From Sporosarcina pasteurii (GTDB taxonomy: Bacteria > Bacillota > Bacilli > Bacillales_A > Planococcaceae): DNA of 64,000 nt. Positions within the stretch are counted from its first letter, which is position 1; each line of letters begins with the position of its first letter. The stretch is taken from positions 2,418,001 to 2,482,000 of the forward strand of contig NZ_CP160452.1 of the NCBI RefSeq assembly GCF_041295575.1, given 5' to 3'. This document shows positions 1 to 64,000 of this stretch, piece by piece. The position numbers were made by a program, and so were the translations under genes. Below the pieces are notes generated by a model. The model worked only from the letters and a program-made list of their open reading frames with translations. It did not search any database and was not told where the DNA came from.

Positions 1-1174
1 CACCAATTAATGCACCACGAATAATAATTCCTTTAAGACGTTTCTCTTCATCCACAACCGCTACTGGAATCGTCGCTGTCGATACAGTGTCAAACAACTC
101 TGTGAGTACACAATCTTCCAACACAGTCTGGATATCAGTAATGAGAATATCTTCCAAAGATTTCCCTTCACCAACTGCAGCATCTGCATCTTGTGCGGTC
201 ACTGCCCCTAATAGACGATGTTGCTTATCAGTTACATACATAGAGGAGATTCGCAGTCGTTTCATCAGACGAAGCGCCACCCGAGGACCACGGTCAATTT
301 GTACCGAATCTGCTTGCTTCATAATATGAGCAGCTGTCAATACTTTCGATAAATCAACATCTTCAACGAATTTTTCAACGTATTCATTAGATGGATTCAT
401 TAAGATTTCTTCAGGTGTTCCAATTTGAACAATTTCTCCGTCCCTCATTAGAGCGATCCGATCGCCAATTCGAAGGGCTTCATCTAAATCATGGGTAATG
501 AAAATAATTGTTTTCCCCATATCATTATGAAGCTGTAATAACTCATCTTGCATATCTTTACGAATTAACGGATCTAAGGCACTAAAAGCCTCATCCATCA
601 ACAAAATATCTGGATCGTTTGCAATGGCACGTGCTAGTCCAACACGTTGCTGCATGCCCCCGCTTAATTGAGATGGATATTGTTCTTCGTATCCGGCTAA
701 CCCAACTAATCTAAGTGATTCTATTGCTTTCTCTTTTCGTTCTTCTTTCGAAACACCTTGAATTTCCAATCCATATTCCGTGTTGGAAAGAATTGTTTTA
801 TGTGGAAATAGGGCAAAGTTTTGAAATACCATCCCAATTTTTTCACGACGAACTTTACGCAGTTTTTCTTTGTTCATTTGAACGATATCTTCACCGTCCA
901 ATAATATATGTCCCATCGTTGGGTCTATCAGTCTATTTAATAGACGAACAAGTGTAGATTTCCCACTTCCAGATAGTCCCATGATGACAAAGATTTCGCC
1001 TTCATACACATCAAAAGAAGCATGATTTACACCAACTGTGGATCCAGTTGCTTTTAAAATGTCTCCTTTTGTCTTTCCTTCTTGAAGTAATTGAGCCGCA
1101 CGCTTCGTATGTTTACCGAAGATTTTCGTTGCTTGCTTCACTTCAATTTTCTTCTTACTATGTTGCACTTCCAT
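1..1174 (-). CDS. opuAA: Glycine betaine/proline ABC transporter ATP-binding protein, C-terminus cut by window edge
   Basis: ATPase subunit of an osmoprotectant importer of the OpuA/ProU type, acting on the cytoplasmic face of the membrane. The N-terminal extension before the nucleotide-binding domain, Walker A GLSGSGKST (residues 66-74), signature LSGGMQQR and Walker B ILLMDEAFSALD are visible. Tandem CBS domains, the usual ionic-strength sensors of this family, follow from about residue 280. The ATG at 1174 is preceded by GAGGGAGTG. About 391 residues are in the window with no stop before base 1, so only a short C-terminal piece is missing; the permease and binding-protein genes should lie further left. 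It is divergent from a GbsR-like regulator, which fits osmolyte control. The family is clear; OpuA rather than OpuB/OpuC is inferred from the N-terminal extension and CBS region. Confidence 0.93.
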   Translation of the reverse strand, partial: MEVQHSKKKIEVKQATKIFGKHTKRAAQLLQEGKTKGDILKATGSTVGVNHASFDVYEGEIFVIMGLSGSGKSTLVRLLNRLIDPTMGHILLDGEDIVQMNKEKLRKVRREKIGMVFQNFALFPHKTILSNTEYGLEIQGVSKEERKEKAIESLRLVGLAGYEEQYPSQLSGGMQQRVGLARAIANDPDILLMDEAFSALDPLIRKDMQDELLQLHNDMGKTIIFITHDLDEALRIGDRIALMRDGEIVQIGTPEEILMNPSNEYVEKFVEDVDLSKVLTAAHIMKQADSVQIDRGPRVALRLMKRLRISSMYVTDKQHRLLGAVTAQDADAAVGEGKSLEDILITDIQTVLEDCVLTELFDTVSTATIPVAVVDEEKRLKGIIIRGALIG

Positions 1175-1256
1175 TTTTACACTCCCTCGTTATTTACGAA
1201 TGTTTACTAGTATAACTATAAACTTAGTACTTTACAACCTTTCTTACAATTTATTT

Positions 1257-1284
1257 AGTTTGTACAGAAAAAACCGTACAAACT
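1257..1284. promoter_or_regulatory. Perfect 9-bp inverted repeat, probable operator of the adjacent GbsR-like repressor
   Basis: AGTTTGTAC (1257-1265) and its exact complement GTACAAACT (1276-1284) flank a 10-base spacer in the divergent region between opuAA and the regulator gene. MarR/GbsR dimers bind inverted repeats of about this size. The location fits control of opuAA, autoregulation, or both. The assignment to this regulator is inference. Confidence 0.5.
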
Positions 1285-1385
1285 TTAGGTTAAAAAAATT
1301 GATTTTCAATAGGAGTTAAACTATGCTATATGAAGAATATTTGACTAGGCTTTTAATAAGCTGAAAGCTATAAGGAGATAGCAGT

Positions 1386-1928
1386 ATGAATGGATATGAC
1401 AAACTTTTACGTTCACGCAAGCGCATTATGGAATCCATCACTCAGAACATCCATTTATTTGGTCAACCCCCTTCTGCCGGAAGACAATACAGTATGCTGT
1501 TCTTTGAAAATAAATCGATGACTTTAGACGAAATGGCTGAAGAACTAGGTATGAGTAAAACAAGCATGAGTACGTCTATTCGTTCATTAGCAGAATCTAA
1601 ATTGGTTGAACGTGTATGGGAACGCGGTGTCCGAAAAGATTTATATAAGGTAAATGATGATTGGTACCAAAACTTCATTGATACTTTTTCACTTAGATGG
1701 GGAAGATCAATTTCTTTGCACTTAAGTGCGATTAGAAGGTCTAAACGGGAACTCCAAGAACTCATTGAAGATGAGTCAGCTGACGAAGAAGTGGTAGAAC
1801 TAGCAAAGCAGGATATTGAAAAGCTAAATTATATGAGGAGTTATTATGAATGGTTAGAACGGCTTGTTGATGCGTTTGAAGACCATAAAATTTTTGATCT
1901 TGTGCCGAAAAATGAAAAGGAATATTAA
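1386..1928 (+). CDS. GbsR/OpcR-like MarR-type transcriptional regulator
   Basis: A 180-residue winged-helix DNA-binding protein of the GbsR family, whose Bacillus members repress choline and glycine-betaine uptake or synthesis genes. The conserved N-terminal region around residues 24-42 is followed by a helix-turn-helix (about residues 46-72, including MSKTSMSTSIRSL), a wing at ERGVRKDLYKV, and a helical C-terminal dimerisation region. Length equals that of B. subtilis GbsR. The ATG has an AAGGAGAT ribosome site. It is divergent from an osmoprotectant ABC gene rather than next to gbsAB, so it may be the OpcR-type member. A strong terminator follows immediately, so it is monocistronic. Confidence 0.85.
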   Translation: MNGYDKLLRSRKRIMESITQNIHLFGQPPSAGRQYSMLFFENKSMTLDEMAEELGMSKTSMSTSIRSLAESKLVERVWERGVRKDLYKVNDDWYQNFIDTFSLRWGRSISLHLSAIRRSKRELQELIEDESADEEVVELAKQDIEKLNYMRSYYEWLERLVDAFEDHKIFDLVPKNEKEY

Positions 1929-1934
1929 AATGCA

Positions 1935-1973
1935 AAAACGACAATCAGTGCAAAATAACTGATTGTCGTTTTC
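1935..1973 (+). terminator. Rho-independent terminator after the GbsR-like gene
   Basis: A 15-bp perfect stem (1935-1949 with 1958-1972) with an 8-base loop and T-rich 3' side, starting 7 bases after the stop codon. Confidence 0.85.
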
Positions 1974-2058
1974 TGTAGTCCAGTGGCTAACGAGCCAATT
2001 TGTTTAGCTATGGAACACTTCAAGCTATAATGAAACTAACTAAAAGGAGAGGGATTAT

Positions 2059-2292
2059 ATGGCCAAAGCAACTGTCTACACGACAACAACATGCCCATAT
2101 TGCACAATGATGACAGATTACTTAACAGAACAAAATATTCCGTATGAGGAAATTAACGTGCAAGAAGATGTAAAGGCCCAGCGTAAATTAATCGCGGAGA
2201 CCGGTGAGATGGGTGTTCCGCAAACGAAGCTAAACGACAAATGGATTTTAGGTTTCAATCCGGCTGAAATTCAAGAAGCGTTGAAGGGATAA
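2059..2292 (+). CDS. Glutaredoxin-like thiol-disulfide protein (NrdH/YruB type)
   Basis: A 77-residue single-domain thioredoxin-fold protein. The redox motif CPYC lies at residues 13-16, followed by the cis-proline segment GVPQT and a C-terminal glycine-rich turn LGFNPAEIQ, the layout of small Grx/NrdH proteins. It probably reduces protein disulfides in the cytosol; the electron donor cannot be told from sequence. AAAGGAGAG precedes the ATG. A 47-codon ORF begins 6 bases after its stop and ends before the shared terminator, so the two probably form a two-gene transcript. Confidence 0.88.
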   Translation: MAKATVYTTTTCPYCTMMTDYLTEQNIPYEEINVQEDVKAQRKLIAETGEMGVPQTKLNDKWILGFNPAEIQEALKG

Positions 2293-2298
2293 ATGTAA

Positions 2299-2442
2299 TT
2301 GATCAAACGTTTATTTTCATGTAAATCATGTAGTTATCATAAGTTCGATACTAGGGAAAGAAGATTCCCCAAAATATGCCTTGGTCATGTTGCCATGGCC
2401 ATTACAGGAATTGTTCTTGTCTATATGCAATGGATGCAGTAA
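2299..2442 (+). CDS. Small membrane protein downstream of glutaredoxin (47 aa, TTG start)
   Basis: Read directly from the sequence: a TTG start at 2299, GAAGGGA (2283-2289) nine bases upstream, and a TAA at 2440-2442. The product has a basic N-terminal half with a CKSC pair (CxxC, residues 8-11) and a third Cys at residue 27. A hydrophobic C-terminal helix (about residues 30-47) ends in VYMQWMQ. It sits between the glutaredoxin stop and the terminator at 2449. A one-pass membrane thiol or metal-binding protein coupled to the glutaredoxin is plausible, but I do not recognise the family. Confidence 0.55.
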   Translation: MIKRLFSCKSCSYHKFDTRERRFPKICLGHVAMAITGIVLVYMQWMQ

Positions 2443-2448
2443 TGGATT

Positions 2449-2480
2449 AACCTCCTTTTCAAATAGAAGAGGAGGTTTAT
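2449..2480 (+). terminator. Terminator of the glutaredoxin/small ORF transcript
   Basis: An 11-bp stem (2449-2459 with 2467-2477, one G-T pair) followed by TTTATTTG. It also lies just past the 3' end of the opposing OsmC gene. Confidence 0.75.
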
Positions 2481-2486
2481 TTGTGT

Positions 2487-2936
2487 TTACTTAGCTATTT
2501 CTATGTTCGTTACCAACTCAACGCTTACATTTCCTTGAATCGCTCTGCTAATCATGCAAGAATTCTCTGCTTTTTCCGCTAGCCTTTGTGCAAGTGCGAT
2601 TTCTTTATCTGTAGCACCTAGCTTTAAAATAATATGCGGTTTATGAATGATTTTTTTATATGTAATGACACCATTTGTTACATCGACCACACCAACTGAT
2701 TCCATTTCTAATTGGTCTTTCTCAAGCTTACTTCGTTCCATCATCGCCGCCAGCGTAATGATATAGCACGTTGCTGCTGCCCCCAATAGCATTTCATCTG
2801 GATTTGTCCCAATTCCAGGTCCATCCATTTCGGGTGGGATAGATACTCTTGTTTTCAACTGCCCTGCCTCTATCGTCCCCACATCATTCCGACCGCCTGG
2901 CCACTTCGCTGTTAAATGAAATAAATGCTCCGCCAT
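2487..2936 (-). CDS. OsmC/Ohr-family peroxiredoxin
   Basis: A 149-residue cytosolic protein of the OsmC family, which uses two cysteines to reduce organic hydroperoxides. The two catalytic-type cysteines are present, one in AAATCYI near residue 57 and one in ENSCMISRAI near residue 127, together with the conserved TNPDEMLLGA segment. Length is typical. The ATG at 2936 has a GGAGGGGAA ribosome site. It resembles the SACOL1771-type branch more than Ohr, but I cannot separate subfamilies by eye. It converges on the glutaredoxin unit. Confidence 0.85.
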   Translation of the reverse strand: MAEHLFHLTAKWPGGRNDVGTIEAGQLKTRVSIPPEMDGPGIGTNPDEMLLGAAATCYIITLAAMMERSKLEKDQLEMESVGVVDVTNGVITYKKIIHKPHIILKLGATDKEIALAQRLAEKAENSCMISRAIQGNVSVELVTNIEIAK

Positions 2937-3058
2937 TCGCTTTCCCCTCCGATTTCTATATTTATTATACGGTAGTTAACTTAATTATTGCGCCCCCTGG
3001 AACAAATGCGTATGTTAAAGTGATAATATACTTGACTGTCCGAGTACAGTGGGACTTC

Positions 3059-3245
3059 GTTGATTGGAGTGGAGGGCGGCGAGGGCGTGCTCTCAAACGC
3101 TTCGCTTTTTGGTCGCAAAAGCCGTTCTTCGTGACGGCTTTTCCTGTGGGATTAGCTGGACAGGTAAGACCCCGCAGGGAGCGAAGCGACTAAGGAGGCT
3201 CACCGCCAGCCCCACGGAAAGCGTCCGCCCGGAACGAAAATCAAC
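3059..3245 (+). repeat. Interspersed GC-rich repeat, copy 1
   Basis: A 187-base element much more GC-rich than its surroundings, bounded by GTTGATT and its complement AATCAAC. It contains the shared core GGGATTAGC.GGACAGGT.AGACCCCGCAG and GAGGCTCACCGCC.GCCCC.CGGAA.GCGTCCGC. Between the left end and the core it carries a 60-base segment also present in the copy at 20184-20350. There is no convincing coding capacity. The rest of the 2937-3354 gene-free stretch holds nothing else that I can identify. It resembles the short non-autonomous repeats found in many Bacillales genomes. Confidence 0.85.
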
Positions 3246-3312
3246 ATTGTTCATGATTCACTCTAGAAATGTTAATTGTGATATTAGTTAACGTGTCAAT
3301 TTCATTAATCAC

Positions 3313-3347
3313 CAAAAAAGTAGAGGATACTTTCTCTCCTCTACTTT
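3313..3347 (-). terminator. Terminator of the YtkA-like gene
   Basis: An 11-bp stem (3317-3327 with 3337-3347) with a T-run on the minus strand. It lies 8 bases beyond the downstream half of the interrupted YtkA-like gene, which suggests that both halves share one transcription unit. Confidence 0.75.
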
Positions 3348-3354
3348 AATCATT

Positions 3355-3552
3355 CTATAATTTAACGTCTACAATATGTTCTTCATGCTCATGTAAATCT
3401 TCTTCATCTTCTACATGAATGATAATGGTATATTGTTCTGCTTCTTCAAACGTGTAAAGTGCGGTATATTCTCCCGCCTTTTCTTCTTTTGCATCTACCC
3501 AATCATGTTCATCAGAATTATCTTCATACCAAATTTCATAACGAACATTCAA
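3355..3552 (-). pseudogene. C-terminal half of an interrupted YtkA/FixH-like lipoprotein gene
   Basis: The 65 codons follow the upstream ORF in the same frame after a single TAA (3553-3555). The product is a beta-strand-rich acidic segment (RYEIWYED..., YTIIIHVEDEEDLHEHEE) that completes a second YtkA-like domain begun before the stop. The TTG right after the TAA could serve as a reinitiation start, but no ribosome site precedes it. One G-to-T change (GAA to TAA) would explain the interruption. A sequencing error, a real nonsense mutation or coupled reinitiation are all possible. Confidence 0.6.
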
Positions 3553-4092
3553 TTATTCTAATGGTAATTCATCTAATTCAACATGTACGATCAGTTCTTT
3601 TTCTTCACCAGCAGCAACATCTGTTGGCTTCATAAAATGCATAGAAAAGCCTTCTGTATGGTAATCATGCCCACTACTTTCTTCATACTTCCCGCCACTT
3701 CCAACAGTCACTTGTTCAACAGGCATTGTATGTAGACCTTTTGCTGTAACATGGACTTGAATATGGAAGAGTCCATCATGATCAAATGATGTTTCGGCTG
3801 TATAAACGCCTTCTTTTTCATTTGTTGAATCAATCATGACACTATCAGACTTCTTGCCTTCTTCCCAGACTTCATAGACCACTTCATCAGCATCATCTAT
3901 TTTCTGATTGCCCATTGTGACAAGAGATGACATGTGAACGGTTTCACCAACTTCAACTTCATTCGTTACTGTTAATTTAACAAGTAGCGGTTCTAGTTCT
4001 GTTACATCTTCGATAAGTTCTTCTTTTTTCGTACAAGCGACTAATGTTCCCAACACGAGTGTAAATAGTAATACGGCAATTATTCGTTTCAA
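3553..4092 (-). CDS. YtkA-like domain lipoprotein, N-terminal part of an interrupted gene
   Basis: A 179-residue exported protein with a lipoprotein signal peptide (lipobox LVAC, Cys 20). One complete YtkA/FixH-like immunoglobulin-type domain follows (about residues 35-130). A linker rich in His and Met (GHDYHTEGFSMHFMKP) leads into a second domain that stops at residue 179. The second domain continues in frame beyond the stop (3355-3552). The His/Met-rich stretch and the divergent two-component/Sco operon suggest periplasm-side copper handling, but this is inference. If the stop is real, the truncated product probably lacks a folded second domain. Confidence 0.75.
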   Translation of the reverse strand: MKRIIAVLLFTLVLGTLVACTKKEELIEDVTELEPLLVKLTVTNEVEVGETVHMSSLVTMGNQKIDDADEVVYEVWEEGKKSDSVMIDSTNEKEGVYTAETSFDHDGLFHIQVHVTAKGLHTMPVEQVTVGSGGKYEESSGHDYHTEGFSMHFMKPTDVAAGEEKELIVHVELDELPLE

Positions 4093-4165
4093 AAATAACT
4101 CCCCCAGTACTGCTTAATGTTTTCGTAAAACCCACATATTCAGTATAATTATACACAGAGGTTAA

Positions 4166-4212
4166 GAAGTTTTGGTGAAGTTAGAACACAGTCATTACTT
4201 CACCGAAACTTC
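4166..4212. promoter_or_regulatory. Probable response-regulator operator: paired direct repeats in inverted arrangement
   Basis: Two 16-base arms (4166-4181 and 4197-4212) are complementary at 15 of 16 positions. Each arm also contains a direct repeat GAAGTT-N5-GAAGTT (the right arm GAAGTT-N5-GAAGTA on the minus strand), the 11-bp spacing typical of OmpR/PhoB-family sites. It lies between the divergent YtkA-like lipoprotein and the two-component operon. Confidence 0.6.
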
Positions 4213-4266
4213 AACCTTACCATATATCATTTTCCATAAAGCTATGGAATGAAATGAGGGAATACT

Positions 4267-4968
4267 ATGTCTAATTACACAGTCATGATTATTGACGATG
4301 AAAGTCAAATGAGAAATCTTGTTCGCGATTTCTTAGAACGTGAACATTATAAAGTCGTCGAGGCAACAGATGGTGCGCATGCACTATCAATACTTCAACA
4401 AACAAAAACCGATTTATTTATTGTAGATGTTATGATGCCTTTTATGGATGGCTTTGAATTTGCTGAAAAAGTGAAACGCTACTCTCCTGCCCCGATCATT
4501 TTTTTATCCGCGAAAGGTGATGAGTGGGATAAAGTGAAAGGCTTGAAACTCGGTGGAGATGATTATATCGTCAAACCTTTTCATCCCCAAGAATTACTTG
4601 CCCGTGTTGAATCTGTTTTAAGACGAACTTATCAAAGTATTGAGCGAGCAGAATTGTTACGCGTTGGCCCGATCAGTATCGATACGGAATCACATACAGC
4701 GACAGCTGATGGTGAGCCGCTTTCCCTGACATTAAAAGAATATGGTCTATTAAAGTTATTCATCCAAAACACAGGACGCGTTTATTCAAGAGAACAATTA
4801 CTTGAAACGATTTGGGGAGAAAATCACCAAAGTACAGAGCGCACGGTTGATACACATATTAAAACGCTTCGTTTAAAACTTGGCCCCTACAATAATTTTA
4901 TCGAAACGGTTTGGGGCATTGGTTATCGATTTGAGGTGTCACATGAAAAGGAAGAATCTGACGTTTAG
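4267..4968 (+). CDS. OmpR-family response regulator
   Basis: A 233-residue two-domain regulator. The receiver domain (residues 5-118) has the acidic pair IIDDE, the phospho-acceptor Asp 54 in FIVDVMMP, and the conserved Lys in DDYIVKPF. The C-terminal winged helix (about residues 130-226) ends in RTVDTHIKTLRLKLG and WGIGYRF. The kinase gene starts inside its 3' end (26-base overlap) and the Sco gene follows, so all three are one operon. Direct repeats at 4166-4212 are a likely binding site. The signal is unknown; the neighbours suggest copper or respiratory-oxidase stress. Confidence 0.92.
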   Translation: MSNYTVMIIDDESQMRNLVRDFLEREHYKVVEATDGAHALSILQQTKTDLFIVDVMMPFMDGFEFAEKVKRYSPAPIIFLSAKGDEWDKVKGLKLGGDDYIVKPFHPQELLARVESVLRRTYQSIERAELLRVGPISIDTESHTATADGEPLSLTLKEYGLLKLFIQNTGRVYSREQLLETIWGENHQSTERTVDTHIKTLRLKLGPYNNFIETVWGIGYRFEVSHEKEESDV

Positions 4969-6334
4969 TAAAAAAATTATTATTCTACTCCTTTCCAGCA
5001 TTGGTTTTACAATCCTTTTTTCATTTTTCTTTATCCATTATTTATATTCAAAACTATATTTGACAAGTATTGAGGAGTCGATTATTTATCAAGGGCATAG
5101 AACTGCTTCTCACTATCATTACGGAGAATTAAGCGAAGAAATTATTGAGAAAATCCAGTGGTACAATATTGTATCTGAATACGAAATTATTGTCGTGGAT
5201 GATTTAGATGAACTGTCCTCCTATTTTCCTTATCAAATCAACACACAAGCCTTGTTAGAAGGTGATGATTACGAAACATTAAACCAAGGAAAATATGTGA
5301 TGAAAGAAGGCTATGTAAAGGAACTTGATAGAGAAATCATCGGTGCTATTTTCCCGATTAGAGGAGAATATGAACTAATCGGTTTTATTTATATCTATGT
5401 TCCACTTGCCGCAATCCAGGATGTTTTTAAGGAAAGTATTCCTTTACTCATTGGTACGGGACTAATTTTCTTTTGTCTTCTGTTCATTATCGTCTGGTCG
5501 TTTTGGCGCTCATTATTTAATCCACTCAAAAAACTCGAGCACCATGCCGTTGAGGTTGCGAATGGTAATTATGAAAATCGATTGGCCATTCGATATGACG
5601 ATGAAGTTGGTCAAGTTGCAAAAACGTTTAATATGATGACTGAATCACTTGAACAACAAGAAATACGACAAAAAGAATTCATCTCAAACATCGTTCACGA
5701 ACTTCGAACGCCACTAACTTATGTCAGCGGTTACACACAAGCTTTAAAACAAGACTTTTCTTCCAAAAATAGAGATAACTATTTGAACACGATTGAAAAG
5801 GAAACAGAACGAATAAACAAATTAATTACCGATTTAGTTGACTTGTCTCATTTGCAAGAAGGTTTATATACGATGACAAAGCAACCGTTAGCCATCGCAC
5901 AAGTTCTGTTAGACACGATTGATTTATTTTTAATTCATAGTCAAAAGAAGCAGATTCAACTTCAAGTAACAGTCGACGAAGAGTTAATTGTGTTAGGCGA
6001 TGCGAAACGTATCCAACAAGTCTTTTATAATATTATTGATAATGCAATTAAGTACTCAAAGATTGATAACGACGTGTTTATATCATTGGAAAACGATAAT
6101 GAACACGCCAAATTTCAAGTACAAAACCTTGGTACAGTCATTGATGCGGAAGATATTCCGTATATCGGCAACCGATTTTTTCGTACAGATAAAGCACGCA
6201 ATCGAACGACGGGCGGTACTGGTCTTGGATTATCAATTGTTAAAGAAATTACACGGCTTCACGATGGTCAATTTTCGATTACTAGTGATGTGAACGACGG
6301 AACGATTGTGACGGTTCAACTACCACTATTATAA
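4943..6334 (+). CDS. Sensor histidine kinase partner of the OmpR-family regulator
   Basis: A 463-residue membrane kinase. There are TM helices at about residues 11-34 and 166-188, an extracytoplasmic sensor loop of roughly 130 residues, a HAMP segment, the HisKA motif VHELRTP with phospho-accepting His 252, the N box NIIDNAIKYS, and the G boxes ending TGGTGLGLSIVKE. An upstream in-frame start at 4880 lies inside the regulator gene. ATG 4943 is preferred because GAGGTG precedes it and the signal-anchor helix then starts at the N-terminus. The sensor domain has no recognisable family. Confidence 0.9.
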   Translation: MKRKNLTFSKKIIILLLSSIGFTILFSFFFIHYLYSKLYLTSIEESIIYQGHRTASHYHYGELSEEIIEKIQWYNIVSEYEIIVVDDLDELSSYFPYQINTQALLEGDDYETLNQGKYVMKEGYVKELDREIIGAIFPIRGEYELIGFIYIYVPLAAIQDVFKESIPLLIGTGLIFFCLLFIIVWSFWRSLFNPLKKLEHHAVEVANGNYENRLAIRYDDEVGQVAKTFNMMTESLEQQEIRQKEFISNIVHELRTPLTYVSGYTQALKQDFSSKNRDNYLNTIEKETERINKLITDLVDLSHLQEGLYTMTKQPLAIAQVLLDTIDLFLIHSQKKQIQLQVTVDEELIVLGDAKRIQQVFYNIIDNAIKYSKIDNDVFISLENDNEHAKFQVQNLGTVIDAEDIPYIGNRFFRTDKARNRTTGGTGLGLSIVKEITRLHDGQFSITSDVNDGTIVTVQLPLL

Positions 6335-6346
6335 GGAAGAGATATA

Positions 6347-6916
6347 ATGAAGTTTCGATTAGTCGGATATTTACTTGTTCTGTCTACCATTTTGCTAGCG
6401 GCATGCAATTCTTCGTCTATGCCAATAGAAAGAATAGAAACTTTCACTTTTACCAATCAAAATGGAGACGCATATGGGATGGAAGATTTGCATGGTAACG
6501 TTTGGATTGCCAATTTTATCTTCACAAGTTGTCAAACCGTTTGCCAACCGATGACAGCTGAAACGGCATCACTGCAGGAAAAATTAAAAGCCAAAGGACT
6601 CCCAGTGACTTTTATTTCATTTACAGTTGATCCGGAAGTCGATACGCCGGAAAGGTTGCATTCTTTTGTCATGGATTTTACAAATGACCTTTCAAATTGG
6701 CACTTACTTACAGGTTATTCACCAGATGATATTGAAATATTTGCACGGGAACATTTTAAAACCATCGTGCATAAGCCACCATCATCTTCCCAAGTGATTC
6801 ATAGTTCAAATTACTACTTAGTCGATCAAGAGGGACACTTAATGGGAGAATATAACTTTATTGATACAACATATTATGAGAGTTTAGTAACTGATATAGA
6901 AAAAATTCTGAAATAA
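6347..6916 (+). CDS. SCO1/SenC-family copper chaperone lipoprotein
   Basis: A 189-residue thioredoxin-fold lipoprotein (lipobox LLAAC, Cys 20). Sco proteins deliver copper to, or reduce, the CuA site of cytochrome c oxidase on the outside of the membrane. The copper ligands are all present: Cys 62 and Cys 66 in SCQTVC, and His 152 in VIHSS. The conserved DPEVDTPERL segment is also there. It starts 12 bases after the kinase stop with AAGGAAGAG upstream and ends in a terminator. Operon membership with a two-component system and the divergent His/Met-rich lipoprotein points to a small copper-delivery module. Confidence 0.9.
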   Translation: MKFRLVGYLLVLSTILLAACNSSSMPIERIETFTFTNQNGDAYGMEDLHGNVWIANFIFTSCQTVCQPMTAETASLQEKLKAKGLPVTFISFTVDPEVDTPERLHSFVMDFTNDLSNWHLLTGYSPDDIEIFAREHFKTIVHKPPSSSQVIHSSNYYLVDQEGHLMGEYNFIDTTYYESLVTDIEKILK

Positions 6917-6943
6917 GACCGCTAATTCACAGCGGTTTTTCTT
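6917..6943 (+). terminator. Terminator of the RR-HK-sco operon
   Basis: Stem ACCGCT/AGCGGT (6918-6923 with 6931-6936) followed by TTTTTCTT. Confidence 0.8.
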
Positions 6944-7099
6944 ATTCTCAAAAGTGATACACGCATAGTCAATTTAATAGCATTACATAAAATAATCTTA
7001 AAATGCAGAACTTTTATTCATTCTCTCATACCACTCCAGCTCAATATCAGCTAAACTATAAGTAGAGATAACAAAATAATTAGAAAGGGTGAACCGTTA

Positions 7100-7804
7100 T
7101 TGGATTATACAATTCAGCCTTTAGGTGACCAAGCGGTGATTGTTGAGTTTTCCAATAAAATCAGCTTGAATACACATGAACACATTCAAAGAATCACTGC
7201 TTGCTTAGATCGTGAAGCACCTTCATGGTTAATTGAATATATCCCAGCTTATACAACGCTAACGATATTTTATTCAATCATAGAATTTAGTGGCTCCTCT
7301 TCTCCCTTTCAATCAGTTTGTGAAGAATTCAACAAGCTACTTCAAAATTCACAAGATGAAGATAACTTCACAGGTCGCCTAGTGAAGATTCCTGTGCTCT
7401 ATGGTGGTAAATATGGCCCCGACTTAGCGCACATTGCAACTTATCATGATTTAAGCGAAGAGGAAGTAATTTCTTTACATACGGGTGGCGACTATATTAT
7501 ACATATGATTGGGTTTTCTCCTGGATTTCCTTTTATTGGAGGACTGCCCGAAAAAATTGCGACGCCTCGTAAATTGACACCTCGCCTATCGATTCCAGAG
7601 CGTTCTGTTGGAATTGCTGGAAAACAAACTGGGATTTATCCAATCGAAACACCAGGCGGGTGGCAAATTATTGGGAGAACACCAGTTGATTTATTTTTAC
7701 CAAATGAAGAGATTCCAACTCTATTACAACCCGGAGATCAATTACAGTTTTATAGCATCTCCGAAGAAGAATATAGACATTTGCGTGGTGAATCAACATG
7801 TTAA
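7100..7804 (+). CDS. pxpB: 5-oxoprolinase subunit PxpB (KipI family)
   Basis: A 234-residue subunit of the ATP-dependent 5-oxoprolinase PxpABC, which opens pyroglutamate to glutamate in the cytosol. The hallmark segment IHMIGFSPGFPFIGGLP and the downstream SVGIAGKQTGIYPIETPGGW are intact. Start is TTG at 7100 with AAAGGGTGA upstream; no ATG is in frame nearby. It overlaps pxpC by 7 bases. Its B. subtilis counterpart KipI also inhibits sporulation kinase KinA, so a second role is possible. Gene order here is B-C-A, without the kipR regulator or an ycsG-type transporter. Confidence 0.93.
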   Translation: MDYTIQPLGDQAVIVEFSNKISLNTHEHIQRITACLDREAPSWLIEYIPAYTTLTIFYSIIEFSGSSSPFQSVCEEFNKLLQNSQDEDNFTGRLVKIPVLYGGKYGPDLAHIATYHDLSEEEVISLHTGGDYIIHMIGFSPGFPFIGGLPEKIATPRKLTPRLSIPERSVGIAGKQTGIYPIETPGGWQIIGRTPVDLFLPNEEIPTLLQPGDQLQFYSISEEEYRHLRGESTC

Positions 7805-8805
7805 CGATTTTAAAACACGGATTACTGGATACGATACAAGACTTAGGTCGCTACGGTTATCAAAAATATGGCGTTGTTGCCAGTGGTGCGATGGATATAT
7901 GGGCGCACCGAATGGCTAACCTTCTCGTTGGCAACGAAAAACATGCCAGTACGATTGAAATGACTGTTGTCGGGCCACATCTTCAGTTTGAAAAAGACAG
8001 CGTTTTTGCATTATGCGGCGCAAATTTACAACCGATGATGGACGGCATTCCCGTGCCTATGTGGAGACCTGTTTTTGTAAAGAAAAACAGCATTTTGCAA
8101 TTGGGTCATGCGATAGCTGGTAGCCGAGCCTACCTTGCTGTTGCGGGTGGATTTGTCATCCCAAAAGTAATTAGTAGTCAATCGACTTATTTACGCGCAA
8201 AGATTGGCGGATTAGAAGGAAGGGCTTTAAAACGTGGGGATCAAATTGCTATTAATGAAAATCCAAACAACACGAGTATATTGATAGAAAGCTTCAAGCA
8301 ACGTCAAAGTCGCGCTCCTTTTCAAACAACAAATTGGTTTGTAGCGCCAAGTTTAGTTCCAAACAATATAACGCCTAAAATCATTCACGTAACAAAAGGG
8401 AAGCAATATGATGCATTTACCGAGTCGACTAAACGAGCATTTTTCAGTCAGCCATTTACGGTAAGCGTAAACTCCGACCGGATGGGGTATCGATTAACTG
8501 GACCGCACCTTACACTTTCTGAACCAAAAGAAATGATTTCTGAAGCTGTTTCTTTTGGATCTATACAAGTACCAGCAGATGGCAATCCGATTATTTTAAC
8601 AGCGGATCGACAAACGACTGGCGGCTATCCTAAAATTGCACAAGTATCATCATGCGACTTCTCTATCCTTGCGCAAGCAAAGCCAGGTGACAAACTTTTA
8701 TTTAACATGATTTCAATTGAAGCGTCTCAAAAACGTTACATACAAATGGAAGAACAATTCAGGCAATTAACAATGGCTCTACGTATTACATTAAGGGGGA
8801 ATTAG
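7798..8805 (+). CDS. pxpC: 5-oxoprolinase subunit PxpC (KipA family)
   Basis: A 335-residue biotin-dependent-carboxylase-like subunit of 5-oxoprolinase. The start MLTILKHGLLDTIQDLGRYGYQ is diagnostic of the family, as are GAMD near residue 32 and the C-terminal QTTGGYPKIAQV. PxpB and PxpC together form the ATP-using part of the enzyme. Start overlaps the pxpB stop (translational coupling), and pxpA starts one base after its stop. Length is normal and no disruption is visible. Confidence 0.93.
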   Translation: MLTILKHGLLDTIQDLGRYGYQKYGVVASGAMDIWAHRMANLLVGNEKHASTIEMTVVGPHLQFEKDSVFALCGANLQPMMDGIPVPMWRPVFVKKNSILQLGHAIAGSRAYLAVAGGFVIPKVISSQSTYLRAKIGGLEGRALKRGDQIAINENPNNTSILIESFKQRQSRAPFQTTNWFVAPSLVPNNITPKIIHVTKGKQYDAFTESTKRAFFSQPFTVSVNSDRMGYRLTGPHLTLSEPKEMISEAVSFGSIQVPADGNPIILTADRQTTGGYPKIAQVSSCDFSILAQAKPGDKLLFNMISIEASQKRYIQMEEQFRQLTMALRITLRGN

Positions 8806-8806
8806 T

Positions 8807-9580
8807 TTGACACATCATAGAATTGACTTGAACGCTGATATTGGAGAGAGTTTTGGCGCCTATACAATTGGCAACGACAAAGGTATATTACCATTCATTT
8901 CTTCAGCAAATATCGCTTGCGGTTTTCACGCCGGCGATCCGAGCATTATGCGTAAAACCGTTACACTGGCGTTACAATATAATGTAGCGATTGGCGCACA
9001 CCCTGGATTTCAAGATATGATTAGTTTTGGTCGGCGAGAGATGAAAGTAACACCAGAGGAAGTTTACGAATTAACACTTTATCAAATTGGAGCGCTTCAG
9101 GCTTTTGTCTCTGCTGAAGGCGGAACTTTACAACATGTTAAACCGCACGGCGCACTTTATAATATGAGCGCAAAAGATGCGAGACTTGCAGAGGCGATTG
9201 CACGGGCCATCTACCAGTTAAACCCTAAGTTGCGCCTTTACGGACTCGCAAATAGTAAATTAATAGAAGCTGGAAGAAAAATTGGTTTAGAAACGGTCAC
9301 TGAAATTTTTGCCGATCGAACTTATCAACGTGACGGTTCATTGACACCTAGAAGTCATCCGAATGCATTGATTACAAATACTGAAAAAGCAATTGAACAA
9401 GTGATGCAAATTATAAAAGAACAACAAGTAACAACAATAGACGGCTCCACAATTAAGCTACAAGGACAAACTGTTTGCATTCATGGCGACGGGGAAAACG
9501 CTATACAATTCGCTCAACAAGTTTCAGCAGCTTTACGAAAAGAAAAAATCTCGATTCAAAACTTCACACAAAAAAAGTGA
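8807..9580 (+). CDS. pxpA: 5-oxoprolinase subunit PxpA (LamB/YcsF family)
   Basis: A 257-residue LamB/YcsF-family protein that provides the 5-oxoproline-binding active site of the PxpABC complex. It shows DLNADIGESFGAY at the N-terminus, the IACGFHAGDP metal-site motif, GAHPGFQD, HVKPHGALYN and the C-terminal CIHGDGENA. Start is TTG at 8807 with AAGGGGGAA upstream. It is the last gene of the pxpBCA operon and ends in a terminator shared with the converging proBA operon. Confidence 0.94.
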   Translation: MTHHRIDLNADIGESFGAYTIGNDKGILPFISSANIACGFHAGDPSIMRKTVTLALQYNVAIGAHPGFQDMISFGRREMKVTPEEVYELTLYQIGALQAFVSAEGGTLQHVKPHGALYNMSAKDARLAEAIARAIYQLNPKLRLYGLANSKLIEAGRKIGLETVTEIFADRTYQRDGSLTPRSHPNALITNTEKAIEQVMQIIKEQQVTTIDGSTIKLQGQTVCIHGDGENAIQFAQQVSAALRKEKISIQNFTQKK

Positions 9581-9611
9581 CAGGGATATCGAAATCCCCT
9601 ATCACTTTTTT
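9573..9611. terminator. Bidirectional terminator between pxpA and proA
   Basis: Stem of AAAAGTGA...GGGAT with ATCCCC...TCACTTTT and T-runs on both strands, placed between the convergent stop codons at 9580 and 9614. Confidence 0.8.
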
Positions 9612-9613
9612 AG

Positions 9614-10879
9614 TTAATTACGAACTTGCCCTGTCCCCTGAATGACAAATTTGCTAGACGTTAAAGCTTGTAACCCCATTGGACCTCTCGCATGTAATTT
9701 TTGTGTACTGATGCCGATTTCTGCACCATATCCAAACTCAAAGCCATCCGTAAATCTTGTGGAAGCATTATGATACACAGCCGCAGCGTCCACTTGGTTT
9801 ACAAATTGCGCAGCATGTTTTTCATTCTCTGTCACAATTGCTTCGGAATGCCCTGTGCCATATTGTGAAATGTGTTGAATCGCTTGGTCAACATCCTTCA
9901 CAACTTTCAGCCCAACTTCAAGCCCTAAATATTCAGTGTACCAATCTTCCTCTGTCGCAACATGGATTTCCTCCGAAATTTCTTGAATTGAAGAATCTCC
10001 ATGAATCACTACTTCATTGTCTTGCAACAACTTAACCACTTCTTTCCCGTGTTGTGCAAACCATTTTTCATGTAGGAGTATCGTTTCAACTGCATTACAG
10101 ACGGATGGGCGTTGCAATTTTGCATTTAATAAAATGGCTACTGCCATTTGTTTATCCGCTGTTTCATCAATAAACAAATGACAATTCCCCGCACCTGTCT
10201 CAAGTACTGGCACAGTAGATTCTTTGATGACCGTTTCAATCAGCTTTTTACCACCTCTTGGGATTAATACATCAAGGTATTCATTTAGATTGAACAATTC
10301 TTTCGCAGTTTCACGGCTCGTATCTTCAATTAATTGAACCGCTTCTACTGGAATTGCACTCTTTTCCAATGCTTTATGAATCGATTGAATGAGCGCTTGG
10401 TTGGAATAGGTTGCCGAAGAACTTCCTCTTAAAATGGCTGCATTTCCAGTCTTTAAGGATAACGTCGCTGCATCGACCGTTACGTTTGGACGTGCTTCAT
10501 AAATCATACCAATAACACCGATGGGTACACGCTTTTTCTGAATGAGTAAGCCATTTTCTTTTTCAATAGATTCAAAAATCTCTCCGACTGGGTCTGCCAA
10601 TTCGATTAATTCTTGAATCGCCTGAGACATCGCGATAATTCTATCTTCCGTTAATAAAATACGGTCTAATACTTCTTCTGTCAGTCCATTTTTTTGTCCC
10701 GCTTGAATATCTTTTGCATTTTCAGTTAAAAGAAATGCTTGATCAGCTACTAACTGTTCTGCGATAAGTTGCAGTGCTTCATTTTTCTCTGCTGTTGTTT
10801 TCATTCCTAATTGTATACTCACCGCTTTTGCTTTTTTACCTTTATCTTGCACTTCATTTATCATCGTTAATTCTCCCAT
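9614..10879 (-). CDS. proA: Glutamate-5-semialdehyde dehydrogenase (gamma-glutamyl phosphate reductase)
   Basis: Second step of proline synthesis: NADPH reduction of gamma-glutamyl phosphate in the cytosol. The 421-residue protein shows [18 protein letters not shown], the [13 protein letters not shown] region, [11 protein letters not shown], and the catalytic-Cys segment [13 protein letters not shown]. The C-terminus [21 protein letters not shown] is typical. The ATG at 10879 has AGGAGGGG upstream. It lies 12 bases after proB, forming proBA. Length is normal. Confidence 0.96.
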
Positions 10880-10891
10880 TTAAAACCCCTC

Positions 10892-11992
10892 CTATATCGT
10901 TACCCACTTTGCTCGATGTATGACTTCAACCTGCGTTGTTCTGACACGATTCGTTTGTTCCTCACTTCGCTTGCCAATTGCTTTTTGAAGTTCTTTTGCT
11001 GAATAAGTAACTTCACCTTTTCCGATTAATCCATTCAGTCCAAAGACCTCAACGACATCCCCTTTTTTAAAGTTCCCTTGTACTTTAAAAACGCCTGCTG
11101 GTAATAAATTTTTGCTGTTATATAAAATCGCCTCTTCTGCACCTTCATCGACATAAATTTTCCCGGATGCCTCAGAGTGCATCGCAATCCATTGTTGATT
11201 AATCGTAATTGAATTTTGCTGCTCATTGAGAATATAAGTGCCGTCACCATGCCCATTAATCATGTTTGTTAATTTATCTTTTCCAAAACCTTTACCAATA
11301 AAGACTGGGACACCGACAGATAAGGCCGTTTTGGCTGCTAATAATTTCGATTTCATTCCACCAGTTCCCACACTAGAACCAGACTCATCTGCGAAAGATA
11401 GCATGTCATCTGTAATCTCATTTAGTAAATCGATTTTTTGGGCATCTGGATTTTCATTTGGATTGGAATCATAAAGACCATTCACATCTGTTAATATGAT
11501 TAGTTGATCTGCTTTCATAAGACCGCTGACGAGTGCGGATAACATATCGTTATCACCGAATGTTAACTCTCTAACGGAAATTGTATCATTTTCGTTAATG
11601 ATCGGTAATACCCGTCTTTCCAAGAGCTCTGACATCGTAGCATATGCATTTTTATAACGGTCACGATTTGAAAAATCATCACGTGTTAATAATATTTGCG
11701 CAGGTACAATGCCAAATTCACTAAACTTATCAATATAAGATTGTACTAATAGACTTTGACCGACAGCTGCAGCCGCTTGTCTTCCTTTCAACGTAATCGG
11801 TCTTGTGCAATACCCTAAACGTTTGAAACCAGCCGCAACTGCACCAGAAGAAACTAATAACACTTCATGTCCCGCACTTCGGAGTTCAGCAAGTGCATTG
11901 ACATGATCCACAAATTTTACTTGATCAATCTCTCCATTTTCATTTGTAAGCGAACTACTCCCAATCTTAACGACAATCCGTTTTTTCATCAT
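10892..11992 (-). CDS. proB: Glutamate 5-kinase with C-terminal PUA domain
   Basis: First step of proline synthesis: ATP-dependent phosphorylation of glutamate. The 366-residue protein has the amino-acid kinase domain (IVVKIGSSSLT at the start, LLVSSGAVAAGF, INENDTISVRE, GDNDMLSALV, TDVNGLYDSNP, GTGGMKSKL). A PUA domain follows from about residue 275 (IYVDEGAEEAIL...KGDVVEVFG), the usual long form subject to proline feedback. GGGGAATG precedes the ATG. Unlike some Bacillus proline genes there is no room for, and no sign of, a T-box leader. Confidence 0.96.
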   Translation of the reverse strand: MMKKRIVVKIGSSSLTNENGEIDQVKFVDHVNALAELRSAGHEVLLVSSGAVAAGFKRLGYCTRPITLKGRQAAAAVGQSLLVQSYIDKFSEFGIVPAQILLTRDDFSNRDRYKNAYATMSELLERRVLPIINENDTISVRELTFGDNDMLSALVSGLMKADQLIILTDVNGLYDSNPNENPDAQKIDLLNEITDDMLSFADESGSSVGTGGMKSKLLAAKTALSVGVPVFIGKGFGKDKLTNMINGHGDGTYILNEQQNSITINQQWIAMHSEASGKIYVDEGAEEAILYNSKNLLPAGVFKVQGNFKKGDVVEVFGLNGLIGKGEVTYSAKELQKAIGKRSEEQTNRVRTTQVEVIHRAKWVTI

Positions 11993-12154
11993 CGCACATT
12001 CCCCTACTTATTTTTCAATAGTCTTATAATTAACGATATACATACTTTACTATAAATTACTACAAAAATAAAGGGGTTAAGGAATAATTATTTGTTTAAC
12101 TGTATATTTATTAGCATATTTGAATAATTGTTATCGATTCATCTAAATTTCACA

Positions 12155-12189
12155 GAAAAAAGCCTGACATGTAATATCGTCAGGCTTTT
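12155..12189 (-). terminator. Terminator of the YusW-like gene
   Basis: An 11-bp perfect stem (12158-12168 with 12179-12189) with a T-run on the minus strand, four bases past the stop codon at 12193. Confidence 0.85.
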
Positions 12190-12192
12190 CCT

Positions 12193-12762
12193 TTATTTTC
12201 TATCTTCAAATTCGATTTTCGTGCCGTCTTTAAAGGTGATTTCTAATTCGAATTTTTGATAATTTGCATCTTGTTTAAAGACATCAAGAACTTCTTTAAT
12301 TGCTTCCTCTTTCGTTGTATCTTGTGTAATCGTTAATTGTTCGACTAACGGATAAATTTCATTAAAGGCTTCTGAACCTCTTTTCTTGATGCCATTCGTA
12401 TCATCTTCAAGTTTTGCTTCCACAAAACCGTTTTCTTCTCGTTCAAGCTCTACATCATAATCCTTGTGATTGCCATAATCGATATCCAAGGAAAACTCTG
12501 TATAGTCCAATGCGTCCATTTTAGCTGCTTCATCACTACCATTTGAACCTGATTGTTGTCCTGAATTGTTATTCGTTCCTTCTACTCCAGCTTCCGTACC
12601 GTTCGTTCCTGTATTACCATTGGTGCCTTTTGTACCGGCGTTGTTATTATCCTCAATTATTTGATTATCTGCCGGTTTTTCATTACCATTATTCGTCGTT
12701 CCGCAGGCTACAACGAATAAAGACATGACAAATAATGAAATGACTAGAAAAGTTTTTTTCAT
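12193..12762 (-). CDS. YusW-like domain lipoprotein
   Basis: A 189-residue exported lipoprotein (signal peptide with lipobox VVAC near residue 20). A low-complexity Asn/Gly/Thr-rich linker (about residues 25-75) is followed by a C-terminal alpha/beta domain resembling YusW (DYTEFSLDIDYGNHKDYDVELE... to FKDGTKIEFED). I prefer the ATG at 12762, which has AGGAGG 7-8 bases upstream and begins a proper signal peptide; a longer in-frame start at 12795 has neither. Function is unknown. Monocistronic. Confidence 0.8.
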   Translation of the reverse strand: MKKTFLVISLFVMSLFVVACGTTNNGNEKPADNQIIEDNNNAGTKGTNGNTGTNGTEAGVEGTNNNSGQQSGSNGSDEAAKMDALDYTEFSLDIDYGNHKDYDVELEREENGFVEAKLEDDTNGIKKRGSEAFNEIYPLVEQLTITQDTTKEEAIKEVLDVFKQDANYQKFELEITFKDGTKIEFEDRK

Positions 12763-12827
12763 TTTTCCTACCTCCTTGTATGTTGTTATTCCCAAAGTAA
12801 GCAGATTTTACTCCAAAATATAAAAAA

Positions 12828-12869
12828 AGCAACGAATTCCCTATCTTACAATTGGAATCCGTTACTTTT
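12828..12869 (-). terminator. Terminator of pbpC
   Basis: A 16-base stem (around 12835-12850 with 12854-12869) that forms best as minus-strand RNA through G-U pairs, followed by a T-run. It lies 10 bases past the pbpC stop. Confidence 0.75.
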
Positions 12870-12878
12870 GTCATTCAT

Positions 12879-14891
12879 TTATCTCGTTTTCATCACATTG
12901 GCGACTTTTTCTGCAACATAACCGCTTCCGCCTTTATTTTCTACCCCTTCAATCATCATGGCAATAATATAAGTTGGATCATCTGTCGGGTAAGCGACGA
13001 AAAAGCCATTTTCTTTTCCAGCTTCTTCTAGTGAAGACTTCAATTCCGTTGTTCCAGTTTTCCCTGAAATTTTTGGAGATGAAATATTTGCTGCTTCGGC
13101 AAAACCATCTGATACAACTGCTCTCAAATCTTCTTGTAAAATTGCCGCATGTTCTGCCGACAGCAATTCTTCTTTCCATACTTCACTTTTCTTTTCATCT
13201 GCAAACAAAACAGGTTTAGTCATTTGTCCTTCATTTACAATTGCACCGTAAGTAGATGCCAAGTGAAGGATGTTCATAAGCATTTGACCTTGTCCAAATG
13301 ACGTATCTGCAAGTTGACCTTCGGAAGTAATTTTTCCATCGTTGGAAATTTGCGATGTCCGAAGACCATATTTAAAAGGAATCTCTTCTCCAAAACCAAA
13401 TTGTTGCAAACCTTCTACAAACTGTTCACTACCCATTTCCAAAGCTTCTTTTGCAAAATAAATATTATCTGAGTAGACAAGTGCTTTTTTCAAGTCCACT
13501 GGGTTCGGTGCAGTATAAACTCGTGTGACTTGGAAGTTCCCCCACGAACCGTCCTTTCGCCATTTCTTCCCCTCAATCGTATGCCCTTCGTCAGGTTTAA
13601 GTGTTCCAGTAGATAAACCGATTGCAGCCGTGATTGGTTTGATAGAAGAACCTGGCGCATACGTAGCCGCAAATCTATTTAATAAAGGCTCTGCGGGATC
13701 ATCCGTTAACTCTGCATAGCGAGTTGAAGAAATACCAAGCGACAGTTCATTTGGATCAAATGCCGGAGAACTTGCTAATACAAGTGTTTCACCTGTTTTC
13801 GGATCAACAATCGCTGCGGTACCAGGTTCACCGTTCATTTCTGCAAAAACAGCCTTTTGAAACTCAGCGTCGATTGTTAACGTTATATTTTCGCCATCGA
13901 TCGCCGGCGTTTCAGCAATCATTATTTTTTCGGCATTCTGTTCTGTTTTTTCAATGTAAATTTTAATCCCATCTTCACCACGAAGTCTTTCTTCAAGTAA
14001 TTGCTCGAGTCCTCGTTTACCAACAAGATCTGATTCTTTATAGCCTTTATCATTTAGCTTTTCTAATTCTTCCGCATTAATTTGCCCTATGTAGCCAATA
14101 AGATGTGCTAAAGATTCTGCGTAAGGGTATTCGCGCATCTCTGCTTTCATTGACGTTACGCCAGCAATTTGCAATGCTTCATTATAAATATCTTCTTGTG
14201 TAAAAGATAATTTTTTAATTGGCACAAATAAGTCTGGCTGCACCCAACTTTGATTCAATTGTTCGTTAATAAAGTTGGCGGTTGTTCCAAGCAATGTCGC
14301 AAGTTTTTCTGCATCTGTTTCAGTATTAAATTTTTCTGGTACAATGCCAATTTCAACACCCGAACCATTTATCGCAAGCGCTTTATTATGACGGTCATAA
14401 ATTTCTCCACGCTTTGATTGAATGGTTGAAATCCTTACTTTATCGTGCATAGATAAATCTGGAAGAATAAAAGACGGATCCCATTCAATAAACCAGTTCT
14501 TTGTTTCACCTTGTTCTTTATAAGTTAATGGAACATTCTTCTTAAAATCAATTTCCCCGGCTATTGTCTCCAGTTTTATTTGAACAGGAAACTCAACGTC
14601 TTCTTCTTTTTTATACGTTTTTTCTTCTTCCGGTTTATCAAAAATGACTTCTATGGAAGAAATACCTAAATCTGCATAAAGTTTTTCGGCACGTTCAATA
14701 AATTGTTCTTTTCCAAAAACATCTTTCGACGATTCTGTTATATAGTCATCGTACATCTCTGTAAATTTAGCATCATTCCATAAGTCGACATAAGCAGAAA
14801 GTCTATCTACAGGTGTGTCTTCTTCTTTGGAACAAGCAGCTAAAGTCAGTATTAATCCGAGAAATAAAATACCATAACGCAATTTCCGCAA
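12879..14891 (-). CDS. pbpC: Class B penicillin-binding protein 3 (MecA-like transpeptidase lipoprotein)
   Basis: A 670-residue D,D-transpeptidase acting outside the membrane in peptidoglycan cross-linking. It has a lipoprotein signal (LAAC, Cys 20), an NTF2/MecA-N-like domain (about residues 28-145), a dimerisation domain containing RGEIYDR and GKRGLEQ, then the transpeptidase domain. Catalytic motifs are intact: SSIK (Ser 415 to Lys 418), SDN (474-476) and KTG (611-613). Domain order and length match B. subtilis PBP3 (PbpC, 668 residues). That family has naturally low affinity for some beta-lactams; no acquired-resistance context is present. Monocistronic. Confidence 0.92.
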   Translation of the reverse strand: MRKLRYGILFLGLILTLAACSKEEDTPVDRLSAYVDLWNDAKFTEMYDDYITESSKDVFGKEQFIERAEKLYADLGISSIEVIFDKPEEEKTYKKEEDVEFPVQIKLETIAGEIDFKKNVPLTYKEQGETKNWFIEWDPSFILPDLSMHDKVRISTIQSKRGEIYDRHNKALAINGSGVEIGIVPEKFNTETDAEKLATLLGTTANFINEQLNQSWVQPDLFVPIKKLSFTQEDIYNEALQIAGVTSMKAEMREYPYAESLAHLIGYIGQINAEELEKLNDKGYKESDLVGKRGLEQLLEERLRGEDGIKIYIEKTEQNAEKIMIAETPAIDGENITLTIDAEFQKAVFAEMNGEPGTAAIVDPKTGETLVLASSPAFDPNELSLGISSTRYAELTDDPAEPLLNRFAATYAPGSSIKPITAAIGLSTGTLKPDEGHTIEGKKWRKDGSWGNFQVTRVYTAPNPVDLKKALVYSDNIYFAKEALEMGSEQFVEGLQQFGFGEEIPFKYGLRTSQISNDGKITSEGQLADTSFGQGQMLMNILHLASTYGAIVNEGQMTKPVLFADEKKSEVWKEELLSAEHAAILQEDLRAVVSDGFAEAANISSPKISGKTGTTELKSSLEEAGKENGFFVAYPTDDPTYIIAMMIEGVENKGGSGYVAEKVANVMKTR

Positions 14892-14982
14892 TATAAACCC
14901 TCCTTTTACCTACATATCTATATAGTACCAAAAGAACAGCTTCTAGTACTACTATAACTGTGTATCATTCATCCTTTAATGA

Positions 14983-15020
14983 TAAAAATCCGATAGAATA
15001 AGTTACCTATTCTATCGGAT
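14983..15020 (-). terminator. Terminator of rlmN
   Basis: A perfect 13-bp stem (14988-15000 with 15008-15020) with a minus-strand T-run. Confidence 0.85.
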
Positions 15021-15026
15021 CAACAA

Positions 15027-16091
15027 TTAGTTTGTTTTGTTTTTCTTGATTTGTTTACTTCTTAATTGACCACAAGCAGCATCAATATCTGTTCCTTGTT
15101 CTAAACGCACACCACATGGGATACCTTTACCTTTGAGCGTTTCATAAAAGGCTTGAATCGCTTCCGGCTTACTTCTTCGATACTGGCTATGTTCATCGAC
15201 TGGGTTATATGGAATTAAATTGACATATGAAAGATGTCGCTTATTCGCAAGCAGACGTGCAAGTTGGCGCGCTTCTTCAACGTGGTCATTTACATCATCT
15301 AACATAATATATTCAAACGTAATTCGACGATTATTCTTTTCCAGGTAATAATCAATGGAATCCATTAGCTTATCAATTGGAAATGCACGGTTGATTTTCA
15401 TAATGCTTGACCGAAGTTCATCATTCGGTGCATGTAAAGAAACCGCCAAGTTGATTTGAATATCTTCATCCGCAAATTCTTTAATTTTATGGGCAAGTCC
15501 ACTTGTTGAGACAGTAATATGACGCGCACCAATGCTAAGCCCTTTTTGTGAATTAACGATATGGAGGAACGCCATTAGATTGGTATAGTTATCAAACGGC
15601 TCTCCAATGCCCATAACAACAATATGACTTACTCGTTCATCTAATCCTTTAGCATCTAAATGATGTTGTACTTTCATAATTTGCTCAACAATTTCTCCGC
15701 TTTGTAAGTCACGGCTCTTTTTCAGTAGGCCGCTCGCGCAAAAACTGCATCCGATGTTACAACCGACTTGGGTTGTTACACAAACGGAATAGCCGTACGG
15801 AAATTTCATTAGTACAGTTTCGATTAAGTTACCGTCTTGCATTTTAAATAAGAACTTAATCGTTCCATCTTCTGATTCTTGTTTTACTGTCTGTTCAAGC
15901 GATTGGATGATATAATGTTCTTCTAATAATTGAATACAATCTTTATTAATATTTTTCATTTGTGAAAAAGATGTCACACGTTTTTTATACAGCCAATCCC
16001 ATATTTGGTCAGCACGAAATCTTTTCTGACCATTTTCAATTAACCAGTCCGTTAACTGTTCAAGCGTTAATCCGTATATTGATTTCTTCAT
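15027..16091 (-). CDS. rlmN: 23S rRNA/tRNA adenine-C2 methyltransferase RlmN
   Basis: A 354-residue radical-SAM enzyme that methylates C2 of A2503 in 23S rRNA and A37 in some tRNAs. The iron-sulfur cluster cysteines are in CNIGCSFC (Cys 111, 115 and 118). The [10 protein letters not shown] motif and the C-terminal DIDAACGQL with the methyl-carrying cysteine are present. MGIGEPFDN rather than the Cfr-type GMGEALAN, and the overall similarity, favour RlmN over the resistance enzyme Cfr. It stands alone rather than beside prpC/prkC as in B. subtilis, so a second paralogue elsewhere is conceivable. Confidence 0.92.
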
Positions 16092-16216
16092 TTATTATCC
16101 TCTTTTCAAAATTACAATTCACTCATTATACTACGGGATAGCTGATTTTGGAACAACTAATTCACTCAATTTTGTTGTTTAATTATTCCACTCAATCAAA
16201 GGGAGGAGGGCTTGAT

Positions 16217-16522
16217 TTGAAAGATTTCACAAGCAAAACCATCTCGACGATACAATTTACAGTCGTCGAAAGGTTTATTAAAAATTTTGAGCAACAAAAA
16301 ATAGAAATTGAACAATTACTAACGATGACACAAACATCTATTTATTCAAATTCGCATCATTTTCAGTTGCAAAACGTATTTGATATGTCTTATAAACCAT
16401 TTTCAAATGGGCATGGCATTCTATATTTACATACGAATGAAGGTGTTTTCCCATTTTTAATTTCGACGAATCCAGCGCAATTTATACAGTCTTATCAACT
16501 ACTTGCTTCCCATGATAAGTAG
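16217..16522 (+). CDS. Hypothetical protein, 101 aa
   Basis: A small soluble protein that I do not recognise. TTG at 16217 is the preferred start because AGGAGGG (16203-16209) lies 7 bases upstream; an in-frame ATG at 16148 has no ribosome site. The N-terminal half is helical (TVVERFIKNFEQQKIEIEQLL), and the C-terminal half has short beta-like segments (HGILYLHTNEGVFPFLIST). No signal peptide or membrane segment. It sits alone between divergent rlmN and a stress gene. Confidence 0.6.
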   Translation: MKDFTSKTISTIQFTVVERFIKNFEQQKIEIEQLLTMTQTSIYSNSHHFQLQNVFDMSYKPFSNGHGILYLHTNEGVFPFLISTNPAQFIQSYQLLASHDK

Positions 16523-16551
16523 TAAATTTCAACCTGTCATCACTTTGTAAT

Positions 16552-16576
16552 GTTTAGGATCCCTCCAAGTTGGTAT
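16552..16576 (+). promoter_or_regulatory. Probable sigma-B promoter of the YflT-like stress gene
   Basis: GTTTAG (16552-16557) and TGGTAT (16571-16576) are separated by 13 bases, one mismatch each from the sigma-B consensus GTTTAA-N13-15-GGGTAT. It is placed about 30 bases before the ribosome site of a general-stress-protein gene. Confidence 0.65.
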
Positions 16577-16609
16577 AGATAAAATATAAACAAATGGGAG
16601 GGATTTTTA

Positions 16610-16942
16610 ATGACTGTAAAAAAAACAGTAGAAAATGTTGTCCAAGCAAAGTCTGAAGTGGAAAAATTGGTGTCAACTGGATATTCGCATGACGACATCT
16701 ATATTTTTGCACATGATGAAAAAAGAGGAAATGACATTACTGAAGCATTAGACACTGAAAAAGTTGGTTTGAAAGAAGAAGGCGTTTTGAACACGCTGAA
16801 AAACTTAGTCTCCTCGCGAGGCGACGAGCTTCGAAGTAAAATGGAAGCAGCTGGTTTAACAACAACTGAAGCCGAAACAGCCGAGGAAGAACTTGACCAA
16901 GGTAAGCTAGTGATCATTGCAAACAAAACAAATAATAAGTGA
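16610..16942 (+). CDS. General stress protein, YflT/GSP17M domain
   Basis: A 110-residue protein of the heat-induced stress protein YflT family, members of the sigma-B regulon in Bacillus; biochemical role unknown. The N-terminal KTVENVVQAKSEVEKLVSTGYSHDDIYIFAHD is the conserved domain start, and the acidic C-terminal helix ends in EEELDQGKLVIIANK. GGGAGGGA precedes the ATG, and a good sigma-B-type promoter lies upstream. A hairpin without a T-run follows. Monocistronic. Confidence 0.85.
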   Translation: MTVKKTVENVVQAKSEVEKLVSTGYSHDDIYIFAHDEKRGNDITEALDTEKVGLKEEGVLNTLKNLVSSRGDELRSKMEAAGLTTTEAETAEEELDQGKLVIIANKTNNK

Positions 16943-16949
16943 TATTCAG

Positions 16950-16984
16950 GCTGCAGTTAAAGTCGGGCGGACTTTAACTGCAGC
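16950..16984 (+). terminator. Strong hairpin after the stress gene (T-run lacking)
   Basis: A perfect 15-bp stem (16950-16964 with 16970-16984) with a GGGCG loop. No U-tract follows, so it may act as an mRNA end protector or an atypical terminator. Confidence 0.55.
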
Positions 16985-17076
16985 TATTTCACGTATTTGC
17001 ATCGTTAAATCATTTAATAAGATTTTTAAGCGAGGATTAGGTATGATTAGTGTAAGATAGAAAGCAGGTGCAATAC

Positions 17077-17454
17077 GTGGAACAGTATTATGGTAAATTT
17101 GGCGTTTTTTCTGGAATTACTACATTTGTACTTCTTGTGATTGGGCTAAGAAATGTATTAGGTCACGATGTAGAGGTTTTAAACTTTGTGACTTTTGTCA
17201 TTTTCGGCTTAATTATCGGCATCTCTTTTTCAGCCCTACTATTTTATCAATTAAAAATAGCTTTTCCAATTTTTGGGATCGCAATGATTATCGCTTTTTT
17301 TGATATGTTTCGTAGTTTCATATTAGATATCAATGGCCAAGGCGATGTAATTGGTATTTTATCTTTATTTATTATCTCTTCGTTTGGTTTAGGCTTATCT
17401 TTACTCATTGAATTTATTGTACGCCTCATTAGAAAAAATAAAAATACCGCATAA
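17077..17454 (+). CDS. Small integral membrane protein, four predicted TM helices
   Basis: A 125-residue hydrophobic protein with TM segments at about residues 8-28, 35-58, 61-80 and 90-114, and a basic tail RLIRKNKNTA. GTG 17077 is chosen because AGGTG lies 6 bases before it; an in-frame GTG at 17068 would remove that spacing. I do not recognise the family and no catalytic motif stands out. It converges on another small membrane protein gene across a shared terminator. Confidence 0.65.
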   Translation: MEQYYGKFGVFSGITTFVLLVIGLRNVLGHDVEVLNFVTFVIFGLIIGISFSALLFYQLKIAFPIFGIAMIIAFFDMFRSFILDINGQGDVIGILSLFIISSFGLGLSLLIEFIVRLIRKNKNTA

Positions 17455-17456
17455 AA

Positions 17457-17498
17457 AAACTGTACTCGAAAACAATTTAATTGTTTCGGGTACAGTTT
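17457..17498. terminator. Bidirectional terminator between two small membrane protein genes
   Basis: A long stem AAACTGTACTCGAAAACAA with its near-complement, with A/T runs on both sides, between stops at 17454 and 17534. Confidence 0.75.
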
Positions 17499-17533
17499 GA
17501 TTCCCATCAAATCGAAAAGCACAATTTTATTCG

Positions 17534-17713
17534 TTACTCTTCATCCTTTTTTTGTCCAAGCACTCGCTTATGCTTCATAAATGCAGTTGAGAAATTTAGT
17601 ATAGATAACACTGCAAATAAGGTTGCAAACCCATATTGTCCGTTTACAACACGTGTGTATGCAAAATAACCTAGGAATAATGCAAAGCCAAGGTCTATGT
17701 ATTTTGAGCCCAT
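17534..17713 (-). CDS. Small membrane protein, 59 aa
   Basis: Two hydrophobic segments (about residues 4-20 and 24-43) and a basic tail KHKRVLGQKKDEE. The ATG at 17713 has GGTGGG upstream; the in-frame codons before it (to 17764) lack a ribosome site. Size and topology recall short DUF4305/YdiK-like Bacillus proteins, but the match by eye is weak and I assign no function. Confidence 0.55.
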   Translation of the reverse strand: MGSKYIDLGFALFLGYFAYTRVVNGQYGFATLFAVLSILNFSTAFMKHKRVLGQKKDEE

Positions 17714-17921
17714 CTTCTTCACCCACCTTTTAAATTTAGTCATTATAAGTAAAGAAATTTTCATTTTATTTCAGGAACTTTCTTTTACATAGTTGTATCG
17801 TATAGGTTTCCAATGACTTTCTCAAATTAACCACACAAAAACTCTGCAATATTTATGACTCTTCCACAAAGCGGACTGAATCTTATCACATTCCGTTCAG
17901 AATTTATCATTAAACATAAAT

Positions 17922-17960
17922 AAAACAGTCCTGATTCATTGTTAACCAGGACTGTTTTTT
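17922..17960. terminator. Terminator downstream of the histidine operon
   Basis: A perfect 12-bp stem (17922-17933 with 17947-17958) with T-runs on both strands. It lies 45 bases beyond the hisIE stop and is the end of the minus-strand his operon. Confidence 0.8.
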
Positions 17961-18004
17961 ATATAAATTATATTACGTTTCTATAGAAAAACTTTTACCA
18001 ACCT

Positions 18005-18622
18005 TTACTTTTCTATGCGCCTCTTAACCAATTCTTTTTTTACATCCGTTATCGTAACCCCTGAAATTTCCATCAGGACGAGGGAATGGTAGAGTAAATC
18101 TGCCAATTCACTCGTCAATTCGCGTTTGTCTTCATTCTTAGCGCCAATAATAACTTCACTCGACTCTTCCCCAACCTTTTTCAGCACTTTGTCAATGCCT
18201 TCCCTAAATAAATAAGATGTGTAGGAGCCTTCTACCGGGTTATTTCGGCGATTTCGAATACTCGCAATTACATCATGAACGATTTGGCGATTTGGCGTTT
18301 CTTCTTCAAAAACAGTTTGGAAAAAACAAGTTTCCTCTCCTGTATGACAGGCGGGTCCTATTGGTTCGACTTGAACGAGAATTGTATCTTGATCACAATC
18401 ATATGATAATCGCTTGACCTTTTGACGATTTCCAGAAGTTGCACCTTTGTTCCACAGTTCTTCCCTAGAACGGCTATAAAACCATGTCTCTTTCGTTTCA
18501 ATCGTTTTAGCCATCGCTTCTTCGTTCATATAGGCCAGCATGAGCACATTGCCCGTTTGCTCATCTTGTACAATTGCAGGAACGAGACCATTTTCATTGA
18601 AAGTGATATCTTCAATTTTCAT
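18005..18622 (-). CDS. hisI: Bifunctional phosphoribosyl-AMP cyclohydrolase / phosphoribosyl-ATP pyrophosphatase
   Basis: A 205-residue HisIE fusion catalysing steps 2 and 3 of histidine synthesis. The N-terminal HisI domain (residues 1-115) has the metal-binding motif [11 protein letters not shown] and [12 protein letters not shown]. The C-terminal HisE domain (about 118-205) carries [15 protein letters not shown] and [13 protein letters not shown]. It is the last gene of the operon, 66 bases after hisF. Both domains look complete. The ATG at 18622 gives the usual [17 protein letters not shown] start. Confidence 0.94.
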
Positions 18623-18688
18623 TATTTTATCAGTCCCAACTTTTTTAATCTTAGATCGTTTTAAGCGGCTTAGCGCTAGGCTTTCCCT

Positions 18689-19438
18689 TTAATTTAATCC
18701 TTGCTCCTTCAAGTACGCTTTTAAGTCTTGAATTGTAATCTCTTCATAATGGAATACAGATGCCGCAAGGGCTGCGTCTGCTTTTCCTTCTGTTAAGACA
18801 GTTTTAAAATCTTCCATTTTCCCAGCGCCGCCACTTGCGACGACCGGAATACTGACTGCTTCCGCGATTTTTTTTGTTAGTTCTAGTGAGTAGCCGTCTT
18901 TTTCTCCGTCTCCATCAATGCTGTTTAGCACAATCTCCCCAGCGCCGTTCGCTTCTCCTTGAAGTGCCCATTTGATGGCATCCAGTCCAGTATCCTTTTG
19001 GCCACCTCTAGCAAAAACATGCCAAGTGGACGGGGCAACTTCTTTTACATCCATCGAAAAAACAATTTTTTCTGATCCGAAACGGTTTGCGGCTTCTGCA
19101 ATAAATGATGGATTTGCTAGCACAACACTATTTAACGATACTTTGTCAGCCCCTACATCTATTACACTTTGAATGTCATCAAGGCTTCGAATGCCTCCCC
19201 CAACTGTAAATGGAATTGGAATTTCTTTAGCAAGTTGGGCAATTAATTCAATAAAAACTGCACGCTTTTCAGATGAAGCCGTTATATCATAAAATACCAG
19301 TTCATCGGCTCCGTCTTGAACATACTTTTTCGCCAAAGTGAGTGGTTCTGCCACTTCCTGAACGTCTTTAAATTTCCGCCCCTTTACGACTTTGCCTTTA
19401 TCGACATCTAAACAAGGAATAATTCGATAACTATTCAC
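18689..19438 (-). CDS. hisF: Imidazole glycerol phosphate synthase cyclase subunit
   Basis: The TIM-barrel subunit that turns PRFAR plus ammonia into imidazole-glycerol phosphate and AICAR. About 249 residues, with RIIPCLDVDKGKVVKG, TVGGGIRS, ADKVSLNS, NSIDGDGEKDGY and PVVASGGAG. GTG 19438 has GAAGGTG 6 bases upstream and aligns with normal HisF N-termini; GTG at 19447 is an alternative. It overlaps the hisA end. Its normal partner HisH, which supplies ammonia from glutamine, is not in this operon, so the enzyme may rely on free ammonia or a distant glutaminase. Confidence 0.94.
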   Translation of the reverse strand: MNSYRIIPCLDVDKGKVVKGRKFKDVQEVAEPLTLAKKYVQDGADELVFYDITASSEKRAVFIELIAQLAKEIPIPFTVGGGIRSLDDIQSVIDVGADKVSLNSVVLANPSFIAEAANRFGSEKIVFSMDVKEVAPSTWHVFARGGQKDTGLDAIKWALQGEANGAGEIVLNSIDGDGEKDGYSLELTKKIAEAVSIPVVASGGAGKMEDFKTVLTEGKADAALAASVFHYEEITIQDLKAYLKEQGLN

Positions 19439-20150
19439 GAAATGCACCTTCTCTCAATTGCTGAAGTGAGAGCGTTCCTTCGTAAAGTGCTTTACCAATA
19501 ATTGCACCATACAAATTCATACCTTCTAATTGTTGTATATCTTCTTCCGTCGTCACACCACCGGAAGCAATGACGTCCACGGCAGATGCTTTATTTATTG
19601 CTTGGAGTTCTTGGAAGTTAGGGCCTTGCATCATGCCATCTTTAAAAATATCAGTATATACAACCGTCTTCACACCGATTACCTCTAATTCTTGCAATAA
19701 ATCAAGTGCTTTTTTATCAGTCGTTTCTGTCCAACCATCTGTCGCCACAAAGCCATTACGTGCATCGATGGAGACAGCAATTTTATCACCGTACTTTTGC
19801 ACTGCCTCTTCAAGAAATGGACGATTGGTGATTGCTGCTGTTCCGATAATGACACGACTTACACCGCTAGCTATATGTTCGTCAATGATTTCCATAGAAC
19901 GAATCCCGCCACCTACTTGTATCGGTACTGAAACAGCCTTAGCAATGTTTTGAATCGCTAATTGGTTTGGAGATTCACCCGTTTTTGCACCGTCTAAGTC
20001 GACGATATGTATATATTCAGCACCTTGTTTTTCCCATAATAATGCCATTTCAGTTGGGGAGTCCCCATAAATGATTTCTTGGTCGTAATCCCCTTGAATG
20101 AGTCTTACGCATTTACCATTTCGAATATCTATTGCAGGAAAAAGAATCAT
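19431..20150 (-). CDS. hisA: ProFAR isomerase
   Basis: A 239-residue TIM-barrel enzyme that isomerises ProFAR to PRFAR in histidine synthesis. It starts LFPAIDIRNGKCVRLIQGDY, with IHIVDLDGAKTG, QVGGGIRSM, and the C-terminal VIASGGVTTEEDIQ. It overlaps hisF downstream. Upstream, in place of hisH, lies a non-coding 301-base gap with an interspersed repeat. With that insertion, transcription into hisA-hisF-hisI must cross the repeat or use its own promoter; I see no clear promoter there. Confidence 0.94.
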   Translation of the reverse strand: MILFPAIDIRNGKCVRLIQGDYDQEIIYGDSPTEMALLWEKQGAEYIHIVDLDGAKTGESPNQLAIQNIAKAVSVPIQVGGGIRSMEIIDEHIASGVSRVIIGTAAITNRPFLEEAVQKYGDKIAVSIDARNGFVATDGWTETTDKKALDLLQELEVIGVKTVVYTDIFKDGMMQGPNFQELQAINKASAVDVIASGGVTTEEDIQQLEGMNLYGAIIGKALYEGTLSLQQLREGAFRE

Positions 20151-20183
20151 CTAGTTTTCGCTCCTCTTATATTAAAAGTGTAA

Positions 20184-20350
20184 GTTGATCTCAGTTCCGG
20201 GTGGACGCTTTCTAGCTTCAGGCGCTAACGCTCCACTGCGGGGTCTCACCTGTTCCGCTAATCCCACAGGAAGAGCCATCACGAAGAACGGCTTTTGCGA
20301 CCAAAAAGCGGAGCGTTTGAGAGCACTCGCCACCCTCCACTCCAATCAAC
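20184..20350 (-). repeat. Interspersed GC-rich repeat, copy 2, inside the his operon
   Basis: A 167-base element in minus orientation with GTTGAT ends. It shares with copy 1 (3059-3245) both the common core and the 60-base segment TGCTCTCAAACGCT...GGTCGCAAAAGCCG. It is the main content of the 20151-20451 gap between hisB and hisA, the normal site of hisH. The remaining 101 bases (20351-20451) are AT-rich with no recognisable coding remnant. Confidence 0.85.
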
Positions 20351-20451
20351 AAAACCCACTTTAAAATTAGTTTTAAATATAAATAAACAATTATAAATTT
20401 CCGTATCAAATTCAAATAAGATATAGTTTTTATCATTGCTGACGACTCGTG

Positions 20452-21036
20452 TCAAAGCAGTCCCTTTGTCGATGGAATCCCTTTCACCTCAGGGTTAATC
20501 GTACTCGCTACACGCAACGCTCGACCGAATGCTTTGAAGATGGATTCAATGATATGGTGTGTATTTTTTCCATATGCCAAATTAATATGGAGTGTCACTT
20601 TTGCGTGGCTTGTAAATGCATGGAAGAATTCTTCGACAAGTTCAGTATCAAATTCACCGACTTTGTCTTTTAATCCATCCACGTTATACACTAAAAACGA
20701 ACGTCCACTAATATCCAGCGAAACGGTAGATAGAGCTTCATCCATTGGGACAGAAACCGTCGCATAGCGTTCGATGCCTTCCTTCGCACCAATGCTTTCA
20801 TTGAATGCTTGGCCTAAGACAATTCCTATATCCTCGACTGTATGGTGCTGATCCACTTCAATATCCCCATCACAACGTACCTTTAAATCAAATAACCCGT
20901 GCTTTGTAAATGCAGTCAGCATATGGTCAAAGAATCCGACACCAGTTTTGATATCCGTCGTTCCGGTTCCATCGATTGAAAAATCTAATGATATAGATGT
21001 TTCCGCTGTTGAGCGGCTAATCTCTTTTTTACGCAT
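20452..21036 (-). CDS. hisB: Imidazoleglycerol-phosphate dehydratase
   Basis: A 194-residue monofunctional HisB (no phosphatase domain) that dehydrates imidazole-glycerol phosphate. The manganese-binding repeats GFFDHMLTAFTKHG, DQHHTVEDIGI and the C-terminal FFHAFTSHAKVTLH, KNTHHIIESIFKAFGRAL are intact. It begins two bases after the hisD stop. The phosphatase step is presumably done by the divergent HisJ. In related operons hisH follows directly; here the next gene is hisA beyond a repeat. Confidence 0.95.
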   Translation of the reverse strand: MRKKEISRSTAETSISLDFSIDGTGTTDIKTGVGFFDHMLTAFTKHGLFDLKVRCDGDIEVDQHHTVEDIGIVLGQAFNESIGAKEGIERYATVSVPMDEALSTVSLDISGRSFLVYNVDGLKDKVGEFDTELVEEFFHAFTSHAKVTLHINLAYGKNTHHIIESIFKAFGRALRVASTINPEVKGIPSTKGLL

Positions 21037-21038
21037 TA

Positions 21039-22325
21039 TTAATCCTCCTTCCGTATTGCGATTGAATTTGCATGGGCATATAATCCTTCCGCATTGGCGA
21101 TTGTAATGATGTCATCGGCCACTTCATTTAAAGCCGCTGCCGAGTAATGTATAATGCTTGTTTTTTTGACAAAGTCATAAACGCCTAATGGTGATGAAAA
21201 TGTGGATGTACCGCTCGTTGGTAATGTGTGGTTCGGGCCTGCAAGATAATCTCCCAATGCTTCGGGTGAGTGGTTCCCAAGAAAAATAGCGCCCGCATTC
21301 CTAATATTTGATAGTTTTTCCATTGGATTTTCAATCATTAACTGCAAATGTTCAGGGGCGAGTTCATTCACAAGTTCATAGGCTTCTGCCAGCGATTCAG
21401 TAACAACAATCCGTCCTTGATTGGTGATAGATTGTTCAATAATCGCTTTTCGCTCCGCATTTTCCATTTGCTGTTGAATTTCAAGTTGTAACGCCTCGGC
21501 AAACAAATCACTCGTTGTGATACAGATCGCTGATGCCCCCTCATCGTGTTCTGCTTGTGATAATAGATCAGCCGCGGCATATTTGGGATTCGCACTTTCA
21601 TCTGCAACGATGCAAATTTCACTTGGTCCCGCAATCATATCGATTGCGACATCTCCAAAAACCCACTTTTTTGCACAAGCAACATATGCATTTCCAGGCC
21701 CTACAATTTTGACGACTTTCCCGACAGTTTCTGTTCCATAAGCAAGTGCTGCAATCGCTTGGGCTCCGCCTACTTTATAAATGGTTTCTACGCCAACTTC
21801 AGCAGCAGCAGTCAAAACATATGGATTCACTTTTCCATCCTCTTGAACAGGTGTTGTAATGGCAATTTGCTTAACGCCAGCGATTTTTGCAGGAATTGCA
21901 TTCATTAACACAGTAGAAGGATAGGCAGCTTTTCCACCTGGCACGTAGATTCCCACACTTTCAAGTGGCGTTACTTTTTGCCCTAGCATGACCCCTTCGC
22001 TCGGATTCGTTAACCATGTCTTTTCACGTTGTTCTTCATGAAATCCTTTAATATTTTTTATCGCTCTTTGAATGGCTTGAATGAACGATTTACCGACACT
22101 GTCTCGCGCCTCTTCAATCTCTTCTTTCGATACGGTTAAATTAGTTATTTGAACATGATCGAACTTGGCCGTATAAGCAACTAGCGCCTCATCGCCACGC
22201 TCACGTACTTGTTGAATAATGTCTCGAACGCTTCGATTAATTGTTTCATCATCTTCATTTCTAATGCGATTGTTACGCAATTCAGCTTGATATTCCTTAC
22301 CTGTCATGTATTTCACTTCTATCAC
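21039..22325 (-). CDS. hisD: Histidinol dehydrogenase
   Basis: A 428-residue NAD-dependent zinc enzyme catalysing the last two oxidations of histidine synthesis. It shows ESVGIYVPGGKAAYPSTVLMNAIPAKIAGV, VGPGNAYVACAKKWVFG, IDMIAGPSEICIVAD, LLSQAEHDEGA and LAPEHLQ. Start GTG at 22325 overlaps the hisG stop, so it is translationally coupled. All expected motifs are present and the length is normal. Confidence 0.95.
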   Translation of the reverse strand: MIEVKYMTGKEYQAELRNNRIRNEDDETINRSVRDIIQQVRERGDEALVAYTAKFDHVQITNLTVSKEEIEEARDSVGKSFIQAIQRAIKNIKGFHEEQREKTWLTNPSEGVMLGQKVTPLESVGIYVPGGKAAYPSTVLMNAIPAKIAGVKQIAITTPVQEDGKVNPYVLTAAAEVGVETIYKVGGAQAIAALAYGTETVGKVVKIVGPGNAYVACAKKWVFGDVAIDMIAGPSEICIVADESANPKYAAADLLSQAEHDEGASAICITTSDLFAEALQLEIQQQMENAERKAIIEQSITNQGRIVVTESLAEAYELVNELAPEHLQLMIENPMEKLSNIRNAGAIFLGNHSPEALGDYLAGPNHTLPTSGTSTFSSPLGVYDFVKKTSIIHYSAAALNEVADDIITIANAEGLYAHANSIAIRKED

Positions 22326-22948
22326 TCCAATGCTGCTTTAACCTGATTGATAACTTGTTCAATTTCTACTGTTTTTGTAGCAAAACTAGCTTTATTCACA
22401 ATTAATCTTGCACTAATATCCATAATTTCATCTAATACGACGAGACCATTTTCCTTCAAGGTCGTTCCGGTTTCTACGATATCCACTATGACATCGGATA
22501 ATCCAATAAGTGGTGCCAATTCAATAGAACCATTCAGTTTGATTGTCTCAACACGAATCCCTTTTTCATCGAAATACGATTTTGTAATGAAAGGATATTT
22601 TGTTGCAACTGTAAGAGGTGAACCATTTTGTAGTGCTTGATTAGGAAATCCTGCAACTGCAACTTTACATTTACCAATCTGTAAATCTACGAGTTCATAT
22701 ATATCAGGCTGTTCTTCCATAATGATGTCTTTGCCGATAATGCCAATGTCTGCGGCCCCTTTTTCTACATAGGTAGGTAAATCGGCCGTTTTCACTAGAA
22801 TTAATTTGATTGCCTCTGTTTCATCTAACATCACTAGTTTTCTACTTTTATTATGAAAATCTGGAAAGGTGATGCCGGCTTTTTCTAATAAAGCCATTGC
22901 TTGCTTCGCTGTTCTACCGGTCGCAATCGCTAATGTTAAGCTACTCAA
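22322..22948 (-). CDS. hisG: ATP phosphoribosyltransferase, short form
   Basis: A 208-residue catalytic subunit for the first step of histidine synthesis (ATP + PRPP). The short form lacks the regulatory ACT-like C-terminal domain and needs HisZ, whose gene lies directly upstream. It shows LTLAIATGRTAKQAMALLEKAGI, ADIGIIGKDIIMEE, and the PRPP-binding IVDIVETGTTLKENGL. Start TTG at 22948 overlaps the hisZ stop, with AAAGGAG ten bases upstream. Confidence 0.94.
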   Translation of the reverse strand: MSSLTLAIATGRTAKQAMALLEKAGITFPDFHNKSRKLVMLDETEAIKLILVKTADLPTYVEKGAADIGIIGKDIIMEEQPDIYELVDLQIGKCKVAVAGFPNQALQNGSPLTVATKYPFITKSYFDEKGIRVETIKLNGSIELAPLIGLSDVIVDIVETGTTLKENGLVVLDEIMDISARLIVNKASFATKTVEIEQVINQVKAALE

Positions 22949-24189
22949 TTCATCACCGCTCCTTTCGCCCCGTTCATTAATTTCAATAACGCTTGAATGG
23001 AGTCAAAATAGTAGGACACTTCATTATAGACAAATACCTGTTCATTCTGAGTCATGATAATTTGATAGATAGAAGGTTGCGCATCTACCATTTCTTTATT
23101 GGCTGGATTAGAAATCACTGTATAATTCCGTTCGCGTAATTCATTTGCAAGGACGATGGATTCTTTTAAACTGTTTTCATCGTAACTAATTTTCACATCT
23201 ACGGGTGTTCTTCGTGTAGTCAAATCGGTCTTCGCCGCTTTCATCAATGACTCCACAGTACAAGCAAAGCCAATTGCTGGTAGCGCGGCTCCGAATTCAT
23301 TACCTAAATAATTGTACCGGCCTCCCATTAATACTGGCCGACCAAATTTCTCTACAAAACCTTGAAAAATTATATCTGAATAATAGCCCATACGATTGAT
23401 AAGCCCCAAATCCATCACGATGTTGTCTTCTAATCCATACAGCCGTAGAATGTCATATACTTCGAGTAAATAATCTAATGTACCTTCCATCTTCACTGTT
23501 TTCGTAATGTCTCTCGCTCGTTCACTTATTTTAACCGGATCCCCGTATAACAATGGAATTTTCACAAATGCCGCGATTAAATCTTCTGCGATATCTAGTC
23601 TTTGGAGGAAAGGCTCAATTTCTACGATATTTTTCGTTTGAATTAAATTTTTCAACTGCATCAGTTGGCGCTCTGTAAAACTTCCTTTTTCAATCAACTC
23701 TTGAAAAAATCCTGCATGGCCCAATTCAATTTTAATATTTCTAAACCCTAAATCTTTTAGCGTATGACAAGCAAGTGCGATGACTTCTGCATCTGCTTCC
23801 GGGGTACTATCACAAAAATATTCAACACCAGCTTGTGTACGCTCAACTTCCTCATCCTCTAATTGGGACTGTCTATACACATCTTGAACATAATAGTAGC
23901 GGAGTTCATGCGGTAAAGTAGTATAGTTATCTGCCAGTTGTTTAGTAATTGGGATGGTTACATCCGGTCGAAGCACGAGTACTTCACCGTCACCATCAAT
24001 CGTCTTTACCATTTCTTTTCGATTAATTGAACTGGTGACTTGCGCATACATGTCGTACTGCTCAAATGTTGGTGTTTTAATCCGTTCATAGCCATATGTT
24101 TTAAATCTTTTATTAATCGTTTTAATCATTCGCTCATACTTTTGATAATCTTTGACAATTTCATCGTTCGCATTATAATCGGTGTACAA
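22945..24189 (-). CDS. hisZ: ATP phosphoribosyltransferase regulatory subunit
   Basis: A histidyl-tRNA-synthetase-like protein (about 414 residues) without aminoacylation function that activates short-form HisG. Class II synthetase-like features are visible: YGYERIKTPTFEQYD, a VLRPDVTIPI motif-2-like region, YYYVQDVYRQSQLEDEEVERTQAGVE, and GGRYNYLGNEFG. TTG 24189 is preferred, with AAAGGTGGG about ten bases upstream; GTG 24204 would overlap that site. First gene of the operon, behind a consensus sigma-A promoter. Confidence 0.9.
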   Translation of the reverse strand: MYTDYNANDEIVKDYQKYERMIKTINKRFKTYGYERIKTPTFEQYDMYAQVTSSINRKEMVKTIDGDGEVLVLRPDVTIPITKQLADNYTTLPHELRYYYVQDVYRQSQLEDEEVERTQAGVEYFCDSTPEADAEVIALACHTLKDLGFRNIKIELGHAGFFQELIEKGSFTERQLMQLKNLIQTKNIVEIEPFLQRLDIAEDLIAAFVKIPLLYGDPVKISERARDITKTVKMEGTLDYLLEVYDILRLYGLEDNIVMDLGLINRMGYYSDIIFQGFVEKFGRPVLMGGRYNYLGNEFGAALPAIGFACTVESLMKAAKTDLTTRRTPVDVKISYDENSLKESIVLANELRERNYTVISNPANKEMVDAQPSIYQIIMTQNEQVFVYNEVSYYFDSIQALLKLMNGAKGAVMN

Positions 24190-24251
24190 TCTAACTATTC
24201 CCACCTTTCACGAATCTACTTTATTACTTTACTAGGGTGAAGTTATTTATT

Positions 24252-24280
24252 ATCATAGAGGATGTAGAATAGTTTGTCAA
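24252..24280 (-). promoter_or_regulatory. Sigma-A promoter of the his operon
   Basis: On the minus strand, TTGACA (24280-24275) and TATGAT (24257-24252) are separated by exactly 17 bases, about 60 bases before hisZ. The short leader shows no T-box or attenuator. Confidence 0.8.
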
Positions 24281-24317
24281 CAATGAAAATTATATCTTTA
24301 TTTTCAGGAGGGATTTC

Positions 24318-25115
24318 ATGTTTGATTTTCATATGCATAGTGACTTTTCGGCAGATTGCAATGTATCGATGGAAGAAATGGTTGTAGGGTCTATCAATAA
24401 AGGCTTAAAGGAAATTTGTTTTACTGAACATATTGACTATGAGTATCCAGATGACTCAATCATTTTTGAGTTTGATTTAAAAGAGTATGCCGATGAATTA
24501 ACAAGGTTACAAGAAAAATATGAAGGGAAAATTTGTATTCAAAAGGGTATTGAAATTGGCGTACAACCTCATATTTTACATAAATACGAGAAATTAGTGG
24601 ACGATGAAACATTCGACTTTATCATTTGCTCAATGCATACGACCGATAAAAAAAGCTTGCATTATAAAGAGATTTTCGAGGGAAGAACTGTAGAAGAAGC
24701 ATATCAACTGTACTACGATGAATTATTAGCGTGCATAAAAAACTTTAAACGATTTAATGTGCTTGGCCATGTAGATTTAGTAAAACGTTATTCAGATGAG
24801 CCTTCATCGAATTTATTTCATGAAGAATTAGCAACTATTTTCAAAGAAATTATTCCCGAAGGAAAAGGCATTGAACTGAATACTTCCGGCGTACGATATG
24901 GATTATCACATGCGATGCCAAGTGATGATGTGCTGAAGCTATACAAACAATGCGGGGGAGAAATTATTACACTAGGATCTGACGCCCACCGCGTTTCAGA
25001 ACTTGCCTTCCAATTCCGTGAATCTCTTGAATTATTACAGTCGATTGGTTTTGACTATATTACTACTTTTGAAAAGCAAGAACCGGTATTTCACTCGATC
25101 AAACAATTATTGTAA
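24318..25115 (+). CDS. hisJ: Histidinol-phosphatase, PHP family
   Basis: A 265-residue PHP-domain phosphatase that removes phosphate from histidinol phosphate. The metal-binding signatures are DFHMHSDFSADC at the N-terminus, CFTEHIDYEY, ICSMHTTD, VLGHVDLVKRY and LGSDAHRVSE. Length matches Bacillus HisJ (about 268). AGGAGGG precedes the ATG. It is divergent from hisZ, completing the pathway set except for hisH. A terminator follows. Confidence 0.92.
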   Translation: MFDFHMHSDFSADCNVSMEEMVVGSINKGLKEICFTEHIDYEYPDDSIIFEFDLKEYADELTRLQEKYEGKICIQKGIEIGVQPHILHKYEKLVDDETFDFIICSMHTTDKKSLHYKEIFEGRTVEEAYQLYYDELLACIKNFKRFNVLGHVDLVKRYSDEPSSNLFHEELATIFKEIIPEGKGIELNTSGVRYGLSHAMPSDDVLKLYKQCGGEIITLGSDAHRVSELAFQFRESLELLQSIGFDYITTFEKQEPVFHSIKQLL

Positions 25116-25120
25116 TGATG

Positions 25121-25155
25121 GGTCTCGCATTGTTTACGTGCGAGACCTTTTAATT
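25121..25155 (+). terminator. Terminator of hisJ
   Basis: A perfect 9-bp stem (25121-25129 with 25139-25147) followed by TTTTAATTT. Confidence 0.8.
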
Positions 25156-25169
25156 TAAATTCCTATTCA

Positions 25170-26306
25170 CTACACAATCTTTAATAAATCGTTAACCCTA
25201 GCATCGAATCGCTCATTCATTTTAGCCGTGCTGATTGTTGGATTAGATGCTGAATTATCTTCAACTGTAACTTGCCCCTTGTGTAACTTTAAGTGAACTG
25301 TACCAGAAAGAGATTGCTGTGTTTCTTGAATAAACGCTTCCAATGCAGTGCGCAAAGGCGTAAACCATAGACCCTCTTCAATCATATCGATTAGCTTTTG
25401 AGAGACGGTTTCTTTGAATTGAGAAACTTCACTGGTCACTGTCCTATTTTCAAGCGTTCGATGTGCTTTTAATAATGTAACTGCTCCCGGACATTCATGA
25501 ATTGTATAAGAGCTACTTCGATTTACATAATTCTCGACTGAATCGATTCTCCCAATTCCATGCTTCCCAGCGATGTTATTTAAGTACAAGAACATATCGG
25601 CTATTTCCATTTTTTGTCCATTCACTTTGACTGGAATTCCTTGCTCAAATTCAATCTCGATAAACTCTGGATCGATTGGCGCATCTTCTATTGCAGCTGT
25701 TATTGCATATACATCCTCGCTTGCTGCTACTTTCGAACAATAACCTAAATATTCATTTTTACGCCCCCATAAGGTTTGGTCAATAGAATTAAGACTGTCT
25801 ACATCATTCAATATTGGAATTTTATTTTCTGTTGCAAATGCAAATTGTTCTCTCCATGTCCAATTTTCTTCATTCACAAGATCAATTAATTTAAGGGATG
25901 TATTTAAAGTTTGTATTAATGTTTCGAAGTGTTTTTGGTCGTTGTCTTTTATCGTAAGACCATGTGCAATTGCAACAGCCTTTTCAATTTCTGCAACTTC
26001 AACTAATTTTTTCGCAATGAGCGGTCGTGATAGCGTGCTCATGAAAGGATACTTATTTTCACAAAAGGCTTGAGCTTGAACTGTAAGCAGGGCATATTGT
26101 TCGGCAAATTCATTTTTTACATCGATCAAATAACTGCTTGTTGCCCCAGCTTGTATTGCTTTCACTCGGATTTCTGTTATATCTTTGTTTCCACCCATAT
26201 CTATGCAAACCGCAACGACGTCATAGCCCGCGTCTACTAACAATCTGATAGCAACAGAAGCATATAAATCTCCACTATAAGCAATAACAACTTTTTTCTT
26301 TCGCAT
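25170..26306 (-). CDS. Argininosuccinate-synthase homologue with altered active-site motifs
   Basis: A 378-residue protein similar along its whole length to ArgG, the ATP-dependent citrulline-aspartate ligase. Family landmarks: SRPLIAKKLVEVAE, IAHGLTIKDNDQKHFE, KHGIGRIDSVENYV, CPGAVTLLKAHRTLE. Key motifs are changed: the P-loop, normally SGGLDTS, reads SGDLYAS (residues 10-16), and the AHGxTGKGND motif reads AHGLTIKDND. The usual LEDP region after LWGR is also lost. No argH lies nearby. It may be a decayed or repurposed paralogue rather than a true ArgG. ATG 26306 has GAGAGGGTG seven bases upstream. Confidence 0.7.
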   Translation of the reverse strand: MRKKKVVIAYSGDLYASVAIRLLVDAGYDVVAVCIDMGGNKDITEIRVKAIQAGATSSYLIDVKNEFAEQYALLTVQAQAFCENKYPFMSTLSRPLIAKKLVEVAEIEKAVAIAHGLTIKDNDQKHFETLIQTLNTSLKLIDLVNEENWTWREQFAFATENKIPILNDVDSLNSIDQTLWGRKNEYLGYCSKVAASEDVYAITAAIEDAPIDPEFIEIEFEQGIPVKVNGQKMEIADMFLYLNNIAGKHGIGRIDSVENYVNRSSSYTIHECPGAVTLLKAHRTLENRTVTSEVSQFKETVSQKLIDMIEEGLWFTPLRTALEAFIQETQQSLSGTVHLKLHKGQVTVEDNSASNPTISTAKMNERFDARVNDLLKIV

Positions 26307-26471
26307 GTTAGGACACCCTCTCAAACACTCAATTGTATATTTATACTGTTATGCGTGTTTTTATAATAACACACCTTTCGAATCTTTCAACCTTTTTAAA
26401 AAAGTCACTCATTTTATTAAACAAAAAAAGACCCCTTCAAAATAGAGGTCTACATCATAACAACGATTCGA

Positions 26472-27857
26472 TTATCGAATTCCATGACTCACCATTGAGT
26501 TCGCCACTTTTAGAAATCCAGCAATATTAGCACCGACAATTAAATTACCTGGATATCCATATTCTTCAGCTGCTTGTAAACAATTGTCATAAATATCTTT
26601 CATAACCAGTTGCAGCTTTTCGTCAACTTCTTCAAACGTCCAACTAAGTCGCATACTGTTTTGAGACATTTCCATTGCAGAAACAGCTACTCCGCCGGCA
26701 TTTGCTGCTTTTGCAGGTGCAAATAAGATATCATTTTCCAGAAAAAGATCTATCGCTTCTTGCGTACAAGGCATATTAGCACCTTCTGCAATTGCTTTGA
26801 CACCGTTTCTAATTAACAGTGTTGCATCGTCTTCATCAAGCTCATTTTGTGTTGCACACGGGATAACGATATCACATGGAATCGTCCAAATTCCCTGACA
26901 CCCTTCAATAAATTTAGCAGATGAATGATATTTTCTATACACTTTAATTCGATCGTTTTCGATTTCTTTAATTCGCTTAATCGTCTCGACATTTATACCA
27001 TTTTCATCATAAATATACCCACTTGAATCACTACATGCAATTACTGTCGCACCAAGCTCAATTGCTTTCTCCATGGCATAGGTCGAGACATTCCCTGACC
27101 CGGATACGATTACTTTTTTTCCTTCAAAACTCATGCCATTCGTTTTTAACATTTCTTGCGTAAAGTATACAGTCCCATACCCTGTTGCTTCTCTTCGCCC
27201 GAGGCTTCCGCCGTAATTTGGGTCTTTTCCAGTGAAGACGCCAGGTTGGAACCCACCTCGGATGCGATTGTATTGCCCTGCCATATAACCAACTTCTCGT
27301 CTTCCAACACCTATATCACCAGCGGGTACGTCTAAGTCTGGACCTAAGTATTTCTGCATTTCCGTCATAAAGCTTTGAATAAACCGCATAATTTCTCGTT
27401 CTGATTTATCTTTCGGATCAAAATCCGAGCCACCTTTTCCAGCGCCTATTGGCTGACCTGTCAGTGAGTTTTTAAAGATTTGTTCAAATGCTAAAAACTT
27501 CATAATGCTCAGATTGACCGAAGGATGGAAGCGAATCCCGCCTTTATACGGACCCAGCTCACTATTAAATTGAACACGATACCCTCTATTCACATGCACT
27601 TTTCCTTGGTCATCTTCCCAGGCAACCCGAAAAGTAATAATGCGATCCGGCTCAGTAATTCGCTCAAGGATACCGTCTTCAATATAATGTGGATTTTTAA
27701 CAAAAACCGGACGAAGTGAATCGAAAATTTCTCTTGTTGCTTGGAGAAATTCCGTCTCTCCTGGATTTCTCTTTTTTATTAACTCATACACTTCATGCAC
27801 GTAATCATTTGCTAGTTTTTTAGGATCATTATATGTTTCATTAATATTCGTCAACAT
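26472..27857 (-). CDS. gdhA: NADP-type glutamate dehydrogenase
   Basis: A 461-residue hexameric-type glutamate dehydrogenase (E. coli GdhA class) that aminates 2-oxoglutarate. The substrate-binding region RVQFNSELGPYKGGIRFHPSVNLS, catalytic-lysine segment GAGKGGSDFDPKDKS, PAGDIGVGRREVGYM, and nucleotide site VSGSGNVSTYAMEKA are intact. GAAGGA lies eight bases before the ATG. It is distinct from the catabolic RocG/GudB type, so ammonia assimilation is the likely role. Monocistronic. Confidence 0.95.
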   Translation of the reverse strand: MLTNINETYNDPKKLANDYVHEVYELIKKRNPGETEFLQATREIFDSLRPVFVKNPHYIEDGILERITEPDRIITFRVAWEDDQGKVHVNRGYRVQFNSELGPYKGGIRFHPSVNLSIMKFLAFEQIFKNSLTGQPIGAGKGGSDFDPKDKSEREIMRFIQSFMTEMQKYLGPDLDVPAGDIGVGRREVGYMAGQYNRIRGGFQPGVFTGKDPNYGGSLGRREATGYGTVYFTQEMLKTNGMSFEGKKVIVSGSGNVSTYAMEKAIELGATVIACSDSSGYIYDENGINVETIKRIKEIENDRIKVYRKYHSSAKFIEGCQGIWTIPCDIVIPCATQNELDEDDATLLIRNGVKAIAEGANMPCTQEAIDLFLENDILFAPAKAANAGGVAVSAMEMSQNSMRLSWTFEEVDEKLQLVMKDIYDNCLQAAEEYGYPGNLIVGANIAGFLKVANSMVSHGIR

Positions 27858-28095
27858 ACCCTCATTCCTTCCATATTTATACTTTCTGTAATGTCGGAAT
27901 TTTATATATTACTCTATAATACAATTAATTAACTATTTATACAACATGAGCACCGACTAATTCATGGCATTTTAAGGTCTTTTTTCAAATAAAGTACTTT
28001 TCTTTTTCGTTAAAATGAGTTACTATTTAATTATTCAAACATTTCCGTTAAAAGGGATTTTATGAATATACCCAATCAGAAAGAAGGAGAAAACT

Positions 28096-28227
28096 ATGAA
28101 AATCATACGACCTTTAGTAAGTGCAAATCTTATGTTACTATTCGTTTTCGCTCTTCTCCCAGTTCTTTTTATTAAACCAGATATTGAAGTTATACAAAGT
28201 TTACTAGCATATATAAATAAAGAATAA
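28096..28227 (+). CDS. Small membrane peptide, 43 aa, paralogue of the ORF at 37005-37145
   Basis: Read from sequence: ATG 28096 with AAGGAG six bases upstream and TAA at 28225. The product has a basic N-terminus, one TM helix (about residues 9-26, ANLMLLFVFALLPVLFI) and an amphipathic tail PDIEVIQSLLAYINKE. Residues 10-43 align without gaps to residues 13-46 of the ORF at 37005 (17 of 34 identical, including ANL, LP, PD.E, QS and NK). A matching second copy with its own ribosome site argues that both are real genes. I do not recognise the family; a spore-related or membrane-protein modulator role is a guess. Confidence 0.65.
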   Translation: MKIIRPLVSANLMLLFVFALLPVLFIKPDIEVIQSLLAYINKE

Positions 28228-28329
28228 TGCTAAACGTGAATAAAAGCAAACGTTTTTAGTAGTTAATGAAAAATCATTCGTCTTTTAACCTATATTTCAG
28301 TGTCTTTTAAAGATTTCTCTAAAAAACAT

Positions 28330-28358
28330 TTGACTTTTTATTTTTTATTAAGTATGAT
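28330..28358 (+). promoter_or_regulatory. Sigma-A promoter of the serA T-box transcript
   Basis: TTGACT (28330-28335), a 17-base spacer and TATGAT (28353-28358). The expected transcription start is near 28365. Confidence 0.75.
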
Positions 28359-28364
28359 AGGTCA

Positions 28365-28636
28365 CATTAAAACTATTATTCTAATTATTTTGATGGAGAT
28401 ATATTTTACATTCCTAAATCTTCAGAGAGCTAGTGGGTGGTGAAAACTAGTGATTTTGTGTAAAAGAGCACTCCTGAATAGGTAGACTGAACTTAAGTAG
28501 GTCTATCCGGGTCATGCACGTTATGCATTGTTCTTTGAGGCCACTTATTTATAGTTGGCAAAAAAGGGTGGTACCGCGTGAGTATTTTCAGTCTTTCGCC
28601 CCTTACGATTTTTTGTAAGGGGTGGAGGACTTTTTT
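28365..28636 (+). promoter_or_regulatory. T-box riboswitch, serine type, controlling serA
   Basis: The leader has the T-box Stem I features (AGAGAGCTAG...GGTGAAAACTAG), then AAAAGAGCACTCCTGA, where the codon aligned with the specifier of other T-boxes is AGC (Ser). A UCC Ser codon overlaps close by. The conserved T-box AGGGTGGTACCGCG is at 28565-28578. It is followed by a terminator hairpin with a 17-bp stem containing G-U pairs (28590-28631) and six T. The UGGU bulge would pair with the tRNA discriminator base, giving a G-U pair for tRNA-Ser. Uncharged tRNA-Ser should favour the antiterminator and raise serA expression. Confidence 0.9.
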
Positions 28637-28876
28637 ATTTTCCATTGAAGGGAGTTTTTAACATGTTAGTAGATTGATAAAGTTTACATATTTGAGAAAC
28701 AACAAGTCAAGCAACAAAGTTGTCTGCATTGGCCATAAAGGTCATCGCTTTCCCTACGGATGTATCGCTAACAATTAATGGTATGAAAATTGGATTACGG
28801 ATTATCTTTTACAACAATCATTATTCGCCGAAACTGCTACGGCACAACATTTCTATATTCAGGAGGCTATCGACAA
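28637..28876 (+). other. Unexplained 240-base stretch between T-box terminator and serA
   Basis: It contains a good ribosome site GAAGGGAG followed by an ATG with only four sense codons before TGA (28663-28677). After that come short stop-interrupted frames until AGGAGG at 28861, the serA ribosome site. It may be the remains of an upstream gene deleted from the T-box operon, or a functional leader. I see no recognisable domain. Confidence 0.4.
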
Positions 28877-30463
28877 ATGACTTTTAGAGTATTAATTACA
28901 GACCCATTAAGTGAAGAAGGGATTTTCCCACTAAGACAATCGGAGAACCTTGAAATTACAATAGAAACAGAACTATCTCCAAATGACCTAATTGCAATGA
29001 TACAGGATTACGATGCACTTCTAATTCGTAGTCAAACGACTGTGACCCGTGAAGTAATTGAAAATGCACCTAACTTGAAAATTATTGGCCGCGCTGGGGT
29101 TGGTGTTGATAATATCGATTTGGAAGCTGCAACAGAGCATGGAATTATCGTTGTAAACGCTCCGGATGGCAATACAAACTCTGCAGCAGAACATACAATG
29201 GCTATGTTATCAGCACTTGCACGAAAGATTCCGCAAGCGTTTCTATCCCTAAAAAATCAAATTTGGGATAGAAAGTCATTTCTCGGAGTTGAGATTAAAA
29301 ACAAAACACTTGGGATTGTAGGACTTGGCCGAATTGGCACTGAAGTTGCAGCAAGAGCTAAAGGTCAAAGAATGCATGTTCTTGCATACGACCCATTTCT
29401 AACAGAAGAAAAAGCGCATAAACTTGGGATTACGAAAGGGACACTTGAAGAAGTCCTAAACCAAGCTGATTTTATTTCTATTCATACACCTTTATTGAAA
29501 GAAACAAGAAACTTAATCGATGAAGAAGCTTTTGAAATGATGAAAGACGGCGTACAACTGATTAATTGTGCACGCGGTGGAATTGTAAATGAAGATGCAT
29601 TATACGATGCTATTGTAAGAGGAAAAGTTGCTGGTGCTGCGCTCGATGTATTTGAAGTAGAGCCTTTTGTTGATCATAAATTACTGACACTTCCTCAAGT
29701 AATTGCGACACCGCATTTAGCTGCTAGTACAATCGAAGCTCAAGAAAGTGTTGCGATTGACGTAAGCGCAGATGTTGTTAGCTTTTTAAATGGAGGACTT
29801 GTGCAAAATCCAGTAAACCTCCCTTCCGTGTCCAAAGAAGTGATGGGCAAAGTTGGACCTTTCTTTGATTTAGCGGAGAAATTAGGGGCTTTTGTTTCCC
29901 AATTAATTGATGGGATTGTTGAGCAAATTACAATTCACTATTACGGAGATTTAGCAGGCTTCGATGTCCGTCCTTTAACACGTAATACATTAAAAGGATT
30001 GTTAAAAGGAAATCTAGGCGACCATGTCAATGACGTCAATGCCAAATATTTAGCAGACCAAATTGGGATTGTCGTAAATGAATATAAAACCTCTACGACA
30101 AAAGGTTTTACCAATTTATTAACAGTAGAAGCGAGAACGAAAAACGGGACGCGAAGTGTTTCAGGAACATTATTGAATGGTTTAGGTGGACGCATCGTTA
30201 AGGTAGATAAATATTACGTTGACGTTGTTCCAGAAGGGAATTTAATTTTCATTAAACATAAAGACCAGCCCGGGGCGATTGGTCGTGTTGGAACTTTACT
30301 AGCGAAATCGAATATTAATATTGCAACGATGCAAGTTGGACGAGATAATATTGGTGGAGATGCCATTATGATGCTGACTATTGATAAATATGTCGACGGT
30401 TATAATGTTAACCAACTAAAAGAATTAGAAGATATTTCTGACGTGACTGCAATTCAATTGTAA
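28877..30463 (+). CDS. serA: D-3-phosphoglycerate dehydrogenase
   Basis: The committed step of serine synthesis (3-phosphoglycerate to 3-phosphohydroxypyruvate). The 528-residue long form has a substrate/NAD domain with [42 protein letters not shown] and [13 protein letters not shown]. An intervening domain and a C-terminal ACT domain follow (about residues 455-528, [18 protein letters not shown]). ATG 28877 has AGGAGG upstream and starts [11 protein letters not shown]; a longer frame back to 28790 is not likely to be used. It is controlled by the serine T-box upstream. A probable phosphoserine phosphatase lies convergently at 30717. Confidence 0.95.
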
Positions 30464-30480
30464 GATTAATAGCTGATGCT

Positions 30481-30525
30481 AATCCCTCAGCATGTGGTGG
30501 ACATACACATGCGAGGGATTTTTTA
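30481..30525 (+). terminator. Terminator of serA
   Basis: A two-part stem (AATCCCTC with GAGGGATT, and GCATGTG with CACATGC) followed by TTTTTT. Confidence 0.85.
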
Positions 30526-30547
30526 TTTGAGAGAGAACTCCTGAGAT

Positions 30548-30654
30548 GTGTTACGTATTTTCAAGGGAGTGCTGGTTTTTTTCCGGAGAACGTTGTGTTC
30601 TTTCGGCAAAACATTGAGTACTTTCCAAAATGCGTTGCATACTTTTAAGCGCCC
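30548..30654 (+). repeat. Degenerate tandem repeat, five units of about 21 bases
   Basis: Units begin at 30548, 30569, 30592, 30613 and 30634 and share a pattern like GTTGNGTACTTTC..NAAAACG; the second unit is 23 bases. It lies in the intergenic space between convergent serA and the HAD gene. Function is unknown. Confidence 0.55.
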
Positions 30655-30690
30655 AAAAAGCAGATAGAAGCGAATTCTACCTGCTTTTAT
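30654..30690. terminator. Terminator of the HAD phosphatase gene (probably bidirectional)
   Basis: Stem AAAAGCAG with CTGCTTTT plus inner pairing, with A/T runs both sides, 27 bases past the stop at 30717. Confidence 0.7.
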
Positions 30691-30716
30691 TGAAGCTTAT
30701 TAACGGAAAGCCTTCT

Positions 30717-31511
30717 CTACTGAACAATTGGTTGATTTAGAATTGTATATAGCTCATCCAAGTGCTTAATTTCATAGGTCGGCGTCACTTCTTCAATTGC
30801 CGCATCATTTTCCCGGTTTATCCAGACAGATGGAATACCGGTTTGGTTTGCACCTAAAATATCTGTCATTCGATTATCTCCGACCATTAACGCTTCCTCT
30901 GGCTTTAACTGACAAAGATCGAGTGCATGCTCGAAAATTGAGCGATCCGGTTTCCCAACGCCGAACCCCCCCGAAATAATAATATGGTCGAAATAAGGAA
31001 CGAGTTCAGGCGTAATATCTAATTTTGTCTGTTGCAAACTTGGTGATCCGTTTGTAATGAGTACCAACTGATAATCTTCTTTTAATTTATCCAACACACT
31101 GAAAGTTTCTTCGTAGATAAATGGGCTATCTTTTCGATTTTCTACAAACAGTTCTGCGAGTTCTTTTCCAAACGTGGCATCATCAATGCCCATACGCTTC
31201 AATCCACCTGTCCAAGCATTTTGGCGATACGTCGGAACGATTTCTTTCATCTTTTGAAAAGAATCTCCTTCATCGTCAAATGTGCCCCACAATCCTTCAA
31301 ATGGATTAATGCCAATCATTTTTGTAAAGTCATAGGTTTCATACGTCGCATATAATTGACGAGCTTCTTCACGCACAGCTTCTTCTAACTTCCCTACATC
31401 TAGCGAGTGGCGTTCAGATGCCGTTTGACATGTTTTTTCAAATGCAGTTTTTACACTTTTTTTGTCCCATAATAACGTATCGTCTAAATCGAAAAATATA
31501 GCTTTAACCAT
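30717..31511 (-). CDS. HAD-superfamily phosphatase, probable phosphoserine phosphatase (YsaA-like)
   Basis: A 264-residue HAD subfamily IA hydrolase. Motif I is FFDLDDTLLW (nucleophile Asp 8, acid Asp 10), motif II LVLITNGSPSLQ, motif III Lys in GVGKPDRSIF, and motif IV MVGDNRMTDILGA. An alpha-helical cap occupies about residues 20-110. Similarity in length and N-terminus to B. subtilis YsaA, reported as a phosphoserine phosphatase, and its position beside serA suggest it dephosphorylates phosphoserine. HAD substrates cannot be fixed from sequence, so this is inference. Confidence 0.75.
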   Translation of the reverse strand: MVKAIFFDLDDTLLWDKKSVKTAFEKTCQTASERHSLDVGKLEEAVREEARQLYATYETYDFTKMIGINPFEGLWGTFDDEGDSFQKMKEIVPTYRQNAWTGGLKRMGIDDATFGKELAELFVENRKDSPFIYEETFSVLDKLKEDYQLVLITNGSPSLQQTKLDITPELVPYFDHIIISGGFGVGKPDRSIFEHALDLCQLKPEEALMVGDNRMTDILGANQTGIPSVWINRENDAAIEEVTPTYEIKHLDELYTILNQPIVQ

Positions 31512-31667
31512 TATTTACAACTCCCTTTTCATTCAAAAAAATCAGTAATATCAAGTATAGCATGTGATGTTGGATAAAATCGTTTTATTGACGCTATTTC
31601 ACTAGAATTTTACATTTTTTCTTCCAATTCCTTATCCAGCGTCTACATATTCATAATATTTTTTTAC

Positions 31668-31703
31668 CAATAAAATAAGCAGCCCATAATAGAGCTGCTT
31701 ATT
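31668..31703 (-). terminator. Terminator of the first ilvD-type gene
   Basis: A perfect 10-bp stem (31674-31683 with 31694-31703) with a T-rich minus-strand tail, right after the stop at 31706. Confidence 0.75.
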
Positions 31704-31705
31704 AC

Positions 31706-33421
31706 CTATTGATAGGTAGGCTGTTTTTCTCTAGAAGATTTCTTATAAAAATCCGTCACCGCGCCGACCGATGCACAAGATACGGTATGTGCATACTTTC
31801 CAAGTATACCTTTTGTCTGCAGTGGTGGGGCTACCCAATCTTTTTTCCGTACTTCAAATTCTTCTTCGGATACAGCCACTTTAATTTCCTGTGTAATCGA
31901 GTTAATTGTAATTTCATCTTCATCTCGAATAAAGGCAATCGGACCGCCATCTTGCGCTTCTGGAGCAATATGACCGACAACTAATCCATGTGTTCCTCCT
32001 GAAAATCTACCATCCGTTAGTAAAGCAACTTTCTCGCCTAATCCTTTTCCAACAAGAATTCCAGAAATCGATAACATTTCCGGCATTCCCGGTCCGCCTT
32101 TTGGTCCAACGTGGCGAATTACGAGTACATCTCCTGCTTGAATTTCATCATTCATGACAGCTTCCGTCGCTGCTTCTTCTGTATTAAAGACACGTGCTGG
32201 TCCAGTATGTTCTGTGACGGACACGCCAGACATTTTTGCGACCGCACCATTTGGAGATAGATTTCCTTTCAATATGACTAAAGGACCTTCTTTACTAAAT
32301 GCTTGATCAATTGGCCTAATAATTTTTTGTCCAACTGCTAAATCAGGAGCTTCTTGTAAGTTTTCAGCAACTGTTTTACCTGTTACCGTTAAGCAATCGC
32401 CATGTAAGTAACCTGCTTCAAGTAACATTTTCATCACTGCTTGAACACCACCAATGCGATGCAAGTCTTCCATGACGTATTTTCCGCTCGGTCTTAAATC
32501 CGCGAGATGCGGCGTTTTCTTTTGAATACGGTCGAAATCATCCATCGTTAAATCTACGTCGATTGCATGAGCCATTGCTAATAAGTGTAACACTGCATTC
32601 GTCGAACCGCCTAATGTCATGACAACCGTAATCGCATTTTCAAACGCTTCTTTTGTCATAATATCTTTCGGATAAATCCCCTGTTCCATCAAGTTATACA
32701 GTGCATGCCCTGCCTCTTCAACATCAGCAAGTTTTTCCGCTGATTCAGCTGGGTTTGAAGAGCTTCCTGGCAAACTCATCCCCATCGCTTCAATCGCTGA
32801 GGACATCGTATTTGCAGTGTACATTCCACCGCATGAACCTGCTCCAGGACAAGCGTTACATTCAATACGATTAAGCTCTTCTTCATCGATTTGACCGCTA
32901 TTTAATTGACCAACACCTTCAAAAACAGATACAAGATCAATACTCTCTCCGCGTAATTTCCCTGCAGCAATCGTTCCACCATAAACGAAGATAGATGGGA
33001 CTTCAGCATTGGCAATCGCAATCATACAACCCGGCATATTTTTATCACAGCCGCCAATTGCGACTAAGCCATCTAAATTTTCTCCGCCCACGACGGTTTC
33101 AATCGAGTCTGCAATGACATCGCGACTTGGCAATGAATAACGCATTCCGCTCGTTCCCATTGAAATACCGTCTGCAATCGTGATCGTATTAAAAATCATC
33201 GGCACTGCACCTGCAGCTTCTGCACCTTTTTTCGCTGCAATTGCTAGTTTATCAATATGTACGTTACACGGTGTTACTTCACTCCATGTACTTGCAATTC
33301 CTACCATTGGCTTTTCAAATCCTTCATCTGTCAATCCAACGGCTCTTAACATTGCACGGTTCGGGGCTCTTTTCGTACCCTCGCTAAATACTTTACTATT
33401 AATTCTCAAATCTTTTTTCAA
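31706..33421 (-). CDS. Dihydroxy-acid dehydratase, [2Fe-2S]-type branch (IlvD/Edd family)
   Basis: A 571-residue iron-sulfur dehydratase that converts dihydroxy-acids to 2-keto acids in Ile/Val synthesis, or a related sugar acid. Cysteines occur in [15 protein letters not shown] and [15 protein letters not shown], the pattern of the cyanobacterial/plant-like IlvD branch. This differs from the E. coli-type IlvD encoded at 33625-35295. TTG 33421 is preferred (AGAGGTGG seven bases upstream, normal N-terminus); the frame extends to 33499. It probably carries dihydroxy-acid dehydratase activity, but two enzymes side by side leave room for different substrates. Confidence 0.85.
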
Positions 33422-33512
33422 AGTTTTCCCACCTCTCCCTTCCATTGTACTCATAACTTTCTTATAATTCAATGTCTTCATCCGAATGATAATTCGCAAG
33501 ATTTTTCACATA

Positions 33513-33550
33513 AGAAAAGGCGAAGGGAAATTTACACTTCCCTTCACCTT
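33513..33550 (-). terminator. Probable terminator between the two ilvD-type genes
   Basis: A 12-bp stem (33517-33528 with 33539-33550) favoured on the minus strand by a G-U pair, with a short TTTT tail. Confidence 0.6.
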
Positions 33551-33624
33551 ATATAATAATTTATAAAAATAACATCGTGTGTGTGTTTTCTACTTTAGCA
33601 GGTTCGCCTACTAAACTCTCAATA

Positions 33625-35295
33625 CTAGATACTCATAATACCGCCTTTTGAGGCATTCGTAACCAGTTTAGAATACCTTGCTAACCATCCTTTTTTAATT
33701 TTCGGCTCGAATGGTTTTAAGTTTTCTTGTCGCTTCGCTAATTCTTCATCCGAAATCTTAACGTTCATTGTCCGGCTTGGTAAATCAATCTCGATTATAT
33801 CCCCATCTTCAACTAAAGCGATTGGACCGCCTTCAGCTGCTTCAGGTGAAATATGTCCAATTGAGATGCCGCGTGATGCACCACTAAAGCGTCCATCTGT
33901 AATCAGCGCTACTTCTGTTCCAAGTCCTCGTCCCATAATCGCAGATGTTGGCGCAAGCATTTCCGGCATGCCGGGTCCGCCTTTAGGTCCCTCGTAGCGA
34001 ATGACGACAACGTGACCTGCTTGTACTGTTCCGTTATCGATTGCTTCTTGTGCTTCATCTTGTGAATTGAAAACAATCGCTTCGCCTGTGAATGTTTGGA
34101 TAGATGAGTCCACTGCCCCTACTTTGATGACAGATCCTTCTGGAGCAAGGTTACCGTAAAGTACCGATAATCCGCCGACCGGACTATATGGATTGTCTTT
34201 CGTACGAATCACTTCGGTGTTCGTAATCTCGTGTTCTCCAACAAGTTCACCCATCGTTTTACCAGTCACTGTCATTCTTTCTGGATGAATTGCCCCTGGA
34301 ATTTTCGTGAGCTCATTAATTATTGCTTCGACACCACCAGCTTTATTAATATCATCCATTGAAATATCAGATGCCGGCATGATTTTCGCTAAATATGGAA
34401 CTTTAGCGGCGATTTTATTAATATCTGCTAAATCATAGTCAATGCCTGCTTCATTTGCTATGGCTAATGTGTGAAGAACTGTATTTGTAGAGCCACCCAT
34501 TGCCATATCGAGTGCAAATGCATCATCGATTGCTTCTTTCGTAATGATATCTCGTGGTTTCACGTCTTCTTTAATCATACGAACTAAATGTTTTGCTGCT
34601 TCGCGGACTAATTCTTTACGCTTTTCACTTGTTGCCACAATTGTACCGTTGCCTGGAAGTGTCACGCCTAGCATTTCCATTAAACAGTTCATAGAATTCG
34701 CTGTAAACATCCCCGAACAAGATCCGCATGTTGGACAAGCATTCATTTCAATATCTAGTAATTCCTCGGCAGACATTTTCCCAGATTTATGGGCGCCTAC
34801 CCCTTCAAATACTGATGTTAAGGAGATTTGTTGCCCCGTTGAGCTAATTCCTGCTTCCATCGGTCCACCTGATACAAAAACAGAGGGAACATTCGTACGA
34901 GCAGCAGCCATCAGCATGCCTGGCGTAATTTTGTCACAGTTTGGAATGTAAAATACACCATCAAACCAGTGCGCATTAATAACCGTTTCCGCTGAGTCTG
35001 CAATGAGTTCACGACTTGGCAATGAATAACGCATACCAATATGCCCCATTGCAATCCCATCATCCACACCGATTGTATTAAACTCGAAAGGTATCCCACC
35101 TGCTTCAACAATTGCTTCTTTTACAATATCAGCAAACTCTCGTAAATGAACATGGCCTGGAATAATATCTATGTATGAGTTACAAACACCAATAAACGGC
35201 TTTTCTAAATCTTTCGGCTTCACTTTTCCTGTTGCGTATAAAAGACTTCGGTGAGGAGCACGGTCAACACCGATTTTAATCATATTACTTCTCAT
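33625..35295 (-). CDS. ilvD: Dihydroxy-acid dehydratase, Bacillus/E. coli type
   Basis: The standard Ile/Val-pathway dehydratase, 556 residues. It shows [66 protein letters not shown] and the C-terminal [23 protein letters not shown]. It tracks the B. subtilis IlvD sequence closely. ATG 35295 has AAAGGTG nine bases upstream. No T-box or CodY site is evident upstream. It is separated from its distant homologue by a probable terminator. Confidence 0.93.
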
Positions 35296-35447
35296 TTGAA
35301 CACACACCTTTAACATTAAGTAGTTAAACATATATTAAATTGCGCGTTGCCCGCTGTCAACCTAGTTGTAGAATAAGTGGAAACTATCCCTCAATTCCCA
35401 AATATTTCTCCTTATATCATTGCACTTTATACGCCATTTCCAAGCAC

Positions 35448-35487
35448 TAAAAAATCTCTCACTTACAAAGTGTAGTAAGAGATTTTT
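35448..35487 (-). terminator. Terminator of the LysM-GH18 gene
   Basis: Stem AAAAATCTCT with AGAGATTTTT and inner pairing, minus-strand T-run, next to the stop at 35492. Confidence 0.75.
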
Positions 35488-35491
35488 ATGT

Positions 35492-36775
35492 TCATAATTT
35501 GATTATCGTAAAATTATCATTAAGTAACAGCCAATTTTGCGGGAACGAAAGGCCTAACTTCCAATACATGATGCCGCCAAGTCCCAGTTCATTCATTAAA
35601 TCAAATTTCGCTTGGATGCTTCTTGCATCTTCGAACCAGACTTCGTGTAAAACCCCAGCAGCGTCTGTATATTGGAAAAAAGGTGCTTGCGCTTGAAAAT
35701 CATATTGAATCTCCGCCCCGTTTTGCAAGGCGATTTGAATGGCTTGTTGTGGACTGATTGCACGAGCAGGCGGGCCTCCTTGGGGAGGAAACGGGAATGT
35801 CCAATCATACCCATATAAATTTTGACCTAAAAAAATCTTTTCGTTCGGTATGACACTTGCCGCATAGTTCATGACACTTCGGACAGGTTGTATTGGACTT
35901 ACCGCTTGGGGGTCACTAAACGTATATCCCCATTCGTAAGTCATAATCATAACATAATCCAATATTTCTCCTATTGCTGCATAATCATGTGCACCGTAAA
36001 TTCCAGTTGTGATATCGGAGGCTTTAGGAGCGACAGCAGCCGATATTCGTAAACCAGCCATTCGGAAACGGTCCCGGGCTTTACGTAGAAAATTAGTATA
36101 TAGCTCGCGATCTTCGGGATAAAGTAGCTCGAAATCAAAGTGAATATCCCCGTATCCTTCATCATTCGCAATTTGAATTAAATTTCCGAACAACTGATTT
36201 TGAGCTGCGTCATCGTTAAAAATTGCACGCGCTAAATCAGCACTAAACGCAAAATCTTCTAGATTACTGACAACTAGCGCATTCGTGACCCCTGCCTCAT
36301 CTGCGATTTGCAAAATATTCGCCGTAGAAGGAGGAGTTACTGAGCCATCGCGATTTACTTGATAACTAAACATGCCTAGAAAAGTTAAATCCCCTACACG
36401 ATTTCTCACTTCATCAATCATCGACTGAGCGACAGGCGTTCTAGGCTCTACGTATAAAAAACTGTTGATTGGACGCTTTTGTTTCTCAGGAATTCTTAAT
36501 TGCTGCCCAACTTGTAATATCGCATTTGTTGATATGCCGTTTATCCTAGCTAACTCTTGATAGCTGATGCCATATAAATTTCCTATTATATATAACGACT
36601 GCCCTGGTTGAACGACGTGATAACTTCCTTCGATTGGAATGACGAGCGCTTGCCCAGTTACGAGTTGGGAAGGATCCGGAATTTCATTTGCCGTCGCAAT
36701 CTCTTCGGGAGAGATGCCGTATGCTCTCGCAATCCGATATAAACTTTGTCCTCTTTGCACAACATGAATTTGCAA
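35492..36775 (-). CDS. sleL: Spore cortex-lytic LysM-GH18 protein, YaaH/SleL type
   Basis: A 427-residue protein, the same length as B. subtilis YaaH. Two LysM domains (residues 2-48 and 52-97; HVVQRGQSLYRIARAYGIS and HVVQPGQSLYIIGNLYGIS) are followed by a GH18 TIM barrel. The barrel has a DIHFDFELL catalytic-type motif and the C-terminal LGLGGIMYWKLGL. There is no signal peptide, as usual for proteins deposited in the spore from the mother cell. It acts on cortex peptidoglycan during germination. A coat-protein gene lies divergently at 37273. Confidence 0.9.
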   Translation of the reverse strand: MQIHVVQRGQSLYRIARAYGISPEEIATANEIPDPSQLVTGQALVIPIEGSYHVVQPGQSLYIIGNLYGISYQELARINGISTNAILQVGQQLRIPEKQKRPINSFLYVEPRTPVAQSMIDEVRNRVGDLTFLGMFSYQVNRDGSVTPPSTANILQIADEAGVTNALVVSNLEDFAFSADLARAIFNDDAAQNQLFGNLIQIANDEGYGDIHFDFELLYPEDRELYTNFLRKARDRFRMAGLRISAAVAPKASDITTGIYGAHDYAAIGEILDYVMIMTYEWGYTFSDPQAVSPIQPVRSVMNYAASVIPNEKIFLGQNLYGYDWTFPFPPQGGPPARAISPQQAIQIALQNGAEIQYDFQAQAPFFQYTDAAGVLHEVWFEDARSIQAKFDLMNELGLGGIMYWKLGLSFPQNWLLLNDNFTIIKL

Positions 36776-36925
36776 TTACATCATCTGCCTTTCCTATTAA
36801 AAAAGCATTCTTTTCTATGTTTATTAATTTAGCAAGTTTAATATGCATCATCGCCCAGGAAATCGATTGTAAATGTTTTTCAAGTTTATCTCAGATACTT
36901 TTTCACATAAATAATTAAATTTTGT

Positions 36926-36955
36926 ATAACTTTTCTTGGGCGTTCGCATAGACTA
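36926..36955 (+). promoter_or_regulatory. Possible sigma-E/sigma-K-type promoter before the 46-aa ORF
   Basis: CATAGACTA (36947-36955) fits the sigma-K -10 pattern CATANNNTA. ATA (36926-36928) lies 18 bases upstream, as in mother-cell promoters. Weak evidence, supported only by the sporulation neighbourhood. Confidence 0.3.
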
Positions 36956-37004
36956 AAACTGAGTGTACATTTTCTAAACTAAATCAATGAAAGAAGGGGA
37001 ACAT

Positions 37005-37145
37005 TTGAGTTTTAAAAAGTGTGTTCGAAAATTTTTTTATGCGAACTTACTATTGCTCGTTGTTTATACTTTTCTTCCGATTTTAATCCTTTATCCTGAT
37101 TTAGAAATTTTCCAATCTAGCCTTAGTCATTTGAATAAGGATTAA
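37005..37145 (+). CDS. Small membrane peptide, 46 aa, paralogue of the ORF at 28096-28227
   Basis: Read from sequence: TTG 37005 with GAAGGGGA upstream and TAA at 37143. It has a basic N-terminus (KKCVRKFFY), one TM helix (about residues 12-29, ANLLLLVVYTFLPILIL) and the tail PDLEIFQSSLSHLNKD. Residues 13-46 match the 43-aa ORF at 28096 at 17 of 34 positions without gaps. It stands between the spore cortex enzyme gene and the CotF-like gene with about 125 bases to the latter, so it may belong to the sporulation programme. No known family is recognised. Confidence 0.65.
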   Translation: MSFKKCVRKFFYANLLLLVVYTFLPILILYPDLEIFQSSLSHLNKD

Positions 37146-37272
37146 AAGATGTTTCTCTAGAATAGTAATTTCAGATAATGATTTTTCCTGTTCATACACA
37201 CATATTTCTACATCCCTCAACCATACTAAGTACGCTACAAAAATGAAGTGACAACAGGAGGATCATTAAAAT

Positions 37273-37911
37273 ATGCATACCGAACCGAACAAACAGCCTC
37301 AAAATATGCAAACAGGGTATGTCCCCCCACAAATGAACCACGGAGGACACGAACTATTTGATGTACATGAAGTATTATCCGCAACAATCGGAGCATTAAA
37401 CCAAGCAATGATTTTACGTCCGCATGTCAAAGACCCTGAACTACTCGATATTTTGGATCGCCAACACCGGTTTTCGTTAGACGAATATAATATTACCGTG
37501 GAAGCTTTTAAAACGGGGAAAGACCCATCTCACCCAACCGGTACGTATATGATGAAACAAGAAAATGATTTTGTTTATGGGATGAAGTCGACCCAGCCTA
37601 AATCCCCAATGCAACCAGGCGCTGAAATTTCAGATGAAATGATTTCCGGCTTTTTGCTTAGTTCTGCGAAAACAGGAGCAACTGCGCGTGCAGCTGCTGC
37701 GCTCGAAACTTGTAACCCTGTGCTGCGCCGTGTACTTGCTGATTCCATACCAAACTGTATTGAAATGGCATATGAATTATCCATTTACCAAAATAAACAT
37801 CATTATTATCAAGTACCACAACTCGCACCGGAAGATATGCAAGGCCTGTTAAATGCTTATACGACGAGTCAAGGTCAACCTAGTATGCCCCCGCCAACGA
37901 ATTTACAATGA
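37273..37911 (+). CDS. Spore coat protein, CotF-like
   Basis: A 212-residue protein with a polar Pro/Gln/Asn-rich start (residues 1-25) and a C-terminal CotF/ferritin-like helical domain. The domain has HELFDVHEVLSATIGALNQAMILRPHVKDPELLDIL and, further on, FLLSSAKTGATARAAAALE and NPVLRRVLADSIPNCIEMAYELSIYQNKHHYYQVPQL. This pattern is typical of Bacillales CotF-family coat proteins. CAGGAGGATC precedes the ATG and a terminator follows. It is presumably made in the mother cell. Confidence 0.85.
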   Translation: MHTEPNKQPQNMQTGYVPPQMNHGGHELFDVHEVLSATIGALNQAMILRPHVKDPELLDILDRQHRFSLDEYNITVEAFKTGKDPSHPTGTYMMKQENDFVYGMKSTQPKSPMQPGAEISDEMISGFLLSSAKTGATARAAAALETCNPVLRRVLADSIPNCIEMAYELSIYQNKHHYYQVPQLAPEDMQGLLNAYTTSQGQPSMPPPTNLQ

Positions 37912-37920
37912 TAATATTCA

Positions 37921-37949
37921 AGCCAAGCGTAAAAGCTTGGCTTTTTTAT
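37921..37949 (+). terminator. Terminator of the CotF-like gene
   Basis: A perfect 9-bp stem (37921-37929 with 37936-37944) with a six-T tail. Confidence 0.85.
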
Positions 37950-38038
37950 CGTAAACCAACAATTAGATCATTGCGGTAGTCAAATAAACAAGGTATCATT
38001 TAAGTTATCATTATTTTATGAAAGAATGGGTGAAGCAG

Positions 38039-38698
38039 ATGCGCGTAGCAATATTCGACTTTGATGGAACTTTATATTCAAAAGAAACGTACCAAATTAT
38101 GATGGACCATTTAAAAGAACATCCTTTATACCGCAAAAGATATCCTCAATTTATGCGAACAATTTTACCACCATATATTGCGAGCAAAGCAAAAATCTAT
38201 CCAACCGAGAAAATGCGCGAACGTTCTATGCAGATTTACTTAAATGCATTAAACGAACTAACAATCGAAGAAGTTGATATTTACTTTGAACAAATTGCAC
38301 AAAAAATGCGCGAAGACTTCAACGAAGCAATTGTTGCCAAAGTAAAAGAACATGCTTCTGACGATTTTTATATGATGTTGGTATCGGGTGCATATACGCC
38401 TTTACTACATACAGCTGTTCAAGGTTTGCCTTTTGACACGATTATTGGGACAGATATCCCCGTTGCGAATGGGAAAATTACTTCAAAATCGCCAATTTAT
38501 CATATTCAAGGAACTAGGAAAAACGAGAAAATCCAACAAGTCTTACACGGTAAGAAAATAGATTGGCAAAACAGTTTTGCTTATGCAGATAGCTACTCTG
38601 ACTTATCGGTCTTAAGCTTAGTCGGCAATCCTGTCGCCGTTCAACCCGAACCGAAACTCCAAACAATCGCGGAAAGGCGAGAATGGACCATCCTATGA
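38039..38698 (+). CDS. HAD-IB family phosphatase (SerB-like fold)
   Basis: A 219-residue HAD hydrolase with motif I IFDFDGTLYS (nucleophile Asp near residue 7), motif II MLVSGAYTPLL, motif III around GTRKNEKIQQV and motif IV YADSYSDLSVL. This arrangement with a helical cap is the IB subfamily that includes phosphoserine and related phosphatases. ATG 38039 has GGGTGA six bases upstream; ATG 38018 has no ribosome site. Substrate is unknown. The window carries another HAD enzyme beside serA, which is the better phosphoserine phosphatase candidate. Confidence 0.8.
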   Translation: MRVAIFDFDGTLYSKETYQIMMDHLKEHPLYRKRYPQFMRTILPPYIASKAKIYPTEKMRERSMQIYLNALNELTIEEVDIYFEQIAQKMREDFNEAIVAKVKEHASDDFYMMLVSGAYTPLLHTAVQGLPFDTIIGTDIPVANGKITSKSPIYHIQGTRKNEKIQQVLHGKKIDWQNSFAYADSYSDLSVLSLVGNPVAVQPEPKLQTIAERREWTIL

Positions 38699-38706
38699 AC
38701 ACAACA

Positions 38707-38756
38707 AAAAACACCAATCTTGTGTAGAGACTGAACTGCTAACGATTGGTGTTTTT
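38707..38756 (+). terminator. Terminator of the HAD-IB gene
   Basis: A 13-bp stem (38707-38719 with 38744-38756) with a long loop and T-run. Confidence 0.7.
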
Positions 38757-38766
38757 ACTCCGATAA

Positions 38767-38803
38767 TAAAAAAGAGTACACGGACAATTGTCGTGTACCT
38801 TTT
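38767..38803 (-). terminator. Terminator of the ferredoxin gene
   Basis: A long palindromic stem around GTACAC..GACAATTGTC..GTGTAC with a minus-strand T-run. Confidence 0.75.
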
Positions 38804-38809
38804 CGAGAA

Positions 38810-39049
38810 TTATGCAATATTATAAAATGACTTTGCTTTTTCCAAAAACGGCAGATCTTCATCTAGTAAATCTTCTTCGTGGTAAATTGCGTCTACTGGA
38901 CAAGCAGCCACACAAGCACCGCAATCAATACAAACATCTGGATCGATAAAGTATTGATCTTCTCCTTCTTCAATACAATCTACTGGACAAACGAGAACAC
39001 AATCTGCGGCTTTTTCTGTAATACATGCTCCTGTAATGACATAAGCCAA
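38810..39049 (-). CDS. Ferredoxin with two iron-sulfur centres (7Fe/8Fe type)
   Basis: A 79-residue electron carrier of the Bacillus/Mycobacterium seven-iron ferredoxin size. Cysteines fall in ACITEKAADCVLVCPVDC (first, 3Fe-4S- or 4Fe-4S-type set) and CIDCGACVAACP (second 4Fe-4S set). It begins MAYVITGACI, a typical start for these proteins, with AAGGAGG upstream. Acidic C-terminus. The redox partner is unknown; no oxidoreductase is adjacent. Confidence 0.92.
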   Translation of the reverse strand: MAYVITGACITEKAADCVLVCPVDCIEEGEDQYFIDPDVCIDCGACVAACPVDAIYHEEDLLDEDLPFLEKAKSFYNIA

Positions 39050-39169
39050 TCATAACGCCTCCTTCTCATCAATTTACTCGACTTCTATGTCTATATAAAT
39101 AGTTTAATATACTTTAATGGAAATAAAAACCGAAATGACTTTGATTTAGTCGAATAGAATTTCCCCTCT

Positions 39170-39197
39170 AGACTTTTCGCTATAGATAAGGTATAAT
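39170..39197 (+). promoter_or_regulatory. Promoter of the structured RNA at 39200-39571
   Basis: TAGACT (39170-39175), a 16-base spacer and a perfect TATAAT (39192-39197). No open reading frame with a ribosome site follows. Confidence 0.6.
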
Positions 39198-39199
39198 AA

Positions 39200-39571
39200 A
39201 GTATTGTTAGAAATGGTAGCATACAATACTTGATACTCTGGCATTCTACGGAATGTTTTTGAAGATTCTTATTCACACTGGCGCGACTTAGGGGTCGTAA
39301 GGACGTAAGAGTAGGTAGGGCTTACGTTGTTTAAGGTAAGAAAACTCCCCAGTGGAACAATTACCGCGGTTTAGAAAGAAAAACTTTCTATAATGATAAT
39401 TCGATAATACGAATTTTAATAACATAATTCAACAATGGTTGTTACCGAGGAACTCATACGAAAAGCGCTCAAGGTCTAAATGTAGCTCACTTTGACCGAA
39501 GTGACTTGTACGTTTTCAGTTCCTAAATAAAAACAAAGGGATATGCTCCTATTATGGGCATATCTCTTTTC
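39200..39571 (+). ncRNA. Unassigned structured non-coding RNA, about 370 nt
   Basis: A 526-base gene-free stretch (39050-39575) carries a consensus -10, many local helices and a terminator. Helices include AGTATTGT/ACAATACT (39200-39230), CATTC-TACG-GAATG (39242-39255), CACTGG/CCAGTG enclosing CGAC/GTCG and ACGTAAG/CTTACGT, GAAAG/CTTTC, AATTCG/CGAATT, AACAA/TTGTT and AGGAACT/AGTTCCT. It ends in a GATATGC/GCATATC terminator at 39535-39571, shared with the opposing metA. It does not match RNase P, tmRNA, SRP RNA, S-box or T-box motifs known to me; I could not judge 6S RNA reliably. It may be a known Firmicutes RNA that I do not recognise. Confidence 0.5.
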
Positions 39572-39575
39572 CAAT

Positions 39576-40484
39576 TTATTTCCACTCAAAAGGCGTTTGT
39601 TGATAGACATAATAATTAAGCCAATTTGAAAAAAGTAAATGCGTATGAGATCGCCACGTATTTAACGGTTGTTTCGTCGGATCATCATTTGGGAAATAAT
39701 TTTCCGGTACGTCGATTGTTAATCCTTTATTTATATCACGTTCATATTCTTCTCCCAGTGTCCCCGCATCATATTCTAAATGTCCTGTAAGCATAATATG
39801 CTTTCCATTCTCAGACATAATCATGAATGCGCCCGCATCTTTTGAATGTGCAAGTAATTTAAGCTCAGGATGTTCTTTAATTTCTTTCATTGAAACGTCT
39901 GTATACCTAGAATGGGGGACGTTAAATTCATCATTAAAACCTCTCACTAGCTCTATAGTTGGGTCAGTTAACTGATGTTGATAGACACCCGAACACTTTT
40001 TTTCCAATGGGAATTTATTAATGCCATAATGATAATAAAGTGCCGCCTGTGCGCCCCAGCAAATATGTAAAACAGACGTCACATTGTCTTTTGACCATTC
40101 CATAATGTTCGTTAACTCTTCCCAGTAATTCACATCCTCAAAACGTAAATGCTCGATTGGTGCCCCGGTAATAATGAGTCCATCAAAACGACGATTTTTC
40201 ACATCTTCAAAAGTCTCATAAAAATTGTCTAAATGTGATTTACTAATATTTTTCGATTCGTGGGTCGCTGTATGTAAAAATGTTACATTGACTTGAAGAG
40301 GTGTATTTCCTAAAAGACGTAAAAGCTGTAATTCCGTCCGTTCCTTCTCCGGCATTAAATTTAATATCGTGATGTTTAGCGGACGAATATCTTGAGTTGA
40401 CGCACGTTCTTCATCCATTACAAATATTTTTTCTTGCTTTAATAATCGACGTGCTGGTAAAGCTTTCGGAATATTTATCGGCAA
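39576..40484 (-). CDS. metA: Homoserine O-acetyltransferase (MetA family)
   Basis: A 302-residue class-I-glutamine-amidotransferase-like acyltransferase for methionine synthesis. The acyl-accepting Cys 142 is in LHICWGAQ, and the His 235/Glu 237 pair is in TGHLEYD. Residue 111 is Glu, the variant linked to acetyl-CoA rather than succinyl-CoA use in this family. Start is TTG 40484 with GGAGAGAG upstream. No SAM riboswitch is visible in the 156 bases before it, unlike many Bacillus met genes. It follows an ABC permease gene on the same strand. Confidence 0.93.
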
Positions 40485-40640
40485 CTTTCTCTCTCCTTTT
40501 TCAACTTGAAATCTTCCAATAAGTATACACTATTTTCTATCGATTTGGATATATCTGACTCGTCATTTTGATTTAAACTAATTGAAAATAAATAAACTCC
40601 TATATTAATCGCCTCTGAAAGTACTTCACAGACAATTTGA

Positions 40641-42245
40641 TTATCCTGCAATATCCCTTTGTCGATAGCCAATGAATCCTATGACTGTGAGTACAACAGC
40701 AACAAGCACAATACTACTTATTTTCATATAGTCCATGTCTTCTACAGGTATTTGAGGAATATGTCCAAATGGCGAAATATTATTCATCCAATTAGGTACA
40801 CCGAGTAAATTTCCTAAATAGACAACTATAAAAGAATAGACTAAGTATCCCCAACTAAAACTCGTAAACTTTGGAAATACTCCTATAAGAAATATCGCTA
40901 AACTTATCATGACAAGCATTGCCGGGAAATAAACGATTCCAGCATTATAAAAAGTGCCAAAAGAAATTTCTTCTTCCATAACCACACTTCCCGCAGACCA
41001 AAGTCCAATTATAGCAAAAGTTATCATCACAAAACTTACCAATACTGAAATCGCTAGCGAACTTCCAATCATTTGCCTACGCGATACTGCTAGACTGAGT
41101 AATTGTTCTGTCCGATTCTTTTTTTCTTCCCCAATCAATTTATTCATCGCCATAATCGCCGGTATTGTGCCAATCATAGCCATTATTGACATTAACATTG
41201 GTAAAAATTGTTCGGTTAATGAATACCCATCGACTGAGGAAAGTAGGACTCCTAACAATTCATTATCCGCAAAAAACAATTCCAAATCTCCTAATACGGA
41301 ACCATAGGACACACCTAAAATAAACATACCAATCGACCAAGCAATTAAACCTGTACGTTGCAACCTAAAATAAAGCCCAAACGGACTTTGTAATAAAGGG
41401 GATGCATACTCTTTTCCAGGCTTCGCTACAATAAATCCCGCACCTAAATCTCGAAAAGCATTCAAGTAAAGTGCAACAATCGTTAATAATATTGACACGC
41501 CTATTGCTAGCATAATAGGCCACCAATAATTATTAACATACACTTCAGTTCCTAAAATCCAACCTAATGGCGAAAACCACGAAAGTACATGATCACCGAT
41601 ATCACCGATTGCGCGAATAATATACGCTATACCTAAAGTAGCGAAAGCAAATCCAATCGCCGCACGAGAATTTTCGGAAAGTTGAACGAATATTGCAGTC
41701 ACCGCCGTAAATAGAATCCCAGTTGTGCCAAGAGCAGCACCATACAGAAGCGAACCTTCTAATCCCATACTCTCTATGCCAAGCGCATATAAGCTGAAAC
41801 CAATCACATTTGCTAAAAGTATATTGACACCGCTTACAACAGTAATCGTTGCAGTGAGCGTTGACAGTCGCCCCGTCGGCAGTGATCGAATCATTTCAAT
41901 ACGCCCATCCTCTTCGTCCGCTCTTGTATGGCGTACAACTAATAAAATACTCATTAGTCCAAATGTAATCGCTGTAAATAGAAGCATTTCATGGGCAAAC
42001 ATTGCACCAATCGTATAGTTATCGATTCCATACGCCGGCCCAACCATTGCAGTCATCGCTGGATTTAACATTGTTTCAGCCATTGCCTGTCTTTCTTCAG
42101 CAGTTGAATACATCTCCGTAAAAGTTTGTGCGACTAAAATTGTAATTGCTGTAAGTGATAGAAGCCATAGTGGTATACGAATCCGATCCCGTCTTACTAT
42201 TAAACATGAAAGCGCTCCTGTATTCATAAATAGTTGTCTGAACAT
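40641..42245 (-). CDS. ABC exporter permease (ABC-2 type, about 12 TM)
   Basis: A 534-residue integral membrane protein with roughly twelve hydrophobic segments in two similar halves, the layout of single-chain ABC-2-type drug/antibiotic exporter permeases. A polar segment at KLIGEEKKNRTEQLLSLAVSRRQM precedes the second half and resembles the coupling region ARADEEDGRIEMIRSLPTGR in the first half. ATG overlaps the stop codon of the ATPase gene (TAATG), so the two are co-translated. Substrate is unknown. Confidence 0.85.
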   Translation of the reverse strand: MFRQLFMNTGALSCLIVRRDRIRIPLWLLSLTAITILVAQTFTEMYSTAEERQAMAETMLNPAMTAMVGPAYGIDNYTIGAMFAHEMLLFTAITFGLMSILLVVRHTRADEEDGRIEMIRSLPTGRLSTLTATITVVSGVNILLANVIGFSLYALGIESMGLEGSLLYGAALGTTGILFTAVTAIFVQLSENSRAAIGFAFATLGIAYIIRAIGDIGDHVLSWFSPLGWILGTEVYVNNYWWPIMLAIGVSILLTIVALYLNAFRDLGAGFIVAKPGKEYASPLLQSPFGLYFRLQRTGLIAWSIGMFILGVSYGSVLGDLELFFADNELLGVLLSSVDGYSLTEQFLPMLMSIMAMIGTIPAIMAMNKLIGEEKKNRTEQLLSLAVSRRQMIGSSLAISVLVSFVMITFAIIGLWSAGSVVMEEEISFGTFYNAGIVYFPAMLVMISLAIFLIGVFPKFTSFSWGYLVYSFIVVYLGNLLGVPNWMNNISPFGHIPQIPVEDMDYMKISSIVLVAVVLTVIGFIGYRQRDIAG

Positions 42246-43162
42246 TAAGAGACACCTCCTACTCCTAATTCTGGAGATGGTTTCGCACCTTCATAATGGC
42301 GCATAAATAAATCTTCCAATGTCGGCGGTGCAGTTTCCAATTTTACAATGCCATGCAGTGAAACAAATCTCATAACCTCGTCTAATTTTTCGCTATCGAC
42401 ATGCACCGTATATACTCCATCTGTTTCTTCAATATCGTGAACCCCTTCTAATTCCTTCAAAGTAAGCATAGGTTTCTTCGTTTCAACTTGAAGAATAATT
42501 CGTGTGAGATGACGTAACGATTGTAAAGACCCTGATTCGATAATTTCTCCTTTTCGAATGATGACCACTTTATCACAAAGACGTTCAACCTCAGATAAAA
42601 TATGGCTGGATAACAATACACTTTTCCCTGCACTTTTTGCTTCCAGTACACATTCTTGAAACACTCTTTCCATTAGCGGGTCCAGACCAGATGTTGGTTC
42701 ATCCAAAATATACAAGTCTGCATCAGATGCAAATGCTGAGATCAAAGCAACTTTCTGGCGATTTCCTTTTGAATATGTTCTGCATTTTTTCGTCGGATCT
42801 AAATCGAACCTTCGAATCAGTTCATCTCTGCGACATTTATGATTGGATCCTCGAAACTTAATAAATAAATCGATTACTTCACCACCCGTTAAATTCGGCC
42901 ATAAATTGACATCTCCAGGAACGTATGCAATCCGTTGATGAATGTCTACAGCCTCTTTCCACGCATCCATCCCGAAAATCTTTGCGTCACCGGAAGTTGC
43001 TTTCAATATGCCTAGCAAAACACGAATGGCTGTCGATTTACCGGCACCATTCGGACCGATAAATCCGACAACCTCACCTTTATTCACTTCAAGATTAATC
43101 TGGTTTAACGCAGTGAAACTACCAAACTGCTTCGTTACATTCTTTATTTGTAAGACATTCAT
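42245..43162 (-). CDS. ABC exporter ATP-binding protein
   Basis: A 305-residue ATPase of the DrrA/CcmA-like exporter class. Walker A is GPNGAGKST (about residues 36-44), the degenerate signature TYSKGNRQKVALISA, Walker B LYILDEPTSGLD, and the H-loop SSHILSEVERL. An additional C-terminal domain follows from about residue 220. GGAGAATG precedes the ATG. It pairs with the permease encoded next. It is more than 1.7 kb from the TetR gene, so control by that regulator is not evident. Confidence 0.9.
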   Translation of the reverse strand: MNVLQIKNVTKQFGSFTALNQINLEVNKGEVVGFIGPNGAGKSTAIRVLLGILKATSGDAKIFGMDAWKEAVDIHQRIAYVPGDVNLWPNLTGGEVIDLFIKFRGSNHKCRRDELIRRFDLDPTKKCRTYSKGNRQKVALISAFASDADLYILDEPTSGLDPLMERVFQECVLEAKSAGKSVLLSSHILSEVERLCDKVVIIRKGEIIESGSLQSLRHLTRIILQVETKKPMLTLKELEGVHDIEETDGVYTVHVDSEKLDEVMRFVSLHGIVKLETAPPTLEDLFMRHYEGAKPSPELGVGGVS

Positions 43163-43363
43163 TAGACATTCTCCTTCTCATAGCATGCTTTCTGAAGTAC
43201 AGCTAAATAAGTGACAAACTCGTCTAAATAAAGTGCATTATTAATGGTAACAGTTCTTCCCAATCTATATGCTTAGAAATCAGCACTAGACCAATCTGAT
43301 CGACTACAAAATAACACAGTTCAACCAAGGTGACCAATGTTCACCATCAATATTCTTCCTAAC

Positions 43364-43407
43364 TAAAAAACGTTAGACACAATTTTGCATTTTGTGCCTA
43401 ACGTTTC
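43364..43407 (-). terminator. Terminator of the coiled-coil protein gene
   Basis: Stem AAACGTTAG..CACAA with TTGTG..CTAACGTTT and a minus-strand T-run, adjacent to the stop at 43411. Confidence 0.8.
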
Positions 43408-43410
43408 TGT

Positions 43411-44031
43411 TCATTCAATACTTTTCTCACGTTCTTTTGTCTGTTCATCGGCTATAGATGATGCATTTACTTTTATAAACTTTGTCATATAAGCGGAAGT
43501 TGCTTCGTATCCTGTACCAATTTTTTCGCTGAGATAATTGGTCCGTTCATATAAGATAGAACGGAAATGATCAATCTTCCTTAATATTTTTTCCGTCAAC
43601 GCTTCTTGATTTTCTAATCGTTCGATCACTTCTGTTTGAAATGCTTCATGATTTGATAATTTCTCCGACATTTCTTTTTGCAAGTTGATTTGTTGATCGA
43701 CTTTCTCAGAGAGCGTCTTATTTTCCTCATGCAATTGAGCCATAGATTTTACAGCTTGCTCATCGTCAACAGATCGCCTTTGTTGGTTATCATACAATTC
43801 TTCGATATGATAACGGACGTTTGCCATTCTCCTCGCCTGTATTCTCGATTGTTTTTTATAAGTATTTTCGATTTCTTGTAGCGATTTATATAATTTATCA
43901 TTCGCTGTTTGCTGTGCTTTCATTATTTCTGCAATATTATCTTGCCGAAATATGTTTTGATTTGGCTCAATGAGTTCATCATCATTTTTGAATATTTTCG
44001 GGTTTTTATCTGGATTCATAAATAAACCCAT
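43411..44031 (-). CDS. Coiled-coil protein of unknown function, 206 aa
   Basis: A highly charged, Gln/Glu/Lys-rich cytosolic protein with heptad-like helices from about residue 28 to 170 (for example LHEENKTLSEKVDQQINLQKEMSEKL). No signal peptide or TM segment. GGAGGAGAAGG precedes the ATG. I do not recognise a family. It is flanked by the ABC exporter and the SMR genes but has its own terminator, so no functional link is implied. Confidence 0.7.
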   Translation of the reverse strand: MGLFMNPDKNPKIFKNDDELIEPNQNIFRQDNIAEIMKAQQTANDKLYKSLQEIENTYKKQSRIQARRMANVRYHIEELYDNQQRRSVDDEQAVKSMAQLHEENKTLSEKVDQQINLQKEMSEKLSNHEAFQTEVIERLENQEALTEKILRKIDHFRSILYERTNYLSEKIGTGYEATSAYMTKFIKVNASSIADEQTKEREKSIE

Positions 44032-44103
44032 TCCTTCTCCTCCCTCTTTTCTTTATCGTATGCACGTAAGTTGAATATCGGGAGTTAAAAATCGAGTGAC
44101 TAC

Positions 44104-44418
44104 TTATGACAGGGCTTTTAATCCAACGACGCCAATAATGATAAGTCCCACACTAATGATTCTTCCTATACTTTTTGATTCATCAAAAACAATCATGTTA
44201 ATAAGCACTGCTCCTGCCGTTCCAATCCCTATCCAAACCGCATAAGCGATACTAACTTGTAAATATTTAAAAGAAACATATAAAAAGGCAAACGAGGCAG
44301 CAAAACCCAGCCCGTAAATGAGTCCATTTTGCCATGTTTTTTTCTGACTAAACATTTTTAGACCAATAACCCCAACGACTTCACTTATTGCAGCCAAAAA
44401 TACAAACAACCATCCCAT
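44104..44418 (-). CDS. Paired SMR-family efflux subunit (YkkD/SugE-like)
   Basis: A 104-residue four-helix small multidrug resistance protein. The membrane-embedded Glu is in FLAAISEVVGVIGLK (about residue 13). The conserved VSIAYAVWIGIGTAGAVLI stretch and the helix-4 GVVGLK motif are present. It lies two bases after the other SMR gene, so the pair probably works as a heterodimer like YkkCD or EbrAB, exporting cationic drugs or guanidinium-like compounds. A TetR operator lies upstream of the pair; no ykkC guanidine riboswitch is present. Confidence 0.9.
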   Translation of the reverse strand: MGWLFVFLAAISEVVGVIGLKMFSQKKTWQNGLIYGLGFAASFAFLYVSFKYLQVSIAYAVWIGIGTAGAVLINMIVFDESKSIGRIISVGLIIIGVVGLKALS

Positions 44419-44420
44419 TG

Positions 44421-44768
44421 CTATGCAAGTCCTTTCTCTCTCTTTTCCTCATCAGCTTTATCGGCTAAATTTAATCCGATGACACCGATAACTAAAATAA
44501 TAATAAACGCGACTTTGCCAAACCCTAAACTGCCGCCAAATAAAAAAACATCCATTAACGCAGTACCGACCGTACCAATTCCGGCAAAGATGGCATAAAC
44601 CGTTCCTGTCGGTAGTTCTTCACATGCTTTCGTTAAATAGTGGAAGTCTATAAAAATAAATACTACAATCAATATCCAATGCCACCAACTGCTTGCCACA
44701 TTAAATCCATATATCCATACCAATTCAAAAAAGCTTGTTAATGCGACATATATCCATTTTTTCTCCAA
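44421..44768 (-). CDS. Paired SMR-family efflux subunit (YkkC-like)
   Basis: A 115-residue four-TM SMR protein. Glu lies in LTSFFELVWIYGFNVA near residue 14, with the family segment LPTGTVYAIFAGIGTVGTAL and a charged C-terminal tail ADKADEEKREKGLA. TTG start with GAGGGAG five bases upstream. The Trp-rich segment SSWWHWILIVV in helix 2 is unusual for SMR subunits. It is the first gene of the pair, with a palindromic TetR-type operator 21 bases before the start. Confidence 0.9.
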   Translation of the reverse strand: MEKKWIYVALTSFFELVWIYGFNVASSWWHWILIVVFIFIDFHYLTKACEELPTGTVYAIFAGIGTVGTALMDVFLFGGSLGFGKVAFIIILVIGVIGLNLADKADEEKREKGLA

Positions 44769-44788
44769 AATAACTCCCTCTACCTTCT

Positions 44789-44805
44789 AGTGACTGATTG
44801 TCATT
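44789..44805. promoter_or_regulatory. TetR operator copy 1, upstream of the SMR pair
   Basis: AGTGAC-TGATT-GTCATT, nearly identical to the perfect palindrome at 45499-45515 in front of the adjacent tetR gene. Confidence 0.75.
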
Positions 44806-44902
44806 CACTTAGTTTGTAAAATAAAATGGAAATCTTTATTACACGATCCCATTCTTACCGGCTGGACGAGTTCATTCTAAACTTTGCCCCCAGCCTTATA
44901 CT

Positions 44903-45478
44903 TTATTGCTTTACGCCTAATGCATGAAGCAAAAATAACAACACTTCTTCTTTTTGACGATTCACTTCTGTTTCATCGGTCACGTCATACAAATACACTT
45001 GTTCAGCCGCAGATTCCACTAGCCCAATTAATAGCTTGGAAGTTCGCTCGATATTTATCGTATCTCGAACCACTTTTGCTTGTTCGGCTTCTATTAGGAG
45101 TGCGCTGATCCATTGATAAAATGGAGCATAGACAGTTTCCCACTCTTTTAAATGTTCGGTGGACGCAAGCCCTGCATAAATCAGCGCTTGGATTTCATTA
45201 TACTCTCGTGCAACAAGAAAAATTGCCCCTACTAATTGTTCTAGTTTCTCTTGAAATGGCGCATCCTCTTGCACGGTATCTTTCACAATATCCATCGTTT
45301 TTTCTACCATCACTTCTGCAATCGCAGGCATCAAAGCAAGCTTTGATGAAAAATATAAATAAAAAGTGCCTTGTGCAATGCCGGCATTTTTCACAATATC
45401 AGAAACAGTTGTTTTATCAATTCCTTTTTCTCGAAACATCTGAATGGCTGCATGAACGATGTTCTCCTTTTTACTCAT
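44903..45478 (-). CDS. TetR/AcrR-family regulator of the SMR pair
   Basis: A 191-residue repressor. The N-terminal HTH (about residues 6-50) includes IVHAAIQMFREKGIDKTTVSDIVKNAGIAQGTFYLYFSSK, a canonical TetR pattern; the C-terminal region is a helical ligand-binding domain. ATG 45478 has GGAGGGG upstream; the longer frame to 45514 would cover its own operator. Identical 17-base palindromic elements precede this gene and the SMR operon, so it should repress both and respond to an exported compound. Confidence 0.9.
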   Translation of the reverse strand: MSKKENIVHAAIQMFREKGIDKTTVSDIVKNAGIAQGTFYLYFSSKLALMPAIAEVMVEKTMDIVKDTVQEDAPFQEKLEQLVGAIFLVAREYNEIQALIYAGLASTEHLKEWETVYAPFYQWISALLIEAEQAKVVRDTINIERTSKLLIGLVESAAEQVYLYDVTDETEVNRQKEEVLLFLLHALGVKQ

Positions 45479-45498
45479 CAAATTTCCCCTCCAAACAT

Positions 45499-45515
45499 AA
45501 TGACTGATTGTCATT
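45499..45515. promoter_or_regulatory. TetR operator copy 2, upstream of tetR
   Basis: Perfect palindrome AATGAC-TGATT-GTCATT just before the ribosome site of the regulator, matching the site at 44789 at 16 of 17 positions. Confidence 0.8.
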
Positions 45516-45676
45516 CATTATATAATTTATTTAAATTAGAAGCAATGGAATGATCAACGGGTCATCGCCTATTGTCTTTTCCCTTTCCTTCCTGTATACT
45601 TACGTTACAAGCTGCATTGTTCGTATTACAATTAAGTTTTAACCTTTATACAGTAAAAGGGAGTTTTACATCGAAA

Positions 45677-45769
45677 TTGGAATGGCAGGCTTTACACATT
45701 ATTTGTAAAGACAAACAGGAAGATTTCTGCAAGCACCCACTTGGAAAAGTGTGGTTTAAAACTTTCTAA
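45677..45769 (+). CDS. Possible micro-ORF, 30 aa, with ICK and FCKHP cysteine motifs
   Basis: TTG 45677 to TAA 45769. The product is rich in charged and aromatic residues (ICKDKQEDFCKHPLGKVWFKTF), more protein-like than a chance frame. The nearest ribosome site, AAGGGAG, is about 13 bases from the TTG, which is long. The rest of the 45516-45877 gap holds only a terminator-like hairpin. Evidence is thin. Confidence 0.3.
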   Translation: MEWQALHIICKDKQEDFCKHPLGKVWFKTF

Positions 45770-45808
45770 ATAAATACGGCAGAGGCGGCTTTGTACATAA
45801 GTCTATCC

Positions 45809-45839
45809 AAGTCAGTTTCCTAGTGAAACTGGCTTTTTT
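45809..45839 (+). terminator. Terminator-like hairpin upstream of ypsA
   Basis: Stem AGTCAGTTTC with GAAACTGGCT and six T. It implies an upstream plus-strand transcript, possibly the 45677 micro-ORF. Confidence 0.65.
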
Positions 45840-45877
45840 ATTGATTAACGATTAATATTTTCCAGGAGGTAATATAT

Positions 45878-46435
45878 ATGAAGAGGATTTTTGTGACAGG
45901 TTACAAACAACATGAATTAGGCATATTTGACGACAAACACCCTGGTATCCCCATTATTAAAAAAGCATTAAAAAGTCAATTTATCTCTTTAATTCCTGAA
46001 GGATTAGAATGGATTATTGTCAGTGGACAGCTCGGCGTAGAACTGTGGGCGACTGAAGTTATTCTGGAACTTCAAGAAGAATATCCTCAGTTGAAGTATG
46101 CTGTCATCACTCCTTTTATTGATCAAGAGCAAAATTGGAATGACGCCAATAAAGAAAAGTATCAATCCATGTTGGTTCATGCAGATTATCAGGTGAGCTT
46201 AACCTCCACACCTTATGAAGCCCCTTGGCAATTTACTGAGAAAGATAAGTTTATTATTCGCAATTCGGATGGGATGGTGCTCGTCTATGACGCTGAAAAT
46301 GATGGGTCTCCGAAATTTGTAAAAAGATTAGTCGAACGCTATATGGAAACTACAGACTATCTATTAATGACCATCACTGCTGACGATTTAAATTTTATTG
46401 CTGAAGAAGAGCAGCTGAAAGAATGGTATGAATAG
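45878..46435 (+). CDS. ypsA: YpsA-family SLOG-domain protein (DUF1273)
   Basis: A 185-residue Rossmann-like SLOG protein. The conserved start is FVTGYKQHELGIF, and the nucleotide/ligand-binding segments are IIVSGQLGVELWATEV, DYQVSLTS and NSDGMVLVYDAENDGSPKF. In B. subtilis and Staphylococcus YpsA affects cell division; biochemical activity is not settled. AGGAGGTAAT precedes the ATG. In Bacillus it usually sits by gpsB; here a glycerophosphodiesterase gene follows instead. Confidence 0.9.
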   Translation: MKRIFVTGYKQHELGIFDDKHPGIPIIKKALKSQFISLIPEGLEWIIVSGQLGVELWATEVILELQEEYPQLKYAVITPFIDQEQNWNDANKEKYQSMLVHADYQVSLTSTPYEAPWQFTEKDKFIIRNSDGMVLVYDAENDGSPKFVKRLVERYMETTDYLLMTITADDLNFIAEEEQLKEWYE

Positions 46436-46500
46436 GAACATTACACACATCTACTAACATACACTATAGGATGTTGCAAAGTTGAGTTAGGAGTGGAAAA

Positions 46501-47220
46501 ATGCAAATTTATGCCCATCGTGGTTCCTCGGGCCTCTACCCGGAAAACACATTAGCGGCCTTTCTGGATGCAGCCCAATTACAGATCACCGGAATAGAAT
46601 TAGATGTTCACCTTACAAAAGATCATGAACTTGTCGTGATTCATGATGAAATGATTAATCGAACATCGAATGGTCAAGGTTTTGTGAAAGATTTAACAGT
46701 AGACGAGCTAAAAACGTATGACTTTGGAATTCGTTTTTCAAAAGCCTTTCAAGGTGAGAAAATTCCTTTATTGGCAGAAGTGCTCGAGATTTTTTCAGAG
46801 ACAAATCATCTGATCAATATCGAACTTAAAACGGATGTTGTACGCTACGAAGGCATTGAGGAGAAAGTGCTACAACTCGTTCACGAAATGGGAATCGCAC
46901 ACCGCGTCATCATTTCTTCATTTAACCATCAATCCATCCAAATCATAAAAGATTTGGACCCACACATTCAAACTGCTGCACTGGCCATGAAAGGGTTCGC
47001 CGATCCTTTTCATTATTTACACGAACTCCAAGCCGATGCACTTCATATTTCTCACCGGGCAATTCGGAACCCATCCATTCAACGACTAATCGCCCAAGGG
47101 GTTCCCGTGCGTGCCTTTACTGTGAACAAACCGAGGACAATGCTAGCGCTAAAAAAAATGGGTGTGCAGGCAATTTTTACTGACTATCCAGAAAAAATGA
47201 TGGCTTACTTAGATTACTAA
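46501..47220 (+). CDS. Glycerophosphodiester phosphodiesterase (GlpQ/UgpQ family)
   Basis: A 239-residue cytosolic TIM-barrel enzyme (no signal peptide) that splits glycerophosphodiesters into glycerol-3-phosphate and an alcohol. The catalytic start YAHRGSSGLYPENTLAAF with His/Arg, the metal-binding ELDVHLTKDHELVVIHD with second catalytic His, and IELKTD are all present. TTAGGAGTGG precedes the ATG. A terminator follows. It resembles the UgpQ/YqiK-type cytosolic forms. Confidence 0.92.
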   Translation: MQIYAHRGSSGLYPENTLAAFLDAAQLQITGIELDVHLTKDHELVVIHDEMINRTSNGQGFVKDLTVDELKTYDFGIRFSKAFQGEKIPLLAEVLEIFSETNHLINIELKTDVVRYEGIEEKVLQLVHEMGIAHRVIISSFNHQSIQIIKDLDPHIQTAALAMKGFADPFHYLHELQADALHISHRAIRNPSIQRLIAQGVPVRAFTVNKPRTMLALKKMGVQAIFTDYPEKMMAYLDY

Positions 47221-47223
47221 ATG

Positions 47224-47264
47224 CAAAAAAGTAAAGATGGACAAATCCTTCTTTACTTTTTTGT
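47224..47264 (+). terminator. Terminator of the glycerophosphodiesterase gene
   Basis: Stem AAAAAAGTAAAG with CTTTACTTTTTT and a T-run. Confidence 0.8.
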
Positions 47265-47271
47265 TTTGCTG

Positions 47272-47319
47272 TTAATAGAGGAGAAGTTATTCGTTAACGA
47301 ATAACTTCTCCTCTATTAA
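47272..47319. repeat. Perfect 48-bp palindrome
   Basis: The two 24-base halves are exact complements (centre GTTAAC), able to form a 22-bp hairpin with a TTAA loop. It lies between a forward terminator and the 3' end of the converging GNAT gene (stop at 47347). The flanks have no T-run, so ordinary termination is uncertain; protecting or ending the minus-strand transcript is possible. Confidence 0.75.
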
Positions 47320-47346
47320 TTAAACTTTAGATGAATCCAACCAAAG

Positions 47347-48033
47347 TCACTCGTACTTCTCATAAGCTATTGTCCATTCCTCATCTACCTTTTGCATACT
47401 TGTCCCTATCCAACCTTCTGCTAAAAGGGCTTGCTGTTTTTTCGTATCAGCCATATCAATCAAGATTCGATCCGTAGCATGTCTTTCTTCTTGTTGTAAG
47501 TCTTTCATGAACACATACCTCAACATATCGTCATACTTTTCCTTTAGCGCAACAATTTGTAAATCGTGTGCAAACTTGTCTAACAGGCTCGCAATATTAA
47601 ATGGCGCCACTGTTGCACAAATGTACCGATGCTTTTCTTGATCAATTTTATTAAAAATAATTTTTCCTAATAATTTTTGTAAGCCGTTCCCACGAAAACT
47701 CGGCTTCACATTCGACACCTCAGAATAAATCACTGACCGCCACTCTTCTTTTTCAAGTCCCGCATCTTCGCCTAAATGGTCTTCTTCATTTTCATCAGGA
47801 ATTAAAAGCGCTCTAAATGCGACTAAATCTTCTTCGTGAAAAGCCCCTATCATCAATCCATTTCCCGTTACTATATGTGAAAACTCTTCTTTAGATAGTG
47901 GTTGTAAAAAAGAGTCTATCGTTAATGATTGAATGACTTCAATTTGAAGTGCTTGAAGTGCCTCGATATGTTCCACTGTACATTCTTTAATTGTTATTTC
48001 TTTTTCATTTCTCAAAACATGTTTTTCATTCAT
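47347..48033 (-). CDS. GNAT-family N-acetyltransferase
   Basis: A 228-residue acyltransferase-like protein. The acyl-CoA-binding motif A is in VSNVKPSFRGNGLQKLLGKIIF (about residues 107-128), preceded by the strand SVIYSEV. An acidic insert (PDENEEDHLGEDAGLEKEE) is unusual. Its ATG overlaps the stop of the enolase-superfamily gene by four bases (ATGA), which implies coordinated synthesis. The substrate may be an amino acid or dipeptide handled by that partner; this is inference. Confidence 0.75.
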   Translation of the reverse strand: MNEKHVLRNEKEITIKECTVEHIEALQALQIEVIQSLTIDSFLQPLSKEEFSHIVTGNGLMIGAFHEEDLVAFRALLIPDENEEDHLGEDAGLEKEEWRSVIYSEVSNVKPSFRGNGLQKLLGKIIFNKIDQEKHRYICATVAPFNIASLLDKFAHDLQIVALKEKYDDMLRYVFMKDLQQEERHATDRILIDMADTKKQQALLAEGWIGTSMQKVDEEWTIAYEKYE

Positions 48034-49142
48034 GATGAAACCTTCCCTGTAAAGCTTGTTAGTTTTTGTAATTGTTGTTCATCTACATCAATGCCGAGCC
48101 CTGGTTTTTCATTCAAACGGATAAAAGGAACGTCATAATGCAAGTTGCCGATATCTTCTTTAAACTTTAACGGTCCTGTTAGTTCAACACTCGTCATCAC
48201 TTTTTTGGAAAAAGCGACGTGAAATCCTGCTGCCGATCCAACAGAAGACTCAACCATTGACCCAACTTGACATTCCATGCCTGCCATTTCAGCCATATGT
48301 GCAAGTTTCATCGCAGGGTAAATCCCTCCGCACTTCATCAATTTAATATTTACCTTATCCGCAGCTCGTTTCGCAATAATTTCCCTCATCTCACGGACAC
48401 CACGCAAACCTTCATCAATCATGACTGGCGTATGTGTTTTCGCCTTCACTTCAACCATGCCATCAATATCATCCGCAAGTACAGGTTGTTCAATCCAATC
48501 GAGTGCACAATGTTCTAACTTTCGAAGACCGAGTAACGTGTTACCGCTATTTGTCCATCCTTGATTGACATCGACGCGAATGGCGATTTCATCACCTACA
48601 CGTTCTCTCACCGCTTCAATCCTTCTCACGTCGTCCATCACTTGTTCGCCGACTTTCATTTTCAACGAACAATAACCCGACGCGACTCTTTCTTCCGCTT
48701 CGTTAGCCATTTCTTCAGGAGACGCTATACTTAACACATGTGTAATTGGAAATTCTGCGTGATATCTCCCGCCCAACAAATCATAAACAGGCACACCTAA
48801 ATATTTTCCAACAACGTCATAACAAGCAATATCCAGCGCCGCTTTAGCAGTCGGTACCCCATAAATTGCCGCATCCATAATGTCGTGAATACGTTCCATA
48901 TTCTTCGGATCTTCACCAATTAATTTTGGTGCTAACGTATTTTTAATCACTTCAAATGTAGATGTCAAACTTTCTCCCGTCACATGCTCGTCCGCAACAC
49001 CTTCCCCGTACCCAACATGCCCTGTATCTGTTGTGATTTTTACAATAATAGAAGGCATATCGTCATAACGTGCATAACTAATCACAAAAGGTTCATATAG
49101 CGGCAGACGAATCGCAAAAATTTCTATCTCTGTAATCTTCAT
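48030..49142 (-). CDS. Enolase-superfamily (mandelate racemase/MLE) dipeptide epimerase-like protein
   Basis: A 370-residue capping-domain plus TIM-barrel enzyme. Catalytic features of the MLE/epimerase subgroup are present: KMKVG (KxK), DVNQGW and WIEQPV (metal ligands), MIDEG, and the second lysine in NIKLMKCGG. The C-terminal MECQVGSMVESSVG resembles L-Ala-D/L-Glu epimerase YkfB. ATG 49142 has GAGAGGA ten bases upstream. It is co-translated with a GNAT gene. Likely epimerises a dipeptide or N-acyl amino acid; the exact substrate is open. Confidence 0.82.
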   Translation of the reverse strand: MKITEIEIFAIRLPLYEPFVISYARYDDMPSIIVKITTDTGHVGYGEGVADEHVTGESLTSTFEVIKNTLAPKLIGEDPKNMERIHDIMDAAIYGVPTAKAALDIACYDVVGKYLGVPVYDLLGGRYHAEFPITHVLSIASPEEMANEAEERVASGYCSLKMKVGEQVMDDVRRIEAVRERVGDEIAIRVDVNQGWTNSGNTLLGLRKLEHCALDWIEQPVLADDIDGMVEVKAKTHTPVMIDEGLRGVREMREIIAKRAADKVNIKLMKCGGIYPAMKLAHMAEMAGMECQVGSMVESSVGSAAGFHVAFSKKVMTSVELTGPLKFKEDIGNLHYDVPFIRLNEKPGLGIDVDEQQLQKLTSFTGKVSS

Positions 49143-49258
49143 CTTTATCAAATCCTCTCGTACTTCTTATCTTTGAATACTTTATTTTTACAAGTTTCTA
49201 TTTAATCCTACCGTTTATTTCATTTCAATTCAAAAAGTTTTTCTTATACCGCGCTAAT

Positions 49259-49275
49259 ATTACAAAAATATTACA
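49259..49275 (-). promoter_or_regulatory. WalR (YycF) binding site
   Basis: On the minus strand the sequence reads TGTAAT-ATTTT-TGTAAT, an exact match to the WalR consensus TGTWAH-N5-TGTWAH. It lies between the divergent enolase-superfamily gene and the yocH-like gene. yocH is a WalKR target in B. subtilis. Confidence 0.65.
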
Positions 49276-49401
49276 TTTCGTGTCCTTGTATATATTTTAG
49301 TAGCCATGGTTACTACTACTCTAAAGGCGAAATGCTCATATGAACAAAAGAAGCCTTTTGGAATATGAAAATGTTGAATTTAAAGAGGAGGAAATTTTTT
49401 T

Positions 49402-50250
49402 ATGCAAAGACATATCGTAGGTCTAATGCTTGCAATCGCATTAGTCATAGGATTGACTGGAGGACAAGCTACAGTAGAAGCATCTTCCACGTACAATGTT
49501 CAAACTGGAGACACAGTATGGGACATCGCACAAAACGATGATATTAGCGTAGATGACTTGTTTACTTGGAATGAATTAGAATCACAGTCACCGCATACCT
49601 TAACTGAACAAGAAAAAAAGATTGAAAGTAAAAACGGCACTTATATCGTCCAAAAAGGGGATACACTTTCTAAAATTGCAAAAATGCATCAAATCTCCTT
49701 ATCGAACTTGATGAATTGGAATGGATTAACAGGTCACTTAATCTATCCTGGACAAGAACTATCCGTAGATGGCAAGAATCCAAAAGCACCACCCAAAAAT
49801 GTCGCAAAGGCGGTAACCCCATCTACCCCTGCCACGGAAAATAAAACAACAAAAGAGCCAACAAAACAACCTGCTCAGAATAATAAGGCAGCGAATCAAA
49901 CAACAAATAAAACTGCGAACAATTCAACCAAAAGCAACCAAGCTCCAGTATCGGCATCCGGGAAAGAAATGACGGTCACTGCTACCGCCTATACCGCATA
50001 TTGCCAAGGTTGTTCGGGAACAACCTATACAGGAATTGATTTACGGGCAAATCCGCATCTTAAAGTTATCGCGGTCGATCCGTCCATCATCCCTCTCGGC
50101 TCCCGTGTATGGGTTGAAGGTTACGGTGAAGCAATCGCTGGTGATATCGGCGGTGCCATTAAAGGGAATATCATTGATGTCTTCATTGAAAATCAACAAG
50201 ATGCATTAAACTGGGGACGTCGAACAGTACAAATTAAAGTTTTAGACTAA
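49402..50250 (+). CDS. yocH: Secreted LysM-3D-domain cell-wall protein (YocH-like)
   Basis: A 282-residue exported protein with a signal peptide (about residues 1-28). Two LysM domains (YNVQTGDTVWDIAQNDDIS, the first with an unusual longer tail, and YIVQKGDTLSKIAKMHQIS) are followed by a Lys/Thr/Asn-rich linker (about 135-185). The C-terminal 3D domain has VTATAYTA, GIDLRANPHLKVIAVDPSIIPLGSRVWVEGYGEAIAGDIGG and IDVFI with the three Asp residues. Such proteins bind or cleave peptidoglycan and are under WalKR control; a WalR box lies upstream. AGAGGAGG precedes the ATG. Confidence 0.9.
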   Translation: MQRHIVGLMLAIALVIGLTGGQATVEASSTYNVQTGDTVWDIAQNDDISVDDLFTWNELESQSPHTLTEQEKKIESKNGTYIVQKGDTLSKIAKMHQISLSNLMNWNGLTGHLIYPGQELSVDGKNPKAPPKNVAKAVTPSTPATENKTTKEPTKQPAQNNKAANQTTNKTANNSTKSNQAPVSASGKEMTVTATAYTAYCQGCSGTTYTGIDLRANPHLKVIAVDPSIIPLGSRVWVEGYGEAIAGDIGGAIKGNIIDVFIENQQDALNWGRRTVQIKVLD

Positions 50251-50260
50251 GGTATATACG

Positions 50261-50293
50261 AAAGACAAAGTCAGTACTGACTTTGTCTTTTTT
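50261..50293 (+). terminator. Terminator of the yocH-like gene
   Basis: Palindromic stem AAAGACAAAGTCAG with its complement, followed by TTTTTTC. Confidence 0.8.
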
Positions 50294-50364
50294 CATGAAA
50301 TAATTTAAAAAGAATTCAGTACGAGTAAAATATTTGTGGGGGATAAATAAAAATTCCATAACAC

Positions 50365-50491
50365 AATTAATCTCCGTTCCAATCGGACGCTTTCCGCGGG
50401 CACGGCTTCAATCTCCTCGTCGCTGCGCTCCTGCGGGGCTTTCAGCTCGCGCTGTTCCCGCTGGAGTCGCCGATCTCCACTCCGATTAATT
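50365..50491 (-). repeat. Interspersed GC-rich repeat, copy 3 (divergent subtype)
   Basis: 127 bases bounded by AATTAATC and GATTAATT. On the minus strand it reads GGAGTGGAGATCGGCGACTCC...CCCCGCAGGAGCGCAGCGACGAGGAG...CGCGGAAAGCGTCCGATTGGAACGGAGATTAAT. This has the same architecture as the other copies but a different middle and ATTAAT ends. It lies in the 805-base gene-free stretch 50251-51055. Confidence 0.75.
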
Positions 50492-50731
50492 GATATGCAC
50501 ATGGAATAATTTAGATTAAAATGCATCAAAAAAAGGGCCCTCTTCTTGTATAGTGAAGTTTGCACTCAAACACTACAGGAATGAACCCACATAATTTAGA
50601 GTTACACTAAATTAACAACATTGAAAGAGATAGAAACGGATTTTTTTCAAACACCTCAACAAACTAAAGTTATTTATAAACAAGTTTTATTAAGTTATAT
50701 GCACTTATAGAAATATATATAAAGAATCTCT

Positions 50732-50864
50732 GTTGATTGGAGTGCAGAGCGGCGACTCCGGTGGGATTAGCGGGACAGGTGAGACCCCGCAGGAACGCGG
50801 TTTTCGTGACGAGGAGGCTCACCGCCCGCCCCACGGAACGCGTCCGCTCGGAACGGAAATCAAC
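50732..50864 (+). repeat. Interspersed GC-rich repeat, copy 4
   Basis: 133 bases with GTTGATT and AATCAAC ends and the common core GGGATTAGCGGGACAGGTGAGACCCCGCAGG and GAGGAGGCTCACCGCCCGCCCC. It is opposite in orientation to copy 3 and 240 bases away. The AT-rich bases between them (50492-50731) and after them up to 51055 show nothing that I can name apart from the ribosome site of the protease gene. Confidence 0.85.
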
Positions 50865-51055
50865 ATGGTTTATTTGGCATTTTTAAAAACGGGGTACTAA
50901 ACTATTTAAGAAGAAAAAACTTATGCTTAGAAAAGTACCTACAAAAACTTGACTCAATCAGAATTCATAAAGATCATGCGCTTTTCAATTCCCTGTTAAA
51001 TGCTATCATGAATATACATAGTAGTTGCACCCCTCTCATGAAGGAAGTGTAAATA

Positions 51056-51862
51056 ATGAAAGATGATCACCATTCTTCTGATGAATTAACGGAAGAAGAG
51101 TTTATTGAACTTGTATTAGAGGAACAGCAAGAGGCATTAAGAAAAGCTAGACTTGAAAAAGATGCACCAAAACCAAAGCGGCCATTTCCAAGATGGACCT
51201 TTTGGATAATGGCACTTGTTCTTACATTTAGTACATTTTCTGCTATTTTTGAAGTATATTCTATCCCCGCGATTGAATTTCTAAAAACGTCTGCAAAATT
51301 ATCGCAAGATGAGGAAATCGCTGACTTCAAAAAATCAGTGGTCGTTGTCACAACTGATGATGGGAAAGGAACCGGATTTTCGATTACAAGTGATGGTAAA
51401 ATCATTACAAATTATCATGTGATTGAAGGAAATAATCGAGTCATTGTTACGTTTCCTGACGATGGACGATTTACGGCTACAGTGGTTGATACCTTTCCCA
51501 CCATTGATCTTGCTGTACTTCAAGTCGATGGTAAAAATCTTCCGTTTTTAACCGTTGCTGATGAAATCGATTTTTCTACGGAAGCACCGATTCGTTTTAT
51601 CGGAAATCCGCTTAGTTTCCATGGAATCGCCAATGAAGGAACGTTGCTTGATTTTACACAGTTGTCTGACTGGGATAAAGAAGTGATGATGATTCAAGCA
51701 CCTGTCTATCGTGGGAATAGTGGAAGTCCGGTCTTTAACCAAAACGGTGACGTGATCGGTGTTATTTTTGCAACCATGACGGACCATACATACGGAAAAA
51801 TCGGTCTCGTTGTGCCAATCGAATACTTCCATCAAGCACATGAAAAACCAGGTGAAGAGTAA
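51056..51862 (+). CDS. Membrane-anchored HtrA-like trypsin-type serine protease without PDZ domain
   Basis: A 268-residue protein with a charged cytoplasmic N-terminus (residues 1-46), one TM anchor (about 47-70) and an external trypsin-like domain. The catalytic triad is present: His 121 in TNYHVI, Asp 151 in TIDLAVL and Ser 222 in GNSGSPVF. The chain ends right after the protease fold, so the usual HtrA PDZ domain is missing; this is a short form. GAAGGAAG precedes the ATG. Presumably surface protein quality control. Confidence 0.88.
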   Translation: MKDDHHSSDELTEEEFIELVLEEQQEALRKARLEKDAPKPKRPFPRWTFWIMALVLTFSTFSAIFEVYSIPAIEFLKTSAKLSQDEEIADFKKSVVVVTTDDGKGTGFSITSDGKIITNYHVIEGNNRVIVTFPDDGRFTATVVDTFPTIDLAVLQVDGKNLPFLTVADEIDFSTEAPIRFIGNPLSFHGIANEGTLLDFTQLSDWDKEVMMIQAPVYRGNSGSPVFNQNGDVIGVIFATMTDHTYGKIGLVVPIEYFHQAHEKPGEE

Positions 51863-51883
51863 GATTCTTCACCTGGTTTTTTA
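51843..51883. terminator. Bidirectional terminator between protease and RNase J genes
   Basis: A perfect 14-bp stem (51844-51857 with 51867-51880) with T-runs on both strands. It overlaps the protease stop codon and the last codon of the RNase J gene. Confidence 0.85.
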
Positions 51884-53542
51884 CACTTCTATTACGACAG
51901 GCAGGATCATTGGCCTTCTTTTCGTTTCAACATATAACAGCTGCTCGGTCGCTTTTTTCAGTGTCTGTCTAACAATCCCTTGCTGATTTCTGTTCACACC
52001 TTGCAATTCAGCCACTTTCTTAATCACTAACTCATTTACTTCTTGCATCAATTCTTCCGCATCACGCCTATACACAAATCCTCTAGAGATGATGTCTGGA
52101 TTAGAAACAAGCTCCCCGTTTTTTCGATTAATCGTCACGACAATTATCACAATGCCTTCCTCGGATAAAAGTTTTCGGTCACGTAGGACGACATTGCCGA
52201 CATCACCAATGCCTAATCCATCTACAAAAATATGCCCGGAATGAACCGACTTCGTTTGACGGGCTTCTCCACCTGTAATTTCGATGACATCACCGTTATT
52301 CATAATGAAGATATTATCTAATTCGATGCCGACAGATTCAGCAAGTGAGCGATGCTTATGAAGCATTCTAAATTCACCGTGAATCGGCATAAAATATTTC
52401 GGTTTCATCAGCGTTAACATAAGCTTTAACTCTTCCTGACACGCATGTCCCGAAACATGTAATCCCGTTCCTGAACCATAAATAACATTTGCGCCAAGAT
52501 GCAGTAAATTATCAATCACTTGTGTCACGTTTTTTTCATTGCCAGGAATTGGCGATGAGGCAAAAATCACAGTATCATCAGGATGAATCTCCACTTGACG
52601 AAAATTAGATGTCGATAGTCGAGATAACGCAGCCATTGCTTCCCCTTGACTTCCCGTACATAATATAGCGACTTCTTCCGGGTCAAATTGGTTGATATCT
52701 TGCTTTTCAATTATCATGCCTTCCGGAATATGCAAATAGCCAAGCTCCTCCGCTACGGACACGACATTCACCATACTTCGACCAAGTAAGACAAGTTTAC
52801 GATTTGTTTTATATGCAGCATCTACCACTTGTTGGACACGATGAACATTTGACGCGAAAGTAGAGATAAATATTTTTTTCCGTGCTTTTCTAAACTCTTC
52901 TTCAATCTTTTTACCAATTATCCGCTCAGATGGGTTGAAGCCCGGTCGTTCTGCGTTTGTACTTTCCGATAATAAAAGCAACACACCTTTTGAACCGATT
53001 TCCGCCATTTTATTAATATCCGCATAATCATCATTAATTGGCGTAAAATCAAACTTAAAATCGCCGGTATGTACAACGATTCCCTCAGGCGTATGAAAAA
53101 CAATTCCTAAACAGTCTGGAATACTATGATTTGTTTTAAAAAACGTGACATCCATCGTCCCGAAGTTCAAGCTTGAGTCCCCGTTAATAAGCTGCAAATC
53201 AGTATTTCGTAGAAGTCCATGTTCCTTTAATTTTATTTTAATTAATCCGAGCGTTAATCGCGTTGCATATACAGGAACATTAATTTGCTTTAAAAAATAA
53301 GGTATGCCGCCAATATGATCTTCATGTCCATGTGTAACGAGGAGACCACGAATTTTCTCTCGATTTTCTTTCAGATAAGCAATATCTTGGATAATTAAGT
53401 CTACCCCTAACGAACTTTCATCCGGAAACTTTGAACCACAGTCAACGATAACAATGTCATCCCCATATTGAATTACATACATATTTTTACCAATTTCATT
53501 TAGTCCACCTAACGCAAAAACGGATAATGTATTCGTATTCAA
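51881..53542 (-). CDS. Ribonuclease J family protein
   Basis: A 553-residue metallo-beta-lactamase/beta-CASP ribonuclease acting in mRNA decay and RNA maturation (5' exonuclease and endonuclease). The active motif THGHEDHIGG is intact, as in RNase J1. Stretches such as PVYATRLTLGLIKIKLKEHG, TNAERPGFNPSE and HVSGHACQEELKLML resemble RNase J2, whose motif is degraded. Other landmarks: GDFKFDFTP, FASNVHRVQQV, CTGSQGE, PIHGEFRM and the C-terminus ETKRRPMILPVVIEV. It is not in the usual rnjA or rnjB neighbourhood, so it may be an extra paralogue. TTG start with AAGGAGG. Confidence 0.92.
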   Translation of the reverse strand: MNTNTLSVFALGGLNEIGKNMYVIQYGDDIVIVDCGSKFPDESSLGVDLIIQDIAYLKENREKIRGLLVTHGHEDHIGGIPYFLKQINVPVYATRLTLGLIKIKLKEHGLLRNTDLQLINGDSSLNFGTMDVTFFKTNHSIPDCLGIVFHTPEGIVVHTGDFKFDFTPINDDYADINKMAEIGSKGVLLLLSESTNAERPGFNPSERIIGKKIEEEFRKARKKIFISTFASNVHRVQQVVDAAYKTNRKLVLLGRSMVNVVSVAEELGYLHIPEGMIIEKQDINQFDPEEVAILCTGSQGEAMAALSRLSTSNFRQVEIHPDDTVIFASSPIPGNEKNVTQVIDNLLHLGANVIYGSGTGLHVSGHACQEELKLMLTLMKPKYFMPIHGEFRMLHKHRSLAESVGIELDNIFIMNNGDVIEITGGEARQTKSVHSGHIFVDGLGIGDVGNVVLRDRKLLSEEGIVIIVVTINRKNGELVSNPDIISRGFVYRRDAEELMQEVNELVIKKVAELQGVNRNQQGIVRQTLKKATEQLLYVETKRRPMILPVVIEV

Positions 53543-53708
53543 AGATAATAACCTCCTTATATCTATTCAGATTTCATTTACACGAAACTTGATTAAAGTA
53601 TGTCCTAAACGGAATATATTATGAATTGGTTTGAAGCACTTAATTGCCCAAATTCAATTGGGTAACTCTTTGAATTATGGCAATCCTACTCAGAAAGGAG
53701 GACAGTCA

Positions 53709-53990
53709 ATGGCTAAAAATAATAAAATTCTTGTACCCGAGGCAAGGGACGAATTAGATAAACTAAAAGTGGAAGTGATGAAGCAACAAGGTTTTCAAGT
53801 ACCAAAAGATCATCCAGACAATGTTAAATTTGAAGTTGCAGATGAACTTGGGATTCCATTATCTAAGGGGAAAAACGGACAAATCACTGCGGAAAATGCT
53901 GGTAAAATTGGCGGTTCTATTGGCGGAAATATGGTGAAAGAAATGGTTAGAATGGCCCAACAGCAAATGGTAAATCGAGACAAGGAATAA
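53709..53990 (+). CDS. Alpha/beta-type small acid-soluble spore protein
   Basis: A 93-residue SASP that coats and protects spore DNA. Family signatures: KILVPEARDELDKLKVEVMKQQGF near the N-terminus, with the germination-protease-type acidic site, and NGQITAENAGKIGGSIGGNMVKEMVRMAQQQM at the C-terminus. It is longer than SspA/SspB because of an insert between the halves (PKDHPDNVKFEVADELGIPL). ATG 53709 has AAAGGAGG upstream; the frame extends back to 53631 without a ribosome site. Presumably forespore-expressed. Confidence 0.9.
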   Translation: MAKNNKILVPEARDELDKLKVEVMKQQGFQVPKDHPDNVKFEVADELGIPLSKGKNGQITAENAGKIGGSIGGNMVKEMVRMAQQQMVNRDKE

Positions 53991-54003
53991 CATAAAGCAA
54001 AGA

Positions 54004-54035
54004 GAGATAGCAATCACAGTTGCTATCTCCCTTTA
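54004..54035 (+). terminator. Terminator of the SASP gene (also near the opposing gene end)
   Basis: A 10-bp stem (54004-54013 with 54020-54029) followed by CTTTAATT. Confidence 0.7.
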
Positions 54036-54036
54036 A

Positions 54037-54291
54037 TTATTTATCTTGTTTCCGGTCTTCCGGAGAAAAATCTGAGCGTTCAAATTCCTCTGCTGCCTCG
54101 GCAAGTCGCATTTGAGCTTCCTGGTAATTTTCATTGCCATCTTTATGGTTTTGCGCTAAATTCTGTCGTGCAATTTCTTGCTGATTCAACCTTGGATCTC
54201 GATGTTGGATAAAGCTATTCGAATGTTCTTGACGATTTATATTGAGCTTTACCCCTCTATCATGATGTGATTTATTATCTTTTTTCGCCAC
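54037..54291 (-). CDS. Small hydrophilic protein, 84 aa, unknown function
   Basis: A very polar Asn/Gln/His/Glu-rich protein without hydrophobic segments (RLNQQEIARQNLAQNHKDGNENYQEAQMRLAEAAEEFE), probably helical or disordered. GTG 54291 has AAAGGAG eight bases upstream; an upstream in-frame GTG at 54300 lies within that ribosome site. Its composition and position next to a SASP gene suggest a possible spore protein, but I recognise no family. Confidence 0.6.
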   Translation of the reverse strand: MAKKDNKSHHDRGVKLNINRQEHSNSFIQHRDPRLNQQEIARQNLAQNHKDGNENYQEAQMRLAEAAEEFERSDFSPEDRKQDK

Positions 54292-54392
54292 AGTTGCCAC
54301 TCCTTTGTTGGAATTAACGAATTGTGATTAGTATTCGCTGTTTCTGCGACGGTATACATGAACGAATTGCATGATGGTTTTTTTGGCCATGA

Positions 54393-55850
54393 CTACAGAT
54401 AATTCTTGGCTTTTCGTCTGCGCAACTTATTTCTAATTTTTTTACTAAAAGTTGCCGCAACGAGATAAAATGATAGCGCAATACCTGTAACCGCCGTGAT
54501 AAGCGATATCCATTCAAACAGTGTATAATTCATAAAATCTTTCCACCCCGAATGCGTTTTCCAGTCTTCAATCACTAGATTCATCCCGTAAATACCTGAG
54601 ATGACTGTGAAAATCGTAAGGATAAATAGCAACGTATTCATTCGGTCAGCCGCTAAGTTTTCTTGACTCTTATACAACGCTTGCAAAGTATTAGTCACTT
54701 CTTTGAAATACGAATCAATTTGGAAGGCTTTACGGAACATAATAGTCAATTCTTTTCCCTCTGCTCGCGTACTTACGTCTTTGTTATAATACAACGAAGA
54801 AAATAAAGTTATAAATTTGATAAGAGATTTTACATATTCATCATCTTTATCCCAGTCAATTTTACTATATTCATAAGCTACTCGAAGCAACATCGTTTTA
54901 TAAAAATAATGCAAAAGATAATTATAATAGTGCGTTCCCATAAACTGAGATAGCATTCTCTCTGTATCATTTGGCAGTTCGTTTGAGATTGTCATAAAAG
55001 CGTGTCCAGTTATGATTGTGTATGTATGAGGCGCCCATCTGTCATGCATATATTTATTAAGAAAGCGTTGTACATAAGATGGATTATTTGCTGAAATAAA
55101 AACCTCACCATTCGGCGTTCGTCCATCTATAGTTCCCATTCGGTACAATTGATCCTCTGTAATTGGAGTATTATCCAGACTAAAAAGAAACGCCGAAACT
55201 AACATTCTTTCATCCTCAATGTAAGGGAATGAACCAAAATATCTATCTGGTTTCTCATCAGGCAACATGTATCTCTCCATTACCGGACAAAGCAATGTAA
55301 ATAGAAAATCATAAACAGATATAGAATTTCCGCTTTGTGGATGCAATATGTATGCGCCGCGCTCTTCATCTAACTTAGACTCCACCGCTCTAAAATGTTG
55401 GGCAAAATCGAGAACGTCTGCAAGATCTTTTTCTTCTTTGTCCAACGTTACTCTTATCGTTAAAAATGCAAATCCAAAGGGGCCTAGCATAACATCTATA
55501 GTTGGAACATAAAACGGAAACGTCTTGCCATGAATACAAATGATAAAAGATTCTCCGATCGACTTCGTAAAACGGTGAAACCCATGTTCATTTAAGGATT
55601 CCGGAAACAGAATATGTTCTGTGTAAGGCAAAAAATATTGTTCTAGTTCTTGAGTATCAACTGAAATTTCGTCTCCAAATATATTTTCATGGTCCTTATT
55701 TTGGTCATTTAATTTAAAGAAAGCAAATCCATTCTCTTCGAGTGAACGAGCAAAATCCAACTTTTCTCCATTGTCAAACCCTACCGGTAAAATGAAGGAA
55801 AGATACGTTCGACCAATTGACAGTTCTGTTGCTTTTATTTTTTCTATCAT
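54393..55850 (-). CDS. CorA-like membrane protein with GMN motif and unrecognised N-terminal domain
   Basis: A 485-residue protein with a large soluble N-terminal region (about 1-400) and two TM helices at the C-terminus. The first ends in FTVISGIYGMNL, the GMN signature of CorA-type magnesium/cobalt channels, preceded by the stalk-like helix NTLQALYKSQENLAADRMNTLL. A basic tail KKIRNKLRRRKAKNYL follows. The N-terminal part is longer than in standard CorA (about 316 residues) and I see no familiar motif in it. ATG 55850 has AAAGGGCG upstream. Cation transport is plausible; a sensor role is also possible. Confidence 0.7.
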   Translation of the reverse strand: MIEKIKATELSIGRTYLSFILPVGFDNGEKLDFARSLEENGFAFFKLNDQNKDHENIFGDEISVDTQELEQYFLPYTEHILFPESLNEHGFHRFTKSIGESFIICIHGKTFPFYVPTIDVMLGPFGFAFLTIRVTLDKEEKDLADVLDFAQHFRAVESKLDEERGAYILHPQSGNSISVYDFLFTLLCPVMERYMLPDEKPDRYFGSFPYIEDERMLVSAFLFSLDNTPITEDQLYRMGTIDGRTPNGEVFISANNPSYVQRFLNKYMHDRWAPHTYTIITGHAFMTISNELPNDTERMLSQFMGTHYYNYLLHYFYKTMLLRVAYEYSKIDWDKDDEYVKSLIKFITLFSSLYYNKDVSTRAEGKELTIMFRKAFQIDSYFKEVTNTLQALYKSQENLAADRMNTLLFILTIFTVISGIYGMNLVIEDWKTHSGWKDFMNYTLFEWISLITAVTGIALSFYLVAATFSKKIRNKLRRRKAKNYL

Positions 55851-55914
55851 TAGGTATCGCCCTTTCCACAAGCTTAAAGACTTGTAATGGGATTTCCCGA
55901 ATGAGAGAAAAGTA

Positions 55915-55973
55915 AACCTACGCTATCCTTGAAGTCTTTCTGAAGATCAAGGAGATTTTAGGTTTCATTGAAT
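55915..55973. promoter_or_regulatory. Two-part hairpin in the leader of the CorA-like gene
   Basis: AAACCTA/TAGGTTT encloses CCTTGA/TCAAGG. It lies 70-120 bases before the CorA-like start. I looked for M-box (magnesium riboswitch) motifs here and did not find them. Confidence 0.35.
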
Positions 55974-55984
55974 AAAATTGGGGT

Positions 55985-56366
55985 ATATTAAAAATACAAG
56001 GCTACATTACTAATTGAAGAACTGTGAATCACAGGGAACCATTTACGTGGAACTGCACAGCCTTGGCGGAAAATTTGCATGACTGACGGACAAACAATCT
56101 CGTCATGATTCTTATGGGACAGACAAAGGATGTTTAGTCAGAAAATAAGTTTTTTGTTTAAGTCCAACAAAAGCCTACTGTGGAAGGTCTGTGTTACAGA
56201 CAGAAAATTGTAACCTCCTTATCCCCATCGGATTAAGAAGACAGTATGGCATTATTGACTGGAAGACGAGAAAAAAGTATCGTCAGACAGAATGGTATTG
56301 TAGACAAATTTTCCGAAAGAAGTTGAAAAAGCATGGTTGCTTTTTTTAGCACCATGCTTTTTGCAA
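55985..56366 (+). ncRNA. Candidate structured RNA, about 370 nt, with C-rich unpaired segment
   Basis: It fills most of the gene-free stretch 55851-56448. Helices: AAGGCT/AGCCTT enclosing CTGTG-AAT-CACAG, CATGAC/GTCATG, GTCTGT-GTT-ACAGAC. A long terminator follows at about 56326-56366 (AAAAAGCATGGT with ACCATGCTTTTT). CCTCCTTATCCCC at 56214-56226 could pair with ribosome-binding sites, as in Gram-positive regulatory RNAs. The promoter is poor (only a TATATT-like -10 at 55984), no ORF with a ribosome site is present, and I cannot assign a family. Confidence 0.35.
56326..56366 (+). terminator. Terminator at the end of the RNA region before yvlD
   Basis: A 12-bp stem flanking a T-rich loop, then CTTTTTGCAATTTTT. 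Confidence 0.75.
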
Positions 56367-56448
56367 TTTTTATGAAACAATAATATCTTTCAGACTTCAT
56401 ACAATAAGATAAGTTGATTGTAACCATTAACTGAAAGGTTGTGATTCA

Positions 56449-56808
56449 ATGAAATGGTTCGGCGGCATTTTAGTAAATGCCTTTCTATTTCTACTGCTCT
56501 CTTTAATTATTCCTAGCTTTCATGTCGAAAGCATAGGTACCGCCATTTTGGCCAGTTTCATTTTAGCGCTCGTCAATATACTCGTCCGACCTCTGCTTGT
56601 TTTATTTACATTACCCGCTACAATTTTTACGCTCGGTTTATTCTTATTCATTATTAACGCCTTAATGTTAATCCTTACACATAAAATCGTCGGAAATGGG
56701 TTTGTCATTGACAGTTTTGGAATCGCATTACTCATTGCGTTTCTGATGTCAATCTTGAATCTGATTTTGAACACGACTGTTTTAAAAGCCTCATATAAAC
56801 TCGGCTAA
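56449..56808 (+). CDS. yvlD: Phage-holin-4-2-like membrane protein (YvlD family)
   Basis: A 119-residue protein with four TM helices, starting MKWFGGILVNAFLFLLLSLIIPSF. It contains the conserved ILALVNILVRPLLVLFTLPATIFTLGLFLFIINALML and the C-terminal IALLIAFLMSILNLIL. This is the YvlD/DUF360 family, named holin-like by similarity only; no phage genes are nearby. GAAAGG lies upstream of the ATG. Confidence 0.85.
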   Translation: MKWFGGILVNAFLFLLLSLIIPSFHVESIGTAILASFILALVNILVRPLLVLFTLPATIFTLGLFLFIINALMLILTHKIVGNGFVIDSFGIALLIAFLMSILNLILNTTVLKASYKLG

Positions 56809-56926
56809 CTTCTAGCAGAGTTTATTTGTTTCATCATTTACTCGCAATAAGAAACAGATGTGCTATAATCAGTTTCCTTGACGTTAGACTAAAGGAAAAG
56901 TTTTGTTTTATTGGAGGAAGATTAAT

Positions 56927-58045
56927 TTGAGGAAGTTTGTATTAGTTCCTTTGCTTTTATTATCTGTATGGCTTTTAGCTAGTTGTACAAATGACGTGAC
57001 GCCCCCTAATGGGAAAAAGATTGATGAAAATAGTATGCAAGTAGTAACTTTTGAAACATCTCCATTTTTACGTGTTCATTACATTGAGGCTGGACAGGCA
57101 GATGCGAGTTTACTGCAATTGGTTGATGAAGAGGAAACCATCAATATTTTAATTGATACAGGAGATTGGAATGCGAACGATGTGGTTACTTATTTACAAA
57201 AAGAAAAAATTAGCGAGATTGACTTAATTACAGTTACGCATCCACATGCGGATCATCTAGGGCAATTGGATAAAATCATTAACACTTTCACTGTTGGAGA
57301 AGTATGGATGAACGGGGACACAACGAATTCCCAAGTATTTCTGAATGCTCTAGAGGCGATTGAAACAAATGAAGTTGATTACTATGAACCAAGAGCAGGC
57401 GAAACGTTTGATATCGGTCCCCTACAAATCGATGTTGTACATCCCACCGATTTATCGTTAAATACAAATAGTAACTCAATCGTTATGCGTATCCAATACG
57501 GCGATATTGCTTTCTTGTTCACAGGCGATGCAGAGCGTGCGGCAGAAGATAAAATGCTTGCAAGCGGCGCTAATTTAAACGCCCACATTTTACATCTTGG
57601 CCATCATGGTTCTAAAACGTCAACCAGTGTACCATTTTTAGAAGCAGTCAATCCTGAAGTTGCGATTTATTCAGCAGGAATGAATAACGCCTATGGTCTT
57701 CCGGATATGGAAGTGATTGGGCGAGTAAATGCACATCATTCAATCGTTTATGGAACAGATAAATACGGTACAATATTAGTAGAGACAGATGGTCATAAAT
57801 ATCATATTATGACTGAAAAACAAGGCACGCTACCTCCCCCAGTTCTAGCTGATACATGTGTCAACATTAACACAGCTTCTACTGAAGACTTACAACAAAT
57901 CATACATATTGGGGAGAAAACTGCCGCAGAACTTGTACGGCTTCGTCCATTTCAAACTTTGAATGATCTACTTACCCTCAACGGGATTGGTGAAAAACGT
58001 TTGGAAGATATTAAAGATCAGAATTTGGCTTGTATAGGAGGATAA
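56927..58045 (+). CDS. Extracellular ComEC-like metallo-beta-lactamase-fold lipoprotein with C-terminal HhH domain
   Basis: A 372-residue lipoprotein (lipobox LLASC). The central MBL domain resembles the one in ComEC: VTHPHADHLGQLD (HxHxDH), FTGDAE and LGHHGSKTSTS. The C-terminal ComEA-like helix-hairpin-helix has CVNINTASTEDLQQIIHIGEKTAAELV and LNGIGEKRLEDI. TTG 56927 has GGAGGAAG six bases upstream and gives a proper signal peptide. Nuclease or phosphodiesterase activity on extracellular DNA is plausible but unproven. The DUF3006 gene follows four bases later. Confidence 0.85.
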   Translation: MRKFVLVPLLLLSVWLLASCTNDVTPPNGKKIDENSMQVVTFETSPFLRVHYIEAGQADASLLQLVDEEETINILIDTGDWNANDVVTYLQKEKISEIDLITVTHPHADHLGQLDKIINTFTVGEVWMNGDTTNSQVFLNALEAIETNEVDYYEPRAGETFDIGPLQIDVVHPTDLSLNTNSNSIVMRIQYGDIAFLFTGDAERAAEDKMLASGANLNAHILHLGHHGSKTSTSVPFLEAVNPEVAIYSAGMNNAYGLPDMEVIGRVNAHHSIVYGTDKYGTILVETDGHKYHIMTEKQGTLPPPVLADTCVNINTASTEDLQQIIHIGEKTAAELVRLRPFQTLNDLLTLNGIGEKRLEDIKDQNLACIGG

Positions 58046-58048
58046 TAA

Positions 58049-58312
58049 ATGGATTCAGCATACTATGATCGGATGTCAGGTAACAATCAAGCTGTACTTC
58101 TCGTAGAAAGTATTCAAAAAGAATTTATACTTCCCGCTACTTCACTCCCATCAGGTAGTAAGCCTGGCAGTTGGTTTCATGTTACTGTCCAGAATGATAC
58201 CATCACTTCAATTAAAATTGATGAAGCTAAAACGAGTGCAATGAAGGACGACATCCAAAGCCGTCTAGCACGTCTTCAATCCAATAAGAAAAGTCGTTTT
58301 AAACGGCGATAA
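58049..58312 (+). CDS. DUF3006-family small protein
   Basis: An 87-residue protein with a short beta-rich domain (QAVLLVESIQKEFILPATSLPSGSKPGSWFHVTVQNDTITSIKID) and a basic tail NKKSRFKRR. DUF3006 proteins are often encoded next to ComEC-like MBL proteins, as here. It probably assists or regulates that protein. AGGAGG precedes the ATG, and the gap to the upstream gene is only three bases. Confidence 0.8.
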   Translation: MDSAYYDRMSGNNQAVLLVESIQKEFILPATSLPSGSKPGSWFHVTVQNDTITSIKIDEAKTSAMKDDIQSRLARLQSNKKSRFKRR

Positions 58313-58315
58313 TTT

Positions 58316-58346
58316 GAAAGGAGTCCTTAGGGGCTTCTTTTTTATT
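58316..58346 (+). terminator. Terminator of the MBL-DUF3006 operon
   Basis: A bulged stem around AAAGGAGTCC and GGGGCTTCTTT followed by a T-run. Confidence 0.6.
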
Positions 58347-58439
58347 AGCTCGAGGTAGACGGGGAGTGGACAATTACTGAAAGAGTAAAAGACTAAATGC
58401 GGTCTGTTGATCCACATTTCCACATTTAGTCTATTTCCA

Positions 58440-59363
58440 TTAAGGAAGGTTATTCAAAAAGTTTTGATAGGCAAATCCTTTTACTTCGTCTTCACGATAA
58501 CGCTTTAATAATTCATTAATTAAATTTGGGTGCATGGAGGCATCTTCTAACTGAATAATTTTTGTGGAAATCCCGTCAAAGTCTGAACCTAACCCGATGT
58601 GATTAACGCCACCTAAAGAACAAAGATGGTCAATATGCAATATGAGGTCATCAATTGTCACATCGCCTTCACTTTTTACAAACTGGGGACAATAAACAAC
58701 ATGAACCAACCCGTTTTTTGCAAACATCGCTGACACTTGTTTATCAGATAAATTTCTTGGATGGTCACAAATTGCTTTCGCATTTGAATGACTGGCAATT
58801 GGATACTTTGCTTCTTCCATCACATCCCAAAAAGCATTTTCACTTAAATGCGAGACATCTGTTAAGATTTTATGGTCGTTATTAAATTGGACAACCTCAC
58901 GTCCAAAGTCAGTGAGGCCTGCTCCCCTAGGTTCTCCCACCCCGTCAGCCGCTAAATTGGCATTATTCCAAGTGAGTCCAATAGAGCGAACACCTAGCTC
59001 ATATAAAATGGTCAACTTTTTCAAGTCATTCCCAATCGCATCCACACCTTCTAACGTTAATAACGCCCCGATTTCCCCCTCTTGTAATGTATCAAAATCA
59101 CTCCATTCCTTAATGAGCTTCATATTCTGATTTTTTCCGAGCACTTCTGTGTAAAAATAATACACTTGGTCCAGTACTGCTTGGAACTTTTCATTTGCAT
59201 CCATATTAGGCCATATGAAAATGGCAAATGCTTGCACGCGAACATTGCCCTTTATTAGCTTTTCATAATTCGTATCCAGTTCTGGTGCGTTTTCAAATGA
59301 TAATTTTCCTTTTGCTTCATATAACCTCAGTAAGACATCACAGTGTAGATCAATGACATGCAT
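58440..59363 (-). CDS. Membrane-dipeptidase-type metallopeptidase (M19)
   Basis: A 307-residue zinc dipeptidase of the renal dipeptidase family (amidohydrolase fold), often acting on D-residue dipeptides. Metal ligands: DLHCDVLL at the N-terminus, LTLEGVDAIG, ILTDVSHLSE, IASHSNAKAI and HIGLGSDFDGI. It has no signal peptide, so it is cytosolic. It is the third gene of an operon with a serine hydrolase and a class I glutamine-amidotransferase-like hydrolase, starting three bases after that gene. Confidence 0.9.
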   Translation of the reverse strand: MHVIDLHCDVLLRLYEAKGKLSFENAPELDTNYEKLIKGNVRVQAFAIFIWPNMDANEKFQAVLDQVYYFYTEVLGKNQNMKLIKEWSDFDTLQEGEIGALLTLEGVDAIGNDLKKLTILYELGVRSIGLTWNNANLAADGVGEPRGAGLTDFGREVVQFNNDHKILTDVSHLSENAFWDVMEEAKYPIASHSNAKAICDHPRNLSDKQVSAMFAKNGLVHVVYCPQFVKSEGDVTIDDLILHIDHLCSLGGVNHIGLGSDFDGISTKIIQLEDASMHPNLINELLKRYREDEVKGFAYQNFLNNLP

Positions 59364-59366
59364 TTT

Positions 59367-60080
59367 TTACCCTCTACTTTCCTGGCTTTTGTGAATAAAT
59401 GCCTCAAAAATTTTAATAGAAATCTTATCCTCTTTTTGTACCAATGCTTCTGGATGCCATTGTACACCTAAAACAAATGGGTGAATTGTACTTTCGATTG
59501 CCTCGATCACCCCATCGGTTGCAATGCCGCAAATCTGCAATGGTTGTGGTACATCTTTCACGGCTTGATGATGAAATGAGTTTACTTTTATCCTTTCTTC
59601 ATTCACAAGTTTTTGAAGTAAACTTCCTTTTTTTAATTTCACGAAATGGCTTGGGTGACAAGTAGGTGCCTGTTGACTATGTTGAATCGTTGTTTTTTCA
59701 CGTTGATGATAGATATCTTGGTACATATTTCCACCTACCGCAACATTTATAATTTGAAGACCGCGACAAATGCCAAGCAGCGGCTTTCTCGTCCGTAACA
59801 CCTCTTTTGCTAATGCAATTTCAGCAACATCACGCATTGGGTCTACCTTGCCTAGGTGAATATGTGGCTCCTCGCCAAATAAAGTCGGGTCAATATCACC
59901 ACCGCCCGTCAGCACAATCCCATCTACAACACGAACTAGATCCCCTATATTCTTCGATAGATTACTCGGGAGAATGATTGGGTTTCCACCCGCTTTTAAA
60001 ATTGCTTGGATATATGTCGCATTGACAATGGCTGCACCCTTTTTGTTTCTGCTTGCCGTAATCCCAATAACTGGTTTGAT
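59367..60080 (-). CDS. Gamma-glutamyl-gamma-aminobutyrate hydrolase-like protein (peptidase C26), probable ATC start
   Basis: A 237-residue class I glutamine-amidotransferase-like hydrolase. Motifs: IVLTGGGDIDPTLFGEEP, nucleophile Cys in LLGICRGLQIINVAVGG, and the C-terminal His-x-Glu in LGVQWHPEAL. AAAGGAGG ends 7 bases before ATC 60080, and the reading from there (start codon, then KPVIGITASR) aligns with homologues that begin MKPVIGITG. The only normal alternative, GTG 60131, adds 17 codons inside the upstream gene with no ribosome site. Initiation at AUC is therefore likely. Cleaves gamma-glutamyl compounds. Confidence 0.85.
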   Translation of the reverse strand: MKPVIGITASRNKKGAAIVNATYIQAILKAGGNPIILPSNLSKNIGDLVRVVDGIVLTGGGDIDPTLFGEEPHIHLGKVDPMRDVAEIALAKEVLRTRKPLLGICRGLQIINVAVGGNMYQDIYHQREKTTIQHSQQAPTCHPSHFVKLKKGSLLQKLVNEERIKVNSFHHQAVKDVPQPLQICGIATDGVIEAIESTIHPFVLGVQWHPEALVQKEDKISIKIFEAFIHKSQESRG

Positions 60081-60082
60081 TG

Positions 60083-61354
60083 CTACTCCTCCTTTTTTAC
60101 GTACATGCGAAGTCCGTAAAACAATGCCCACGCCTCATCATTTTCATTGAAATAAAAACGAATAGGCTCTTCAATCGGTTTTAGAACAAGGGTCTCTTCG
60201 TTACTTGCACGAAGCATGTAATTTTTCCCTTCTACCGTTGCTTGTAGCTGTCCAATGGCTGAGCTAATTTCGATGACTGCTCCTTCTCCTGTTTGATACG
60301 TCCCGATAAACTTCGGCAATTCATACTCCTTCATATGATAATGGGGTTCAATGGACCTTAAACATGTCAATGGAATCCCAAGTGCAGCATTCGCTGCGCA
60401 TAACCATATATCGCCTGCATTCACACCACTTACGTTTGTCAGCACAGCGATAACAATATTTTCTTCTGGAATAAAACCAAAGTTTGAAGAGACGCCAGGT
60501 TGTCCCCCACCGTGTTCAACAAGTGTGACGTCACCATAATTCGGTGTAATATGAAGACCATAGCCATAAGAGCGGGTTCCATGCGTTTGATGAACAGGTT
60601 GACTCATTATATTCGATTCTTTCAAATAAATTTGACCGTATTTGACTAAATCGAGTACAGTTGAACGAATGCCGCCTCCTGCCGCATAATTCCCAAGCGT
60701 TGGCCATGCACATTTTTTAAGAGATTCATTTTCAAATACATAAGGTGTGGCGACGTCATCATATTCTGCAACTTCACTTAACTCAAAAGTGGTCCTGTGC
60801 ATCTCGCTTGGCAGAATGATTTCTTTTTTTATAAACTCCTTATAATTCATACCTGTGACTTTTTCAATAATCGCACCGAGTAATAAAAACATATCATTGT
60901 TATAGCAAAAATATGCGCCTGGTTCACCTAACGGTTGTATGTCCGCTTCTTTTAAATAAAGTAGATGCTCCGTAAACTCTTTCAATTGTTCTTTCCGTTC
61001 TATTGTTGGTATGCCTGTTGTATGTGAGAGCAGATGATGGATTTTAATCGCTTCAACATTCTCGTATCCGCTCAATTCAAACTGTGGAAGATGTTGTTTC
61101 ACGGAGTCATCAAGAGCTAACTTTCCTTCTTCTACTAATTTCATAATCGCTAATGCTGTGAAAGATTTTGTTATGGATGCCGTACCAAAAATTGTATTTG
61201 GTGTTACCTTTTTATTATTTTCTATGTTTGCTTTTCCAAACCCTTTTGCAAATATCACTTCGTTATCTCTCGTAATTGCAACGGCAGCGCCTGGAATTTG
61301 TTCACGTTCCATGATTTCTTTAATCGCATTCTCGAGTGGTTGCCACTCTGTCAT
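60083..61354 (-). CDS. Serine hydrolase of the beta-lactamase/DD-peptidase (class C) family
   Basis: A 423-residue penicillin-recognising-type hydrolase with no clear signal peptide. Catalytic motifs: SITK (SxxK) near residue 60, YNND (YxN), and HGGG near the C-terminal third. An extra C-terminal beta domain follows from about residue 325. ATG 61354 is preferred; AAAGG lies nine bases upstream, and the frame extends to 61375. First gene of a three-gene operon with the C26 hydrolase and M19 dipeptidase. The set suggests breakdown of D-amino-acid or gamma-glutamyl peptides rather than drug resistance. Confidence 0.85.
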   Translation of the reverse strand: MTEWQPLENAIKEIMEREQIPGAAVAITRDNEVIFAKGFGKANIENNKKVTPNTIFGTASITKSFTALAIMKLVEEGKLALDDSVKQHLPQFELSGYENVEAIKIHHLLSHTTGIPTIERKEQLKEFTEHLLYLKEADIQPLGEPGAYFCYNNDMFLLLGAIIEKVTGMNYKEFIKKEIILPSEMHRTTFELSEVAEYDDVATPYVFENESLKKCAWPTLGNYAAGGGIRSTVLDLVKYGQIYLKESNIMSQPVHQTHGTRSYGYGLHITPNYGDVTLVEHGGGQPGVSSNFGFIPEENIVIAVLTNVSGVNAGDIWLCAANAALGIPLTCLRSIEPHYHMKEYELPKFIGTYQTGEGAVIEISSAIGQLQATVEGKNYMLRASNEETLVLKPIEEPIRFYFNENDEAWALFYGLRMYVKKEE

Positions 61355-61617
61355 TCTCCTCATCCTTTCGTGCATTTCAATGTTGTTAATTATTTGTATG
61401 TTAATACTCTATCATATATATTCACTGTTTTTAGTGAAATCAAAAAAGCGTAACATCTATTTCCCCACATAAACGAATAACTATATACACCTACTTCCTC
61501 TGTTTTTATATACCCAAATTTCTCTCTTTTGTACACCCTAATTTAAAGTAAGATGTATCACCGTCAGATACTTATTTGTGATAGGATATAACTTGATAGT
61601 TGAAGGAGTGAAATGTT

Positions 61618-62214
61618 TTGTTAAAACAAAAGATGCTGAGATATATTTCAGTAACACAAAACGAATCAATGAAAATTGAGTTATATAAAGAAGAGAAACG
61701 TTACGCAGAAAAGTACAATCTCATCCCAGCTAATGTGGAAGTGATTGAAAAAGATTGCAGAACAAGATTTCAAGATGCTTACGTAGAACGTTGTGAGAAG
61801 GAAACGATTGCACTCATTATCGTGGAAACGCCTAAATTTCTAGAGGAAAAAATTGATCATTTAAAGTCCCGTCAGGAAGAATTTCTTTATGTCGAGTCAG
61901 AGTTTTTTGACTTAGTAGGTGTTGATGCACTTTCAATGGAAATCGATGATGTATTTGGCACTTATACAGTTTTATTCGGTTTGAAAATGAACAAACAAAA
62001 TGAAACTGTCATTAAGACTTATTTAGACAATCATCTATCAGGTGAACGCGGCCGATATAGTGTAGCTTTTTCTGGCCAAGATAATCTGTGGAATATGAAT
62101 ATTGCAGTCAATTATATAGAAGGTTTCGAGGAAGACATGACATTTATAGAGGCGTATCAACTCGTCTACTCATTTATTTTCCAAATGGTCGAAACAATCG
62201 AGGAGCATCAATGA
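61618..62214 (+). CDS. Hypothetical cytosolic protein, 198 aa, coupled to TRM11-like gene
   Basis: An acidic soluble protein with alternating helices and strands (ERCEKETIALIIVETPKFLEEKIDHL, VFGTYTVLFGLKMNKQNETVIKTYLDNHL). I do not recognise a family and see no catalytic motif. Start TTG 61618 with GAAGGAG about ten bases upstream. Its stop overlaps the start of the methyltransferase gene by four bases (ATGA), so the two are translationally coupled and may work together. Confidence 0.65.
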   Translation: MLKQKMLRYISVTQNESMKIELYKEEKRYAEKYNLIPANVEVIEKDCRTRFQDAYVERCEKETIALIIVETPKFLEEKIDHLKSRQEEFLYVESEFFDLVGVDALSMEIDDVFGTYTVLFGLKMNKQNETVIKTYLDNHLSGERGRYSVAFSGQDNLWNMNIAVNYIEGFEEDMTFIEAYQLVYSFIFQMVETIEEHQ

Positions 62215-63152
62215 GCCCACAAAAATTGATCTACTTATATGCACGACATTGGGACGATGAGGACTTATGCCGATTAGAAATGCGTTCTTTCTTTGGATAC
62301 GATTCATCGACCAATGTACTATTCAGTTCAATTCAAGTAGAACCAAGTCGGAGTCCATTTATGAAAGAACGACTTGATGTTTTATTCGAAGCACAAAGTT
62401 GGGAGGCGCTTATTCAACGAGCAGCTTCTTTAGAAATGGGGAGTGAAACTTTTAAAGTCATCAACTTAAATACTAGGACTTTAAATTCTTCGTCAAAAAT
62501 AGAAATTGCAGACCGGCGCAAGCTTGAACGAGAAATCGGTTTGCAAATGAACGGAGAACCTGATTTAGACCATCCTGACGTTGTATTCGGCTTTGTCGTG
62601 ATTGATGGGTATTGGTATTTTGGAAAATATGTAGAAGGCGACTCTGTTTGGCGTCGTCATCAAAACAAACCTCATAGTTATTCCACTGCACTAAGTACAC
62701 GCGTTGCTAGAACTGTAGCTAATATAGCAGCACCAAATCCAGAAGGTGTAAAAGTCATCGATCCTTGTTGCGGGATAGGTAACGTACTCGTTGAGGCGCT
62801 TTCGATGGGATTTGATATCGTTGGAAGCGATATTAATCCCCTTGTGACTAGCCATACGAGAGATAACATCGCCTATTTTGGGTATACTTGTGAAGTTAAG
62901 CCCCGCCCAATTGCAAATATCACAGAAACCTATGATGTCGCAATTATTGATATGCCTTATAATATTTTTACGAAAGCATCTCCAGAGGATCAACTGGATA
63001 TTTTAGTACAAGCCCGACGCATCGCGAAAAAAGTTGTTGTTGTCACAATTGATACGATTGATGAGATGATTGAAAATGCAAATTTTAACATCGTTGATAG
63101 ATGTGAAGCGAAGAAAAGCAGTTTTGTTAGGCAAGTACTTGTTTGTGAGTGA
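62211..63152 (+). CDS. TRM11-like SAM-dependent RNA methyltransferase
   Basis: A 313-residue protein with a divergent N-terminal region (about 1-140) and a C-terminal Rossmann methyltransferase domain. Motif I is VIDPCCGIGNVLVEALSMGFDIVGSDINP, and the catalytic motif IV is IIDMPYNIF, of the (N/D)PPY-like N-methyltransferase type. This is the Trm11/UPF0020 pattern of enzymes forming m2G in tRNA or rRNA. The THUMP domain usual for this family is not evident. Coupled to the unknown upstream gene. A terminator follows. Confidence 0.8.
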   Translation: MSPQKLIYLYARHWDDEDLCRLEMRSFFGYDSSTNVLFSSIQVEPSRSPFMKERLDVLFEAQSWEALIQRAASLEMGSETFKVINLNTRTLNSSSKIEIADRRKLEREIGLQMNGEPDLDHPDVVFGFVVIDGYWYFGKYVEGDSVWRRHQNKPHSYSTALSTRVARTVANIAAPNPEGVKVIDPCCGIGNVLVEALSMGFDIVGSDINPLVTSHTRDNIAYFGYTCEVKPRPIANITETYDVAIIDMPYNIFTKASPEDQLDILVQARRIAKKVVVVTIDTIDEMIENANFNIVDRCEAKKSSFVRQVLVCE

Positions 63153-63160
63153 TTCATAGA

Positions 63161-63196
63161 AAGAGCGATAACGATAATCGTTTTTGCTCTTTTTTA
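63161..63196. terminator. Bidirectional terminator between TRM11-like and lipoprotein genes
   Basis: Stem AAGAGC..TAACGA with TCGTT..GCTCTT and a T-run on the plus strand. It adjoins the opposing stop at 63198. Confidence 0.75.
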
Positions 63197-63197
63197 T

Positions 63198-63536
63198 TTA
63201 TTCTTCAAGCACCTCAATACGATATGCTCTTGTTTTAGCAGGATAGGATTCAAGGATTACGTCATGCCAAATTCTAACTTTATCATTTTTCTTTAACGTC
63301 CTTATACTAGATTTATCTTTTCCCTCCATTGAGACGATAATTTCACCACTTTTATTATCTAAATCATCAATAATTGTAAAAGTATTGATGCCCTTTGAAA
63401 TTACAAATGCATCGAAATATTTATCCTCATGATAGGCCGTTAAATCATCCGAATCAACATCCAATTCATCTACAGGATTCGTACTAGAGCAACCCATTAG
63501 AAAAAGCACCATGCTCATCGCAATCAAAAACCTCAT
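63198..63536 (-). CDS. Small DUF3221-like lipoprotein
   Basis: A 112-residue lipoprotein (lipobox FLMGC near residue 16). The OB-like beta domain has FVISKGINTFTIIDD, GEIIVSMEGKD, LKKNDKVRIWHDVILESYPAKTRAYRIEVLE, the pattern of YobA/DUF3221 proteins. Function is unknown. AGGGAGGAT precedes the ATG. It stands between the TRM11-like and aminopeptidase genes with terminators on both sides. Confidence 0.75.
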   Translation of the reverse strand: MRFLIAMSMVLFLMGCSSTNPVDELDVDSDDLTAYHEDKYFDAFVISKGINTFTIIDDLDNKSGEIIVSMEGKDKSSIRTLKKNDKVRIWHDVILESYPAKTRAYRIEVLEE

Positions 63537-63559
63537 AGCAATCCTCCCTTTATTTATAT

Positions 63560-63590
63560 AAAAAATGCCCAGCCAAATGACTGAGCACTT
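63560..63590 (-). terminator. Terminator of the leucyl aminopeptidase gene
   Basis: On the minus strand GTGCTCAG pairs with CTGGGCAT (two G-U pairs), followed by TTTTTT. Confidence 0.75.
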
Positions 63591-63596
63591 TCAAAA

Positions 63597-64000
63597 TTAC
63601 TTAGATACAAATGTCGTAAAATCAGCTAATAGTCGCGCACCATAGCCCGTTGCAGATTTAGCATAATAGCCGGATGCTTTATTCTTTTCCATCACACCCG
63701 CCATATCCACGTGCAACCACTTACTACTTTCTGGAACAAAGCGACGAAGGAATAAGCCTGCAGTGATAGAACCTGCACTACTTAGTGAACTAATATTGTT
63801 CATATCTGCATAATCACTATCTAATGAACGATCATACGCTTCTACTAATGGCATTGGCCATACGAAATCACCGTTTTGCTCACCGATTTTCTTCATTTCA
63901 GCAGCAAGTTCCTCATCCCCGAAGACGCCGCCTAATTCTGTACCGAGTGCATTGACAACGGCACCTGTTAATGTGGCGATATTGACGATGTACTCTGCAT
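63597..64000 (-). CDS. pepA: Leucyl aminopeptidase (M17), 3' part only
   Basis: The frame runs from the right window edge to the stop at 63597 (134 residues). It contains VNIATLTGAVVNALGTELGGVFGDEELAAEM, FVWPMPLVEAYDRSLDSDYADMNN, GSITAGLFLRRFV, WLHVDMAGV and the C-terminal ATGYGARLLADF, the end of the manganese/zinc-dependent M17 aminopeptidase catalytic domain. The upstream active-site motif NTDAEGR lies outside the window. An internal ATG at 63896 is not the true start. Confidence 0.92.
   Translation of the reverse strand, partial: AEYIVNIATLTGAVVNALGTELGGVFGDEELAAEMKKIGEQNGDFVWPMPLVEAYDRSLDSDYADMNNISSLSSAGSITAGLFLRRFVPESSKWLHVDMAGVMEKNKASGYYAKSATGYGARLLADFTTFVSK

What the first reader, a model, noticed from the sequence alone, without database searches (positions are those of the whole stretch)
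28096..37145. Two paralogous micropeptide genes 9 kb apart (43 and 46 codons)
Seen: ORFs 28096-28227 and 37005-37145 each have a ribosome site, a basic N-terminus, one TM helix and a tail of the form PD.E..QS.L...NK(E/D). They align without gaps over 34 residues with 17 identities. Random short ORFs would not match like this, so both are probably translated members of an undescribed family. Inference: the second lies between spore cortex and coat genes, so a sporulation or membrane-regulatory role is possible.
Basis: seen in the sequence. Interest (0 to 1): 0.75.

Follow-up and report, generated by a model that had tools for sequence, protein, structure and literature searches.

The report
Conserved membrane micropeptide family in Bacilli
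Two tiny genes in this bacterial genome are real, related and preserved by evolution; they encode small membrane proteins with scattered relatives in several other families of Bacilli, and they match no curated protein family that was searched here.

Summary
The two ORFs (43 and 46 codons; the second starts with TTG) share 19 of 42 residues and are the only copies found in their genome. They belong to a real family without a curated name. In the genus (Sporosarcina) 57 of 68 genomes carry it. In 49 there is one copy, between glutamate dehydrogenase (gdh) and a LysM-GH18 gene (called sleL here). Seven genomes, the window's included, have two copies from one duplication: pepA next to gdh, pepB between sleL and a Coat_F gene. 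Purifying selection is clear (pooled dN/dS 0.20). A sister clade of ten species lacks the gene but keeps gdh and sleL adjacent. Profile searches reach homologous 42-52-residue peptides in other families of the class, patchily and at unrelated loci. The ancestral copy has a conserved sigma-A-type promoter, which argues against a family-wide sporulation role. pepB has a CATANACTA box in 7 of 7 genomes, as expected of sigma-E/K, so only the duplicate may have moved into sporulation. Most likely each is a single-pass membrane micropeptide acting as an accessory or regulatory subunit of a larger membrane protein. The protein-level facts are firm; partner and function are inferred.

The parts
28096..28227 (+). 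pepA: 43-codon membrane micropeptide gene, ATG start, the copy next to gdh
28078..28089 (+). ribosome binding site of pepA (AGAAAGAAGGAG)
   Evidence: sequence; SD match of 6 bases in 50 of 57 pepA genes
28021..28026 (+). position of the conserved -10 (TATTAT in most relatives, TACTAT here); the -35 is degenerate in the window
   Evidence: alignments read by eye; the strict pattern is found in 37 of 57 pepA upstream regions but not in the window's
37005..37145 (+). pepB: 46-codon paralogue, TTG start (TTG in 7 of 7 pepB genes)
36990..36999 (+). ribosome binding site of pepB (AAAGAAGGGG)
   Evidence: sequence; SD match of 5 bases in 7 of 7 pepB
36947..36955 (+). CATAGACTA, sigma-E/sigma-K-like -10 of pepB; AC at 36929-36930, 16 nt upstream, fits a sigma-K -35 (consensus recalled)
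   Evidence: CATANNNTA in 7 of 7 pepB upstream regions, 0.70 expected by shuffling, 0 of 2000 shuffles reach 6; the AC at 16 nt seen by eye in G000, G067 and G045 only
36902..36930 (+). possible sigma-A promoter of pepB (TTCACA-17-TATAAC), similar in G067, not seen in the other five pepB genes
35492..36775 (-). LysM-GH18 protein (name SleL recalled), divergent from pepB; the ancestral neighbour of the locus
   Evidence: Pfam LysM and Glyco_hydro_18; synteny
26472..27857 (-). gdh, glutamate dehydrogenase, divergent from pepA
   Evidence: Pfam ELFV_dehydrog; synteny
37273..37911 (+). Coat_F-domain protein downstream of pepB, with its own CATACTAA box at 37222-37229
   Evidence: Pfam Coat_F; upstream comparison by eye

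Best explanation
SHOWN: pepA and pepB are genuine protein-coding genes, by their pattern of change, of one family of 42-52-residue peptides with a single hydrophobic span. In Sporosarcina the family goes back to the ancestor of 57 species, between gdh and sleL, and was duplicated once in the window's clade. It has homologues in other families of the class. Most pepA genes form a stand-alone unit with a conserved sigma-A-type promoter, a ribosome site and often a terminator-like hairpin. INFERRED: the basic N-terminus stays inside, residues about 7-26 cross the membrane with the LP.L motif near the outer end, the chain turns at (N/K)PD, and the C-terminal helix lies outside along the membrane surface or on a partner. 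The peptide is made during growth and acts as an accessory or regulatory subunit that binds a larger integral membrane protein or complex, as KdpF, AcrZ, CydX and Prli42 do with theirs. pepB is a later copy between sleL and a Coat_F gene that probably gained mother-cell sigma-E/K control and so supplies the peptide during sporulation. The partner is not identified. Because the neighbouring genes differ between families, neither gdh nor sleL is likely to be the partner.
For: 19 of 42 identities. 57 of 68 genus genomes; gdh-pep-sleL order in 49 of the 50 single-copy genomes. dN/dS 0.04-0.47 in 25 of 25 disjoint pairs, pooled 0.20. SleL tree of 76 rows: the 10 non-carriers one clade (100/98), the 8 genomes of the duplication clade one clade (100/95). 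Peptide tree of 63 rows: pepB (7) one group (98/91), pepA of that clade (7) one group (98/79), both together 95/96. Sigma-A pattern in 37 of 57 pepA, 0.08 expected; CATANNNTA in 7 of 7 pepB, 0.70 expected. Homology to the f52 peptides: hhalign probability 96.8, score 46.0, against 150 zone-permuted controls with mean 11.7 and maximum 22.1 and a reversed control of 12.9. Further matches in f27, f37 and f46. AlphaFold2: helices 4-26 and 29-42, mean pLDDT 78.
Against: No expression, translation or localisation data. No partner, and no gene neighbour shared between families. Distribution outside the genus is patchy: 5 of the 13 matching genomes among 343 sampled from the class lie outside it. pepA of G045 has an in-frame TAA. 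pepB of G056 has lost the PD motif, and G057, inside the duplication clade and 88% complete, has no pepB beside sleL. The strict sigma-A pattern is missing in 20 of 57 pepA genes, the window's included. The pepB box counts related genomes, so its shuffling test overstates independence. A terminator-like hairpin was found after 38 of 57 pepA but only 1 of 7 pepB, and after neither window gene. The AlphaFold model rests on 5 sequences, pTM 0.37.
Confidence: 0.55

Rival explanations
1. A sporulation membrane-peptide family: the peptides act in forespore or mother-cell membranes, as SpoVM and CmpA do.
For: pepB lies between sleL and a Coat_F gene and has CATANACTA in 7 of 7 genomes. The ancestral locus also borders sleL.
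Against: pepA has a conserved sigma-A-type promoter (37 of 57). Relatives in other families have sigma-A-like hexamers by eye (not tested) and no spore neighbours where looked: tRNA/5S rRNA and a thiL-like gene, tuf-rpsJ.
Confidence: 0.2
2. A membrane-active toxin of a type I toxin-antitoxin module or a similar growth inhibitor.
For: Size, hydrophobicity and positive N-terminus; duplicated copies, in tandem in G533.
Against: One locus in 49 of 50 single-copy genomes, with dN/dS 0.20; no plasmid or phage match for one representative at E<=1. No Rfam RNA over the genes (only a T-box and BsrC within 26000-40000). No match to a toxin family in Pfam or NCBIfam.
Confidence: 0.08
3. A precursor of a secreted signal or antimicrobial peptide: the hydrophobic part is a signal sequence and the C-terminal helix is released.
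For: Basic N-terminus, hydrophobic core, then a polar tail with conserved P, D, Q, N.
Against: Conservation runs through the hydrophobic core (LP.L, F, AN) as much as the tail. No exporter, peptidase or receptor gene seen as a constant neighbour.
Confidence: 0.08
4. Chance ORFs or a non-coding RNA whose structure happens to leave a frame open.
For: Short length; no curated family.
Against: 25 of 25 disjoint pairs have dN/dS below 0.5; the protein profile reaches other families, and the controls exclude composition alone.
Confidence: 0.01

Closest known systems
KdpF, AcrZ, CydX (small subunits of membrane complexes; PMC11539335 passages seen; PMC7267776 and PMC4325964 seen only in the search listing)
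   Same: Short, one TM helix, protein-level constraint; work by binding a larger membrane protein.
   Different: No sequence match in Pfam or NCBIfam; no partner operon found; a C-terminal helix and LP motif of its own.
Prli42, stressosome anchor of Firmicutes (passage of PMC11539335 seen; details recalled)
   Same: Short basic N-terminus plus TM helix, found in Firmicutes.
   Different: No family match; Prli42 acts with its cytoplasmic N-terminus (recalled), while here the C-terminal helix is long and conserved.
SpoVM, CmpA (small sporulation peptides; recalled)
   Same: Small; pepB lies at a spore locus.
   Different: No TM span in SpoVM or CmpA as recalled; no family match; the ancestral copy has a sigma-A-type promoter.
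Fst/TxpA-type type I toxins (passage of PMC10903887 seen for Fst; TxpA recalled)
   Same: Small hydrophobic peptides of Firmicutes.
   Different: No antitoxin RNA found, fixed vertical locus, no plasmid or phage match for one representative, no family match.

Membership tests
Small single-pass membrane proteins (broad kind) | Fewer than about 60 residues with one hydrophobic helix, protein-coding and conserved | tested here: met
   KD19 means 2.26-2.52, model helix 4-26, dN/dS 0.20; translation and membrane location not measured
Small single-pass membrane proteins (broad kind) | Binds and modulates a larger membrane protein | not testable with these tools
   needs crosslinking or pull-down; no constant gene neighbour between families
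KdpF, Prli42, DltX and other curated small-protein families | Match to a curated Pfam or NCBIfam model | tested here: not met
   best are KdpA models at E 0.046 and 0.066, each in 1 of 16 members; that models of each named family are in these libraries is recalled
Type I toxin-antitoxin toxins | Known toxin family match and antisense antitoxin RNA | tested here: not met
   no family match; no Rfam RNA over the genes; an undescribed antisense RNA and toxicity were not tested
Sporulation proteins | Sporulation sigma-factor promoter | tested here: inconclusive
   CATANNNTA in 7 of 7 pepB but 12 of 57 pepA; sigma-A pattern in 37 of 57 pepA
Family defined here (A3 + A5 peptides) | R in the N-terminal part, hydrophobic core, LP motif, acidic residue, C-terminal helix, alignable along the whole length | tested here: met

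The most novel reading that the evidence does not exclude
A previously unrecognised micropeptide family scattered through several families of Bacilli, normally under vegetative sigma-A control at different chromosomal sites. It is a membrane component or regulator; in one Sporosarcina clade a duplicate was captured between sleL and a Coat_F gene and rewired to mother-cell sigma-E/K control, a micropeptide that changed developmental programme by duplication.
Probability: 0.35. Interest if true: 0.65.

Novelty: new member of a known kind. Interest (0 to 1): 0.5.

Why it matters
Proteins this short are often missed by annotation. Here one is shown to be a constrained, vertically kept gene in 57 species, with homologues in other families of the class, no curated family and a duplication that can be placed on a tree. 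That gives a clean target: a pair of paralogues with different promoters in one genome, ten sister species without the gene at the same site, and relatives in other genera. It turns 'are these tiny ORFs real?' into a direct question about which membrane protein they serve.

Tried and rejected
Family scans: Pfam, NCBIfam and PHROGs gave nothing better than E 0.02 (and 56, 57 for two outside relatives). The KdpA matches (E 0.046 and 0.066, each in one of 16 members) and the G093 match (E 4e-5, at the C-terminal end of a 570-aa frame) were treated as spurious; I suspect that frame is KdpA but did not identify it, because the scan of it failed. The G812 match (25 residues inside a 250-aa frame) was also treated as spurious. 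G279 (E 6e-4) looks like a member by eye, but it is one genome of a one-genome genus and is not among the hits, so it is left as a candidate.

gdh or sleL as functional partner: rejected as unlikely, because neighbours differ between families. The 'order' search covered the same number of genomes as the family search (261) with the same carriers, and added nothing. A phylum-wide sample of 348 genomes gave only G533 and G812. PDB sequences: only designed TIM barrels at E 0.0015 or worse over 14 residues or fewer. A Spo0A-like box, ArgR-like half-sites and a TTATAC/GTATAA repeat seen by eye in the gdh-pepA region were not tested and are not claimed. sigma-F/G readings of the pepB upstream region were weighed by eye only and looked weaker than CATANACTA. 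Literature: 'Sporosarcina' with 'small membrane protein' gave 0 papers; some searches returned small-protein and stressosome papers, seen as listings; in the main text of Pro-SMP finder (PMC10903887) 'Sporosarcina' occurs 0 times (passages seen). The tool cannot search papers for a sequence, so I do not claim that these peptides are absent from print.

Full report
What was checked. The first (28096-28227) starts with ATG, the second (37005-37145) with TTG. They share 19 of 42 residues without gaps. The assembly that holds the window (G000, one contig) has exactly these two copies. Neither matches Pfam or NCBIfam at E<=1; 16 aligned members gave only a KdpA-type match at 0.046 and 0.066, each in one member, and PHROGs nothing better than 0.024.

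Where the family lives in the genus. Three contigs that carry the gene are named Sporosarcina in the public collection (S. jiandibaonis and two uncultured Sporosarcina). In that genus 57 of 68 genomes have the gene. Among 261 genomes of the taxonomic family, the only other match is a piece of a 570-aa frame in G093, taken as spurious. Seven genomes have two copies and 50 have one. In 49 of those 50 the gene lies between gdh (divergent) and sleL (convergent), with sleL 51-244 nt after the stop in 48 of them and 1.8 kb away in G012 (distances to tblastn hit ends). The fiftieth is G057.

Presence, absence and duplication. Of the 11 genomes without the gene, 10 keep gdh and sleL adjacent with a gap of only 106-151 nt between hit ends; the eleventh, G049, is 75% complete and shows no sleL match. 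A tree of 76 SleL proteins (67 of the genus, 9 from other genera) puts these 10 together (100/98) as sister to the other 57, and puts the eight genomes G000, G067, G008, G039, G040, G045, G056 and G057 together (100/95). Seven of these eight have a second copy, pepB, between sleL and the Coat_F side; G057 (88% complete) has a different gene there. In the peptide tree (63 rows, 46 columns only) pepB is one group (98/91), the pepA of that clade is one group (98/79), and the two together are one group (95/96). So one gain (or one early loss) and one duplication, followed by a loss in G057, explain the pattern. In 9 of 9 genomes of other genera checked, no gdh match lies in the 3.8-4 kb on the 3' side of sleL.

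Selection. Over 25 disjoint pairs (chosen from 306 pairs with pS below 0.6 and at least 6 differences) the pooled counts are 222.8 synonymous changes in 749.7 sites and 190.2 non-synonymous in 2619.3 sites, dN/dS 0.20. Single pairs run from 0.04 to 0.47; four pepB pairs from 0.08 to 0.12; the median of all 306 is 0.25. Against this: pepA of G045 has an in-frame TAA, and pepB of G056 has lost the PD motif.

Gene signals. Start codons, chosen by script from the ribosome site, are ATG in 54, TTG in 2 and GTG in 1 of 57 pepA, and TTG in 7 of 7 pepB. A Shine-Dalgarno match of five or more bases is present in 56 of 57 pepA and 7 of 7 pepB. Alignments of upstream regions within four subgroups, 49 genomes in all, show TTTAC(A/T)-17-TATTAT. 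The strict pattern TT[TG]ACN-17-TAT[TA]AT occurs in 37 of 57 pepA upstream regions against 0.08 expected from mononucleotide shuffles; it is degenerate in the window's own clade. A terminator-like hairpin follows in 38 of 57 pepA and 1 of 7 pepB by a simple scan, and in neither window gene. pepB genes have CATANNNTA 40-69 nt before the start in 7 of 7, with 0.70 expected and 0 of 2000 shuffles reaching six; pepA has it in 12 of 57. In the window AC lies 16 nt upstream of that box, as in the recalled sigma-K consensus; by eye this holds in G000, G067 and G045 and not in the other four. The Coat_F gene keeps its own CATACTA box downstream of pepB, so pepB looks like an independent unit.

Beyond the genus. 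A 35-row profile searched over 398 genomes of the class found two short ORFs outside the genus, in G533 and G279. The G533 peptide has a tandem twin in the same genome, 69% identical. A relative of it occurs in 20 of 41 genomes and 4 of 7 genera of that family, f52. In the ten f52 loci read, a thiL-like gene (Pfam AIRS in the one scanned) lies upstream on the other strand in 10 of 10; downstream there is a Cys/Met-metabolism enzyme in 7, a CrcB-like gene in 2 and another protein in 1 (names by eye except one of each scanned). A tRNA gene lies in 12 of 12 f52 loci given to Rfam and a 5S rRNA gene in 5 of 12. Profile-profile comparison of the Sporosarcina and f52 alignments gives probability 96.8 and score 46.0 over 46 columns. 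The reversed f52 alignment scores 12.9, and 150 versions with columns permuted within the N-terminal, membrane and C-terminal zones score 11.7 on average and at most 22.1, so hydrophobicity alone does not explain the match.

A combined profile over 343 genomes of the class matched 13 genomes, 5 of them outside the genus: G533 again, G462 (f46, 3e-11, between EF-Tu and ribosomal S10 genes), G292 (f27, 2e-8) and G454 and G501 (f37, 4e-5 and 4e-4). These are short ORFs with ribosome sites by eye. E-values near 1e-4 are weak, given the spurious G093 match of about the same size, so f37 rests on the pair resembling each other. The family is therefore patchy outside Sporosarcina: most sampled genomes show no match. 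A phylum-wide sample of 348 genomes added nothing. One representative found nothing among phage or plasmid records at E<=1.

Structure and mechanism. The likely topology, N-terminus inside, follows from the positive-inside rule and was not tested. The most probable job is that of the better-studied small membrane proteins, which act mainly by joining larger complexes (PMC11539335, passages seen). The partner is unknown. Since gdh, tRNA/thiL-like genes and tuf take turns as neighbours, location does not point to it.

Verdict. The sporulation reading is not supported for the family and is open for pepB alone.

Noticed in passing
window 28381-28606(+): T-box leader (Rfam RF00230, 113 bits) between pepA and serA, presumably controlling serA.
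   Followed up: no
window 39253-39340(-): BsrC small RNA (Rfam RF01410, 79 bits).
   Followed up: no
window 31706-33499(-) and 33625-35331(-): Two tandem related proteins, about 42-45% identical by tblastn cross-hits in this and related genomes, that look like dihydroxy-acid/phosphogluconate-type dehydratases (name recalled), lying between pepA and sleL.
   Followed up: no
L114 about 4330-4700 (G057): In the clade member without pepB another gene with a hydrophobic start lies upstream of sleL, behind a CATACGATA sequence, in the place of pepB.
   Followed up: no
L138 and L142 (G961, G962), upstream of the f52 peptide: TGATAGCGCTTACA, a sequence like a CcpA cre site (recalled consensus), overlaps the likely promoter of the relative in these two genomes.
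   Followed up: no
L132 and L137 (G533): Two tandem copies of the micropeptide, 69% identical, the second about 155 nt after the first, near a 5S rRNA and a tRNA gene; a Bacillaceae-1 RNA lies in the same locus.
   Followed up: partly
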